The notes beneath the pieces are model-generated. The model made no database searches and had not been told where the DNA came from. It saw only the letters and a program-made list of their open reading frames with translations. 41,044 bases of DNA, from the NCBI GenBank assembly GCA_017856235.1, contig JAFMFH010000008.1, positions 1-41,044 of the forward strand, read 5' to 3'. Shown one piece after another: positions 1 to 41,044 of the stretch. The stretch's first letter is position 1, and every line of letters starts with the position of its first letter. Both the position numbers and the translations under genes were made by a program. This DNA comes from Flavobacteriaceae bacterium. GTDB lineage: Bacteria; Bacteroidota; Bacteroidia; Flavobacteriales; Flavobacteriaceae.

Positions 1-404
1 GAAATTTTTATTGATTTTAAAAAATCTATAGTTTCATTTTTAGATAAAGTCTCAGGGGCTATATACAGTAATTTAGTTTTGTTATTTATAACATCCTCTT
101 TTACATTCAAAACCTGTTGTTTTGTTAAAGTTGAATTTAAAACGTGAGCTATTGAATGATCTGTACTATTTGCTCTAAGTAAATCAACTTGATTTTTCAT
201 TAGAGCAATAAGAGGAGATATAACAATTGCTGTGCCATCCATAATTAATGCTGGCAATTGATAACAAAGTGATTTACCACCACCTGTTGGCATTATAACA
301 AAGGAATCATTTCCTTCAAGAAGATTTTTTATAACAGATTCTTGATGGTTTTTAAATTCATTGAAACCAAAGTGTTTCCTTAAACTTAATTTTAAGTTAT
401 CCAA
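1..404 (-). CDS. recQ: ATP-dependent DNA helicase RecQ, 5' part (cut by window start)
   Basis: This is the N-terminal 134 or so residues of a RecQ-family superfamily 2 DNA helicase, which unwinds recombination and repair intermediates. Visible motifs are Walker A (GGGKSLCYQLPAL), motif Ia (SPLIALMKNQV) and the segment LLYIAPE. The rest lies beyond base 1. No ATG is available: upstream of the conserved N-terminus the frame runs into a TGA at 419-417, so translation must start at TTG 404 (codons TTG GAT AAC) or at the ATT just before it. It diverges from kdsD across 60 nt. Family identity is firm. The choice between RecQ paralogues cannot be made without the C-terminal RQC and HRDC domains. Confidence 0.9.
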   Translation of the reverse strand, partial: MDNLKLSLRKHFGFNEFKNHQESVIKNLLEGNDSFVIMPTGGGKSLCYQLPALIMDGTAIVISPLIALMKNQVDLLRANSTDHSIAHVLNSTLTKQQVLNVKEDVINNKTKLLYIAPETLSKNETIDFLKSIKI

Positions 405-426
405 AATATGGTTGTTTCAAATTTTA

Positions 427-434
427 TAAATTTG
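427..434 (+). promoter_or_regulatory. Candidate -7 box for the kdsD operon
   Basis: TAAATTTG matches the Bacteroidetes -7 consensus TAnnTTTG and lies 30 nt before the kdsD TTG start. No TTG is found 19 nt upstream, so only half of the promoter is supported. Confidence 0.35.
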
Positions 435-464
435 TACTATATAATTTAAAAAAAAAATCCCATT

Positions 465-1439
465 TTGACTAATTCCGAAATAATTAAAAATACTGCACTT
501 GATACATTAAATCTTGAATCCAAATCTATTTCAAATCTCTCAAAGATTATAGATTCAAACTTCTGTAAGATTGTTGAATTACTTAAGGATTGTCAAGGTA
601 AGATAGTTCTAACAGGTATAGGTAAAAGTGCAATTATTGGAATGAAAATATCAGCAACTTTAAATTCTACTGGATCAAAATCAATTTTTTTACATCTAGG
701 AGATGCTCTTCACGGAGATATGGGTGTAATAGGAAAAGAGGATGTAGTAATTTGTCTATCTAAAAGTGGTGAATCAAGTGAAATAATTTCTCTTTCAAAC
801 TACTTAAATAAAACTAAAATTAAACTGATTGGTATATCTTGTCAAAAAGGTTCGTCTCTTGATAAAATGTCTGATATGTTTATTCATACAGATATAGAGA
901 AAGAAGCATGTCACAATAATTTAGCTCCAACAACCAGTTCAACTTGTCATCTTGCTATTGGAGATGCAATTGCAATGGCAATTCAAAAATTAAAGGGTTT
1001 TACTCCAAATGAATTTGGAGAATATCACCCATCTGGAAGTCTAGGGAAGAAGCTTAATCTTTCATTGAATAATCTAGTTGATAACAAAAGAATACCTATA
1101 GTTAATCCATTATCATCTTTTGCAGAAGTTATAAATGAAATTTCGTCTAAAATGTATGGAGCCACAGCAGTATTAAAAGAAGAAGAGATTGTCGGAATAA
1201 TTACTGATGGGGATATAAGAAGAGTAATTGAAAAAAGAAAGAATATAGAGGATATAAAAGCCTCTGAATTTATGGGTAACAATCCTAAAGTTTTAAAGTC
1301 AGATATTTTGGCTAGTGAAGCATTAAAAATTATGAAGAAAAATAATATTAGTCAGGTTTTAGTTACTAATAAAAATAATAGTTTTATTGGTGTCGTTCAT
1401 ATTTTAGATATTATCAAACAAGGTATAAACGATGAGTAA
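465..1439 (+). CDS. kdsD: Arabinose-5-phosphate isomerase (KpsF/GutQ/KdsD family)
   Basis: Converts ribulose 5-phosphate to arabinose 5-phosphate, the first step towards Kdo for lipopolysaccharide. The 324 residues contain an N-terminal SIS sugar-isomerase domain (about 30-190; GIGKS at 51-55, SKSGES at 99-104, HPSGSLG at 188-194) and a C-terminal CBS pair (about 205-322, with IITDGDIRR at 245-253). This order and length are standard for the family. The start is TTG at 465, directly preceded by an ATT codon; the next ATG is far inside the SIS domain, so TTG is the reasonable choice. Its last 8 nt overlap tatC (ATGAGTAA), which implies coupled translation. lptB, also an LPS gene, lies two genes on. 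Confidence 0.93.
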   Translation: MTNSEIIKNTALDTLNLESKSISNLSKIIDSNFCKIVELLKDCQGKIVLTGIGKSAIIGMKISATLNSTGSKSIFLHLGDALHGDMGVIGKEDVVICLSKSGESSEIISLSNYLNKTKIKLIGISCQKGSSLDKMSDMFIHTDIEKEACHNNLAPTTSSTCHLAIGDAIAMAIQKLKGFTPNEFGEYHPSGSLGKKLNLSLNNLVDNKRIPIVNPLSSFAEVINEISSKMYGATAVLKEEEIVGIITDGDIRRVIEKRKNIEDIKASEFMGNNPKVLKSDILASEALKIMKKNNISQVLVTNKNNSFIGVVHILDIIKQGINDE

Positions 1440-2229
1440 TTCGAAAGACATGTCTTTTCTAGATCACCTTGAAGAACTAAGGTGGCATATTATAAGATCC
1501 ACAATTGCAGTTTTATTAGTAGCAGTTGTAGCATTTTTAGCAAAGGATATAATTTTTGATCAAATAATATTTGGACCTAAAAGAGGAAGCTTTATTAGTT
1601 ATGAATTATTTTGCTCAATTTCTCAGTCATTTGGCGGTAATGCCTTTTGTTTTGAAGAACTTCCATTTAGAGTTCAAAGCAGAACAGTTTCAGGGCAATT
1701 TTCTGCTCACCTTTGGACATCTATTTTAGCTGGTTTTATTATTTCATTTCCTTACATAATTTATGAGTTTTGGAAATTTATAAGCCCCGGATTATATAGA
1801 AATGAAAAAGAAGGTGCAAGAGGTTTTATTTTTATTTCATCAACACTTTTTTTTATTGGAGTTCTATTTGGATACTATATTGTAACTCCGTTGTCTATAA
1901 ATTTTCTTGGTAATTATACTATTAGTTCAGAGGTCTTTAATGATTTTGATTTAAGCAGCTATATTGGTCTTTTAAGAGCATCTGTACTTGCATCTGGTTT
2001 AATATTTGAACTTCCTATTATTATTCATTATTTAACAAAAGTTGGTTTAGTTACACCAGATTTTTTAAGAAGAAATAGAAAATTTGCTCTTGTTATAGTG
2101 TTAAGTCTCTCTGCAATAATTACACCACCTGATATAGCTAGCCAAATTATAGTAAGCATACCTATTTTAATACTATATGAAATAAGTATTGTTATTTCAA
2201 AAATTGGATATAAAAAATTAAATGCATAA
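1432..2229 (+). CDS. tatC: Sec-independent protein translocase TatC
   Basis: Core receptor of the twin-arginine translocation system, an inner-membrane protein that binds RR signal peptides of folded substrates. The family signature is seen at the N-terminus (FLDHLEELRWHIIRS, residues 9-23) and six hydrophobic segments can be drawn along 265 residues, a normal length. A Bacteroidetes-type loop between TM1 and TM2 (about residues 45-90) is long and contains three cysteines. The gene overlaps kdsD by 8 nt upstream and runs into the lptB start downstream. A likely Tat substrate, the GH109-like protein at 38795-40171, is encoded in the same window. tatA/B is not here. Confidence 0.95.
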   Translation: MSNSKDMSFLDHLEELRWHIIRSTIAVLLVAVVAFLAKDIIFDQIIFGPKRGSFISYELFCSISQSFGGNAFCFEELPFRVQSRTVSGQFSAHLWTSILAGFIISFPYIIYEFWKFISPGLYRNEKEGARGFIFISSTLFFIGVLFGYYIVTPLSINFLGNYTISSEVFNDFDLSSYIGLLRASVLASGLIFELPIIIHYLTKVGLVTPDFLRRNRKFALVIVLSLSAIITPPDIASQIIVSIPILILYEISIVISKIGYKKLNA

Positions 2230-2239
2230 TATTTGTGAA

Positions 2240-2974
2240 ATGATTTTAAGCGCAAGAGAAATATCAAAATCTTACAGAGGAAGAAAAGTAGTAAACAATA
2301 TTTCAATTGAAGTAAATCAAGGAGAAATTGTTGGTTTACTTGGCCCAAATGGTGCAGGAAAGACAACATCATTTTATATGATAGTTGGAATTATTAAACC
2401 TGAACAAGGTGATGTTTTTCTTGATGAAGAAATTATCTCAAAATACCCCATGTATCAAAGAGCAAAAAAGGGAATAGGATATCTTGCCCAAGAGGAATCA
2501 GTATTTAGAAAACTTTCTGTAGAGGATAATATATTAGGTGTTTTAGAATTTTCACCTCTTTCTAAAAAACAACAGAAAGAGAAGGCTCATCAGTTAATGG
2601 AGGAATTTGGATTAATAAAAATAAGAAAAAACAGAGGAGACCTTTTATCTGGTGGTGAAAGAAGAAGAACTGAAATTGCTAGAGCATTAGCAAATAACCC
2701 AAACTTTTTATTGTTGGATGAACCATTTGCTGGTGTTGATCCAATAGCAGTTGAAGATATTCAATCAATTATATCTGTTTTGAAAAAGAAAAATATTGGA
2801 ATACTTATTACAGACCATAATGTCCAAGAAACTCTTGCAATTACAGACAGAACTTATTTAATGTTTGAAGGTAAAATTCTTAAAGAAGGTTCACCTGAAG
2901 ATCTTGCAAAAGACGAAATGGTCAGAAAAGTATATTTAGGTAAAAATTTTGAATTTAAAAGAAAAAAAATATAA
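2240..2974 (+). CDS. lptB: LPS export ABC transporter ATP-binding protein LptB
   Basis: ATPase that powers extraction of lipopolysaccharide from the inner membrane with LptF/LptG. Numbering from ATG 2240: Walker A GPNGAGKTT at 35-43, Q-loop Q84 (YLAQEESVF), signature LSGGE at 136-140, Walker B LLLDEP with D160 and E161, and switch His193 (ITDHN). The segment SFYMIVGIIKP after Walker A is typical of LptB. An in-frame ATG at 2222 would add MHNICE and give an 8-nt overlap with tatC (ATGCATAA). I chose 2240 because LptB proteins usually begin MxLxAxxIxKxY, but the 2222 start fits the overlap habit of this genome. The gene ends 7 nt from the convergent pssA stop. Confidence 0.93.
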   Translation: MILSAREISKSYRGRKVVNNISIEVNQGEIVGLLGPNGAGKTTSFYMIVGIIKPEQGDVFLDEEIISKYPMYQRAKKGIGYLAQEESVFRKLSVEDNILGVLEFSPLSKKQQKEKAHQLMEEFGLIKIRKNRGDLLSGGERRRTEIARALANNPNFLLLDEPFAGVDPIAVEDIQSIISVLKKKNIGILITDHNVQETLAITDRTYLMFEGKILKEGSPEDLAKDEMVRKVYLGKNFEFKRKKI

Positions 2975-2981
2975 TCTTTAA

Positions 2982-3740
2982 TTATATCAAAGACCAAAGA
3001 TTTCTTACTACATTCAAAAAAAGATAAAGTATTATTATTAGAGAAAATCCTCCAATACCAAAAATTAAAATTATTGGTATACTTAAAACTATCGTAAGAA
3101 TTTTAAAAATATTGTAATCATATTTTCTTAAAGAAATTCTCAATGAAAATAGTCTAAAAGGAACATTCATAAGAATAAAACTTGATACAACTAATAGAAT
3201 TAAAGTATAATTATTAAGAAAATATTCCTTAGACTCAAGAAAATAGTAATGCTCCATTAAGATTGGAAATGAGGTAAAAAATAAAGCATTAGCAGGTGTT
3301 GGTAAACCTTCAAACTCATCAGTATAGTCAATAGTATTAAATTTAGCTAGTCTAAGGGCAGAGCCTAGAGTAATTATAAAAGCTAAAAATGCGATCGGGG
3401 AAATTGAGAAAATTAGATCTAAATTTACTATTGGTTCTAGGTTGAGATCTAAATTAAAATCTACAACACGATTCCCTGATAGTTTAAATAACTGATATAC
3501 AACAATACCTGGAACAACTCCACTTGTAACAATATCAGAAAGAGAATCTAAGTGCTTACCAAATTCTGATTCAGCATTTAACATTCTTGCAACAATGCCA
3601 TCTAAATAATCAAAAAAGACTCCTAATAATACAAGAATTAAGACTGCTTCAAATTGAAATTGGAATGCGAAAGCAATTGAAAAACAACCACATATGAGAT
3701 TAAGTGCTGTAAGAATATTAGGAATGAAGGCTTTTATCAT
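2982..3740 (-). CDS. pssA: CDP-diacylglycerol-serine O-phosphatidyltransferase
   Basis: Makes phosphatidylserine, precursor of phosphatidylethanolamine, from CDP-diacylglycerol and serine in the inner membrane. The CDP-alcohol phosphatidyltransferase motif is complete: D44, D47-G48, A51-R52, G61, D65 and D69, in FDYLDGIVAR followed by GKHLDSLSD. About seven hydrophobic segments are present in 252 residues. The N-terminus (FIPNILTALNLICGC) is characteristic of the PssA branch rather than PgsA. It is transcribed away from lnt; a 20-bp perfect palindrome lies 30 nt upstream of its ATG. Confidence 0.93.
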   Translation of the reverse strand: MIKAFIPNILTALNLICGCFSIAFAFQFQFEAVLILVLLGVFFDYLDGIVARMLNAESEFGKHLDSLSDIVTSGVVPGIVVYQLFKLSGNRVVDFNLDLNLEPIVNLDLIFSISPIAFLAFIITLGSALRLAKFNTIDYTDEFEGLPTPANALFFTSFPILMEHYYFLESKEYFLNNYTLILLVVSSFILMNVPFRLFSLRISLRKYDYNIFKILTIVLSIPIILIFGIGGFSLIIILYLFLNVVRNLWSLI

Positions 3741-3769
3741 GATATTTGTGTTTCCAATTTATAAAAAAA

Positions 3770-3789
3770 TTGTAATATTAATATTACAA
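3770..3789. promoter_or_regulatory. 20-bp perfect palindrome between pssA and lnt
   Basis: The sequence TTGTAATATTAATATTACAA equals its own reverse complement over 20 bases. It lies 30 nt before the pssA ATG and 20 nt before the lnt GTG, where an operator serving both envelope genes would sit. Chance palindromes are more likely in AT-rich DNA, but a perfect one of this length at this place is notable. A binding factor is not known. Confidence 0.45.
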
Positions 3790-3808
3790 AGTATTTAAAC
3801 TTATAAAA

Positions 3809-5416
3809 GTGAGTAGACTTCTCATTTATTCATTACTCTCAGGTATTTTATTAGCATCTTCTTGGCCAATAAATGGATTTACTCCATTAATATTTATAAG
3901 TCTAGTTCCTTTACTTTACGTTGAAGACATAATTAGTAAGGATAGCTATCAAAAGAAAAATATTAGATTATTCTTTTATTCTTATTTTTCATTTCTAATT
4001 TGGAACCTTTTAACCACATGGTGGATTGTATACACAACTTTACCTGGCGCAATTTTTGCTAATGTTGTAAACTCATCATTTTATTCAATTATCTTCCTAT
4101 TATACAGCAGGGTAAAGAGGAAGATTGACTACAGAGCAGGATTTTTATTCCTAATAACTTTTTGGATTTCTTTTGAAAAATTTCATTTAAACTGGGAATT
4201 TTCATGGCCTTGGTTAAACTTAGGTAATGTATTCTCTGAAAGAATAAACTGGATTCAATGGTATGAATTTACAGGAAGTTTTGGTGGAAGTCTTTGGGTA
4301 TTATTCTCTAATGTTTTTCTTTTTAGTCTCATAAAAAGTTTTCATGAATTTGATGATAAAAGAAGATTCTATGTAAGACTATTTGCAAGATTGGTTTTGA
4401 TTTGTGTTCCAATCTTAATTTCATTTATAGTTAAACCTTCTGTTAAATTAGGTGAAGAGTTCAAAGTCTTGCTAACTCAGCCTCGAATAGACCCGTGGGC
4501 TGCAAAATATGGCAATTCATCAACAAATATTGATTACTTTGAGACATTTAAGGAGCTTACATTTAATGAATTAAAATCAGATCAATATGACTTTGTTATA
4601 GCTCCCGAAACATACTTTTCTGAAGGTTATGGCGAGAATGTAGAATATTTTGAGTATACCAAACTTCATGATAGTCTCAGTAATTTTCTTAATGAATTTA
4701 AAAACACAAATCTTATCTCCGGTATTCAATTTTTTAAATTATATCAAAATGAAGAGGATAAGCCTTCAAAAACAGCAAATTTTGTTCGAGATAACCTATG
4801 GGTAGATTACTATAATTCATCAATAAACTTTTCTGCAGATCAGGGATTCGAATACAATCATAAAATTAAATTAGTTGTTGGTAGTGAGTATATGCCTCTT
4901 AAGTCTTTTCTTGAGCCACTACTTGGAAATGTAATGATTGATCTAGGTGGAACAACTGTTTCAAAAGGTGTTCAACATCCATCTGATAGAAAATTATTTA
5001 AACACTCAAATAAAGAATTAAAAACTGTACCTATAGTTTGTTATGAAACTATTTATGGAGAGTATGTTGCTAAATATGTTGACTTAGGTGCAAATTTCAT
5101 TACTGTAATAACTAATGATGCCTGGTGGGGTAACTCTCCTGGCCATAGACATCTTTTAAGCTATGCCAGATTGAGAGCAATAGAAAACAGAAGATATGTT
5201 GTTAGAAGTGCAAATTCTGGAGTTTCTGCAATTATAAATGAGGTTGGAGAGTATAAAGCTAGCTTACCCTTTGATAATAAAGGTACTTTAGCTGGGAAAG
5301 CATATACAATTGATAGAAGAACTTTTTATAGTAAAAATGGAGACTATATTGCAAGAATTAGTGTTCTAATTTCTGTTTTACTTTTACTTATTTCATTTTC
5401 TAAACTAAAAAAATAA
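3809..5416 (+). CDS. lnt: Apolipoprotein N-acyltransferase
   Basis: Adds the third acyl chain to the N-terminal cysteine of lipoproteins in the inner membrane. Residues 1-210 form a hydrophobic multi-pass region and about 220-490 a nitrilase-like domain. The catalytic triad is visible: E267 (IAPETYF), K352 (NHKIKL) and C411 (PIVCYE). GSEYMP (358-363) is the usual segment after the lysine. A last membrane helix lies near residues 510-530. Length 535 is normal. The start is GTG at 3809; no ATG occurs before the first membrane helix. At least three likely lipoprotein substrates (33811-34245, 35752-36186 and MsrA) are encoded in the window. Confidence 0.94.
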   Translation: MSRLLIYSLLSGILLASSWPINGFTPLIFISLVPLLYVEDIISKDSYQKKNIRLFFYSYFSFLIWNLLTTWWIVYTTLPGAIFANVVNSSFYSIIFLLYSRVKRKIDYRAGFLFLITFWISFEKFHLNWEFSWPWLNLGNVFSERINWIQWYEFTGSFGGSLWVLFSNVFLFSLIKSFHEFDDKRRFYVRLFARLVLICVPILISFIVKPSVKLGEEFKVLLTQPRIDPWAAKYGNSSTNIDYFETFKELTFNELKSDQYDFVIAPETYFSEGYGENVEYFEYTKLHDSLSNFLNEFKNTNLISGIQFFKLYQNEEDKPSKTANFVRDNLWVDYYNSSINFSADQGFEYNHKIKLVVGSEYMPLKSFLEPLLGNVMIDLGGTTVSKGVQHPSDRKLFKHSNKELKTVPIVCYETIYGEYVAKYVDLGANFITVITNDAWWGNSPGHRHLLSYARLRAIENRRYVVRSANSGVSAIINEVGEYKASLPFDNKGTLAGKAYTIDRRTFYSKNGDYIARISVLISVLLLLISFSKLKK

Positions 5417-5423
5417 TTTTTGC

Positions 5424-5453
5424 TTGGAATATTGAAGTTTTAATATATTTTTG
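5424..5453 (+). promoter_or_regulatory. Bacteroidetes-type promoter for the DUF2795 gene and secA
   Basis: TTG at 5424-5426 and TATTTTTG at 5446-5453 are separated by exactly 19 nt, matching the TTG/TAnnTTTG promoter recognised by the Bacteroidetes primary sigma factor. The -7 box ends 14 nt before the ATG at 5468, so the leader is short. Confidence 0.65.
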
Positions 5454-5467
5454 CGAAAAAAATTATC

Positions 5468-5689
5468 ATGTATTGGACATTAGAACTAGCATCCTATTTA
5501 AGTGACGCTCCTTGGCCAGCTACCAAGGATGAGCTTATTGACTTTTCAATTAGAACTGGTGCTCCTCTAGAAGTAGTAGAAAATCTTCAGTCCCTTGAGG
5601 ATGAAGATGATGTCTACGAATCCATAGAAGAGATTTGGCCAGACTTCCCTACTGAAGAAGATTACCTCTGGAATGAAGATGAGTATTAA
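5468..5689 (+). CDS. DUF2795 domain small acidic protein
   Basis: A 73-residue, strongly acidic protein conserved in Bacteroidetes (DUF2795 family). It starts MYWTLELASYLSDAPWP, continues TKDELIDFSIRTGAPLEVVENL, where a short helical fold is expected, and ends in a tail rich in Glu, Asp and Trp (IWPDFPTEEDYLW). There is no signal peptide or membrane segment, so it is probably cytoplasmic. The function is unknown. It has its own consensus promoter and lies 53 nt before secA, a neighbourhood I recall as common in flavobacteria; a link with secretion is only a suggestion. Synonymous sites seem richer in C and G than in nearby genes, which would suit high expression. Confidence 0.85.
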   Translation: MYWTLELASYLSDAPWPATKDELIDFSIRTGAPLEVVENLQSLEDEDDVYESIEEIWPDFPTEEDYLWNEDEY

Positions 5690-5721
5690 TCTCATTTAAT
5701 TATTATTGGTTATTTTTTTGA

Positions 5722-5729
5722 TAAATTTG
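5722..5729 (+). promoter_or_regulatory. Candidate -7 box for secA
   Basis: TAAATTTG lies 13 nt before the secA ATG. Exactly 19 nt upstream there is TTA rather than TTG, so this is a weaker second promoter; secA may also be read from the promoter at 5424. Confidence 0.4.
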
Positions 5730-5742
5730 AAAAAAAATTGGC

Positions 5743-8700
5743 ATGTCCATTATTAACTCACTTTTAAAAGTTTTTTTAGGTGATAAATCAGGTAAAGATC
5801 TTAAAAAGCTAACTCCGCTTGTTGATGAGATAAATAATCATTTCATCGGAATGTCATCTTTATCAAATGATGAATTAAGAACTAAAACATTTAATTTTAA
5901 GCAGGTTATTTCTGATAAAACTTCAGAATTAGTTTCTTCACTCAAAAAATTAAATGAGACTATAGCTAATGAATCTTCTAATATTGAAAAAGAAAGACTA
6001 TTTACTGAGGTAGAAATAATTGAGAATCAGCTAACAGAAACAAAGGCTAAAATTCTTGACGAAATATTACCTGAAGCATTTGCAGTAGTTAAAGAAACCG
6101 CAAGGAGATTCTATAATAATGAATCTTTAAAAGTCTCTGCTTCAGAATTTGATAAAGAGATAAGTGCACAAAAATCATACGTTACTATTAATGGTGAAAA
6201 TGCTATTTGGAAAAATTCATGGGATGCCTCTGGAAAGAATATATTATGGGATATGATCCATTATGATGTTCAGCTAATTGGAGGTATAGTTCTTCATCAA
6301 GGTAAAATTGGGGAAATGCAGACAGGTGAGGGTAAAACACTTGTTTCCACTTTACCAATTTATCTTAATGCTTTAACAGGGGATGGAGTCCATCTTGTAA
6401 CTGTTAATGATTATCTAGCTAAAAGAGATAGTGCATGGATGGGACCTATTTTTGAGTTTCATGGACTTAGAGTAGATTGTATAGATAATCATAAACCTAA
6501 TTCACCTGAAAGAAGAAAAGCATACAATGCAGATATTACATACGGTACTAATAATGAGTTTGGATTTGATTATCTAAGAGATAACATGTCTCATTCTTTG
6601 GATGATATAGTTCAAAGAAAGCATAACTATGCAATTATTGATGAAGTTGACTCTGTATTAATTGATGATGCTAGAACTCCTTTGATAATTTCAGGTCCCA
6701 TAAAAGATGGTGATAGACATGAGTTTGATAATCTAAAACCTAAAATTCAAAATCTTGTTTCTCTTCAAAAAACATATTTATCAACCACATTAGCTGAAGC
6801 AAAATCTTTAATTAATAACTCTGATAATGAAAAGGGAGGATTTTTTCTATATAGAGTTTTTAGGGGTTTACCAAAGAATAAGGCTTTAATTAAATTTTTG
6901 AGTGAGGAAGGTGTTAAGCAGATTCTTCAAAAAACAGAAAATTTTTATATGCAAGATAATAATAGAGAGATGCACCAGATTGATGAGGAACTTTATTTTA
7001 CAATTGATGAGAAAAATAATCAAATTGAGTTAACTGAAAAGGGTATCGAGACATTATCAAAAGATCTTGATGATAAGGACTTTTTTATAATGCCAAATAT
7101 AGCTTCTGACATTGCATTGATTGAAAATAAAGGCCTTGCACCTGAAGAAGAAGCTAAGGAAAAAAATAATCTTTTTAATGATTTTAATATAAAAAGTGAA
7201 AGAATTCATACTATAAACCAGCTACTAAAAGCATTTACTCTTTTCGAGAAAGATGTTGAGTATGTTGTTGTTGAAAATAAAGTTATGATTGTTGATGAAC
7301 AAACAGGAAGGATTATGGATGGTAGGAGATATTCTGATGGACTTCACCAAGCAATAGAAGCAAAAGAAAATGTCAAGATAGAGGCAGCAACTCAAACTTT
7401 TGCTTCAATTACTTTACAAAATTATTTTAGACTTTACTCTAAATTATCAGGAATGACGGGTACAGCTGTTACTGAGGCAGGTGAATTCTGGGAAATATAT
7501 AAACTTGATGTAACAGAGATTCCAACAAATAGACCAGTAAAAAGGAAAGATCAAGATGACTTAATTTATAAGTCCAAGAGAGAAAAATATAACGCTATTA
7601 TTGATGAAGTTATTAATCTTAGAAATCATAAAAGGCCAGTACTAATAGGTACTACTTCGGTTGAAATATCTGAGTTGTTAAGTAAAATGTTAAATAGATC
7701 AAACATAAATCATAATGTTCTTAACGCTAAACTTCATAAAAAAGAAGCTAATATAATTGCGGAGGCAGGAAATCCAGGAGTAGTAACTATAGCAACTAAT
7801 ATGGCAGGTAGAGGTACTGATATAAAGTTAAGTAGAGAGGTAATTGATGCTGGTGGTCTAGCAATTATTGGAACAGAAAGACATGACTCTAGAAGAGTTG
7901 ATAGACAGCTTAGAGGAAGGTCTGGAAGACAAGGTGATCCTGGTAGTTCACAATTTTATGTTTCTTTCGAGGATAATCTTATGAGACTTTTTGGGCAGGA
8001 TAGAGTTGCAAACATTATGGATAGAATGGGTCTAAAAGATGGTGAAAACATTCAACACCCAATGGTTACAAAATCTATTGAAAGAGCTCAAAAGAAGGTT
8101 GAGGAAAATAATTTTGGTATTAGAAAAAGACTTTTAGAATACGATGATGTAATGAACTCTCAGAGAAGTATAATTTATACTCTTAGGAAAAATGCTCTAA
8201 GAGGTGATAAACTTCAAATCGATATTTCTAATATAATGTTCGACACAATTGAGGAAATAGTTAGTACAAATAAGGCAGCTAATAATTTTAAGAATTATGA
8301 ATTTGAGTTAATTACAACTTTTTCAATGACATCTCCTATTAATGAAAATGAATTTTTACAATCAGATGAAGATACAATCACAAATAATCTTTTTGAAGAG
8401 TTAAGAAAATTCTATACTAATAAAAAAGAGCTTAATAGAGTGATGGCTCTTCCTGTCATTAAAAATGTATATGAAAATAAAAGCAACTCATTTAAAAGGA
8501 TTGTAGTTCCATTTACCGATGGGAAAAAAGTAATAAATATTGTTACTGATCTTGAAAAGTCATATAAAAGTAACGGGGATAATTTAATTGAGGATTTTGA
8601 AAAAAATATTTCACTTGCAATTATTGATGAAAAATGGAAAAATCATCTAAGAAAAATGGATGAATTAAAACAGTCAGTCCAACTTGCAGTTCATGAACAA

Positions 8701-9102
8701 AAAGATCCTCTTTTAATTTATAAATTTGAAGCTTATGAACTATTTAAATCAATGATTCATGCTTTAAATAAAGAGTTACTTTCTTTCTTATTTAAATCAA
8801 ATCTCCCAAATAATCAAGGAAATATTAAGGATGTAGGATCAAATATGAATACCAGTAATGATTACAAGACATCTAAAGAAGAAAGCTTAAATAGTGATCA
8901 ATTAGCTGAAAGAGCAAGAAGCATAGGTTCAAGTGCAAGCCAAAATTCTCAAAAGGTTGAAACTGTAAAAAGGGAACTTCCAAAGATTGGTAGAAACGAA
9001 AAAGTTGAAATCCAAAATTCTTCAACAGGGGAAACAAAAACACTTAAGTTTAAACAAGCTGAAAAATTTCTACAAAAAGGAGAATGGGAGATTAAAAATT
9101 AA
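5743..9102 (+). CDS. secA: Preprotein translocase ATPase SecA
   Basis: Motor ATPase that pushes unfolded preproteins through SecYEG. Walker A MQTGEGKT is at 192-199, the DEAD-like Walker B DEVDS at 300-304, and the second RecA-like domain holds TNMAGRGTDI and GRSGRQGDPGSS (Arg fingers). At 1119 residues it is some 200 longer than the E. coli protein. Extra material appears after Walker B (roughly residues 320-470, with FFLYRVFRGLPKN) and near the C-terminus. The C-terminal zinc/SecB-binding CxCxSG motif is absent; the protein ends KGEWEIKN. Long SecA proteins of this kind are usual in Bacteroidetes. A terminator follows at 9122-9154. Confidence 0.96.
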   Translation: MSIINSLLKVFLGDKSGKDLKKLTPLVDEINNHFIGMSSLSNDELRTKTFNFKQVISDKTSELVSSLKKLNETIANESSNIEKERLFTEVEIIENQLTETKAKILDEILPEAFAVVKETARRFYNNESLKVSASEFDKEISAQKSYVTINGENAIWKNSWDASGKNILWDMIHYDVQLIGGIVLHQGKIGEMQTGEGKTLVSTLPIYLNALTGDGVHLVTVNDYLAKRDSAWMGPIFEFHGLRVDCIDNHKPNSPERRKAYNADITYGTNNEFGFDYLRDNMSHSLDDIVQRKHNYAIIDEVDSVLIDDARTPLIISGPIKDGDRHEFDNLKPKIQNLVSLQKTYLSTTLAEAKSLINNSDNEKGGFFLYRVFRGLPKNKALIKFLSEEGVKQILQKTENFYMQDNNREMHQIDEELYFTIDEKNNQIELTEKGIETLSKDLDDKDFFIMPNIASDIALIENKGLAPEEEAKEKNNLFNDFNIKSERIHTINQLLKAFTLFEKDVEYVVVENKVMIVDEQTGRIMDGRRYSDGLHQAIEAKENVKIEAATQTFASITLQNYFRLYSKLSGMTGTAVTEAGEFWEIYKLDVTEIPTNRPVKRKDQDDLIYKSKREKYNAIIDEVINLRNHKRPVLIGTTSVEISELLSKMLNRSNINHNVLNAKLHKKEANIIAEAGNPGVVTIATNMAGRGTDIKLSREVIDAGGLAIIGTERHDSRRVDRQLRGRSGRQGDPGSSQFYVSFEDNLMRLFGQDRVANIMDRMGLKDGENIQHPMVTKSIERAQKKVEENNFGIRKRLLEYDDVMNSQRSIIYTLRKNALRGDKLQIDISNIMFDTIEEIVSTNKAANNFKNYEFELITTFSMTSPINENEFLQSDEDTITNNLFEELRKFYTNKKELNRVMALPVIKNVYENKSNSFKRIVVPFTDGKKVINIVTDLEKSYKSNGDNLIEDFEKNISLAIIDEKWKNHLRKMDELKQSVQLAVHEQKDPLLIYKFEAYELFKSMIHALNKELLSFLFKSNLPNNQGNIKDVGSNMNTSNDYKTSKEESLNSDQLAERARSIGSSASQNSQKVETVKRELPKIGRNEKVEIQNSSTGETKTLKFKQAEKFLQKGEWEIKN

Positions 9103-9121
9103 TTTAATTTCTAAACATTTA

Positions 9122-9154
9122 GTGTGAATATCTCATTTTTCACATACTTTTTTT
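9122..9154 (+). terminator. Rho-independent terminator after secA
   Basis: GTGTGAA (9122-9128) pairs with TTCACAT (9139-9145), giving 7 bp with one G-U pair and a 10-nt loop, followed by seven T at 9148-9154. It lies 20 nt after the secA stop and separates secA from gltB. Confidence 0.7.
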
Positions 9155-9226
9155 ATCGTTTTAATAATTTTCAATTAATAATATTTCGTTTTACTTTCAT
9201 AGATTTCTTAGGTAAATTCATAATTA

Positions 9227-9234
9227 TACATTTG
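9227..9234 (+). promoter_or_regulatory. Candidate -7 box for gltBD
   Basis: TACATTTG matches TAnnTTTG and ends 10 nt before the gltB ATG, giving a very short leader. No clear TTG lies 19 nt upstream. The rest of 9155-9226 shows no further structure. Confidence 0.45.
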
Positions 9235-9244
9235 TGAGTTAGGT

Positions 9245-12200
9245 ATGAAATTAAAAGATCAAGGTCTATATTTATCTGAATTTGAACACGACAATTGTGG
9301 TGCTGGTTTTATATGTAGCCTAAATGGAGAAAGGACTAATACTATTATTAGTAAAGCATTAAATATATTAACCTGTTTAGAGCATAGAGGTGCTATTAGT
9401 TCGGATGGTAGAACGGGTGATGGTGCTGGAATTTTAATTGAGATACCTCACGATTTTTTTAAAAAACAATGTGATTTCAACTTACCAAAAGCAAATGATT
9501 ATGCAGTAGGTATGTTATTTCTTCCTAATAAAATAAATCAATCAAATTATTGTATTAAAATATTCGAAGATGAAATCAAAAAACAAGAGTTAGAAATTAT
9601 TGGATGGAGGGATGTCCCGATAAATTCTAAAGTTGTTGGTTCAATTGCTAGTAAGACTCAACCAACAATCAAACAAGTTTTTATTAAACCAAAAGATTCT
9701 AAATTAAATGAACAAAAGTTTAATCTAAAGCTTTTTGTAGCTAGAAAAATTAGTGAAAATATTATTTATAACTCTGAGCTGTCTCAAAGTGAATTTTTCT
9801 ACTTTTCAAGTCTTAGCATAAGAACTATTATATACAAGGGCTTGCTAATCCCAGAGGATATTGAAAGATTCTATAAAGATTTAACAAACAAAAATTTAGT
9901 TACTAAACTTGCACTTGTTCATCAAAGGTTTTCAACAAACACATTCCCTACATGGGATCTTGCTCAACCATTTAGATACATGTGTCACAACGGTGAAATA
10001 AATACTTTTAAAGGTAATTTAAGTAGAATGAAATCTAGAGAGGAGCTTTTTGAGTCTTCTGAAATCTCTGGTGGTGATATGAAAAAGATATTACCAATAA
10101 TTATTCCAAATAAGTCTGATTCAGCATCAATGGATATGGTTGTTGAATTGTTATTAATGACAGGTAGATCACTTCCTGAAGTAATGATGATGCTTGTTCC
10201 TGAAGCTTGGGAGAAGCACAAATCTATGAGTAAGAGTAAAAAGGCCTTTTATAATTATAATAGTTGTATTATGGAGCCTTGGGATGGACCGGCTTCTATT
10301 CCATTTACCGATGGTAAATTCATTGGAGCTCTTCTTGATAGAAATGGTCTAAGACCATCCAGGTATACTGTAACTAAAGATGGTTATGTAATTATGTCAT
10401 CAGAAACAGGTGTTGTTGATATAAAACCAGATAATATTCTAACTCATGGAAGGTTGGAGCCTGGTAAGATTTTTCTTGTTGATATGGAAAAAGGAAGAAT
10501 AGTTAACGATGATGAGATCAAAGAGGAAATTGTATCCAAGAGACCCTATCAGGATTGGATAAATAAAAATATTCTTCAATTATCTGATGTTCCTTACACT
10601 GGAAATAGAACTCCAGGTGAAAAACTAAGTATAGAAACAAGATTGAAAATATTTGGTTATACAAAGGAAGATTTTAGAAAAATAATAATTCCAATGTGTC
10701 AAACTGGCAAAGAGGCTTTAGGATCTATGGGAACAGATACACCTCTTGCAGTTCTATCTAAAAAACCTCAACTTATTTACAACTATTTCAAACAGCTATT
10801 TGCTCAAGTTACAAACCCACCATTAGATGGTATAAGAGAGGAAATTATAACAGATACCAGTCTTTCAATTGGAAGAAATTTTAATTTGTTTGAAATAGTT
10901 GAAGAGCATTCAATAAACCTAACTATCAGAAATCCCATCATTTCCAATGAGGATCTTGATAAGATTAAATATATAAATCATAAAAATTTTAAATCAAGTT
11001 CAATTAAATGCTTATATGAATTCAAGAAAGGTCACAATGGTATTGAAGAAGCTCTAGACAAAATTATTTTGGAAATTGATAATTGTATTGATCAAGGAAG
11101 TAATATAATAATATTAAGTGATAGACTTATTTCTAAAAAAATGGCCCCTATTCCTATACTTTTAGCATGTTCTTATGTTCATCAGACAATGATAAAAAGA
11201 AAGAAAAGATCAAAATTTGGTATAATAATTGAGTCTGCTGAGCCTAGAGAGCCTCACCACTTCTCAATGCTTTTTGGATATGGTGCAAGTGCAATAAACC
11301 CTTATTTAATAAATGAGGTGATTGAATATCACTTTAATTCAGGACACCTGAATAATGTTTCAATAAATTCTGCTATTTCTAATTTTAATAATGCAATTGC
11401 AAATGGGATTCTAAAAATTATGAATAAAATTGGAATCTCAACACTTAATTCATATAGGGGATCCCAAATGTTTGAAGCACTTGGACTTAAAACAAACTTC
11501 ATTAATAAGTATTTTCAAAATACGCCTTCCAGAATTGAAGGAGTTGGACTCTACGTTATTGAAAAGGAAATTAGTGAGAGAATAAAGTACGCATTTAAAT
11601 CTGAATCTGACTTCTCTTCATTAAAAACTGGTGGTGATTACAGATGGAGAAGAGATGGAGAGAGTCATATGTTTAATCCAGCAACTATTTCTAAACTTCA
11701 GAATTCGGTCAGAACAGAAAGCTATTCCTCTTACAAAGAATATTCTGATATAGTAAATAAACAAGAAGACCAATTTATGACTATAAGAGGTCTTCTTAAG
11801 TTTGTAGATTTTAATCCAATTCCAATTGAAGAAGTGGAACCATGGACTGAGATTGTTAAAAGATTCAAAACAGGTGCTATGTCATATGGATCTATCAGCA
11901 AAGAAGCCCATGAAAATCTTGCAATTGCAATGAATAGAATTGGAGGTAAAAGTAATTCTGGTGAAGGAGGTGAAGACACTGATAGATTTATTCAAGATAA
12001 AAATGGCGATTTAAGAAACAGTTCAATTAAGCAAGTTGCTTCTGGTAGATTTGGGGTGAGTTCATACTATTTATCAAACGCTAATGAAATACAAATAAAA
12101 ATGGCACAAGGAGCTAAACCTGGAGAGGGTGGTCAACTTCCAGGGCCTAAGGTAAATCCATTAATTGCTAAAGTTAGAAATTCTACTCCATATGTAGGGC

Positions 12201-13750
12201 TTATCTCACCTCCACCACACCATGACATTTATTCAATTGAAGATTTAGCTCAACTAATTTTTGATTTGAAAAATGCTAACAGAAATGCTAGAATTAATGT
12301 TAAACTTGTCTCCGAAGTTGGAGTTGGTACAATTGCTGCAGGAGTGGCAAAAGCCAAGGCTGATGTTATTTTAATATCTGGTTACGATGGTGGAACTGGT
12401 GCCTCTCCTTTAACTTCATTAAGACACGCTGGATTACCATGGGAACTTGGAATTGCAGAAGCACAACAAACCTTGGTTTTAAATAATTTAAGAAGCAGAG
12501 TTGTTCTTGAATGTGATGGACAATTAAAAACAGGTCGTGATGTGGCAATTGCATGTTTATTGGGAGCTGAAGAATTTGGTTTTTCAACAGCACCTCTTGT
12601 TGCATCTGGATGTATAATGATGAGAGCATGTCATTTAAATACTTGTCCAGTTGGTATTGCAACTCAGGATCCTGAACTTAGAAAAAACTTTAAAGGTAAA
12701 CCTGAGCATGTTATTAATTTTATGTATTTCGTTGCACAGGAGTTAAGAGAAATAATGGCTAAACTTGGCTTTAGAAGTATTGACGAAATGATTGGTCAGA
12801 CACAAAAACTTAGAGCTAAGACTGGAATTGATGATTATAAGATCAAAGGTATTAATTTGGATAAATTACTCTATAAGCCTTTAAATGGAGACGATGATAG
12901 GCTCAGAAATACCTCCAAACAAAACCATAACTTAGATAATGTGCTAGATTTTAAAATATTAAAAGTTGCAAAATTGTCTATTAATAATAAGGTAAAATCT
13001 TCATTCGAATACAATATTAGAAATACAGATAGAGCTGTTGGCGCATTATTAAGTAATGAAATTTCAAAGATCCATGGTGAGAAAGGTCTTCCAAAAAATA
13101 CTTTAAAAATAACTTTTAATGGTTCAGCTGGTCAAAGTTTTGGTGCTTTTTCTGTAAGAGGATTAAATATGACAATCTATGGAAATACAAATGACTATTT
13201 TGGTAAAAGTTTATCTGGCGCAACACTTGTTGTAAGAGTTCCAAAGGAGTCAAGTATTATTTCAAATGAAAACATTATAATTGGAAATGTTGCTCTTTAT
13301 GGTGCAATAAGTGGAGAGGCTTATATTAATGGAATTGCAGGTGAACGTTTTTGCGTAAGAAATTCTGGAGCAAAGGCGGTAGTTGAAGGCATTGGTGATC
13401 ATGGGTGTGAATATATGACCGGTGGAACTGTCCTAATTATAGGTAAGATTGGTAGAAACTTTGGAGCTGGAATGAGCGGTGGTATTGCTTATATTTATAA
13501 AGTTGACAAAAGATCAATCAAGGATTTCAATATGGAAATGATTGATTTTGAAATTCCCAATATTCAAGATGAAGATATAATTTATGAAATGTTAGAAAAT
13601 CACTTTTCTTACACTAATAGTGAAGTAGCTGAAAAAATACTATCAAATTGGGAGAACGAAAAGAAAAACTTTATCAAAGTAATGCCTAAAGAGTATAAAA
13701 TTGCTCTAGAAAGGATAGCAAAAGAAAAAATAGATCAGTTAATTCAATAA
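9245..13750 (+). CDS. gltB: Glutamate synthase, large subunit
   Basis: Makes glutamate from glutamine and 2-oxoglutarate with electrons from GltD. At 1501 residues it has full family length. An N-terminal class II glutamine amidotransferase domain (about 18-430) follows a 17-residue propeptide; cleavage would expose Cys18 (HDNCGAGF) as nucleophile. The central domain and the FMN-binding synthase domain (about 830-1200) follow, with a 3Fe-4S cluster motif at C1123, C1129 and C1134 (CIMMRACHLNTCPVG). The C-terminal beta-helix is rich in glycine (GDHGCEYMTGG). Its stop shares one base with the gltD start (TAATG). Together with the GSII enzyme at 31292 it can form a GS-GOGAT route. Confidence 0.97.
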   Translation: MKLKDQGLYLSEFEHDNCGAGFICSLNGERTNTIISKALNILTCLEHRGAISSDGRTGDGAGILIEIPHDFFKKQCDFNLPKANDYAVGMLFLPNKINQSNYCIKIFEDEIKKQELEIIGWRDVPINSKVVGSIASKTQPTIKQVFIKPKDSKLNEQKFNLKLFVARKISENIIYNSELSQSEFFYFSSLSIRTIIYKGLLIPEDIERFYKDLTNKNLVTKLALVHQRFSTNTFPTWDLAQPFRYMCHNGEINTFKGNLSRMKSREELFESSEISGGDMKKILPIIIPNKSDSASMDMVVELLLMTGRSLPEVMMMLVPEAWEKHKSMSKSKKAFYNYNSCIMEPWDGPASIPFTDGKFIGALLDRNGLRPSRYTVTKDGYVIMSSETGVVDIKPDNILTHGRLEPGKIFLVDMEKGRIVNDDEIKEEIVSKRPYQDWINKNILQLSDVPYTGNRTPGEKLSIETRLKIFGYTKEDFRKIIIPMCQTGKEALGSMGTDTPLAVLSKKPQLIYNYFKQLFAQVTNPPLDGIREEIITDTSLSIGRNFNLFEIVEEHSINLTIRNPIISNEDLDKIKYINHKNFKSSSIKCLYEFKKGHNGIEEALDKIILEIDNCIDQGSNIIILSDRLISKKMAPIPILLACSYVHQTMIKRKKRSKFGIIIESAEPREPHHFSMLFGYGASAINPYLINEVIEYHFNSGHLNNVSINSAISNFNNAIANGILKIMNKIGISTLNSYRGSQMFEALGLKTNFINKYFQNTPSRIEGVGLYVIEKEISERIKYAFKSESDFSSLKTGGDYRWRRDGESHMFNPATISKLQNSVRTESYSSYKEYSDIVNKQEDQFMTIRGLLKFVDFNPIPIEEVEPWTEIVKRFKTGAMSYGSISKEAHENLAIAMNRIGGKSNSGEGGEDTDRFIQDKNGDLRNSSIKQVASGRFGVSSYYLSNANEIQIKMAQGAKPGEGGQLPGPKVNPLIAKVRNSTPYVGLISPPPHHDIYSIEDLAQLIFDLKNANRNARINVKLVSEVGVGTIAAGVAKAKADVILISGYDGGTGASPLTSLRHAGLPWELGIAEAQQTLVLNNLRSRVVLECDGQLKTGRDVAIACLLGAEEFGFSTAPLVASGCIMMRACHLNTCPVGIATQDPELRKNFKGKPEHVINFMYFVAQELREIMAKLGFRSIDEMIGQTQKLRAKTGIDDYKIKGINLDKLLYKPLNGDDDRLRNTSKQNHNLDNVLDFKILKVAKLSINNKVKSSFEYNIRNTDRAVGALLSNEISKIHGEKGLPKNTLKITFNGSAGQSFGAFSVRGLNMTIYGNTNDYFGKSLSGATLVVRVPKESSIISNENIIIGNVALYGAISGEAYINGIAGERFCVRNSGAKAVVEGIGDHGCEYMTGGTVLIIGKIGRNFGAGMSGGIAYIYKVDKRSIKDFNMEMIDFEIPNIQDEDIIYEMLENHFSYTNSEVAEKILSNWENEKKNFIKVMPKEYKIALERIAKEKIDQLIQ

Positions 13751-15201
13751 TGGGAAAGATTAAAGGTTTTAAAGAATATGACAGAATTGATGAGAAGTAT
13801 ATTCCCGTTAGAAAAAGATTAAAGAACTATAAAGAGTTTACGATTTCTCCAAAAAAGACAGAGTTAAAATCTCAAGCTGCAAGATGTATGGATTGCGGTG
13901 TTCCTTTCTGTCATAGTGGATGTCCTTTAGGTAATTTAATTCCTGATTTTAATGACTTAGTTTATAATAATAAATGGAAAGAAGCTCTTGATGTTCTTCA
14001 TTCAACGAATAATTTTCCTGAATTTACTGGAAGGCTTTGTCCAGCTCCATGTGAAGCTGCATGTGTTTTAGGGATTATTGACCCCCCTGTTTCAATTGAA
14101 TTGATAGAAAAGCATATTGTTGAGAAAGGATTTAGTGAAAACTGGATAGTACCTAGAATTCCTAGTAAAAGGACTAACAAAAAAGTAGCTATTATTGGTT
14201 CTGGTCCAGCTGGTCTAGCAGCAGCTCAGCAATTAAATTCTGTTGGTCATAAGATTACTGTCTACGAAAGAGATGATAAAGTTGGAGGTTTACTTAGGTA
14301 TGGTATTCCAGACTTCAAACTTGAAAAAAATATTATTGACAGGCGTATAGAAATTCTAAAAAAGGAAGGTATTACTTTCAAATGTAGTGTAGAGATTGGA
14401 AAAGACGTTGATATTGATGATCTTGAGTCTAAATATGATAGCATTTTATTGTGTACTGGATCTTCTATAAAAAGAAGTCTTGATATTCCAGGTATTGATT
14501 TACCAGGTGTTATTCAAGCTATGGATTTTTTGACTCATAATAATCGTTTTGTTGATAATCAATTTAGTGATCATCTTGATTGTTACAATGCAAAAGGAAA
14601 AAATGTAATTGTTATTGGAGGAGGAGATACTGGATCAGATTGTATAGGTACATCCAATAGGCATGGAGCAAAAAGTGTAATAAATTTTGAACTTAATTCA
14701 AAACCTCCATCTAACAGAAGTGAAGATAATCCATGGCCTTATTGGCCTTTAACAATCAAAACATCATCTTCTCATGAGGAAGGAACTCAAAGAGAGTGGA
14801 GTATATTAACTAAAAAATTTATTAGTGACTCTGATAATAATCTAATTGGTCTTGAGACAGTAAGTGTTAAATTTGACTCTGAAAAAAAAGATTACATTGA
14901 AATACCTGATTCAACTAAAATATGGAATTGTGATTTAGTTATTTTAGCTCTTGGCTTTACAGGTCCTGAGGTTAATCTTCCAAATAAGTTTAATATTGAA
15001 ATCAATAAACGAGGTAATATAAGTTCAAATTCTAACTACCAAACAAAAAAAAATAATATTTTTACTGCAGGAGACTGTAGACGAGGTCAATCTCTAATTG
15101 TTTGGGCTATTTCTGAAGGAAGAGAAGCTGCTTACCATATTGACAGTTTCTTAATGGGAAGTTCTAACCTTCCTAAAAAAAGCTCTTTAGGAGACCTATA
15201 G
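13750..15201 (+). CDS. gltD: Glutamate synthase, small subunit (NADPH-type)
   Basis: Oxidises NAD(P)H and passes electrons through FAD and iron-sulfur clusters to GltB. The N-terminus holds the Cys clusters C46, C49, C54, C58 and C97, C101, C105 (CMDCGVPFCHSGCP; CPAPCEAAC). FAD binding is shown by GSGPAG at 150-155 and the NADPH site by GGGDTG at 290-295. The 483 residues are a normal length. The ATG overlaps the gltB stop by one base, the classic coupled arrangement. A glycosyltransferase gene starts 23 nt after the stop and may be read through. Confidence 0.97.
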   Translation: MGKIKGFKEYDRIDEKYIPVRKRLKNYKEFTISPKKTELKSQAARCMDCGVPFCHSGCPLGNLIPDFNDLVYNNKWKEALDVLHSTNNFPEFTGRLCPAPCEAACVLGIIDPPVSIELIEKHIVEKGFSENWIVPRIPSKRTNKKVAIIGSGPAGLAAAQQLNSVGHKITVYERDDKVGGLLRYGIPDFKLEKNIIDRRIEILKKEGITFKCSVEIGKDVDIDDLESKYDSILLCTGSSIKRSLDIPGIDLPGVIQAMDFLTHNNRFVDNQFSDHLDCYNAKGKNVIVIGGGDTGSDCIGTSNRHGAKSVINFELNSKPPSNRSEDNPWPYWPLTIKTSSSHEEGTQREWSILTKKFISDSDNNLIGLETVSVKFDSEKKDYIEIPDSTKIWNCDLVILALGFTGPEVNLPNKFNIEINKRGNISSNSNYQTKKNNIFTAGDCRRGQSLIVWAISEGREAAYHIDSFLMGSSNLPKKSSLGDL

Positions 15202-15224
15202 ATATATTTCCATAAATTAGTATA

Positions 15225-16340
15225 ATGAATTCAAAAAGGATTAAATTCCTAGTAATCTCAAGTGCATACCCTTATAGAGGTGGTATTTCAGATTCCACTC
15301 ATTCTTTTTGCAATGAACTTATTGATTCAGGTGTATCTACTGAAGTATGGACCTTTTCACTACTTTATCCAAATTTTCTTTTTCCTGGAAATACTCAATA
15401 TAGCAGAGAGAAGTATAAACAGAAATTTCAAATTAAAAGAAAGATTAATACAATTAATCCATTTAATTGGTTAAGGGTTTCAAAAAATATTAACCAACTA
15501 GCTCCTGAAGTAGTAATTTTAAGATATTGGTCACCAATTTTATGTTTACCATATTATTTTATTAGTTTTTTTTTAAGTAAAAAAATAAAAGTTATTGGGA
15601 TTGTAGATAACTGGAAGAATCATGAAAAAATTCCTTTTGAGAATATTTTAAGAAAAATTTTTCTAAAATCATGTACAAAATTTGTTTCATTTTCTAAAAA
15701 TATTGCAGAAGTGATTAGCTCAAATACAAAAAAAGAGGTATTATCTCTTTATCATCCTATAAACACCAACCTTCCTGAACTTAAAGAAAAAGCAAAAGCA
15801 AAAATAGATCTAAACTTGGAAGATTTTAAATATGTCACATTTGTTGGACTGATTAGAAAATATAAAGGTGTTCAAACATTTATACAATCAATTAATTATA
15901 TTAAGGATGATAATATAAAATTCATAATTGCAGGAGAGTTCTATGATTCATTGAAAGAATATAAACAATTAGTCAATAAACTTAATCTTAGTGAAAAAAT
16001 AATAATAGATAATAGCTTCCTAGAGCTTAATAAGATAAGAGATTATATATGTGCAAGTGAATTAATAGTTCAACCATATATTAATGCAAGTCAAAGTGGA
16101 ATTACTCCACTTGCATACTTCTATAATAAACCTTTAGTTGTTTCAAAAGTTAGAGGATTGGAAGAAATTATAAGTAAAGATCAGAGCGGTGAAATATTTG
16201 ATAAAACCCCTGAAAATTTAGCAAAAGCAATTCTAAATTGTATTGACAAAAAAAGAAATCAACTATATATTTCAAATATTATTAAAGCAAAAAATAATTA
16301 TTCTTGGTCAACTTTTGTGGAGAAAATTAAAAAAATATAA
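15225..16340 (+). CDS. Glycosyltransferase, GT-B fold (GT4-like)
   Basis: Probably transfers a sugar from a nucleotide donor onto a surface glycan or lipid. The N-terminal half begins with the donor-loop pattern YPYRGGISDSTHSF typical of GT4 proteins. The C-terminal half contains FVGLIRKYKGVQTFIQ (about 206-221), IIAGEF, and the acceptor/donor segment SQSGITPLAYFYNKPLVVSKVRGLEEII. The 371 residues match the family. It has no signal peptide. Its last 33 nt overlap the convergent PAP2 gene. Acceptor and donor cannot be named; it may be carried on the gltBD transcript or have its own promoter (TATATTTC just upstream). Confidence 0.85.
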   Translation: MNSKRIKFLVISSAYPYRGGISDSTHSFCNELIDSGVSTEVWTFSLLYPNFLFPGNTQYSREKYKQKFQIKRKINTINPFNWLRVSKNINQLAPEVVILRYWSPILCLPYYFISFFLSKKIKVIGIVDNWKNHEKIPFENILRKIFLKSCTKFVSFSKNIAEVISSNTKKEVLSLYHPINTNLPELKEKAKAKIDLNLEDFKYVTFVGLIRKYKGVQTFIQSINYIKDDNIKFIIAGEFYDSLKEYKQLVNKLNLSEKIIIDNSFLELNKIRDYICASELIVQPYINASQSGITPLAYFYNKPLVVSKVRGLEEIISKDQSGEIFDKTPENLAKAILNCIDKKRNQLYISNIIKAKNNYSWSTFVEKIKKI

Positions 16341-16892
16341 GTATATCTTATATAAAACTAATGCATATATAGAACCAAAAATTGCTCCTGCTAAAATATC
16401 AATTGGGTAATGTACACCAAGGTAAATTCTACTATAGGAAATCAATAATGCATATATAGTAAACATCAGAATTAAAAATCTATTTGATGATCTTAATAAT
16501 AGACCAAAAAAGATTGCCAATGAAAAAGAATTTGATGCATGAGCTGAAAAGAATCCATATCTTCCACCACATGATTCTTTCACAAGTCTTAATGAGTCAG
16601 TAATTTGTTCATTATAACATGGTCTAAGCCTTTGAATAGTATCTTTAAATAAATTTGAAGTTTGATCAGAAATAGTTATAAGTATAGTTAAAGTAATTAT
16701 TAAAAGAAGTAAAATTTTAGTTCTTTTATAGTTTTTAATTGAATATATATAAGCAATTAATACTATCAAATAAAATATTACATTGGCTTCTGTTTTCGAA
16801 AGAAACATCCAGAAATTGTCAAAATATGGGCTCCCTAAATTATTGAAATATAAGAATAAGTCTGAATCAAGTTTTAAAATTTCCTCAATCAT
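16308..16892 (-). CDS. PAP2-family membrane phosphatase
   Basis: A 194-residue membrane phosphatase of the type 2 phosphatidic acid phosphatase superfamily, acting on lipid phosphates such as undecaprenyl pyrophosphate or phosphatidic acid. The three motifs are seen: K83-x6-R90-P91 (KDTIQRLRP), S116-A-H118 (FFSAHASNS) and S154-R155-x5-H161-x3-D165 (SRIYLGVHYPID). About five hydrophobic helices surround them. Its ATG overlaps the MATE gene stop by 8 nt (ATGATTGA), so the two are cotranslated. Its end overlaps the convergent glycosyltransferase. The true substrate is not shown by sequence. Confidence 0.88.
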   Translation of the reverse strand: MIEEILKLDSDLFLYFNNLGSPYFDNFWMFLSKTEANVIFYLIVLIAYIYSIKNYKRTKILLLLIITLTILITISDQTSNLFKDTIQRLRPCYNEQITDSLRLVKESCGGRYGFFSAHASNSFSLAIFFGLLLRSSNRFLILMFTIYALLISYSRIYLGVHYPIDILAGAIFGSIYALVLYKIYLYFFNFLHKS

Positions 16893-18276
16893 TGAGTCTT
16901 ATTATTTTTCTAGAAAGATAATTAAATCTTAAAAAAAGAAATAAAGAGGAAGAGAATAAACCAGACAAAAGTCCTAGCCATATTCCAACCATTGATAAGG
17001 TTGTATAAAATCCAAGATAATATGAAATTGGAAATCCAACAACACCATATGAAAGAAAAATAATTATAGCAGGCTTATTAACATCCTGCATTCCTCTCAG
17101 AGCTCCAAGTACAACTGCTTGTATACCATCAAAAAGCTGGAATACTCCTGCCACAATTAATAATTTAGATGCAATCTCTAATACTTGATTTACATCAGTT
17201 AAATTTGAAGGGTTATTAGGATCCAAGTAAAGAAGGGGTAAAGAATCATTAAACAGTAAAAAAAATATACAAAAAATTATATCAATAGATATTATAAGTA
17301 GAATAGTTGATAAAGCAACTTCTCTTAACTTTTTAAAATTCATCATACCTCTTTGATTACCTACTCTAATCATAGCTGCAACTCCAACACCTAAAGCTAC
17401 CATATATGTCATTGAAGATAGATTAAGAGCAATCTGATTAGCAGCTTGAGAGTTTTTGCCAATGAGTCCTGACATCCAAACTGCAGATATAAAGAACGCT
17501 ACCTCAAAAAAACTATGAAGAGCAGATGGAAGACCTAGATAAAGAATTTTTTTTAATTTTTTAATCTCTACTTTAGAGGGAAAAAATCTTTTTATATAAA
17601 CAGATAGTTTCTTGTGAAGTTTTAAATAAAAAATAATAAATAATAGCATACAGAATCTAGCTATTAAAGTACCAATTGCCGCCCCCTCTACTCCAAGTTT
17701 TGGAAAAATCCAATAACCAAAAATTAGAAAGAAGTTTAAAGCAACATTAATAATATTTCCTACAATAGTTGAATACATAGCAGCTCTTGTAAAAGACATA
17801 CCATCTGCAAATTGTCTAAAAGCTTGAAAGTTTACTGTAGCTATTAAAGATATTGATACCCAAAAAAGATATGGTGAAGCAAGTTCAACTACCTCATTTG
17901 GTTGGTTCATTGAGTACAATAGATTCTTGTTTAAAAAAACAATTAAGAAAAGAATTATTCCAAAAAAAAAGCAGATCAAAAAACTATGTTCAAATATTGT
18001 TGATATATCATTGCTTTTTTTAGCACCGTCTGCTTCTGCAATTAAAGGAGTAATTGCTTGAGAAAATCCAATTCCAAGAGACATTGCAATGAAAACAAAA
18101 CTATTTCCTAAAGAAATAGCAGCAAGCTCAGCAGTACCAAGTTGGCCTACCATAACATTATCAATAAATTGAACAAATGTATGACCTAGCATACCTATCA
18201 TTACAGGGTAGGCTAACTTTAGATTATACTTGAACTCTTTACTATAATTTCTGAGCCTTTTAATTAGTTGGTTCAT
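16885..18276 (-). CDS. MATE-family multidrug/toxin efflux transporter
   Basis: A 463-residue inner-membrane antiporter of the MatE family with twelve predicted helices. It opens with the usual region (LAYPVMIGMLGHTFVQFIDNVMVGQLGTAELAAISLG), and the internal repeat is seen at PSALHSFFEVAFFISAVWMSGLIG. Such proteins expel cationic drugs or metabolites using Na+ or H+. It lies in a minus-strand run with the M28 peptidase 2 nt upstream and the PAP2 gene overlapping downstream. The exact substrate is not predictable. Confidence 0.93.
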   Translation of the reverse strand: MNQLIKRLRNYSKEFKYNLKLAYPVMIGMLGHTFVQFIDNVMVGQLGTAELAAISLGNSFVFIAMSLGIGFSQAITPLIAEADGAKKSNDISTIFEHSFLICFFFGIILFLIVFLNKNLLYSMNQPNEVVELASPYLFWVSISLIATVNFQAFRQFADGMSFTRAAMYSTIVGNIINVALNFFLIFGYWIFPKLGVEGAAIGTLIARFCMLLFIIFYLKLHKKLSVYIKRFFPSKVEIKKLKKILYLGLPSALHSFFEVAFFISAVWMSGLIGKNSQAANQIALNLSSMTYMVALGVGVAAMIRVGNQRGMMNFKKLREVALSTILLIISIDIIFCIFFLLFNDSLPLLYLDPNNPSNLTDVNQVLEIASKLLIVAGVFQLFDGIQAVVLGALRGMQDVNKPAIIIFLSYGVVGFPISYYLGFYTTLSMVGIWLGLLSGLFSSSLFLFLRFNYLSRKIIRLND

Positions 18277-18278
18277 AA

Positions 18279-19649
18279 TTAGAGCTTATAATTATCCATA
18301 AGATAGATTAGAGAAGCCATTGCAGCCGCTCCAAGCTCTAATTCACGTTTATTAATTTTGTCAAAAGTATCAGATGCAGCATGATGATAATCAAAATATC
18401 TTTGAGGGTCTGGTCTTAATCCAGCTAAAATAATATGACCGTCTTTTAAAGGGTTAATATCAGCTCCACTTCCTCCTAAAAGAAAACTTACCCCATAGTC
18501 CTTAAAATAATCCTCAAACTTTGTTAGGTTTTTAAACTCTTTATCTGATGTATCAAAGCTAATTGATCTTGGAGTAAATCCCCCTGCATCAGATTCAATG
18601 GCAAAAAAATGTTTTTCATTTTTGAGCCTTGCAACTTCAGCGTATTTATTTCCTCCTCTTAATCCATTTTCTTCATTAGCAAACAGGACTACTCTAATTG
18701 TCCTCTTAGGGATATAATTTAAAGATTTAAAAATTCTTAGTACTTCCATTGATTGAACAATTCCCGCCCCGTCGTCATGACTTCCATCTCCTAGATCCCA
18801 TGAGTCAAGATGTCCACCAACGACAATTATTTCATTTGGTTTTTCTGACCCCCTTATTTCACCAATTACTGAATGAGTTAATACATCAGGAAAGTTTTTA
18901 GAATTCTGTCTAAAAAAGAACTTAATTTTTGGATTTAAGGATAACATTGAACTAAGAAGCTCTGCTCCATTAGTACTAATTGAAGCAGCTGGAATTCTCT
19001 GACTTAGAGACAAACCTTCATAATACATAGAACCTGTATGAGGATAATTATCTAAAGTTGTAGTCATAGATCTAACAATAACACCTATAGCTCCAAGTTT
19101 AGCTGCCTCAACAGCCCCTTGTGTCCTTTGATTCACACTTTCGCTATAAGCTTGAAAAGTGTTAATCAATGTCACATCCATTGGACGATTAAAAAAAACT
19201 ATTTTTCCACTAACCGAGTCTTTTCCTATATTTCTTAACTCCTTAAAGCTTTTAACTTCAACTACATTTGCAGAAATACCAATTGAAGGAGTAGATATTG
19301 AACCCCCCAATGCTGCAATTGGAACAGAAATATTATTTCCTGGTCTTGTTTCTATATGAGCATATTCAGGAGCACCCCTAACCCATTTTGGCACCATAAC
19401 TGGTTGCAGCCAAACTGAATCAATTTCTAAAAGATCAAGCTCTTCTTTACCCCATTTTACAGACCTTTCATAATTAATAGATCCTGAGAGTCTTCCACCA
19501 ATTTGGTTAGATAAATAATCAAGCCATTGATAAGATTTTCCATTTGATAGAGCTTCATCATATATTTTATCAATAAAAGATGAATTTTCTTGAGTAGTTT
19601 GAGAATTTATAGAATTTAATGTAAGTAGTAAAATTATAAATGGTCTCAT
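18279..19649 (-). CDS. Secreted M28-family zinc aminopeptidase
   Basis: An exported metallopeptidase of the M28 (aminopeptidase Y/S-like) family. The signal peptide is MRPFIILLLTLNSINSQ. A protease-associated region lies in the middle (about 120-240), and metal ligands are seen in GGHLDSWDLGDGSHDDGAG (His and Asp), in the ANEENGLRGG glutamates and in the terminal HHAASDTFDKI. The start is ATG 19649, 4 nt after the stop of the upstream regulator; a TTG at 19670 would put seven polar residues before the signal peptide and is rejected. It probably trims peptides in the periplasm or outside the cell. Confidence 0.92.
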   Translation of the reverse strand: MRPFIILLLTLNSINSQTTQENSSFIDKIYDEALSNGKSYQWLDYLSNQIGGRLSGSINYERSVKWGKEELDLLEIDSVWLQPVMVPKWVRGAPEYAHIETRPGNNISVPIAALGGSISTPSIGISANVVEVKSFKELRNIGKDSVSGKIVFFNRPMDVTLINTFQAYSESVNQRTQGAVEAAKLGAIGVIVRSMTTTLDNYPHTGSMYYEGLSLSQRIPAASISTNGAELLSSMLSLNPKIKFFFRQNSKNFPDVLTHSVIGEIRGSEKPNEIIVVGGHLDSWDLGDGSHDDGAGIVQSMEVLRIFKSLNYIPKRTIRVVLFANEENGLRGGNKYAEVARLKNEKHFFAIESDAGGFTPRSISFDTSDKEFKNLTKFEDYFKDYGVSFLLGGSGADINPLKDGHIILAGLRPDPQRYFDYHHAASDTFDKINKRELELGAAAMASLIYLMDNYKL

Positions 19650-19653
19650 ATTA

Positions 19654-20820
19654 TTATTTTTTTGCAGCAAATAAACTTACATCATCCTTTGAAATAGTTT
19701 CACCTCCTAAAATAATTAAGCGCTCGATTACATTTCTTAATTCTCTTACATTACCTGACCAGTTATAATTTTCAAGAAGTTTTAGTGAATCTTTACTAAA
19801 CTTCTTTTTTTCAATTCCTTGTTCATTTGAAATTATATTAGAAAAATGATCTACAAGAATTGGAATATCAGACTTTCTCTTACTTAATTCAGGTACTTTA
19901 ATAACAATAACTGCCAATCTATGGTATAAGTCCTCCCTAAAATTACCATTATCTATTTCTTTTATTAAATCCTTATTTGTTGCAGCTAAAACTCTAACAT
20001 CAACATTTATGTCTTTTTGACTTCCTACTCTTTGAATTTTATTTTCCTCTAAAGCTCTTAAAACTTTAGCTTGCGCAGCAAGACTCATATCTCCTATTTC
20101 ATCTAGAAATAAAGTTCCATTATTTGCAGCTTCAAACTTACCTTCCCTATCCTTCACTGCAGAAGTGAAAGATCCTTTTAGATGACCAAAAAGTTCACTT
20201 TCAATTAGTTCTGATGGAATCGCAGCACAGTTTACTTCAATAAATGGAAATGAAGCTCTACTACTTTTCTGATGAATATTATGAGCAACAAGTTCCTTTC
20301 CTGTTCCACTCTCTCCAGTTATTAATACTCTTGCATCAGTTTTAGCAACCTTATCAATCAATGAATGTATTTCCATAATTGACTTTGATGCACCAATTAT
20401 ATTATATTTTTTAGCAACTTTTTTTCTTAAAATTTTATTTTCAACTAATAGTTCTTTTTTCTCCAAAGCATTTTTAACAGAATTAATAAGTCTATTTAGA
20501 TCCGGAGGTTTAGATATAAAATCATATGCTCCAAGCTTCATAGACTCAACTGCTGTTTCGATATTACCATGACCAGTTAACATGATAAAAGGTATAGTAG
20601 AATTATTTTTTCTAGTTCTTTGAAGTAGCTCAATACCATCTACTTTAGGCATTTTTATATCACATAGAATAAGATCAAAAGAATTATTCTTGATAAGATC
20701 GAGACCTTTCATACCATCGGATGCTTCGTGAATTTCAAAATTAGAGTCCTCTTCTGAAAGAATTCTTACTAGAACTCTTCTAATTGGTTCCTCATCTTCA
20801 ATTATAAGGATTTTGCTCAT
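19654..20820 (-). CDS. NtrC-like response regulator (receiver plus AAA+), no DNA-binding domain
   Basis: A two-component regulator with a receiver domain (1-120, phosphoacceptor D54 in LCDIKMPK) and a sigma54-activator type AAA+ domain (about 140-375, Walker A GESGTGKE 169-176, Walker B LFLDEIGD near 237-244). The loop that normally reads GAFTGA and touches sigma54 reads GSFTSA here (216-221). The protein ends right after the AAA+ lid (NVIERLIILGGE...SLFAAKK), so the Fis-type HTH is missing. I recall similar HTH-less proteins in flavobacteria, so this is probably the native form and not a truncation. It may act without specific DNA binding. No histidine kinase gene is adjacent. Confidence 0.9.
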   Translation of the reverse strand: MSKILIIEDEEPIRRVLVRILSEEDSNFEIHEASDGMKGLDLIKNNSFDLILCDIKMPKVDGIELLQRTRKNNSTIPFIMLTGHGNIETAVESMKLGAYDFISKPPDLNRLINSVKNALEKKELLVENKILRKKVAKKYNIIGASKSIMEIHSLIDKVAKTDARVLITGESGTGKELVAHNIHQKSSRASFPFIEVNCAAIPSELIESELFGHLKGSFTSAVKDREGKFEAANNGTLFLDEIGDMSLAAQAKVLRALEENKIQRVGSQKDINVDVRVLAATNKDLIKEIDNGNFREDLYHRLAVIVIKVPELSKRKSDIPILVDHFSNIISNEQGIEKKKFSKDSLKLLENYNWSGNVRELRNVIERLIILGGETISKDDVSLFAAKK

Positions 20821-20854
20821 TTTAAGATTATTAGATGTTCTAAGATAAAATTAT

Positions 20855-21967
20855 TTATGCAAACATGTCTCTAACTTTTTCAAAAAAGGACTTTTCAGAT
20901 TTTTGTGGGTTTGGTTTAAAATTATCATCATCCAACATTTCTATGAAGAAATCTTTTTGCTTTTTATTTAAGGTCTTGGGTGTCCAAATGTTTACATGAA
21001 CTAATAAATCTCCTTTTGAATGTCCGTTAAGATCTGGAATTCCTTTGTTTCTTAATCTGAGTGTTTTTCCAGATTGAATACCTGATTCCAGTTTAATTCT
21101 TACTTTTCCATCAATTAAATGAATATCTTTTGAAACTCCAAGTGTAGCTTCTGAAATACTTATATATAGATCATAGTGAAGATGATTTCCGTCTCTTGTG
21201 AATAAATCATTATTTGATTCTTCTATTAAAACCAATAAATCTCCAGGAATACCATTGGGATTATTAGAGTCATTTCCTTTTGCAGATACTTTAAGCTGCA
21301 TACCTTCCTCAACACCTGGAGGAATTTTAATTGAAACTGTTTCCTCCGAATTAAGCATTCCATTAGAATCTGTTCCTGCACCTCTGGATACAATTGATTG
21401 ACCTGCTCCATTACAGTTAGGACAAATAGAAGTAGATTGCATCCTACCTAAAATTGTATTTGTAATCCTAGAAACCTGACCAGAACCATTACATGTATTA
21501 CATGTTGAAAATTGAGAATCAGGTGAAAGAGTCTTTCTTTTGACTTTGATTTTCTTCTCAACACCATTTACAATTTCCTCAAGGGTTAATTTCACCCTTA
21601 TTCTAAGATTTGAACCTTTTGAAACACTCTGACCTCTTCCTCCAAATCCACCAAAAGATGAACCAAATGCACTACCAAAAATATCTCCAAATTGACTAAA
21701 AATATCATCCATATTCATACCTCCTGCACCAAATCCTCCTGCACCATCAAAAGCACTATGACCAAATTGGTCGTATTTAGCTTTCTTGTTTGGGTCACTA
21801 AGAACTTCATATGCTTCTGCAGCTTTTTTAAAATTTGCTTCTGCAGATTTATCACCAGGATTTTTATCTGGGTGATATTGAATTGCTTTTTTTCTATATG
21901 CCTTTTTTATTTCATCAGAAGAAGCACCTTTTGATAAACCCAGAATTTTGTAATAATCTTCTTTCAT
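20855..21967 (-). CDS. dnaJ: Chaperone DnaJ (Hsp40), two-motif zinc domain
   Basis: Co-chaperone that loads substrates onto DnaK and stimulates its ATPase. The J domain carries HPD at 32-34 and is followed by a G/F-rich linker (about 74-115). The zinc region has only two CxxCxGxG repeats (C156/C159 and C172/C175) instead of four, which I recall as a flavobacterial feature; one zinc site rather than two is expected. C-terminal substrate-binding domains follow to residue 370. It is separated from grpE by 6 nt and forms a heat-shock operon with it. Confidence 0.95.
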   Translation of the reverse strand: MKEDYYKILGLSKGASSDEIKKAYRKKAIQYHPDKNPGDKSAEANFKKAAEAYEVLSDPNKKAKYDQFGHSAFDGAGGFGAGGMNMDDIFSQFGDIFGSAFGSSFGGFGGRGQSVSKGSNLRIRVKLTLEEIVNGVEKKIKVKRKTLSPDSQFSTCNTCNGSGQVSRITNTILGRMQSTSICPNCNGAGQSIVSRGAGTDSNGMLNSEETVSIKIPPGVEEGMQLKVSAKGNDSNNPNGIPGDLLVLIEESNNDLFTRDGNHLHYDLYISISEATLGVSKDIHLIDGKVRIKLESGIQSGKTLRLRNKGIPDLNGHSKGDLLVHVNIWTPKTLNKKQKDFFIEMLDDDNFKPNPQKSEKSFFEKVRDMFA

Positions 21968-21973
21968 AACTTT

Positions 21974-22477
21974 TTATTGAGCAACTACAACTTTTGGGAA
22001 TTTTAAAACCTGATCGCCTAGTTTATAACCTCCCTCAATTATATCAATTATTTTACCTTTTTGATCATCATTTTGAGCAGGAACTTGACTAATTGCTTCA
22101 TGAATTTCTGAGTCAAATGAATCACCTACCTTAATTTCCAATTCTTCAAGACCTTGGTTTTTAAGAGTTTCTATAAGCTTATTGAAAATTAATTGAATAC
22201 CCTGGGTATCATTCGGATTTGCATCCTCTTGATTTAAAGCTCTTTTAAAGTCTTCAACAACAGGTATTAAACTAGATATGACTTCTTTACCAGCTGTTTT
22301 AAACAAATCAATTCTTTCTTTTGCAGTTCTTCTTTTATAGTTTTCAAATTCAGCAAATAGTCTTACATATTTATCTTTCTCTTTATCTATTGTATCATTT
22401 AACTCTTTTACAGAAGGTGATTTCTTTTTAGTATTAGCTGTTTTAGGAGTTTTATATTCAGCTTTCTTTTTATTCAT
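21974..22477 (-). CDS. grpE: Nucleotide exchange factor GrpE
   Basis: Releases ADP from DnaK. The 167 residues start with a lysine-rich, disordered stretch (1-25), then a long helix (LNDTIDKEKDKYVRLFAEFENYKRRTAKE) and the GrpE head: ISSLIPVVEDFKRAL and the end signature GGYKLGDQVLKFPKVVVAQ (in IIDIIEGGYKLGDQVL). Length and order are standard. It is the first gene of a grpE-dnaJ operon. A direct repeat ATGTCA-N2-ATGTCA lies about 50 nt upstream of the ATG and may be a heat-shock control site. Confidence 0.95.
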   Translation of the reverse strand: MNKKKAEYKTPKTANTKKKSPSVKELNDTIDKEKDKYVRLFAEFENYKRRTAKERIDLFKTAGKEVISSLIPVVEDFKRALNQEDANPNDTQGIQLIFNKLIETLKNQGLEELEIKVGDSFDSEIHEAISQVPAQNDDQKGKIIDIIEGGYKLGDQVLKFPKVVVAQ

Positions 22478-22524
22478 TATCTATTTTATAATATTATACG
22501 CAATTTTTTTGCCATCTTAATTTT

Positions 22525-22538
22525 ATGTCAAAATGTCA
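22525..22538. promoter_or_regulatory. ATGTCA direct repeat upstream of grpE
   Basis: Two copies of ATGTCA (22525-22530 and 22533-22538) are separated by two bases; on the coding strand of grpE they read TGACAT-TT-TGACAT, 48 nt before its ATG. The repeat overlaps the stop codon of the epimerase gene upstream. The place suits a regulator of the chaperone operon; no factor can be named from this sequence. Confidence 0.35.
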
Positions 22539-23450
22539 TATATTTTTTGATAGATCCTTTAAGGCATCATCAATATTTTTATACGTAAAGTTAGATTGAT
22601 TTAGTTTAACCGATAATACTTTTTGACTTGAGAGAATAACCTCAGACATTTCACCAAAAAATAATTTGACTAAAAAAGAAGGAATATTAGGAAAGATTAT
22701 TTTTGAATTATTATAAAATGCGATTTTTTTTATTAACTCATTTTGTTTAACTGGGTTTGGAGAAACTAAATTATAAGTTCCCCTCCATGAATTTTCACAA
22801 CATAATAATATTATTTTAGCAGCATCTAGCTCGTGAATCCATGATTGCCACTGATTACCGCTTCCAAGGGGAGAAAGTAAAAATGACTTTGACAGCATTT
22901 TACAAATTTTATAGAGACCACCAGACTTTGATAAAACAAGTCCTATTCTCATTATGGAAAATGAAATATTAGGAAGCTTACTCTCAAATCTTTTAACTTC
23001 ATCCTCCCATTTAACAACTACTTGGTTAATAAATGAATTAGGATTATCAATTGAATCATTTTCAGAAGATATGAAATCCGAAGAGTCTCTGTATGAAGCT
23101 ATTGCAGATGCATTTACGAATGATTTAATTTTAATTTTTTTCTCTAAAATAATATCTAAAATAAAATTTGTAGACCCTACTCTACTTTCAAATATTTTAG
23201 TCTTATTAACTTTTGTCCATAGATTAAATACTGGAAAACCTGCAAGATTTATTACACAGTCAACACCATTGAAACAATCTAAGTTAATCTTCATTTTTTT
23301 TGGATTCCAATAAAAGTATTTTAAGCTTGGGTTCCCTGATTTAAAATCTTCATTTCTAGTTAGAATATTTACTTCATATTTTTTTTTTAATGCAAGATTT
23401 GTAATTTCTCTACCTAGCATACCTGAACCACCTGTAACTAATATCTTCAT
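22536..23450 (-). CDS. TIGR01777-family NAD(P)-dependent epimerase-like protein
   Basis: A 304-residue short-chain dehydrogenase-type protein with the Rossmann motif GGSGMLG (7-13) and family features VINLAGFPVF (about 87-96), FVNASAIASYRD (the family's S-A-x-G-Y site here reads SAIASY), GLVLSKSGG and the C-terminal WQSWIHELDAAKII plus TYNLVSPNP. TIGR01777 proteins (YfcH-like) are common but their substrates are mostly unknown. It is upstream of grpE on the same strand and divergent from ilvE across 28 nt. Confidence 0.87.
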   Translation of the reverse strand: MKILVTGGSGMLGREITNLALKKKYEVNILTRNEDFKSGNPSLKYFYWNPKKMKINLDCFNGVDCVINLAGFPVFNLWTKVNKTKIFESRVGSTNFILDIILEKKIKIKSFVNASAIASYRDSSDFISSENDSIDNPNSFINQVVVKWEDEVKRFESKLPNISFSIMRIGLVLSKSGGLYKICKMLSKSFLLSPLGSGNQWQSWIHELDAAKIILLCCENSWRGTYNLVSPNPVKQNELIKKIAFYNNSKIIFPNIPSFLVKLFFGEMSEVILSSQKVLSVKLNQSNFTYKNIDDALKDLSKNI

Positions 23451-23464
23451 ATTGATTTTTTAAT

Positions 23465-23472
23465 TATCTTCG
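23465..23472 (+). promoter_or_regulatory. Possible -7 box for ilvE
   Basis: TATCTTCG differs from TAnnTTTG by one base and ends 6 nt before the ilvE ATG in a 28-nt divergent gap. The evidence is weak because no -33 TTG is placed correctly. Confidence 0.25.
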
Positions 23473-23478
23473 AATTCT

Positions 23479-24528
23479 ATGAAAATCATTAAATCTAATA
23501 CTACAAAAATAAATGATGTAAACTTCTCTACTATAAAATTTGGAGAAATATTTACAGATCATATGTTTGAGTGTAATTTTGATAATGATAAATGGGAAGA
23601 GCCAGTAATTAAACCCTACAGTTCAATAAATCTTGATCCCTCAACCCATGTCTTCCATTATGGTCAAGCTATATTCGAGGGGATGAAAGGATATAAGGAT
23701 AAAAATGAGGATTTATGGTTATTTAGACCTAAAGATAATTATGAAAGAATTAAAAAATCCTGTCAAAGAATGCATATCCCAATAATACCTGAAGATTATT
23801 TTTTTGAAGGCTTAAACAAGTTAATAAGTCTTGAGAGAGATTGGGTTTCTAATAAGCCAGGATCTTCATTATACATTAGGCCTTTTGTTTTTTCATCATC
23901 AACAATGCTTGCTGCAAGTCCTTCAAATCAGTATAAATTTTTAATTATTTGCTCACCCAGTGCTTCTTATTATTCTAAGCCAATTAGTGTTTATATAGAA
24001 GATAAATATAGTAGAGCTGCTCCTGGTGGTGCAGGTTATGCTAAAGCAGCTGGTAATTATGGCGCTGCATTTTACCCAACTTCTATTGCAATGACAAAAG
24101 GTTTTGATCAAATTGTTTGGACTGATTCTTCTACTCATCAAAAAATTGAGGAAGTTGGAACAATGAGTATAGTATTTAGAATTAATGATAAACTTATAAC
24201 TCCAATTACAAGTGACACAATTCTAGATGGTGTAACAAGAAAAAGTGTGCTTCAAGTTGCAAGTGATATTGGAATTGAAGTTGAGGAAAGAGATATTACT
24301 GTAACTGAAATTATTTCAGAGTTTAACTCAGGTAATTTAAAAGAAGTCTTTGGATGTGGAACAGCTGCAGTTATTGCTCCTATTAATTCTTTTGGTTATA
24401 AAAATGAGAAATTTCAGCTTAAAGAAATGGAAAATGATTTTGCTTCTAGAATAAAGATTGCTATTTTAAATATTCAACAAAATATTTCTGAGGATACTCA
24501 TAATTGGAGATACAGAATTACTGAATAA
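23479..24528 (+). CDS. ilvE: Branched-chain amino acid aminotransferase
   Basis: PLP-dependent class IV aminotransferase that interconverts leucine, isoleucine or valine with their 2-oxo acids using glutamate. The PLP lysine is K189 in APGGAGYAKAAGNY. Other class IV landmarks are HVFHYGQAIFEGMK (57-70), EEVGTMSIVF and VFGCGTAAVI. At 349 residues it is the longer, mitochondrial/BCAT2-like type usual in Bacteroidetes. Glutamate from gltBD would be its amino donor. It is convergent with the MazG-like gene, one base apart. Confidence 0.94.
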   Translation: MKIIKSNTTKINDVNFSTIKFGEIFTDHMFECNFDNDKWEEPVIKPYSSINLDPSTHVFHYGQAIFEGMKGYKDKNEDLWLFRPKDNYERIKKSCQRMHIPIIPEDYFFEGLNKLISLERDWVSNKPGSSLYIRPFVFSSSTMLAASPSNQYKFLIICSPSASYYSKPISVYIEDKYSRAAPGGAGYAKAAGNYGAAFYPTSIAMTKGFDQIVWTDSSTHQKIEEVGTMSIVFRINDKLITPITSDTILDGVTRKSVLQVASDIGIEVEERDITVTEIISEFNSGNLKEVFGCGTAAVIAPINSFGYKNEKFQLKEMENDFASRIKIAILNIQQNISEDTHNWRYRITE

Positions 24529-24529
24529 A

Positions 24530-24919
24530 TTACTTTTCTAAAATTGATTTAATATTTGGCTTGAAATAGTTTGGACCTTTTAATATTTTTCCATCCTCTC
24601 TTATTACTGGTGATCCATCACCACTAAGCTTGCTCATATTGCTCCTTTGTATTTCATCAAATACTTCTACAATTTTATCTTGAAGTCCATGCGCAAGTAT
24701 TGTTCCGCAAAGAATATAAAGTTTATCTCCAAGCGCATCTGCAATTTCAACTAAATCCTTATTTCTAGCTGCTTCTAAATACTCATTATTTTCTTCTTGC
24801 ATTAGTCTATATCTTAGCTCTACAATAGATTCATCAAGATCTGCTTGAGGATTTTTTGAGTATTTTATATTAAAAGCTTCATTAAATTCTTTCACCGCAT
24901 TAATAGCATTAGTTATCAT
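24530..24919 (-). CDS. MazG-like nucleotide pyrophosphohydrolase
   Basis: A 129-residue all-alpha NTP pyrophosphohydrolase-type protein. The metal site of the MazG/HisE fold is visible as EENNEY (about 57-62) and EIADALGDKLYI (about 74-85), matching ExxE...ExxD. Such enzymes hydrolyse NTPs, dUTP or phosphoribosyl-ATP to the monophosphate. The C-terminal tail (SPVIREDGKILKGPNYFKPNI) occurs in a house-cleaning subfamily. The substrate is unknown; HisE is unlikely because no his genes are near. Confidence 0.82.
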   Translation of the reverse strand: MITNAINAVKEFNEAFNIKYSKNPQADLDESIVELRYRLMQEENNEYLEAARNKDLVEIADALGDKLYILCGTILAHGLQDKIVEVFDEIQRSNMSKLSGDGSPVIREDGKILKGPNYFKPNIKSILEK

Positions 24920-24967
24920 AATTGTTAATTTTATGTTAGAAAAGTTTGATTAAAATAAATTTAATTA

Positions 24968-25153
24968 ATGTTTACTAAAGGACAACTAATTTTTGCTATA
25001 ATATTTATAGTATTATTTTCACTGATAATTGGATACTCATATATTAAAGATTCAAGACTTCATAATGTATATTATAAGAATTCATATATAATCTTGATTA
25101 TGTTTATTGTTTTTATTTCAATAATTACTGTTTACAGTAATCTTTTTAGATAA
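24968..25153 (+). CDS. Small two-helix membrane protein of unknown function
   Basis: A 61-residue protein with two hydrophobic helices (about 6-24 and 39-58) joined by a basic loop (YIKDSRLHNVYYKNSY). I recognise a similar small protein (start MFTKGQLIF) next to fluoride-channel genes in flavobacteria, but no function is known to me. Its stop is one base from the crcB ATG, so both are probably on one transcript with the amidohydrolase downstream. Confidence 0.75.
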   Translation: MFTKGQLIFAIIFIVLFSLIIGYSYIKDSRLHNVYYKNSYIILIMFIVFISIITVYSNLFR

Positions 25154-25154
25154 A

Positions 25155-25526
25155 ATGAAAGAGTTTTTTCTTGTTTTTTTGGGAGGAGGTTTAGGTTCTG
25201 TTATAAGATTAGCTTTAAACAGATTAGTTCCAAGTGATTCTTTTCCATATTCAACTTTATCAGTTAATTTAATTGGTAGCTTTTTGATTGGGATAATTAT
25301 AAGTTATTTAATTAACTCCAATATGTTAAAATCAGATTATTATTACTTCCTTGTAGTTGGAGTATGTGGTGGTCTAACTACTTTCTCTGCATTTTCCATA
25401 GAGAATCTTAATTTTATAAAGTCTAATGAAATATTAAACTCAATTATATACATTTTTATTAGTGTATCTTTATGTATTGGGCTGGCATATTTAGGGTTTC
25501 TAACTATGAATAAAATATTAAATTAA
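25155..25526 (+). CDS. crcB: Fluoride ion channel CrcB/Fluc
   Basis: Dual-topology channel that lets toxic fluoride leave the cell. The 123 residues show four membrane helices and the family marks GGGLGSVIRL (10-19), STLSVNLIGSF with N38, and GGLTTFSAFSIE (72-83; the phenylalanine ladder and the Na+-binding TTFS region). No fluoride riboswitch can be seen in the 48 nt before the upstream small gene. Spacing of one base on both sides points to an operon with the small membrane protein and the amidohydrolase. Confidence 0.94.
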   Translation: MKEFFLVFLGGGLGSVIRLALNRLVPSDSFPYSTLSVNLIGSFLIGIIISYLINSNMLKSDYYYFLVVGVCGGLTTFSAFSIENLNFIKSNEILNSIIYIFISVSLCIGLAYLGFLTMNKILN

Positions 25527-25527
25527 A

Positions 25528-27126
25528 ATGAAAAAATATCTATTATTTACATTATGTGTTTTATTTTATTTTAATCTAAACTCTCAAGAAAGAAATCTTT
25601 CAGAAGGACCTTTTGAACAACTGATAATAAGAGGAGCAACTTTAATTAATGGTAACGGAAGTCCACCGCTAGGACCAGTTGATATTGTAATTGAGAAAAA
25701 TATCATTAAGTCTATTAAAAGTGTAGGTTATCCTGGAGTTGAAATCGATCAACAAAGAAGACCTAAACTTAAAAAAGATGGACGTGAAATTGAAGCTAGC
25801 GGAATGTATATCCTTCCTGGGTTTATAGATATGCATGGACATATTGGAGGTCTTGCTCAAGGCGCTGAACCTGACTATGTTTTTAAACTTTGGTTAGCAC
25901 ATGGCGTTACTACAGTAAGAGAGCCAGGTGGAAGAGGTATTGACTTTAGTCTAGACTTAAAAAATAAGAGTGTTAAAAATGAAATTATTGCTCCAAGACT
26001 TATTATTTATTCAAGTTTTGGCTCAGGTTACACTAATGAAATAAGTAATCCAGATCAAGCTCGAGAATGGGTAAGGTTTAATGCCAAGAAAGGTTCAGAT
26101 GGTATTAAGTTTTTTGGAGCCCAACCTGAGATAATGATTGCTGCTTTAGATGAGAATAATTCTTTAGGACTTGGCTCAGCTATGCATCATGCACAACTTA
26201 ATGTCGTAAGATGGAATGTGTTAAATTCAGCTAGAGCTGGACTAACATCAATGGAACATTGGTATGGTTTACCAGAAGCACTGTTTGATGATAAGATAGT
26301 ACAGAATTATCCTTATTATTATAATTATTCTAACGAACAACATAGGTTTGAAGAAGCTGGTCAACTTTGGAACCAGACTGCAAAACCTGGCTCAGAACAC
26401 TGGAATAATGTAATGAATGAATTAATTGAACTAGATTTTACAATTGATCCAACTTTTAATATATACGAGGCTAGTAGAGACCTTCATAGAGCTAGAAGAG
26501 CTGAATGGCATGAAGAATATACTTTGCCAAGTTTATGGGAATTCTATCAACCAAGTAGAATATCCCATGGATCCTATTGGCATTTCTGGGGTACAGAACA
26601 AGAAGTTGCATGGAAAAAGAATTTTAATTTATGGATGAATTTTGTTAATGAGTATAAGAATAGAGGAGGTAGAGTTACTGTTGGGTCAGATTCTGGCTTC
26701 ATCTTTCAACTCTACGGATTTGCTTACATAAGAGAATTAGAGTTATTAAGAGAGGCAGGATTCCATCCATTAGAGGTTATTATGTCAGCTACATTAAAAG
26801 GTGCAGAAGCACTAGATATGGACAAGGAAATTGGTTCAATAGAAATAGGTAAAAAAGCTGATCTTGTAATAGTTGAAGAAAATCCACTTGAGAATCTTAA
26901 GGTTTTATACGGGACTGGAGCCATAAAACTAAACAAGGATAATCAAGTAGAAAGAGTGGGAGGTGTTAAGTATACAATAAAAGATGGTATTATTTATAAT
27001 TCGAAGCTTCTATTAGAAGATGTTAGAAAAATGGTTAAAAAGAATAAGGATGAATTAAATTATAAAATATATCAACCTGGAAAAGGGAAAGATTGGACCT
27101 CGAATAACGGAAAAAGCATAGATTAG
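25528..27126 (+). CDS. Secreted metal-dependent amidohydrolase
   Basis: A 532-residue exported member of the amidohydrolase superfamily (imidazolonepropionase/prolidase-like branch). The signal peptide is MKKYLLFTLCVLFYFNLNSQ. The metal-binding HxH is H103/H105 (PGFIDMHGHIGG), later ligands lie in SAMHHAQ and SMEHWYG, and the aspartate in GSDSGF. The C-terminus has the usual IEIGKKADLVIVEENP segment. Its substrate may be a dipeptide, lactone or cyclic amide outside the cytoplasm. It starts one base after crcB, and its end overlaps the convergent alpha/beta hydrolase gene by 4 nt. Confidence 0.9.
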   Translation: MKKYLLFTLCVLFYFNLNSQERNLSEGPFEQLIIRGATLINGNGSPPLGPVDIVIEKNIIKSIKSVGYPGVEIDQQRRPKLKKDGREIEASGMYILPGFIDMHGHIGGLAQGAEPDYVFKLWLAHGVTTVREPGGRGIDFSLDLKNKSVKNEIIAPRLIIYSSFGSGYTNEISNPDQAREWVRFNAKKGSDGIKFFGAQPEIMIAALDENNSLGLGSAMHHAQLNVVRWNVLNSARAGLTSMEHWYGLPEALFDDKIVQNYPYYYNYSNEQHRFEEAGQLWNQTAKPGSEHWNNVMNELIELDFTIDPTFNIYEASRDLHRARRAEWHEEYTLPSLWEFYQPSRISHGSYWHFWGTEQEVAWKKNFNLWMNFVNEYKNRGGRVTVGSDSGFIFQLYGFAYIRELELLREAGFHPLEVIMSATLKGAEALDMDKEIGSIEIGKKADLVIVEENPLENLKVLYGTGAIKLNKDNQVERVGGVKYTIKDGIIYNSKLLLEDVRKMVKKNKDELNYKIYQPGKGKDWTSNNGKSID

Positions 27127-27908
27127 CTAATCTTGTCTATAAACTCAAACATCTTTAAATTAAAAATACTAGGTTTTTCAATATTAACCACATGACCACA
27201 ATTTGGTATAACAAAAAGCTTAGAATTCTTATGGCTTTTTAATAGTTCCTTTACCGAAGGTAAAAACATGTAGTCCTGGTCGCCCATTATGTAATAAGTT
27301 GGAATTTTTATTTCAATTTGTCTAAAAAATTTTAACAAAGGAACTAATTCAGAAGTTAATTGAAGCCATCTTTTAAATTCTTTTTGATAAAGTTTTTTTG
27401 CTTCGTTTACAAATAGGTGTCTAGATTCTTTATGATTATCATTTGGCATTATAATAAATGCTAAAAGTTTATATATCCACATATATGGAAGAATTGATTT
27501 TGAAGAATTACCTAAAAACATAAGTACTTTTGATCTTAAATTTAATTTCATTATAGCTCCACCCATAATTAAACTTTTAACTCTTGAAGGGTTTCTTTCA
27601 GCAAAATTTCTAATTACAATTGACCCTAAGGAGATACCAACAAAATGAGACTTTTTAATTTTTTCAACATTTACAACCTCAAGAATATCATTTGTGATTG
27701 AATTAAATGTATATTTTTTTTTAAATGGATTAATTGGAATTGATTTTGATTTTCCATGACCTCTTAAGTCAAGTAGTAACAAATTATATTTTTTGGAAAA
27801 ATATTTTATTTGCTTAAACCATATTGAAGAACTACCTCCTGCACCATGGACAAAAGTGATCCAATCTGCATCATTATTTTTACATAGAAATTTAGTATAG
27901 TGAATCAT
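27123..27908 (-). CDS. Alpha/beta-fold hydrolase
   Basis: A 261-residue alpha/beta hydrolase. The oxyanion segment HGAGGSSSIW is at 21-30, the nucleophile elbow GISLGS gives Ser93, an acid is seen in MGDQDYMF, and the histidine in NCGHVVNIEKP. No signal peptide is present. Esters, lactones or thioesters are all possible substrates. Its start lies 2 nt after the pyrF stop, so it is probably the last gene of the purM-prfA-pyrF transcript. Confidence 0.87.
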   Translation of the reverse strand: MIHYTKFLCKNNDADWITFVHGAGGSSSIWFKQIKYFSKKYNLLLLDLRGHGKSKSIPINPFKKKYTFNSITNDILEVVNVEKIKKSHFVGISLGSIVIRNFAERNPSRVKSLIMGGAIMKLNLRSKVLMFLGNSSKSILPYMWIYKLLAFIIMPNDNHKESRHLFVNEAKKLYQKEFKRWLQLTSELVPLLKFFRQIEIKIPTYYIMGDQDYMFLPSVKELLKSHKNSKLFVIPNCGHVVNIEKPSIFNLKMFEFIDKIS

Positions 27909-27910
27909 AA

Positions 27911-28732
27911 TTATAGTGCATTAATATACTCTTCCATTTCATCTTTTATTTTTTTCGCTTCTACAGCTGCATATTCAGAAAAATCGTCATTTGTTGATGC
28001 ATAAATAATTGATCTTGAAGAATTGATAATCAATTTTAAATTTTTATCTAAGCCATACCTACAGATTTCAGCTATATTCCCTCCTTGGGCTCCAACCCCC
28101 GGGATTAAAAGATAAGAATCAGGAACCATATCTCTTATTTTACCAATCTCTTTAATATTCTTTGCACCAACTACATACATAATTCTACTACTATTATTCC
28201 AAGTTTTAGATGTTTCAATAACTTTTTGATAAAGCTTATTGTTATCATCTAAATTAAGTTCTTGAAAATCTTTTGAACCAATATTTGAAGTTAAAGCAAG
28301 AAGAAAGACAAGCTTATCTTCAATACTTAAAAAAGGTTCAACAGAGTCAGAACCCATATATGGTGACACAGTTATCGAATCAAAGTTAAGTTCTTCTAAG
28401 AAGGCTTTAGCATACATTTTAGAAGTATTTCCAATATCACCTCTCTTTGCATCAGCTATAGTAAATAACTCAGGGTAATTTTGATTAATATAATTTGCAA
28501 TTTTATTAAGAGATTTAAAGCCTTCTACACCATAAGCTTCAAAAAATGCAATATTTGGTTTATAGGCTATCGCATATTCATTTGTAGAATCAATAATTCT
28601 TTTTGCAAATTCAAAGACAGGGTCATCTAATTCTAATATTGATTTAGGAATTTTATTTTTATCAATGTCAAGACCAATACAAAGAAATGATTTCTTCTTA
28701 ATTATTTGATCATGTAATTTATTCATTATCAT
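27911..28732 (-). CDS. pyrF: Orotidine-5'-phosphate decarboxylase (type 2)
   Basis: Last step of UMP synthesis. The family-2 form is recognised from the catalytic DAKRGDI (D94, K96, D99), the N-terminal [20 protein letters not shown] and [11 protein letters not shown]. The 273 residues match. The first ATG (28732) overlaps the prfA stop by 4 nt (ATGA); a second ATG two codons on is also possible. It is coupled to prfA. Confidence 0.95.
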
Positions 28733-29805
28733 ACTTCTCCAGCTTCTTTTAGTCTTTCAGTATTGATATACAATTTAATTTCATCAATTAGCTTAGAAAC
28801 ATCTCCATCTAAAATTTTTGGTAAGTCATAAAGTGTCAAACCAATTCTATGGTCTGTAACTCTTCCTTGAGGATAATTATATGTTCTAATTTTTGCTGAT
28901 CTATCTCCAGACTTTACTAATTCATTTCTTTTTTTAGAATCAGATTCCATTCTTTTATTTAGCTCAATCTCATAAAGTCTTGATCTTAAAACTTTCATAG
29001 CCTTTTCTTTATTTTTATGTTGAGATTTTTGATCTTGACATTGAGCAACAACTCCAGTCGGTTCATGAGTTAATCTAACTGCCGAGTATGTAGTATTAAC
29101 AGATTGACCTCCTGGGCCGGATGAACAGAAGTAGTCAACTCTTACTTCACTCATATTAATCTCAATGTCAAATTCTTCAGCTTCGGGAAGAACCATCACA
29201 GTTGCTGCAGATGTATGAACTCTACCTTGAGTCTCTGTTTGAGGTACTCTTTGGACTCTATGAACTCCTGATTCGTATTTTAACTCACCATATACATCCT
29301 CGCCTACTATTTCAAATATTACTTCTTTGAATCCTCCGGCAGTTCCCTCACTGGTATCAACAATACTTAAATTCCATTTTTTTTCTTGTGCAAATTTTGT
29401 ATACATTCTATATAAATCACCTGCAAAAATACTTGCTTCATCTCCACCAGTTCCTGCTCTAATTTCCATGACAACATTTTTTGCATCATCTGGATCTTTG
29501 GGAATTAGAAGAATTTTAATTTCATCTTCAAGTTTTTCTATCAATTGTTTTGAAATCTCCAATTGTTCTTTAGCCATCTCAATCATATCTTTATCGTCGG
29601 AAGATTTTATATAATCCTCAGCTTCATCTTTTTGATCTATTGCCTCTTTATATTGTTTTCCTTTATTTACTAGAGTACTAAGTTCCTTAAGTTCTTTGTT
29701 TAATTCAATATATTTTTTTTGATCGGAAATAATTTCTGGATTACTAATCATTTGATATATCTCATCATATCTTTTTTTAACAATATCTATTTTTTCTGTA
29801 AGCAT
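28729..29805 (-). CDS. prfA: Peptide chain release factor 1
   Basis: Recognises UAA and UAG stop codons and releases the peptide. The codon-reading tripeptide is PQT (188-190) in [14 protein letters not shown], and the catalytic GGQ is at 232-234 ([12 protein letters not shown]). Length 358 is standard for RF1. It lies 8 nt after purM and overlaps pyrF by 4 nt. UAA is the dominant stop in this window, which suits RF1 use. Confidence 0.96.
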
Positions 29806-29813
29806 ATTGAGTT

Positions 29814-30980
29814 TTAATAATCAAAATTACCTAATTCTGATTGAATACTAAGCTTCTTAACATCTGATTCAATTACTTCACCAATAATTTTAGCATCGAT
29901 TCCAACTGATTTTGAGATATTAATAACCTTGGACGCATTTTCTGGATCTAGATATATCTCCATTCTATGTCCCATATTAAATACTTTATACATCTCCTTT
30001 GGATCAGTATTTGACTCATTCATTATTAGCTTAAAAATTGGAGGAATTTCAAAAAGGTTATTTTTTAATACGTGTAAATTTTTAATAAAATGTAGAATTT
30101 TTGTTTGACCACCTCCAGTACAATGAATAATGCCATTTATTTTATTTCTTCCAATTTCATCAAAAATTAATTTTAAAAGAGGTGCATAAGATCTTGTTGG
30201 AGATAAAAGCATTTTTCCTATATCAATATTGAAACCATCTAACTTATCTGTTAAATTCTTTGATCCGCAATAGGCTAATTCATTAGGAAGCTCATTATCA
30301 AATGACTCAGGATATTTTTCTTTTATGTATTGAGACAGAACATCATGTCTAGCAGATGTAAGTCCATTACTTCCAATACCTGAATTATAATCTTTATCAT
30401 AAGATGAAGTACCTGAAGAAGATAATCCAACAATTACATCCCCTGCTTTTATATTTGAGTTGTCAATTATTTGAGTCTTTTTGATTCTAACTGTCATACA
30501 AGAATCAACTATTATTGTTCTTACAAGATCTCCGACATCAGCAGTTTCACCTCCACCACTATGAATATTTATTCCTAAACCTCTATAATAATCTAATATT
30601 TCATCAGTCCCAGAAATTATATTGGATATTACCTCACCAGGAATCTTATTTTTATTTCTTCCAATTGTAGAGGAAATTACAATATTATCAGTTGCTCCAA
30701 CGCAAGCAACATCATCAAGATTCATCACAATGGAATCTTGAGCAATATCTTTCCAAACAGAAATATCTCCTGTTTCTTTCCAATAAATATATGCTAAAGA
30801 TGACTTGGTTCCAGCACCATCTGAATGAATAATTAATGCATGGTCATCTGAATTTGAAATAAAATCAGGAAGAATTTTACAAAAGGCATTAGGATATAGA
30901 CCTTTATCGTGATTTTTTATTGCATTATGAACATCTTCTTTGTCAGAAGAAACTCCTCTTAATTTGTATCTATTGGTCAT
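29814..30980 (-). CDS. purM: Phosphoribosylformylglycinamidine cyclo-ligase (AIR synthase)
   Basis: Closes the imidazole ring in purine synthesis. The 388 residues have the PurM-like two-domain fold, with [13 protein letters not shown] (about 51-63), the aspartates in [15 protein letters not shown], the [11 protein letters not shown] segment (about 142-152), and the C-terminal [10 protein letters not shown] and MGHRMEIYL. The Bacteroidetes form differs from the E. coli type at its N-terminus ([17 protein letters not shown]). The ATG lies 9 nt after a TAACTTTG -7 box. It leads an operon with prfA and pyrF. Confidence 0.93.
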
Positions 30981-30989
30981 TATTCAAAG

Positions 30990-30997
30990 CAAAGTTA
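30990..30997 (-). promoter_or_regulatory. Candidate -7 box for purM-prfA-pyrF
   Basis: On the minus strand TAACTTTG matches TAnnTTTG and ends 9 nt before the purM ATG, a spacing like that seen at gltB and msrA. A -33 TTG is not at the expected spacing. Confidence 0.45.
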
Positions 30998-31054
30998 TCA
31001 AAAAAAAATCTTAATAAGTTTTTAATAAATTACCATCAACAAATAAGTTTATAT

Positions 31055-31078
31055 ATTCTAATTAATATAAATTAGAAT
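31055..31078. repeat. 9-bp inverted repeat upstream of glnA
   Basis: ATTCTAATT (31055-31063) and AATTAGAAT (31070-31078) are perfect inverted copies with a 6-nt spacer. A further direct copy of AATTAGAAT lies at 31117-31125. These are in the 311-nt gap between purM and glnA, which holds no gene I can support; it could be a protein-binding site for nitrogen control. Confidence 0.4.
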
Positions 31079-31188
31079 CCAAGTTTTTTTATTTGAAAAT
31101 GAATTTATTACATAAGAATTAGAATGATACATTGTAATATATTTTTCTCAATTATTTATTCAATTTTATATGTATTTAATAATATTTA

Positions 31189-31208
31189 TAATCTAAAATA
31201 TTAGATTA
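31189..31208. promoter_or_regulatory. 8-bp inverted repeat in the glnA upstream region
   Basis: TAATCTAA (31189-31196) and TTAGATTA (31201-31208) pair perfectly around AATA, and the match extends outward with one bulged base (TTTA and TAAA). It lies 83 nt before the glnA ATG, in front of a -7-like TACCTTTC (31226-31233), so it is a candidate operator. It shares the TCTAA/TTAGA core with the repeat at 31055. Confidence 0.4.
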
Positions 31209-31291
31209 ATAAAATTTGATTTAAATACCTTTCATTAACATGTACTAAAACTAAAAAAAATTAAATTGTATCAAAATGTAAATTATTTATT

Positions 31292-32296
31292 ATGAGCAAA
31301 TCTAAATTAGAATATATATGGCTAGATGGTTATAAACCTACGGCTAATATGAGAAGTAAAACTAAAATCTTAACTAACTTTAGTGGTAAACTTGAAGACT
31401 GTCCAGAGTGGAGTTTCGATGGTTCCTCAACACTCCAAGCAGAAGGAAATTCCTCTGATTGTATACTTAAGCCTGTTGCTATATATCCAGATCCTTCAAG
31501 AGAAAATGGATTCTTGGTTATGAACGAAGTATTAAGCCCAGACGGTAGTCCACATCCTTCAAACTCAAGGTCTACAATTGATGATAATGATGACGATTTT
31601 TGGTTTGGTTTTGAGCAGGAATATTTTATTATGGACACAGAGACTCAGCTTCCTTTAGGTTTTCCGATGGGTGGTTATCCTGGTCCACAAGGTTTGTACT
31701 ACTGTTCAGTTGGTGGAAAAAATACTCACGGTAGAGAACTTGTAGAAATTCATTCTGACTTATGTCTTGAAGCTGGATTAAATTTTGAAGGAATAAATCA
31801 AGAGGTAGCATCTGGTCAATGGGAATTTCAGATCTTTGCTAAAGGGGCAAAGAATGCTGGCGATCAAATATGGATTGCTAGATATCTTTTAGATAGATTA
31901 ACTGAAGATTACGGATATTACATTGAGTATCATCCAAAACCCATTAAAGGTGACTGGAATGGTTCTGGAATGCATGCAAACTTTTCAAATAATACTCTAA
32001 GAACATGTGGAGATCAAGCGACATATGAAAAAATCTGTGAAGCTTTTAGACCTGTTACTAAAGAACATATAGAAGTTTATGGAGAATTTAACGACCAAAG
32101 ATTGACTGGACTTCATGAAACACAGTCAATAAATGAATTTAGTTACGGTATATCTGATAGAGGAGCTTCAATTAGAATTCCTATTGCAACAGTTGAAAGT
32201 GGATGGAAAGGTTGGCTTGAAGATAGAAGACCAGCTTCTAATGCTGATCCATATAAGGTAGCTGCAAGAATTGTTAAGACAGTTAAAAGTGCTTAA
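31292..32296 (+). CDS. Glutamine synthetase, type II (eukaryotic-like)
   Basis: Makes glutamine from glutamate, ammonium and ATP. At 334 residues it is the short GSII type, unlike the 470-residue GSI or 700-residue GSIII. The beta-grasp domain has EYIWLDGY and WSFDGSST (40-47); the catalytic domain has FGFEQEYF (105-112), GRELVEIHSDLCLEAGLNFEGINQEV, NGSGMHANFS and GASIRIP. Sequence marks are those of plant and animal GSII, which many flavobacteria also carry. GSI adenylylation and the GSI tyrosine loop do not apply. Control may act through the inverted repeats upstream. It partners gltBD at 9245-15201. Confidence 0.95.
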   Translation: MSKSKLEYIWLDGYKPTANMRSKTKILTNFSGKLEDCPEWSFDGSSTLQAEGNSSDCILKPVAIYPDPSRENGFLVMNEVLSPDGSPHPSNSRSTIDDNDDDFWFGFEQEYFIMDTETQLPLGFPMGGYPGPQGLYYCSVGGKNTHGRELVEIHSDLCLEAGLNFEGINQEVASGQWEFQIFAKGAKNAGDQIWIARYLLDRLTEDYGYYIEYHPKPIKGDWNGSGMHANFSNNTLRTCGDQATYEKICEAFRPVTKEHIEVYGEFNDQRLTGLHETQSINEFSYGISDRGASIRIPIATVESGWKGWLEDRRPASNADPYKVAARIVKTVKSA

Positions 32297-32299
32297 ATA

Positions 32300-33241
32300 T
32301 TATCCTAATATAAGAGGGGTTATGAAAATTATATATATTATTAATAGTATAATCCCTTTTTTTCTTGTCAAAATATTTCTTCTTTTCAAATAAGCTAATG
32401 GAAGTATAATTGCTGAGAAAAGAATTACCCACAACATATCATTAAATATAATTTTAGAATCAATTTGTTCAATTGGCATTACAGTAGATGTAATTCCAAT
32501 TACAACAAGTAGATTAAATATATTAGATCCAATAAGATTGCCTATTGAAAGGTCATTTTGTTTTTTAATTGAAGCTACTATAGATGCTGCTAATTCAGGA
32601 ATACTAGTTCCAATAGCAACCATTGTTACACTAATTACTCTTTCAGATATGTCGTATTTGTTAGCCACAGATATTGCAGATTTTATTAAAGTTTCAGAGC
32701 CAAGCCATAATAATAATCCACTAAATAAAATATTTAAAATTGATCTAGAAATAAAAATTTTAGAAGTATCCCCTACATCTAAAAACTCAGAAATACTCCT
32801 CTTTTGATATAGAAATAAATATATAAGTATCAAAATAATCGAAGCAAGAAGCATAATCCCTTCAACTCTAGAAATTTTATTACCAGTTAATAGTAATATA
32901 TAAAACAAAAATGTTGAAAGCATTAGGATAGGAAAATCTGAGGAGTAAAATCTTTGTTGTAAAGTTATGGGGTAAATAATTGTTATTAGTCCCAAAACAA
33001 GACCAATATTAGCAATATTTGATCCTATTACATTACCTACAGCTAAATTTGAAAATCCATTTAGGGTAGCATTTAAGCTGACTATAAGTTCAGGTGCAGA
33101 TGTAGCAAAAGAAACAACTGTCATACCAATTATAATTTTAGGAATAGAAAACTTTAATGATAAGTCTACAGAAGATTTTGTAAGTATATCACCGCCATGT
33201 GAAAGAAGAACAACTCCAAATAAAATACCTAAAAAATCCAA
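32300..33241 (-). CDS. Calcium/sodium antiporter (YrbG-type, CaCA superfamily)
   Basis: A 313-residue cation/calcium exchanger with about ten helices. The two alpha repeats are clear: GMTVVSFATSAPELIVSLNA (about 39-58) and SVTMVAIGTSIPELAASIVA, each followed by GNVIGSNIANI or GNLIGSNIFNLL. Such proteins expel Ca2+ using Na+. The start is TTG at 33241 with an ATT codon before it; no ATG fits the family N-terminus (MDFLGILFGVVLL). A tRNA-Arg on the same strand ends only 13 nt upstream, so the mRNA probably comes from a tRNA-mRNA precursor. Confidence 0.9.
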   Translation of the reverse strand: MDFLGILFGVVLLSHGGDILTKSSVDLSLKFSIPKIIIGMTVVSFATSAPELIVSLNATLNGFSNLAVGNVIGSNIANIGLVLGLITIIYPITLQQRFYSSDFPILMLSTFLFYILLLTGNKISRVEGIMLLASIILILIYLFLYQKRSISEFLDVGDTSKIFISRSILNILFSGLLLWLGSETLIKSAISVANKYDISERVISVTMVAIGTSIPELAASIVASIKKQNDLSIGNLIGSNIFNLLVVIGITSTVMPIEQIDSKIIFNDMLWVILFSAIILPLAYLKRRNILTRKKGIILLIIYIIFITPLILG

Positions 33242-33254
33242 AATTAAAAATTAG

Positions 33255-33327
33255 AGGGCAATGGAGGACTCAAACCCCCATCTGAAGAGCCGTAATCTTC
33301 TGTTCTATTCAGTTGAACTAATTGCCC
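33255..33327 (-). tRNA. tRNA-Arg (anticodon ACG), divergent
   Basis: A full cloverleaf can be drawn on the minus strand. The acceptor stem is 7 bp (GGGCAAT/ATTGCCC), the D stem GTTC/GAAC, the anticodon stem GAAGA/TCTTC with loop TTACGGC (anticodon ACG at 33291-33293), and the T stem GGGGG/CCTCC with one G-U pair. CCA is not encoded. Odd points: position 19 is A and position 56 is U, where nearly all tRNAs have G19-C56; position 15 is A and 48 is U, a Levitt-pair variant; and the discriminator base 73 is U, while arginine tRNAs normally have A or G. A20, an ArgRS identity element, is kept. Confidence 0.87.
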
Positions 33328-33335
33328 GTTCGGTA

Positions 33336-33343
33336 CAAAAATA
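33336..33343 (-). promoter_or_regulatory. Candidate -7 box for the tRNA-Arg/antiporter transcript
   Basis: On the minus strand TATTTTTG matches TAnnTTTG and ends 8 nt before the first base of the tRNA. No exact TTG is found at 19 nt, so the -33 element is uncertain. Confidence 0.45.
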
Positions 33344-33378
33344 TGTATATTAAATGAGACTAATAATTAAAATTTAAA

Positions 33379-33386
33379 TATCTTTA
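33379..33386 (+). promoter_or_regulatory. Possible -7 box for the cysteine-rich peptide gene
   Basis: TATCTTTA fits TAnnTTTR and ends 23 nt before the ATG of the 21-residue peptide. A -33 TTG is lacking, so the support is weak. Confidence 0.3.
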
Positions 33387-33409
33387 TTCTAATTTAAATA
33401 TTAACTATT

Positions 33410-33475
33410 ATGAACTGTAACTGCCCAAAATGTAATTGTAAAGAATCATGTAGTTGTACATGTTGCGACTGCTAA
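33410..33475 (+). CDS. 21-residue metallothionein-like cysteine-rich peptide
   Basis: An ATG-to-TAA frame encodes 21 residues, nine of them cysteine (positions 3, 5, 8, 10, 14, 16, 18, 19 and 21). They form CxC units (CNC, CNC, CSC) and a CCDC end, with no aromatic residue and no histidine; the remaining residues are Asn, Pro, Lys, Glu, Ser, Thr and Asp. This is the composition of a metallothionein, and size and CxC spacing recall fungal copper metallothioneins of about 25 residues, not the longer bacterial SmtA type. Cu(I) or Zn binding is inferred only. The C-rich coding is striking in this AT-rich gap. It is flanked by the divergent tRNA-Arg and the sRNA at 33577. Translation is unproven. 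Confidence 0.6.
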   Translation: MNCNCPKCNCKESCSCTCCDC

Positions 33476-33541
33476 AATTTAAATTTAAATAATTAATAAT
33501 CAAACTCTTACAAAAAGTTATTAACAATTATAAAGAATTTT

Positions 33542-33571
33542 TTGATTAACTTAAATATTTATCTATATTTA
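33542..33571 (+). promoter_or_regulatory. Bacteroidetes-type promoter for the structured RNA
   Basis: TTG (33542-33544) and TATATTTA (33564-33571) are separated by exactly 19 nt, as in the DUF2795 promoter. Transcription is expected to begin near 33576-33579, exactly where the first RNA stem starts. Confidence 0.6.
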
Positions 33572-33576
33572 TAAAT

Positions 33577-33752
33577 ATAAGTTGAAGATACGGCTAAATT
33601 AACCGTAACCTTTGAAGCGAAAGCATAAATTAAACTTATATTGATCTAAACATTAAAAAGTAGTCAAATTAACTACTATTTGAAATAAAATTCAATCGTG
33701 ATTAGAGAATTAGAAAGCCTGACGCACCTAGTGTATCAGGCTTTCGAATTTT
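33577..33752 (+). ncRNA. Probable structured small RNA (about 175 nt), family not recognised
   Basis: No convincing reading frame is present, but a dense set of stems can be drawn. P1 TATAAGTT/AACTTATA (33576-33583 with 33633-33640) closes two hairpins: TACGG/CCGTA (33589-33593/33603-33607, loop CTAAATTAA) and a GC-GAAA-GC tetraloop hairpin (33617-33624). P4 TCTAA/TTAGA (33645-33649/33702-33706) closes AGTAGT/ACTACT (33659-33664/33672-33677, loop CAAATTA) and TTGAA/TTCAA (33680-33684/33691-33695). A terminator hairpin ends it. It has its own promoter. It does not look like tmRNA, SRP RNA, RNase P RNA or a rod-shaped 6S RNA. It might also be a leader of the lipoprotein gene at 33811. Confidence 0.6.
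33713..33752 (+). terminator. Strong terminator hairpin of the small RNA
   Basis: GAAAGCCTGA (33713-33722) pairs perfectly with TCAGGCTTTC (33736-33745). The inner part continues as CAC/GTG around CTA. GAATTTTA follows. It is the most G+C-rich hairpin in the gap and lies 59 nt before the lipoprotein ATG. Confidence 0.7.
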
Positions 33753-33810
33753 ATAACATTAACTTAATATTTCAAATAAAAAAGAATAATAATTTTATTA
33801 AAATTTAAAG

Positions 33811-34245
33811 ATGAAAAATAATTTACTTTTTATATTTATTTCGACTCTATTCATTTCATGTGCAACTGGATCTGGAAATCAAATGGCTGAAACAATTGTT
33901 AACGGAGTTAAAAATGATATTATACTTATTGAAGTTCCAGAAAAGTTGGATGTAATTAGTGATGATGAACAATATGGAAACTTTGAAATTTCTGTCCCTG
34001 AAATAACTAAAGAAGTTTATGATAATGCAAGTATTACTGCATATATTCAAAGAACATATGAAGATGAAAGACCTGATAGGTGGAGTCAACTTCCTCAGGT
34101 ATTTCTTAATTCAGATAGCAGCACATCAGCATATTTAAGCTTTGGAGAAGGATTTATTAGAATATCTTTTCAATCCGAAGAGTCTGTTGAAGAATTATTT
34201 GAATTATTTTCAGGCAGAATATTAAAACTAGTTATAGTTAATTAA
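33811..34245 (+). CDS. Small lipoprotein of unknown function
   Basis: A 144-residue protein with a lipoprotein signal: basic start, hydrophobic run and lipobox FISC with Cys17. The mature part is acidic and shows no family I recognise; it contains ITAYIQRTYEDERPDRWSQLP and a C-terminal LSFGEGFIRISF stretch suggesting beta structure. It is downstream of the structured RNA and its terminator and may be expressed by readthrough, since no good promoter is seen directly before it. Its last 8 nt overlap the convergent pirin gene. Confidence 0.75.
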   Translation: MKNNLLFIFISTLFISCATGSGNQMAETIVNGVKNDIILIEVPEKLDVISDDEQYGNFEISVPEITKEVYDNASITAYIQRTYEDERPDRWSQLPQVFLNSDSSTSAYLSFGEGFIRISFQSEESVEELFELFSGRILKLVIVN

Positions 34246-34996
34246 TATTGTGCATTTCAGCATATGTTTTATATGGTAAGTCAATTAGTGAAATAATTTC
34301 AAAAACTTCAGTATCAGATATTATTTCAAGACTTAACGAGATTTCAGTATCAACTATTAAGAAATCTCCAGGATTATAAGTTTCATCATTTATTTTAAGT
34401 GTTCCAGAATGTATAAAAATTGAGTGGAATCTGTCTTGATTTATACTATGGTCATAAAAACCTTTAGAGAATGAGTGTTGATAGATTTCAATTGACTTAG
34501 ACTTTAAATGTATCTGATTATTAACATCTGAAATAATTTTAATTTCTTTTCCATCCTCCTTTTTAACTAAAAAGTTTTCTGATTTGAAGTCACTATAGAT
34601 TGCTTCCTCATATAATGACTCATGAAGATTTGGATCAAACCATATTTGAAATATTTCTGAACCTTTTTTTAATTTTTCAGAATGAGATATTCCTTTACCT
34701 GCTTTAATAACTTGAACATCCCCTTCTTTAAGAGTTATCCATTTATCCAAGAGAGTGTCATAATGTTCAATTTCACCCTTTAGGACAAAGCTACATATCT
34801 CAAAACCTCTATGTGGATGGAGACCTATAATACTATCATTTTTTGGAGCCCAAGCGTGAGCCCAGTAAAACAAGTTTGAGTAAGGCCTTAACGAACCTCC
34901 ATCCTGTGGAAATCCTATTGGTTTTTTTTCAAGAATTTCACCTCCATTAAAATTACCATTTGCTTGATTCTCCCTTCTAAAAGTTTTAACAGCCAT
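34238..34996 (-). CDS. Pirin family bicupin protein
   Basis: A 252-residue pirin-like protein with two cupin halves. The N-terminal cupin has the metal ligands in GLHPHRGFEICSFVLKGEIEH (about 59-79; two His, one Glu and a later His in KGISHSEKL), typical of iron-binding pirins, some of which have quercetinase activity or act as redox sensors. The C-terminal cupin (about 165-245) is weaker. There is no signal peptide. Role in this organism unknown. Confidence 0.9.
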   Translation of the reverse strand: MAVKTFRRENQANGNFNGGEILEKKPIGFPQDGGSLRPYSNLFYWAHAWAPKNDSIIGLHPHRGFEICSFVLKGEIEHYDTLLDKWITLKEGDVQVIKAGKGISHSEKLKKGSEIFQIWFDPNLHESLYEEAIYSDFKSENFLVKKEDGKEIKIISDVNNQIHLKSKSIEIYQHSFSKGFYDHSINQDRFHSIFIHSGTLKINDETYNPGDFLIVDTEISLSLEIISDTEVFEIISLIDLPYKTYAEMHNIN

Positions 34997-35080
34997 AGAA
35001 TATTTAAGTCAATATTAGTGATTAAAATTTAAATTTTTCTATAAAAAATCTGTTTAATCAACAGTATAATTATAAAAATA

Positions 35081-35260
35081 TTATAGATTTTTTAATTTAT
35101 TGTAAAATTCATTATCTACTTTAAAGTAGTAACCATTTTCTTCATGTATGCTTCCATCAGGCTTTCCATCTGCAGTATGGTGTTTAATTATATGCTCCTT
35201 AAAAGTTACTATATCCTGAACTACATATTCGTTACCATATATGTCAATTAATTTAGCCAT
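35081..35260 (-). CDS. Small conserved-looking protein, function unknown
   Basis: A 59-residue soluble protein that begins MAKLIDIYGNEYVV and has a central HHTADGKPDGSIHEENGYYFKV segment with three histidines. ATG 35260 is chosen over GTG 35266 because it gives the 8-nt overlap (ATGGCTAA) with the upstream gene that recurs in this genome. It belongs to a four-gene minus-strand run with msrA. I do not recognise the family. Confidence 0.65.
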   Translation of the reverse strand: MAKLIDIYGNEYVVQDIVTFKEHIIKHHTADGKPDGSIHEENGYYFKVDNEFYNKLKNL

Positions 35261-35759
35261 AGACACCTGGTGAGACAGCAGCAGACTCTGCAGCTTGCAA
35301 CCTCCTCATTATAAATAAACTATAAATAATTAAGTCTAAGCTTGAATCACTTAAATCAATTTTCTCTATCTCTATATTTTCTTTCCATTTTTTAAATGAA
35401 TAATTAATTGTTAGGACTGGTTTTGTTCCATCCTCTAAAAGAGTATATAATTTTTCAATTCTCCACATTCCACCAGTATTTGATTGAGTTAATGAATATG
35501 TTTTTTTTGAGTCATTCATGACAAGGGAGTATCCTCCTGTTTTCCATTTATAATTAAAAACACCAACAATTTTACTTCCCTGGAAAACATTATAAGATGA
35601 ATTCCAAAAGCTTTTCTTTTTTATCTGATAAGTTCTACTGTTATAAAAAAAGTTTATTTGGCTTGAATACCACTTAGGCTTAATTCCTCTGATCAACACT
35701 TCTTGATTTTCAAGTATTTGAAAACCTTTATTATTCTTCTCAATATTAACTTTAATCAT
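35253..35759 (-). CDS. Unknown protein, possibly LURP-one/Tubby-like fold
   Basis: A 168-residue soluble protein rich in beta-prone, Lys- and aromatic-containing stretches (YQIKKKSFWNSSYNVFQGSKIVGVF, GGYSLVMNDSKKTYSLTQ), ending with a helix (DLIIYSLFIMRRLQAAESAA). The repeated strand pattern and terminal hydrophobic helix recall LURP-one/Tubby C-terminal-like domains, which bind or scramble lipids, but the similarity is only by eye. It overlaps the lipoprotein gene upstream (ATGATTAA) and the 59-residue gene downstream (ATGGCTAA) by 8 nt each. Confidence 0.6.
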   Translation of the reverse strand: MIKVNIEKNNKGFQILENQEVLIRGIKPKWYSSQINFFYNSRTYQIKKKSFWNSSYNVFQGSKIVGVFNYKWKTGGYSLVMNDSKKTYSLTQSNTGGMWRIEKLYTLLEDGTKPVLTINYSFKKWKENIEIEKIDLSDSSLDLIIYSLFIMRRLQAAESAAVSPGVYG

Positions 35760-36186
35760 TATTTAAAATTTTAAAGTCAGAAATATAATAACCTATTTCC
35801 TCATCTGCAATCATCGTAGATATATCAAAATAAATTGACTCAGGATATCCGTACTCTTTATTATAATTTATTTCATAGAATTCTGGGTTTTCATTTAACT
35901 TGCTTTCAATAAAATAAAAAAGAGAGTTAATCGAATAAAAAGATTCATAGCCAACTGTTTCTATTGGATCTTTTCCATCAATTGAAACAATTTTATCATT
36001 CTCAACTTTAATAGACTTAGGAAGAATGAATTCATATGGAAAACAAAAGCATGAGATCTGCTGAGTCATTTCATAATTAACAATATTCAACGAATACCAT
36101 AAATCTTTTTCTGATAATTGCTTTTCTTTAGAACATGAAACTAAAAACAAGTTGATAACCAACGTAAAAAATATTCTAATGATCAT
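35752..36186 (-). CDS. Small lipoprotein (DUF6174-like)
   Basis: A 144-residue lipoprotein with signal MIIRIFFTLVINLFLVSC (lipobox LVSC, Cys18). The mature part YEMTQQISCFCFPYEFILP and the end YNKEYGYPESIYFDISTMIADEEIGYYISDF resemble DUF6174 proteins. The frame is open further upstream, but an earlier start would lie inside msrA and precede the signal by 41 basic residues. ATG 36186 overlaps msrA by 11 nt and is preferred. Confidence 0.75.
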   Translation of the reverse strand: MIIRIFFTLVINLFLVSCSKEKQLSEKDLWYSLNIVNYEMTQQISCFCFPYEFILPKSIKVENDKIVSIDGKDPIETVGYESFYSINSLFYFIESKLNENPEFYEINYNKEYGYPESIYFDISTMIADEEIGYYISDFKILNND

Positions 36187-36835
36187 CCAATATTTTAACA
36201 TAATTAGATGCTTTTTGCCTAAATCTATTAAATCTAGGTATTGAAACACTTTGGATATAAGGACTATACGGATTCTTTTTTTCAAAGTCTTGATGGTAGT
36301 CCTCTGCATAGTAAAATTTACTAATCTCTTTTACCTCAGTAATAATTTTTTTTCCAAAAATTGAATTTGTAGATAACAAATCAATGTAGTTTCTAATTTT
36401 ACTTCTTTCATCAACATTTGAGTAAAACGCTATCGATCTATATTGAGTTCCATAATCTGGACCTTGTCTATTTGGTGTTGTTGGATCATGAGAATCAAAG
36501 AAGACTTTTAAAAGTGTATCAAAAGAGATTATTTTACTATCATAGATTATTTCTATAGCCTCGGCATGTCCTGTTTTACCTGAAATAACCTGATAATAAT
36601 TTGGATTAACTGTTGAACCACCAGCATAGCCTGAGTAAACTTCTTCAACTCCATTTAAACTTTCATAAATTGTTTCAACACACCAAAAACATCCAGATGC
36701 AAAGTAGGCCCTACTCATACCATCATAGATTTTATTATCTATTTGATTGACTGGCTCGGGATTATCAACTGCTCTTTGTGAACTTATATCACAAGAGGTT
36801 AGTAAAATTATAGATGTAATTATAAATCTTTTCAT
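36176..36835 (-). CDS. msrA: Peptide methionine sulfoxide reductase MsrA, exported lipoprotein
   Basis: Reduces methionine-S-sulfoxide in proteins. The catalytic cysteine is C49 in SGCFWCVE, with C52 next to it. Other marks are VYSGYAGG, YDPxx-like IYDSKIISFDTLLKVFF, HDPTTPNRQGPDYGTQYRS and FYYAEDYHQDF. A signal with a lipobox (IILLTSC, Cys15) places it outside the cytoplasm, on a membrane, where oxidised envelope proteins would be repaired. It heads the minus-strand run with a lipoprotein and two small genes. Confidence 0.94.
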   Translation of the reverse strand: MKRFIITSIILLTSCDISSQRAVDNPEPVNQIDNKIYDGMSRAYFASGCFWCVETIYESLNGVEEVYSGYAGGSTVNPNYYQVISGKTGHAEAIEIIYDSKIISFDTLLKVFFDSHDPTTPNRQGPDYGTQYRSIAFYSNVDERSKIRNYIDLLSTNSIFGKKIITEVKEISKFYYAEDYHQDFEKKNPYSPYIQSVSIPRFNRFRQKASNYVKILDDH

Positions 36836-36851
36836 ATTAATGAAGTTCCTA

Positions 36852-36859
36852 CAAAGATA
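36852..36859 (-). promoter_or_regulatory. Candidate -7 box for the msrA operon
   Basis: On the minus strand TATCTTTG is a perfect TAnnTTTG, ending 16 nt before the msrA ATG. TGA rather than TTG lies near the -33 position. Confidence 0.5.
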
Positions 36860-36898
36860 ATATGATATAAAGTCTTAGAGTCAGGTTGAAAGTTAATT

Positions 36899-37723
36899 TT
36901 ATTTTAAAAAGTTATTTATCAATTCTATATCATTTTTATATGTTAGATCTGGAACATGCTCACAAATTTTAAATACCTTCATAGATTCATTTCTATCATT
37001 TATCATATTTTGGATAGCTGTAGAAATCTCTTTTTCCCCCCTATCCTGATTAACTTCACAGTTACTTAAGTAATTATATAATTGATCTCCAAAAAATGAA
37101 AAAATATTCATGCTTACAAACTTTTCTTCATTAATGTTTCTAATATGATTAATTGAAGGCTTTTCAATAATCTTATATAAAAAATTTTTTTTAATCTCTA
37201 AAATTGAAAAAGAGGATATTTTATCCTCACTAAAATCAAGACATTTGGAATTATATGCAATCATTGAGTTCTTGGTAAGTTCTAATTTTAAAGTTTTAAT
37301 TGCTTTTACCGAGTATATATTATCAGAATTACATACTAAAAACCTTGATGATTTTAAAATAGGAAATTGATTCATAGCTTGATATATTGCATCTGCTGTT
37401 CCCATTGGTTTTGAGTTACCGTAGTAATCTTGAAATGCAAATCTTATTTTAATTGATAATTCATTTTCAATATTTTTAAGATAATTTTGAAATTCAATTG
37501 AGTCCTCTGATAATATCACATAAAAGTCTTTAATTTCTGCAGTAATTGAATTCTTGATAATATGGTAAATCAAAGTTTCATTTTTTTCATTTATCTCAAT
37601 AAACCCCTTAACTCGAGAGTTAGATTGAGAAACCTGATCTTCTGAAAGATTAATGCTAACATCAGAGGCTTTCATTCTAGATGATACACCTGCGGCCATT
37701 ATAATTAAAGGAATATTATTCAT
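36899..37723 (-). CDS. Sugar-phosphate nucleotidyltransferase
   Basis: A 274-residue protein of the NTP-transferase (GlmU/RmlA-like) type, activating a sugar 1-phosphate with an NTP. The N-terminus MNNIPLIIMAAGVSSRMK carries the nucleotide-binding G12...R16 pattern, VKGFIEINEKN is in the place of the usual KP-loop, and CNSDN holds the metal aspartate. KIIEKPSI is a family mark. An unusual 18-residue stretch between the signature and KGF is polar. ATG 37723 is chosen because it overlaps the kinase stop by 8 nt (ATGAATAA); the longer frame reads back into the kinase. Together with the kinase it should make an NDP-sugar from a free sugar. Confidence 0.85.
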   Translation of the reverse strand: MNNIPLIIMAAGVSSRMKASDVSINLSEDQVSQSNSRVKGFIEINEKNETLIYHIIKNSITAEIKDFYVILSEDSIEFQNYLKNIENELSIKIRFAFQDYYGNSKPMGTADAIYQAMNQFPILKSSRFLVCNSDNIYSVKAIKTLKLELTKNSMIAYNSKCLDFSEDKISSFSILEIKKNFLYKIIEKPSINHIRNINEEKFVSMNIFSFFGDQLYNYLSNCEVNQDRGEKEISTAIQNMINDRNESMKVFKICEHVPDLTYKNDIELINNFLK

Positions 37724-38795
37724 AAGAAATAGTTGGACCCTTACCCATGTTAGCAATAAAGGCATCCTTAACACCATATTTTTTTAATTCATTTACAATT
37801 TTAAGTGAACAAGATTGATCCTTTGAGAGACATATAATAGAACCTCCGCCACCTGAACCAACAATTTTAGATCCAATTGAGCCATTATCAGTCGCAATAT
37901 TTATCATATCATCAATTTCCCTAGTAGTAATTTTTAAATCATTTTTCAAAAAACTATGGTGAATATTTATTAAATCTGCAATCTTATCAATATCAAGTTG
38001 ATCTTTCTGGAATTCATTTTTTGCTTTTATAGTAGTTCTATAGTTACCTAAAGCGGCCCTAAAGAATGGTTTTAAATTATCATCAAGAAATGATAAACAT
38101 TTATTTAAATCTACATTATCAATATTTGTAAAACTGAAATCATTATAATGCTTTTTTACAATTTGAATTGATTTTAATGCATTCTCTTTAAGTTTCTTGA
38201 GCAGTCCTTGTGTATCCTTACTTTGATTTGAGACACCAACAATCATATCACATAATTTATGATTAAAAGGTATAATAATATCAGTCTTAGTATCTAAATA
38301 AATTGTTTTTCCATAAGCAATAGTATATTGATCCATTTTACCACCTGAACCTCCTACCTCTAGAACTTCTATTCTATACGATATTTCAGCTAATAAATTT
38401 GAAGTTACTTCATAATCAGTAAATGTATTAAGAAGAAAATTTACCCACGCTACAATTAATGCAGATGAGCTCGATAAACCAGAATTTATTGGAATTTTAC
38501 TAGTAATATTAATGTCATATCCTATATCAGGTTTACATTCAAAATCTTTTAGAACATTTAAAGCAATTTTGAAAAAATCTTTTTCATCTGAATCAAATTC
38601 AAAGTCTATTGGTATAACATCTAATAAACCTAAATCTTTTTTAATAATTTTAAATTCTCTATTTCTATTTTGAGTAGCCTCTAAATTAATTTCATTGTTT
38701 ATTGTTGTGGCTATTATTGGTAACCCAAGATAATCTTGATGGTCACCAAACAGACATATTCTTCCAGGTGCTTTTGATATTATCTTTTTATGCAT
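37716..38795 (-). CDS. GHMP-family sugar kinase (galactokinase-like)
   Basis: A 359-residue ATP-dependent sugar kinase. Motif 1 reads APGRICLFGDHQDYLG, of galactokinase type but with D for the usual E; motif 2 is GLSSSSAL (106-113), the ATP loop; and motif 3 is VGSGGGGS (312-319). MDQYTIAYG supplies the catalytic Asp. It likely phosphorylates the C1 hydroxyl of a sugar. The ATG at 38795 shares one base with the GH109-like gene stop (TGATG); a TTG one codon earlier is not needed. The sugar cannot be named; galactose, fucose or a uronic acid are all compatible. Confidence 0.88.
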   Translation of the reverse strand: MHKKIISKAPGRICLFGDHQDYLGLPIIATTINNEINLEATQNRNREFKIIKKDLGLLDVIPIDFEFDSDEKDFFKIALNVLKDFECKPDIGYDINITSKIPINSGLSSSSALIVAWVNFLLNTFTDYEVTSNLLAEISYRIEVLEVGGSGGKMDQYTIAYGKTIYLDTKTDIIIPFNHKLCDMIVGVSNQSKDTQGLLKKLKENALKSIQIVKKHYNDFSFTNIDNVDLNKCLSFLDDNLKPFFRAALGNYRTTIKAKNEFQKDQLDIDKIADLINIHHSFLKNDLKITTREIDDMINIATDNGSIGSKIVGSGGGGSIICLSKDQSCSLKIVNELKKYGVKDAFIANMGKGPTISYE

Positions 38796-40171
38796 CAAGA
38801 AATAATATCAAAGGTCTTAGTATTAACCCAGTCTCCTCTTGTAAAATCTGGGAAGTATTGAGGTTCACCATCATTATTTACAGAGTTAGAAGTCAATTCA
38901 ATTAATGAACTCCATGCACACCCTTCATATACGTTTTGATCTAGAGGTATTCCATTTTGAAGGCATTCAACAATTCTATACATCATTATTCCATCCATTC
39001 CCCCATGACCTGTATTTTTTGTTTGATTATTTAATCTTTTATATAAAGGATGATCATATTTTTCAAATAGTCTATCTATTCCTTCACCTTTAACCCATTC
39101 TTTTGAATCTTTAGTATAGGTTTCAAATCCTTTGTCAAATGCAGCTCTAGTTGGACCGCCTGCTAATATTCCTTTGGTTCCCTGAATTAAATTTAGCCTT
39201 GTGTAAGGTCTTGGACTTGTCTCATCCCATTGAACCATTATTGTTCTTCCGAGATAAGTTTTAATTATTGATGTATTTATATCACCATTTTGATAATTTA
39301 GATTGTTCCATTTATGATTTGATGGAAAATTTTCTTTGCCAAACTTTTTTCTACCCATAGCAGGTGAAGAGAAAGAAACTAACGTTTTAAATGTATCCTC
39401 AGATCTTAATAAATTCATATACTGCGATACTGGTCCAAGCCCATGAGTAGGATATAAATTACCTCTTCTTTTCTCATATTCAAGAGTTCTCCATGATCCA
39501 GTTCCCCTTGTTTCTTCATTCATTTGAAATCTTAAATCATGAATATAGGCAGCTTCACCATGAAGTAGTTCTCCTAGTTGTCCATTTCTAATTATATTCA
39601 AAAACATCAACTCTTCTCTACCATAATTAACATTTTCCATCATCATACAATGCTTTTTATACTTTTCAGAAGTATCAACAATATCCCATAATTCTTTTAC
39701 TGTCATTGCAAGAGGTACTTCAACAAAAGCATGTGCTCCGTTTTTCATAGCTTCAACAGCCATTTTACCATGACTATTCCAATCTGTAGAAATAAAAACT
39801 ATATCAGGCTTTACTTCACTAAGCATTATTTTCCATTTTTTATCATCTCCCCAATAAGTTTTAATTGAGCCAGTTGAGATATTCATGTCTTCTAAAATCT
39901 TATTCGATCTTAAAACATTGTCTTCAAATAGATCTGATATACCTACTACTTCAGTTCCAGGAAGAGAAGAAAAAAGCTTTAGATGTCCTTTACCTCTATA
40001 TCCTACCCCAATAAATGCGGCTTTTATTTTATTTAATTTAGGTGCACTAAAATCTCCCATATACATTTGTTCATTTTCTCTCAAGCTATTTGATGAAAAC
40101 GCATAGGATGATGCAAAAGCTGCAGTTAGAGATGTTGTCTTAATAAAGTTTCTACGATCAAATTTTGACAC
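38795..40171 (-). CDS. GH109-like NAD-dependent glycosidase / Gfo-Idh-MocA protein with Tat signal
   Basis: The 458 residues begin with a Tat signal (RRNFIKTTSLTAAF, R6-R7), then a Rossmann domain (FIGVGYRGKGHL, about 53-63) and the Gfo/Idh/MocA C-terminal domain. EVPLAMT replaces the EKP motif, and YIHDLR (209-214), GNLYPTHGLGPV (237-248, H243) and TGHGGMDG match GH109 glycosidases, the NAD-dependent alpha-N-acetylgalactosaminidase family. So it may remove sugars by a redox mechanism, in the periplasm after Tat export. The start is GTG 40171, only 5 nt after a TAAATTTG box. It precedes and is coupled to the kinase. Confidence 0.85.
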   Translation of the reverse strand: MSKFDRRNFIKTTSLTAAFASSYAFSSNSLRENEQMYMGDFSAPKLNKIKAAFIGVGYRGKGHLKLFSSLPGTEVVGISDLFEDNVLRSNKILEDMNISTGSIKTYWGDDKKWKIMLSEVKPDIVFISTDWNSHGKMAVEAMKNGAHAFVEVPLAMTVKELWDIVDTSEKYKKHCMMMENVNYGREELMFLNIIRNGQLGELLHGEAAYIHDLRFQMNEETRGTGSWRTLEYEKRRGNLYPTHGLGPVSQYMNLLRSEDTFKTLVSFSSPAMGRKKFGKENFPSNHKWNNLNYQNGDINTSIIKTYLGRTIMVQWDETSPRPYTRLNLIQGTKGILAGGPTRAAFDKGFETYTKDSKEWVKGEGIDRLFEKYDHPLYKRLNNQTKNTGHGGMDGIMMYRIVECLQNGIPLDQNVYEGCAWSSLIELTSNSVNNDGEPQYFPDFTRGDWVNTKTFDIIS

Positions 40172-40175
40172 ATAT

Positions 40176-40183
40176 CAAATTTA
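40176..40183 (-). promoter_or_regulatory. Candidate -7 box for the GH109-kinase-transferase operon
   Basis: On the minus strand TAAATTTG matches TAnnTTTG but ends 4 bases before the GTG codon, so transcription would begin at or inside the start codon. Either the mRNA is leaderless or the match is chance. Confidence 0.3.
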
Positions 40184-40232
40184 AATAAATTCATTTTGTT
40201 TTTTTTAAATTAGTTAAAACAATTATTATAAT

Positions 40233-41044
40233 ATGAAAGCTAAAAATGATCATAAAGAAATTCCAGGCAATCCTTCAACAGCTAAAAGCTCTATTAAAAA
40301 GTTAAGAACCGAAGCTTCTGAAGATTCTTTAAGAGTTCTTACTGTTCAAGATTGGAATTTTTGGTCATACAATGGGTATATAATAATAAAAAATGCTGTT
40401 CCAAGAAATCAAGCTCTAGAAACTGCTGAATTTATTTGGGAATTTGATGATAAGGATCCAAAAGATCCTTTAACATGGTATGCTGATGCAAGAGCAGAAA
40501 TGCAAATGAAAGAACTTGCTGGTACCGGAATGGTTGAAGTATATAATAATCAATACCTATGGAATAACAGGCAATACCAAAAGGTATATGATGCATTTGT
40601 TGATATATGGGGGACAGAAAAACTTTGGGTAACTATTGATAGGGCTAATCTTAATTTTCCAATAAGGCCAGGATATGAACATAAAGGATTTATACACTGG
40701 GATTATGACCCTGATACAAAACCCCAAAATGTTCAAGGTGTTTTGGCTTTGTCAGATCAAACTGACAAGAATATGGGAGGGTTTCAATGTATTCCTTGGT
40801 TATATAGAAATTATGATAAGTGGAAACTTTCTCAACCAGAGACTAGAGATAAATTTAAACCGGATATTAGAGGACTTGAGAATAAACTTGTTAAGGTCTC
40901 TCTTGAAGCAGGTGATTTATTAATTTTTAATAGCAGACAACCACATGGAATTAGACCTAACAACTCAAAAGATAAAGTTAGAATTGCTCAGTATATCTCA
41001 ATGATGCCTGCACAAGAAGATGATAAAGCACTTGTAGAATGGAG
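40233..41044 (+). CDS. Phytanoyl-CoA dioxygenase (PhyH) family oxygenase, cut by window end
   Basis: The first 270 codons of an Fe(II)/2-oxoglutarate-dependent dioxygenase-like protein, open to the last base. The iron ligands can be seen as H155 and D157 (FIHWDYDPD) and H238 (QPHGIRPNNS), and R250 (KVRIAQY) may hold 2-oxoglutarate. It has no signal peptide; the N-terminus is polar and includes TVQDWNFWSYNGYIIIKNAV, the usual PhyH opening. The start is ATG 40233. It diverges from the GH109-like gene across 61 nt. The substrate is unknown, perhaps a small hydroxylated metabolite or sugar derivative. Confidence 0.85.
   Translation, partial: MKAKNDHKEIPGNPSTAKSSIKKLRTEASEDSLRVLTVQDWNFWSYNGYIIIKNAVPRNQALETAEFIWEFDDKDPKDPLTWYADARAEMQMKELAGTGMVEVYNNQYLWNNRQYQKVYDAFVDIWGTEKLWVTIDRANLNFPIRPGYEHKGFIHWDYDPDTKPQNVQGVLALSDQTDKNMGGFQCIPWLYRNYDKWKLSQPETRDKFKPDIRGLENKLVKVSLEAGDLLIFNSRQPHGIRPNNSKDKVRIAQYISMMPAQEDDKALVEW

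Follow-up and report, generated by a model that had tools for sequence, protein, structure and literature searches.

We find that a frame of only 21 codons in a flavobacterial genome is probably a free-standing gene for a minimal metallothionein which occurs in a flavobacterial lineage as well as in phages. The window, that is, the whole stretch of 41,044 nucleotides which we analysed, derives from a contig of a Flavobacteriaceae bacterium. Bacterial and phage members have in common the core C-x-C-x2-C-x-C-x3-C-x-C-x-C-C-x-C and a length of 20–21 residues, and the carriers are one Flavobacteriaceae genus with small genomes, a sister genus and many tailed phages including T4-type phages. We suggest that the nine thiolates would enclose one cluster of d10 metal ions (some three Zn(II)/Cd(II), or several Cu(I)), whereby metal within the cell would be buffered or sequestered. 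The phage peptide could be encoded by a small auxiliary gene which protects the infected cell or which supplies and buffers metal during infection. Far more tentatively, and with somewhat less than even confidence, we consider that no smaller genetically encoded metallothionein is known and none before it was common among phages, that the flavobacterial copy is fixed beside a structured RNA which perhaps regulates it in response to metal, and that the phage hosts are perhaps Bacteroidota.

The candidate micro-metallothionein is encoded on the forward strand at positions 33410..33475. Its translation is MNCNCPKCNCKESCSCTCCDC, followed by a TAA stop codon, and agrees exactly with the first-pass annotation, which had described an ATG-to-TAA frame of 21 residues with nine cysteines. 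The cysteines lie at positions 3, 5, 8, 10, 14, 16, 18, 19 and 21 and form CxC and CC units; they account for 43% of the residues, and histidine and aromatic residues are absent. The metallothionein-like composition and motifs which had been noticed are thus evident from the sequence. The open reading frame is too short for ordinary gene finders. As a chance control we shuffled the whole window, which has a G+C content of 29.6%, 300 times with its dinucleotides preserved, and counted the cysteines in ATG open reading frames of 15–60 codons. The maximum per shuffle was between three and seven, as compared to nine in the real frame; seven cysteines were reached in two of the 300 shuffles and eight or more in none. 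The earlier statement that such a register of cysteine codons is hard to obtain by chance therefore holds, on account of the shuffles and also of the conservation. Any remaining doubt about the reality of the reading frame is removed by this conservation, as 18 of 25 genomes of the genus have the same nine cysteines. In our view the stretch 33410–33475 is a genuine 21-codon protein gene, which is presumably translated.

A profile search retrieved full-length copies of 21 residues from these 18 genomes (the window's own copy included), and the nine cysteines are identical in all of them. The sample of 397 genomes from the family yielded four matches at E up to 0.1, namely two from this genus and two from the sister genus (G028 and G436), the latter being the sole matches outside the genus in this sample. 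The resulting 20 bacterial copies are 20 distinct DNA sequences. All 180 of 180 cysteine codons remain cysteine codons, every one of the nine positions is TGT in some copies and TGC in others, and the length is 21 residues in every copy. The other residues vary, with a single tyrosine (position 2) as the only aromatic residue, and their dN/dS is about 0.51 (Nei–Gojobori), a rough value as synonymous change is near saturation. We note that the bacterial copies were found by similarity, which biases the set toward conserved ones; among the copies recovered no broken one was seen. Judged from these copies, protein-level selection is acting on the cysteines and on their spacing. The prediction that related genomes keep this spacing is borne out by the 18 genus genomes and the two sister-genus genomes with all nine cysteines, and the contrary outcome which had been named, a DNA that is retained with a broken frame or with lost cysteine codons, was not encountered in the related genomes.

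No full-length match was found in seven of the 25 genus genomes (G003, G008, G009, G014, G016, G020 and G023). These assemblies are 54–87% complete and absence of the peptide is therefore not proven. G009 has a weak partial match (E = 0.26), which we left out of the 18, and in G016 the neighbouring RNA begins some 70 nt into the contig, thus the place of the peptide is off the contig. One copy (L004) has ATA instead of ATG as start codon (L004:1498–1500), which reflects either an uncommon start or an error in the sequence; the other 19 of the 20 bacterial copies start with ATG.

When 60 relatives were searched with the protein, 19 genomes had a match at E up to 10, among them G042, which is not a family member. 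The profile search of 395 genomes from the order gave two matches, the window's own and a weak one of 14 residues in G724 (E = 0.065), and that of 395 genomes from the phylum gave the own match only. The order and phylum samples thus yield nothing convincing as to a wider bacterial spread. Scanning a collection of 84,980 species with a pattern confirmed three loci out of 230 pattern matches; this pattern would miss many phage-type sequences. In plasmids, tblastn with the window peptide found nothing, and a query of this kind may be masked by the low-complexity filter of BLAST.

The same peptide is present in viral contigs. In IMG/VR we count at least 170 loci with a true family member, a lower bound, of which 130 encode 21 residues and 40 encode 20 residues, with 111 distinct peptides. 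The first scan used a DNA pattern which fixes the start codon and the nine cysteine codons only, and at least 120 stretches matched. A stop codon, which the pattern does not require, follows directly after Cys21 in 114 of the 119 genuine matches listed. Taken over 65 distinct viral DNAs, the consensus is approximately M-K-C-N-C-K-V-C-N-C-G-T-S-C-D-C-T-C-C-N-C, and the dN/dS of their non-cysteine codons is about 0.43.

We also left cysteine positions free, every such scan still fixing six cysteine codons. With positions 14, 16 and 21 free, 117 of the 120 matches listed have cysteine at all three, two have histidine in place of Cys16 and one is a chance match. With positions 3, 5 and 8 free, the full cysteine set is kept in 114 of the 120 matches listed, two have tyrosine in place of Cys5 and four arose by chance. 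For the 20-residue form (positions 2, 4 and 7 free), 40 of 44 matches have cysteine at all three positions, the remaining four being chance or junk. There are therefore two exceptions among the true members, the change of Cys16 to histidine (L185 and L187) and that of Cys5 to tyrosine (L279 and L280), each being one peptide in two contigs. Histidine for cysteine is what a metal-ligand site would be expected to tolerate; tyrosine points the other way. Within the 111 distinct viral peptides histidine occurs in two and aromatic residues in none; the two contigs with Tyr5 are outside both the 170 loci and the 111 peptides. Also excluded from the 170 are a poly-cysteine stretch (L170), a chance match (L186), four loci with in-frame stops or poly-cysteine (L193, L194, L220 and L232) and L178, which is a region of a named phage. 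Together with the conservation of the cysteines, the free-position scans strongly support a genuine and selected cysteine-rich micro-gene, as had been proposed.

To what kind of viruses do these contigs belong? Among 20 viral records, picked mostly for length, 13 have a match to Gp23, the T4-type capsid protein, above the curated cut-off and 12 have a terminase above the curated cut-off. Of the other seven records one has a weak match to Gp23 and six have none. We considered that the viral copies might be misclassified bacterial DNA and rejected this in view of the 13 records with Gp23 above the cut-off; single contigs among the seven could be misclassified. By such genes many of the contigs are clearly phages, and the carriers include many tailed phages, T4-type phages among them. 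We compared three capsid proteins with those of named phages. The best match of the first is Flavobacterium phage immuto (56.6%) and that of the second Microcystis phage Mel-JY01, at 44.2% with 55% of the query covered; the third is most similar to an uncultured 462-kb phage (58.3%), followed by the Prevotella Lak phages (39.1%). The similarity of these three capsid proteins hints at Bacteroidota as hosts. The peptide was found in none of six named phage records which were examined over their full length (Flavobacterium phage immuto, Prevotella phage Lak-B5, Microcystis phage Mel-JY01, Rhodothermus phage RM378 and two uncultured huge phages). A tblastn search of the phage collection with the phage-type consensus found nothing, and here as well the low-complexity filter of BLAST may mask the query. 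In a phage-like group (L198, L217, L224 and L234), the 20-residue form has neighbours with signal-peptide-like starts, for example MMKKILLSLLLCSSLFGQ. A Gp23 match is absent in both G1133 and G1136, the two records of this group which were searched.

Metallothioneins are characterised by a low mass, a very high cysteine content with CxC and CC units, few aromatic residues and histidines and a conserved cysteine pattern, and further by the binding of d10 metals in metal–thiolate clusters and by metal-responsive expression or a tolerance phenotype. The window copy agrees with this description in its size, in its cysteine content and units and in its complete lack of aromatic residues and histidine, and the cysteine pattern is conserved across the homologues. 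We infer that nine thiolates within 21 residues, arranged in CxC and CC units and accompanied by almost no other ligand, are just what a single metal–thiolate cluster would need. Conceivably the peptide could instead be a RiPP-like precursor or an inhibitor of a host protein which folds around metal or disulphides, in phages perhaps a takeover or counter-defence factor, as conserved phage proteins of small size are often directed at host targets. We regard this as extremely doubtful, because the peptide has no separate leader segment, no modification enzyme was found among the 13 representative neighbour proteins annotated, and the non-cysteine residues vary widely, which is more in keeping with a peptide that wraps metal than with one that presents a surface for binding.

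How does the proposed metallothionein compare with the known ones? The beta domain of vertebrate metallothionein also has nine cysteines, which hold one M(II)3-thiolate cluster, yet it comprises about 30 residues of a two-domain protein and, by description, its cysteine spacing differs. Mycobacterial MymT is a bacterial metallothionein too and is set apart, again by description only, by its greater length. The domain of the SmtA/BmtA-type proteins (cyanobacterial SmtA and Pseudomonas PflQ2 MT) has about 50–60 residues. These proteins have nine cysteine ligands as found here, but they are longer folded proteins with histidine ligands, whereas our peptide has neither a fold of that size nor any histidine and matches no Pfam family. 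According to PMC7387436, the cluster of PflQ2 MT is Zn3Cys9His, which means that about nine thiolates can hold three zinc ions. The same paper mentions that smtA is accompanied by the divergently transcribed repressor SmtB, a type of sensor which we do not see here, and that MymT is crucial for copper detoxification. Fungal metallothioneins of 26 residues with seven cysteines were once the shortest reported (PMC4755600). The fungal non-yeast copper metallothioneins (Neurospora crassa and Agaricus bisporus; family 8 of Binz-Kagi) are likewise very short and rich in CxC, but our peptide has 20–21 residues, nine cysteines, another spacing with a CC pair and is found in bacteria and phages. A search of the PDB sequences gave no match up to E = 10, and thus none to family 8.

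The family libraries do not know the peptide either. None of the 18 bacterial members matches any Pfam family, three members (two of them viral) have no match in NCBIfam, and none of 57 matches PHROGs. The negative results with Pfam, NCBIfam and the PDB count little, as so short and cysteine-rich a query is hard for such tools. By its design the peptide would work like a metallothionein which is claimed by no known family. Among the matches listed for open PMC papers, titles and beginnings of abstracts mention neither phage-encoded nor similarly small bacterial metallothioneins. The libraries and this literature agree with the view of the first-pass annotation that such a peptide is not yet described in Bacteroidetes.

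If metal is bound, then a complete metal cluster would be encoded in about 63 bases, by a peptide that is shorter than the fungal peptides once called the shortest and yet has more cysteines. Given the peptide's occurrence in at least 170 viral contigs, metal buffering would in this case count among the traits of phages, and that a flavobacterial lineage shares the peptide suggests an exchange of genes between viruses and hosts. Such a gene is invisible to standard gene annotation; scans for cysteine patterns can recover micro-genes which BLAST and profile libraries miss. A first reading from the sequence alone could show neither the viral spread nor the adjoining conserved RNA to which we now turn.

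In the window the peptide gene is preceded by a tRNA-Arg(ACG) gene on the reverse strand (33254..33327), and all of the 18 g1 loci have a tRNA-Arg gene. Behind the tRNA gene lies a gene of the Na/Ca-exchanger family (PF01699), which together with pirin makes up the nearest annotated genes of the window. No zinc- or copper-specific transporter or sensor was recognised among the annotated neighbours. In 12 of the 18 g1 loci (L005–L008, L012–L017, L019 and L051) an open reading frame of 119–122 amino acids with a start like MNIFL ends about 24–31 nt before the peptide; it is not seen in the other six, the window included, and two copies which were scanned match no Pfam family.

Downstream of the peptide, on the same strand, the near-invariant element AAAGTTATTAACAATT (33514..33529) with the palindrome GTTAWTAAC separates the peptide from a structured RNA. 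Its part AAAGTTAT is present in 18 of 18 g1 loci, 25–41 nt past the stop codon; the rest of the element deviates in L009. The element is perhaps an operator, possibly common to the peptide and the RNA. Flavobacterial-type promoters have the motif TTTG-N19-TAnnTTT, and a promoter-like sequence TTTTTG...TATATTT follows on the forward strand at 33539..33570. This loose pattern, which is permissive in A+T-rich DNA, is found in 15 of the 16 loci with the region assembled.

The structured RNA itself (model R1) extends from 33577 to 33707 on the forward strand and is suggested by covariation. In an alignment of 16 sequences 29 base pairs are supported, 19 of them with two-sided changes. The RNA was noticed at window 33577–33707 and at L002, L004, L006–L010, L012–L017, L019 and L051. 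It is present once in the window and is conserved beside the peptide in the genus. With the covariance model, 17 of 100 relatives match and all of them belong to this genus; in 16 of the 17 the RNA adjoins the peptide, the 17th being G016, in which the contig border cuts off the peptide's place. In this genus peptide and RNA are thus inherited together. Two genomes (G006 and G018) have the peptide and no R1 match, the peptide being at most 62 nt from the contig end, and with the covariance model the RNA is absent at both sister-genus copies. Nine of the 17 genomes have two tandem copies of the RNA about 10 nt apart, an arrangement which resembles a tandem riboswitch or an sRNA that has been duplicated. 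At the Rfam gathering threshold only the tRNA of the window is detected and the RNA matches no family, two weak matches nearby being below the threshold. A pseudoknot, tempting by eye, breaks in several sequences and was discarded. The RNA is closed by an inverted repeat resembling an intrinsic terminator (I1, 33702..33756, forward strand; repeat search and alignment). RNA and terminator follow the peptide in 16 of 16 genomes with the region assembled, and the gene past the terminator varies between species. In the window this is a lipoprotein-like open reading frame of 144 amino acids (33811..34245, forward strand), which is not always present and probably is outside the unit.

The gene context in phages is varied. 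The open reading frames which adjoin the peptide at the 170 viral loci can be grouped into 66 clusters, with 27 singletons among them. The commonest neighbour is situated downstream in 55 of the 170 loci and its representative is an FAD-dependent dehydrogenase (phrog_12409); another cluster, upstream in 15 loci, has a holin-like representative. In 163 of the 170 loci an upstream open reading frame of at least 45 amino acids ends at most 60 nt from the peptide or overlaps it, with an overlap in 41. The viral peptide thus lies mostly within gene strings. Since the neighbours vary, the stop codon is immediate and upstream reading frames are close, the peptide behaves as a mobile cistron and not as a fixed leader. 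The frequent dehydrogenase and nine thiols in 21 residues, which could take up an iron–sulphur cluster or buffer redox changes, might speak for a thiol/redox or Fe–S peptide or for a metallochaperone dedicated to one enzyme instead of a metal buffer. We hold this to be unlikely: the neighbour is not constant and the bacterial copies are without the dehydrogenase. Moreover, Fe–S proteins have fewer and more widely spaced cysteines, while the dense CxC and CC spacing found here is typical of metal–thiolate clusters.

In 57 of the 170 viral loci a conserved hairpin starts 9–19 nt past the last cysteine codon, ahead of the FAD-dehydrogenase gene, and in 51 a terminator-like stem lies behind it. 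It was not found within 260 nt in the other 113 loci; eight of the 170 contigs end sooner. This hairpin, the nine cysteine codons in a very short reading frame and the RNA with terminator behind the flavobacterial peptide call to mind the polycysteine leader peptides of mycobacteria, very short cysteine-rich reading frames which are likewise overlooked by gene finders and in which ribosome stalling on the cysteine codons controls a downstream terminator. The function of such a leader depends on one downstream gene, whereas here the context varies and the cysteine spacing is fixed. That the peptide is a cysteine-sensing leader we judge very improbable. The viral hairpin tracks the FAD gene, being present in 66 of 67 loci with this gene (57 with the peptide directly in front and nine without), and it does not track the peptide. 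Nor does a cysteine sensor need a fixed spacing and length or constrained non-cysteine residues (dN/dS about 0.43–0.51), and the close or overlapping upstream reading frames likewise argue against a leader. In the flavobacterial genus RNA and peptide do co-occur, unlike peptide and hairpin in the viruses, which may leave room for such a link there, but the RNA has a promoter-like site of its own and is followed by different genes in different species. A fixed place before a controlled gene with an RNA switch tied to the peptide is not what the viral loci present. We therefore retain the metallothionein reading for the peptide and regard the hairpin before the phage dehydrogenase gene as a separate candidate for a phage riboswitch or attenuator.

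Rfam detected nothing in seven viral loci. The architecture of the viral hairpin is reminiscent of preQ1-I. It consists of the loop ATTCATAGC and a covarying stem of 5 bp, for which 10 arm combinations occur in the 57 loci with all five pairs kept (G-U allowed). On its 3′ side an A-rich linker leads to the terminator-like stem, and pairing would be possible between CTGTG of this stem and CATAG of the loop. An example is found at L072:725–772, and others are in L074, L191 and L199.
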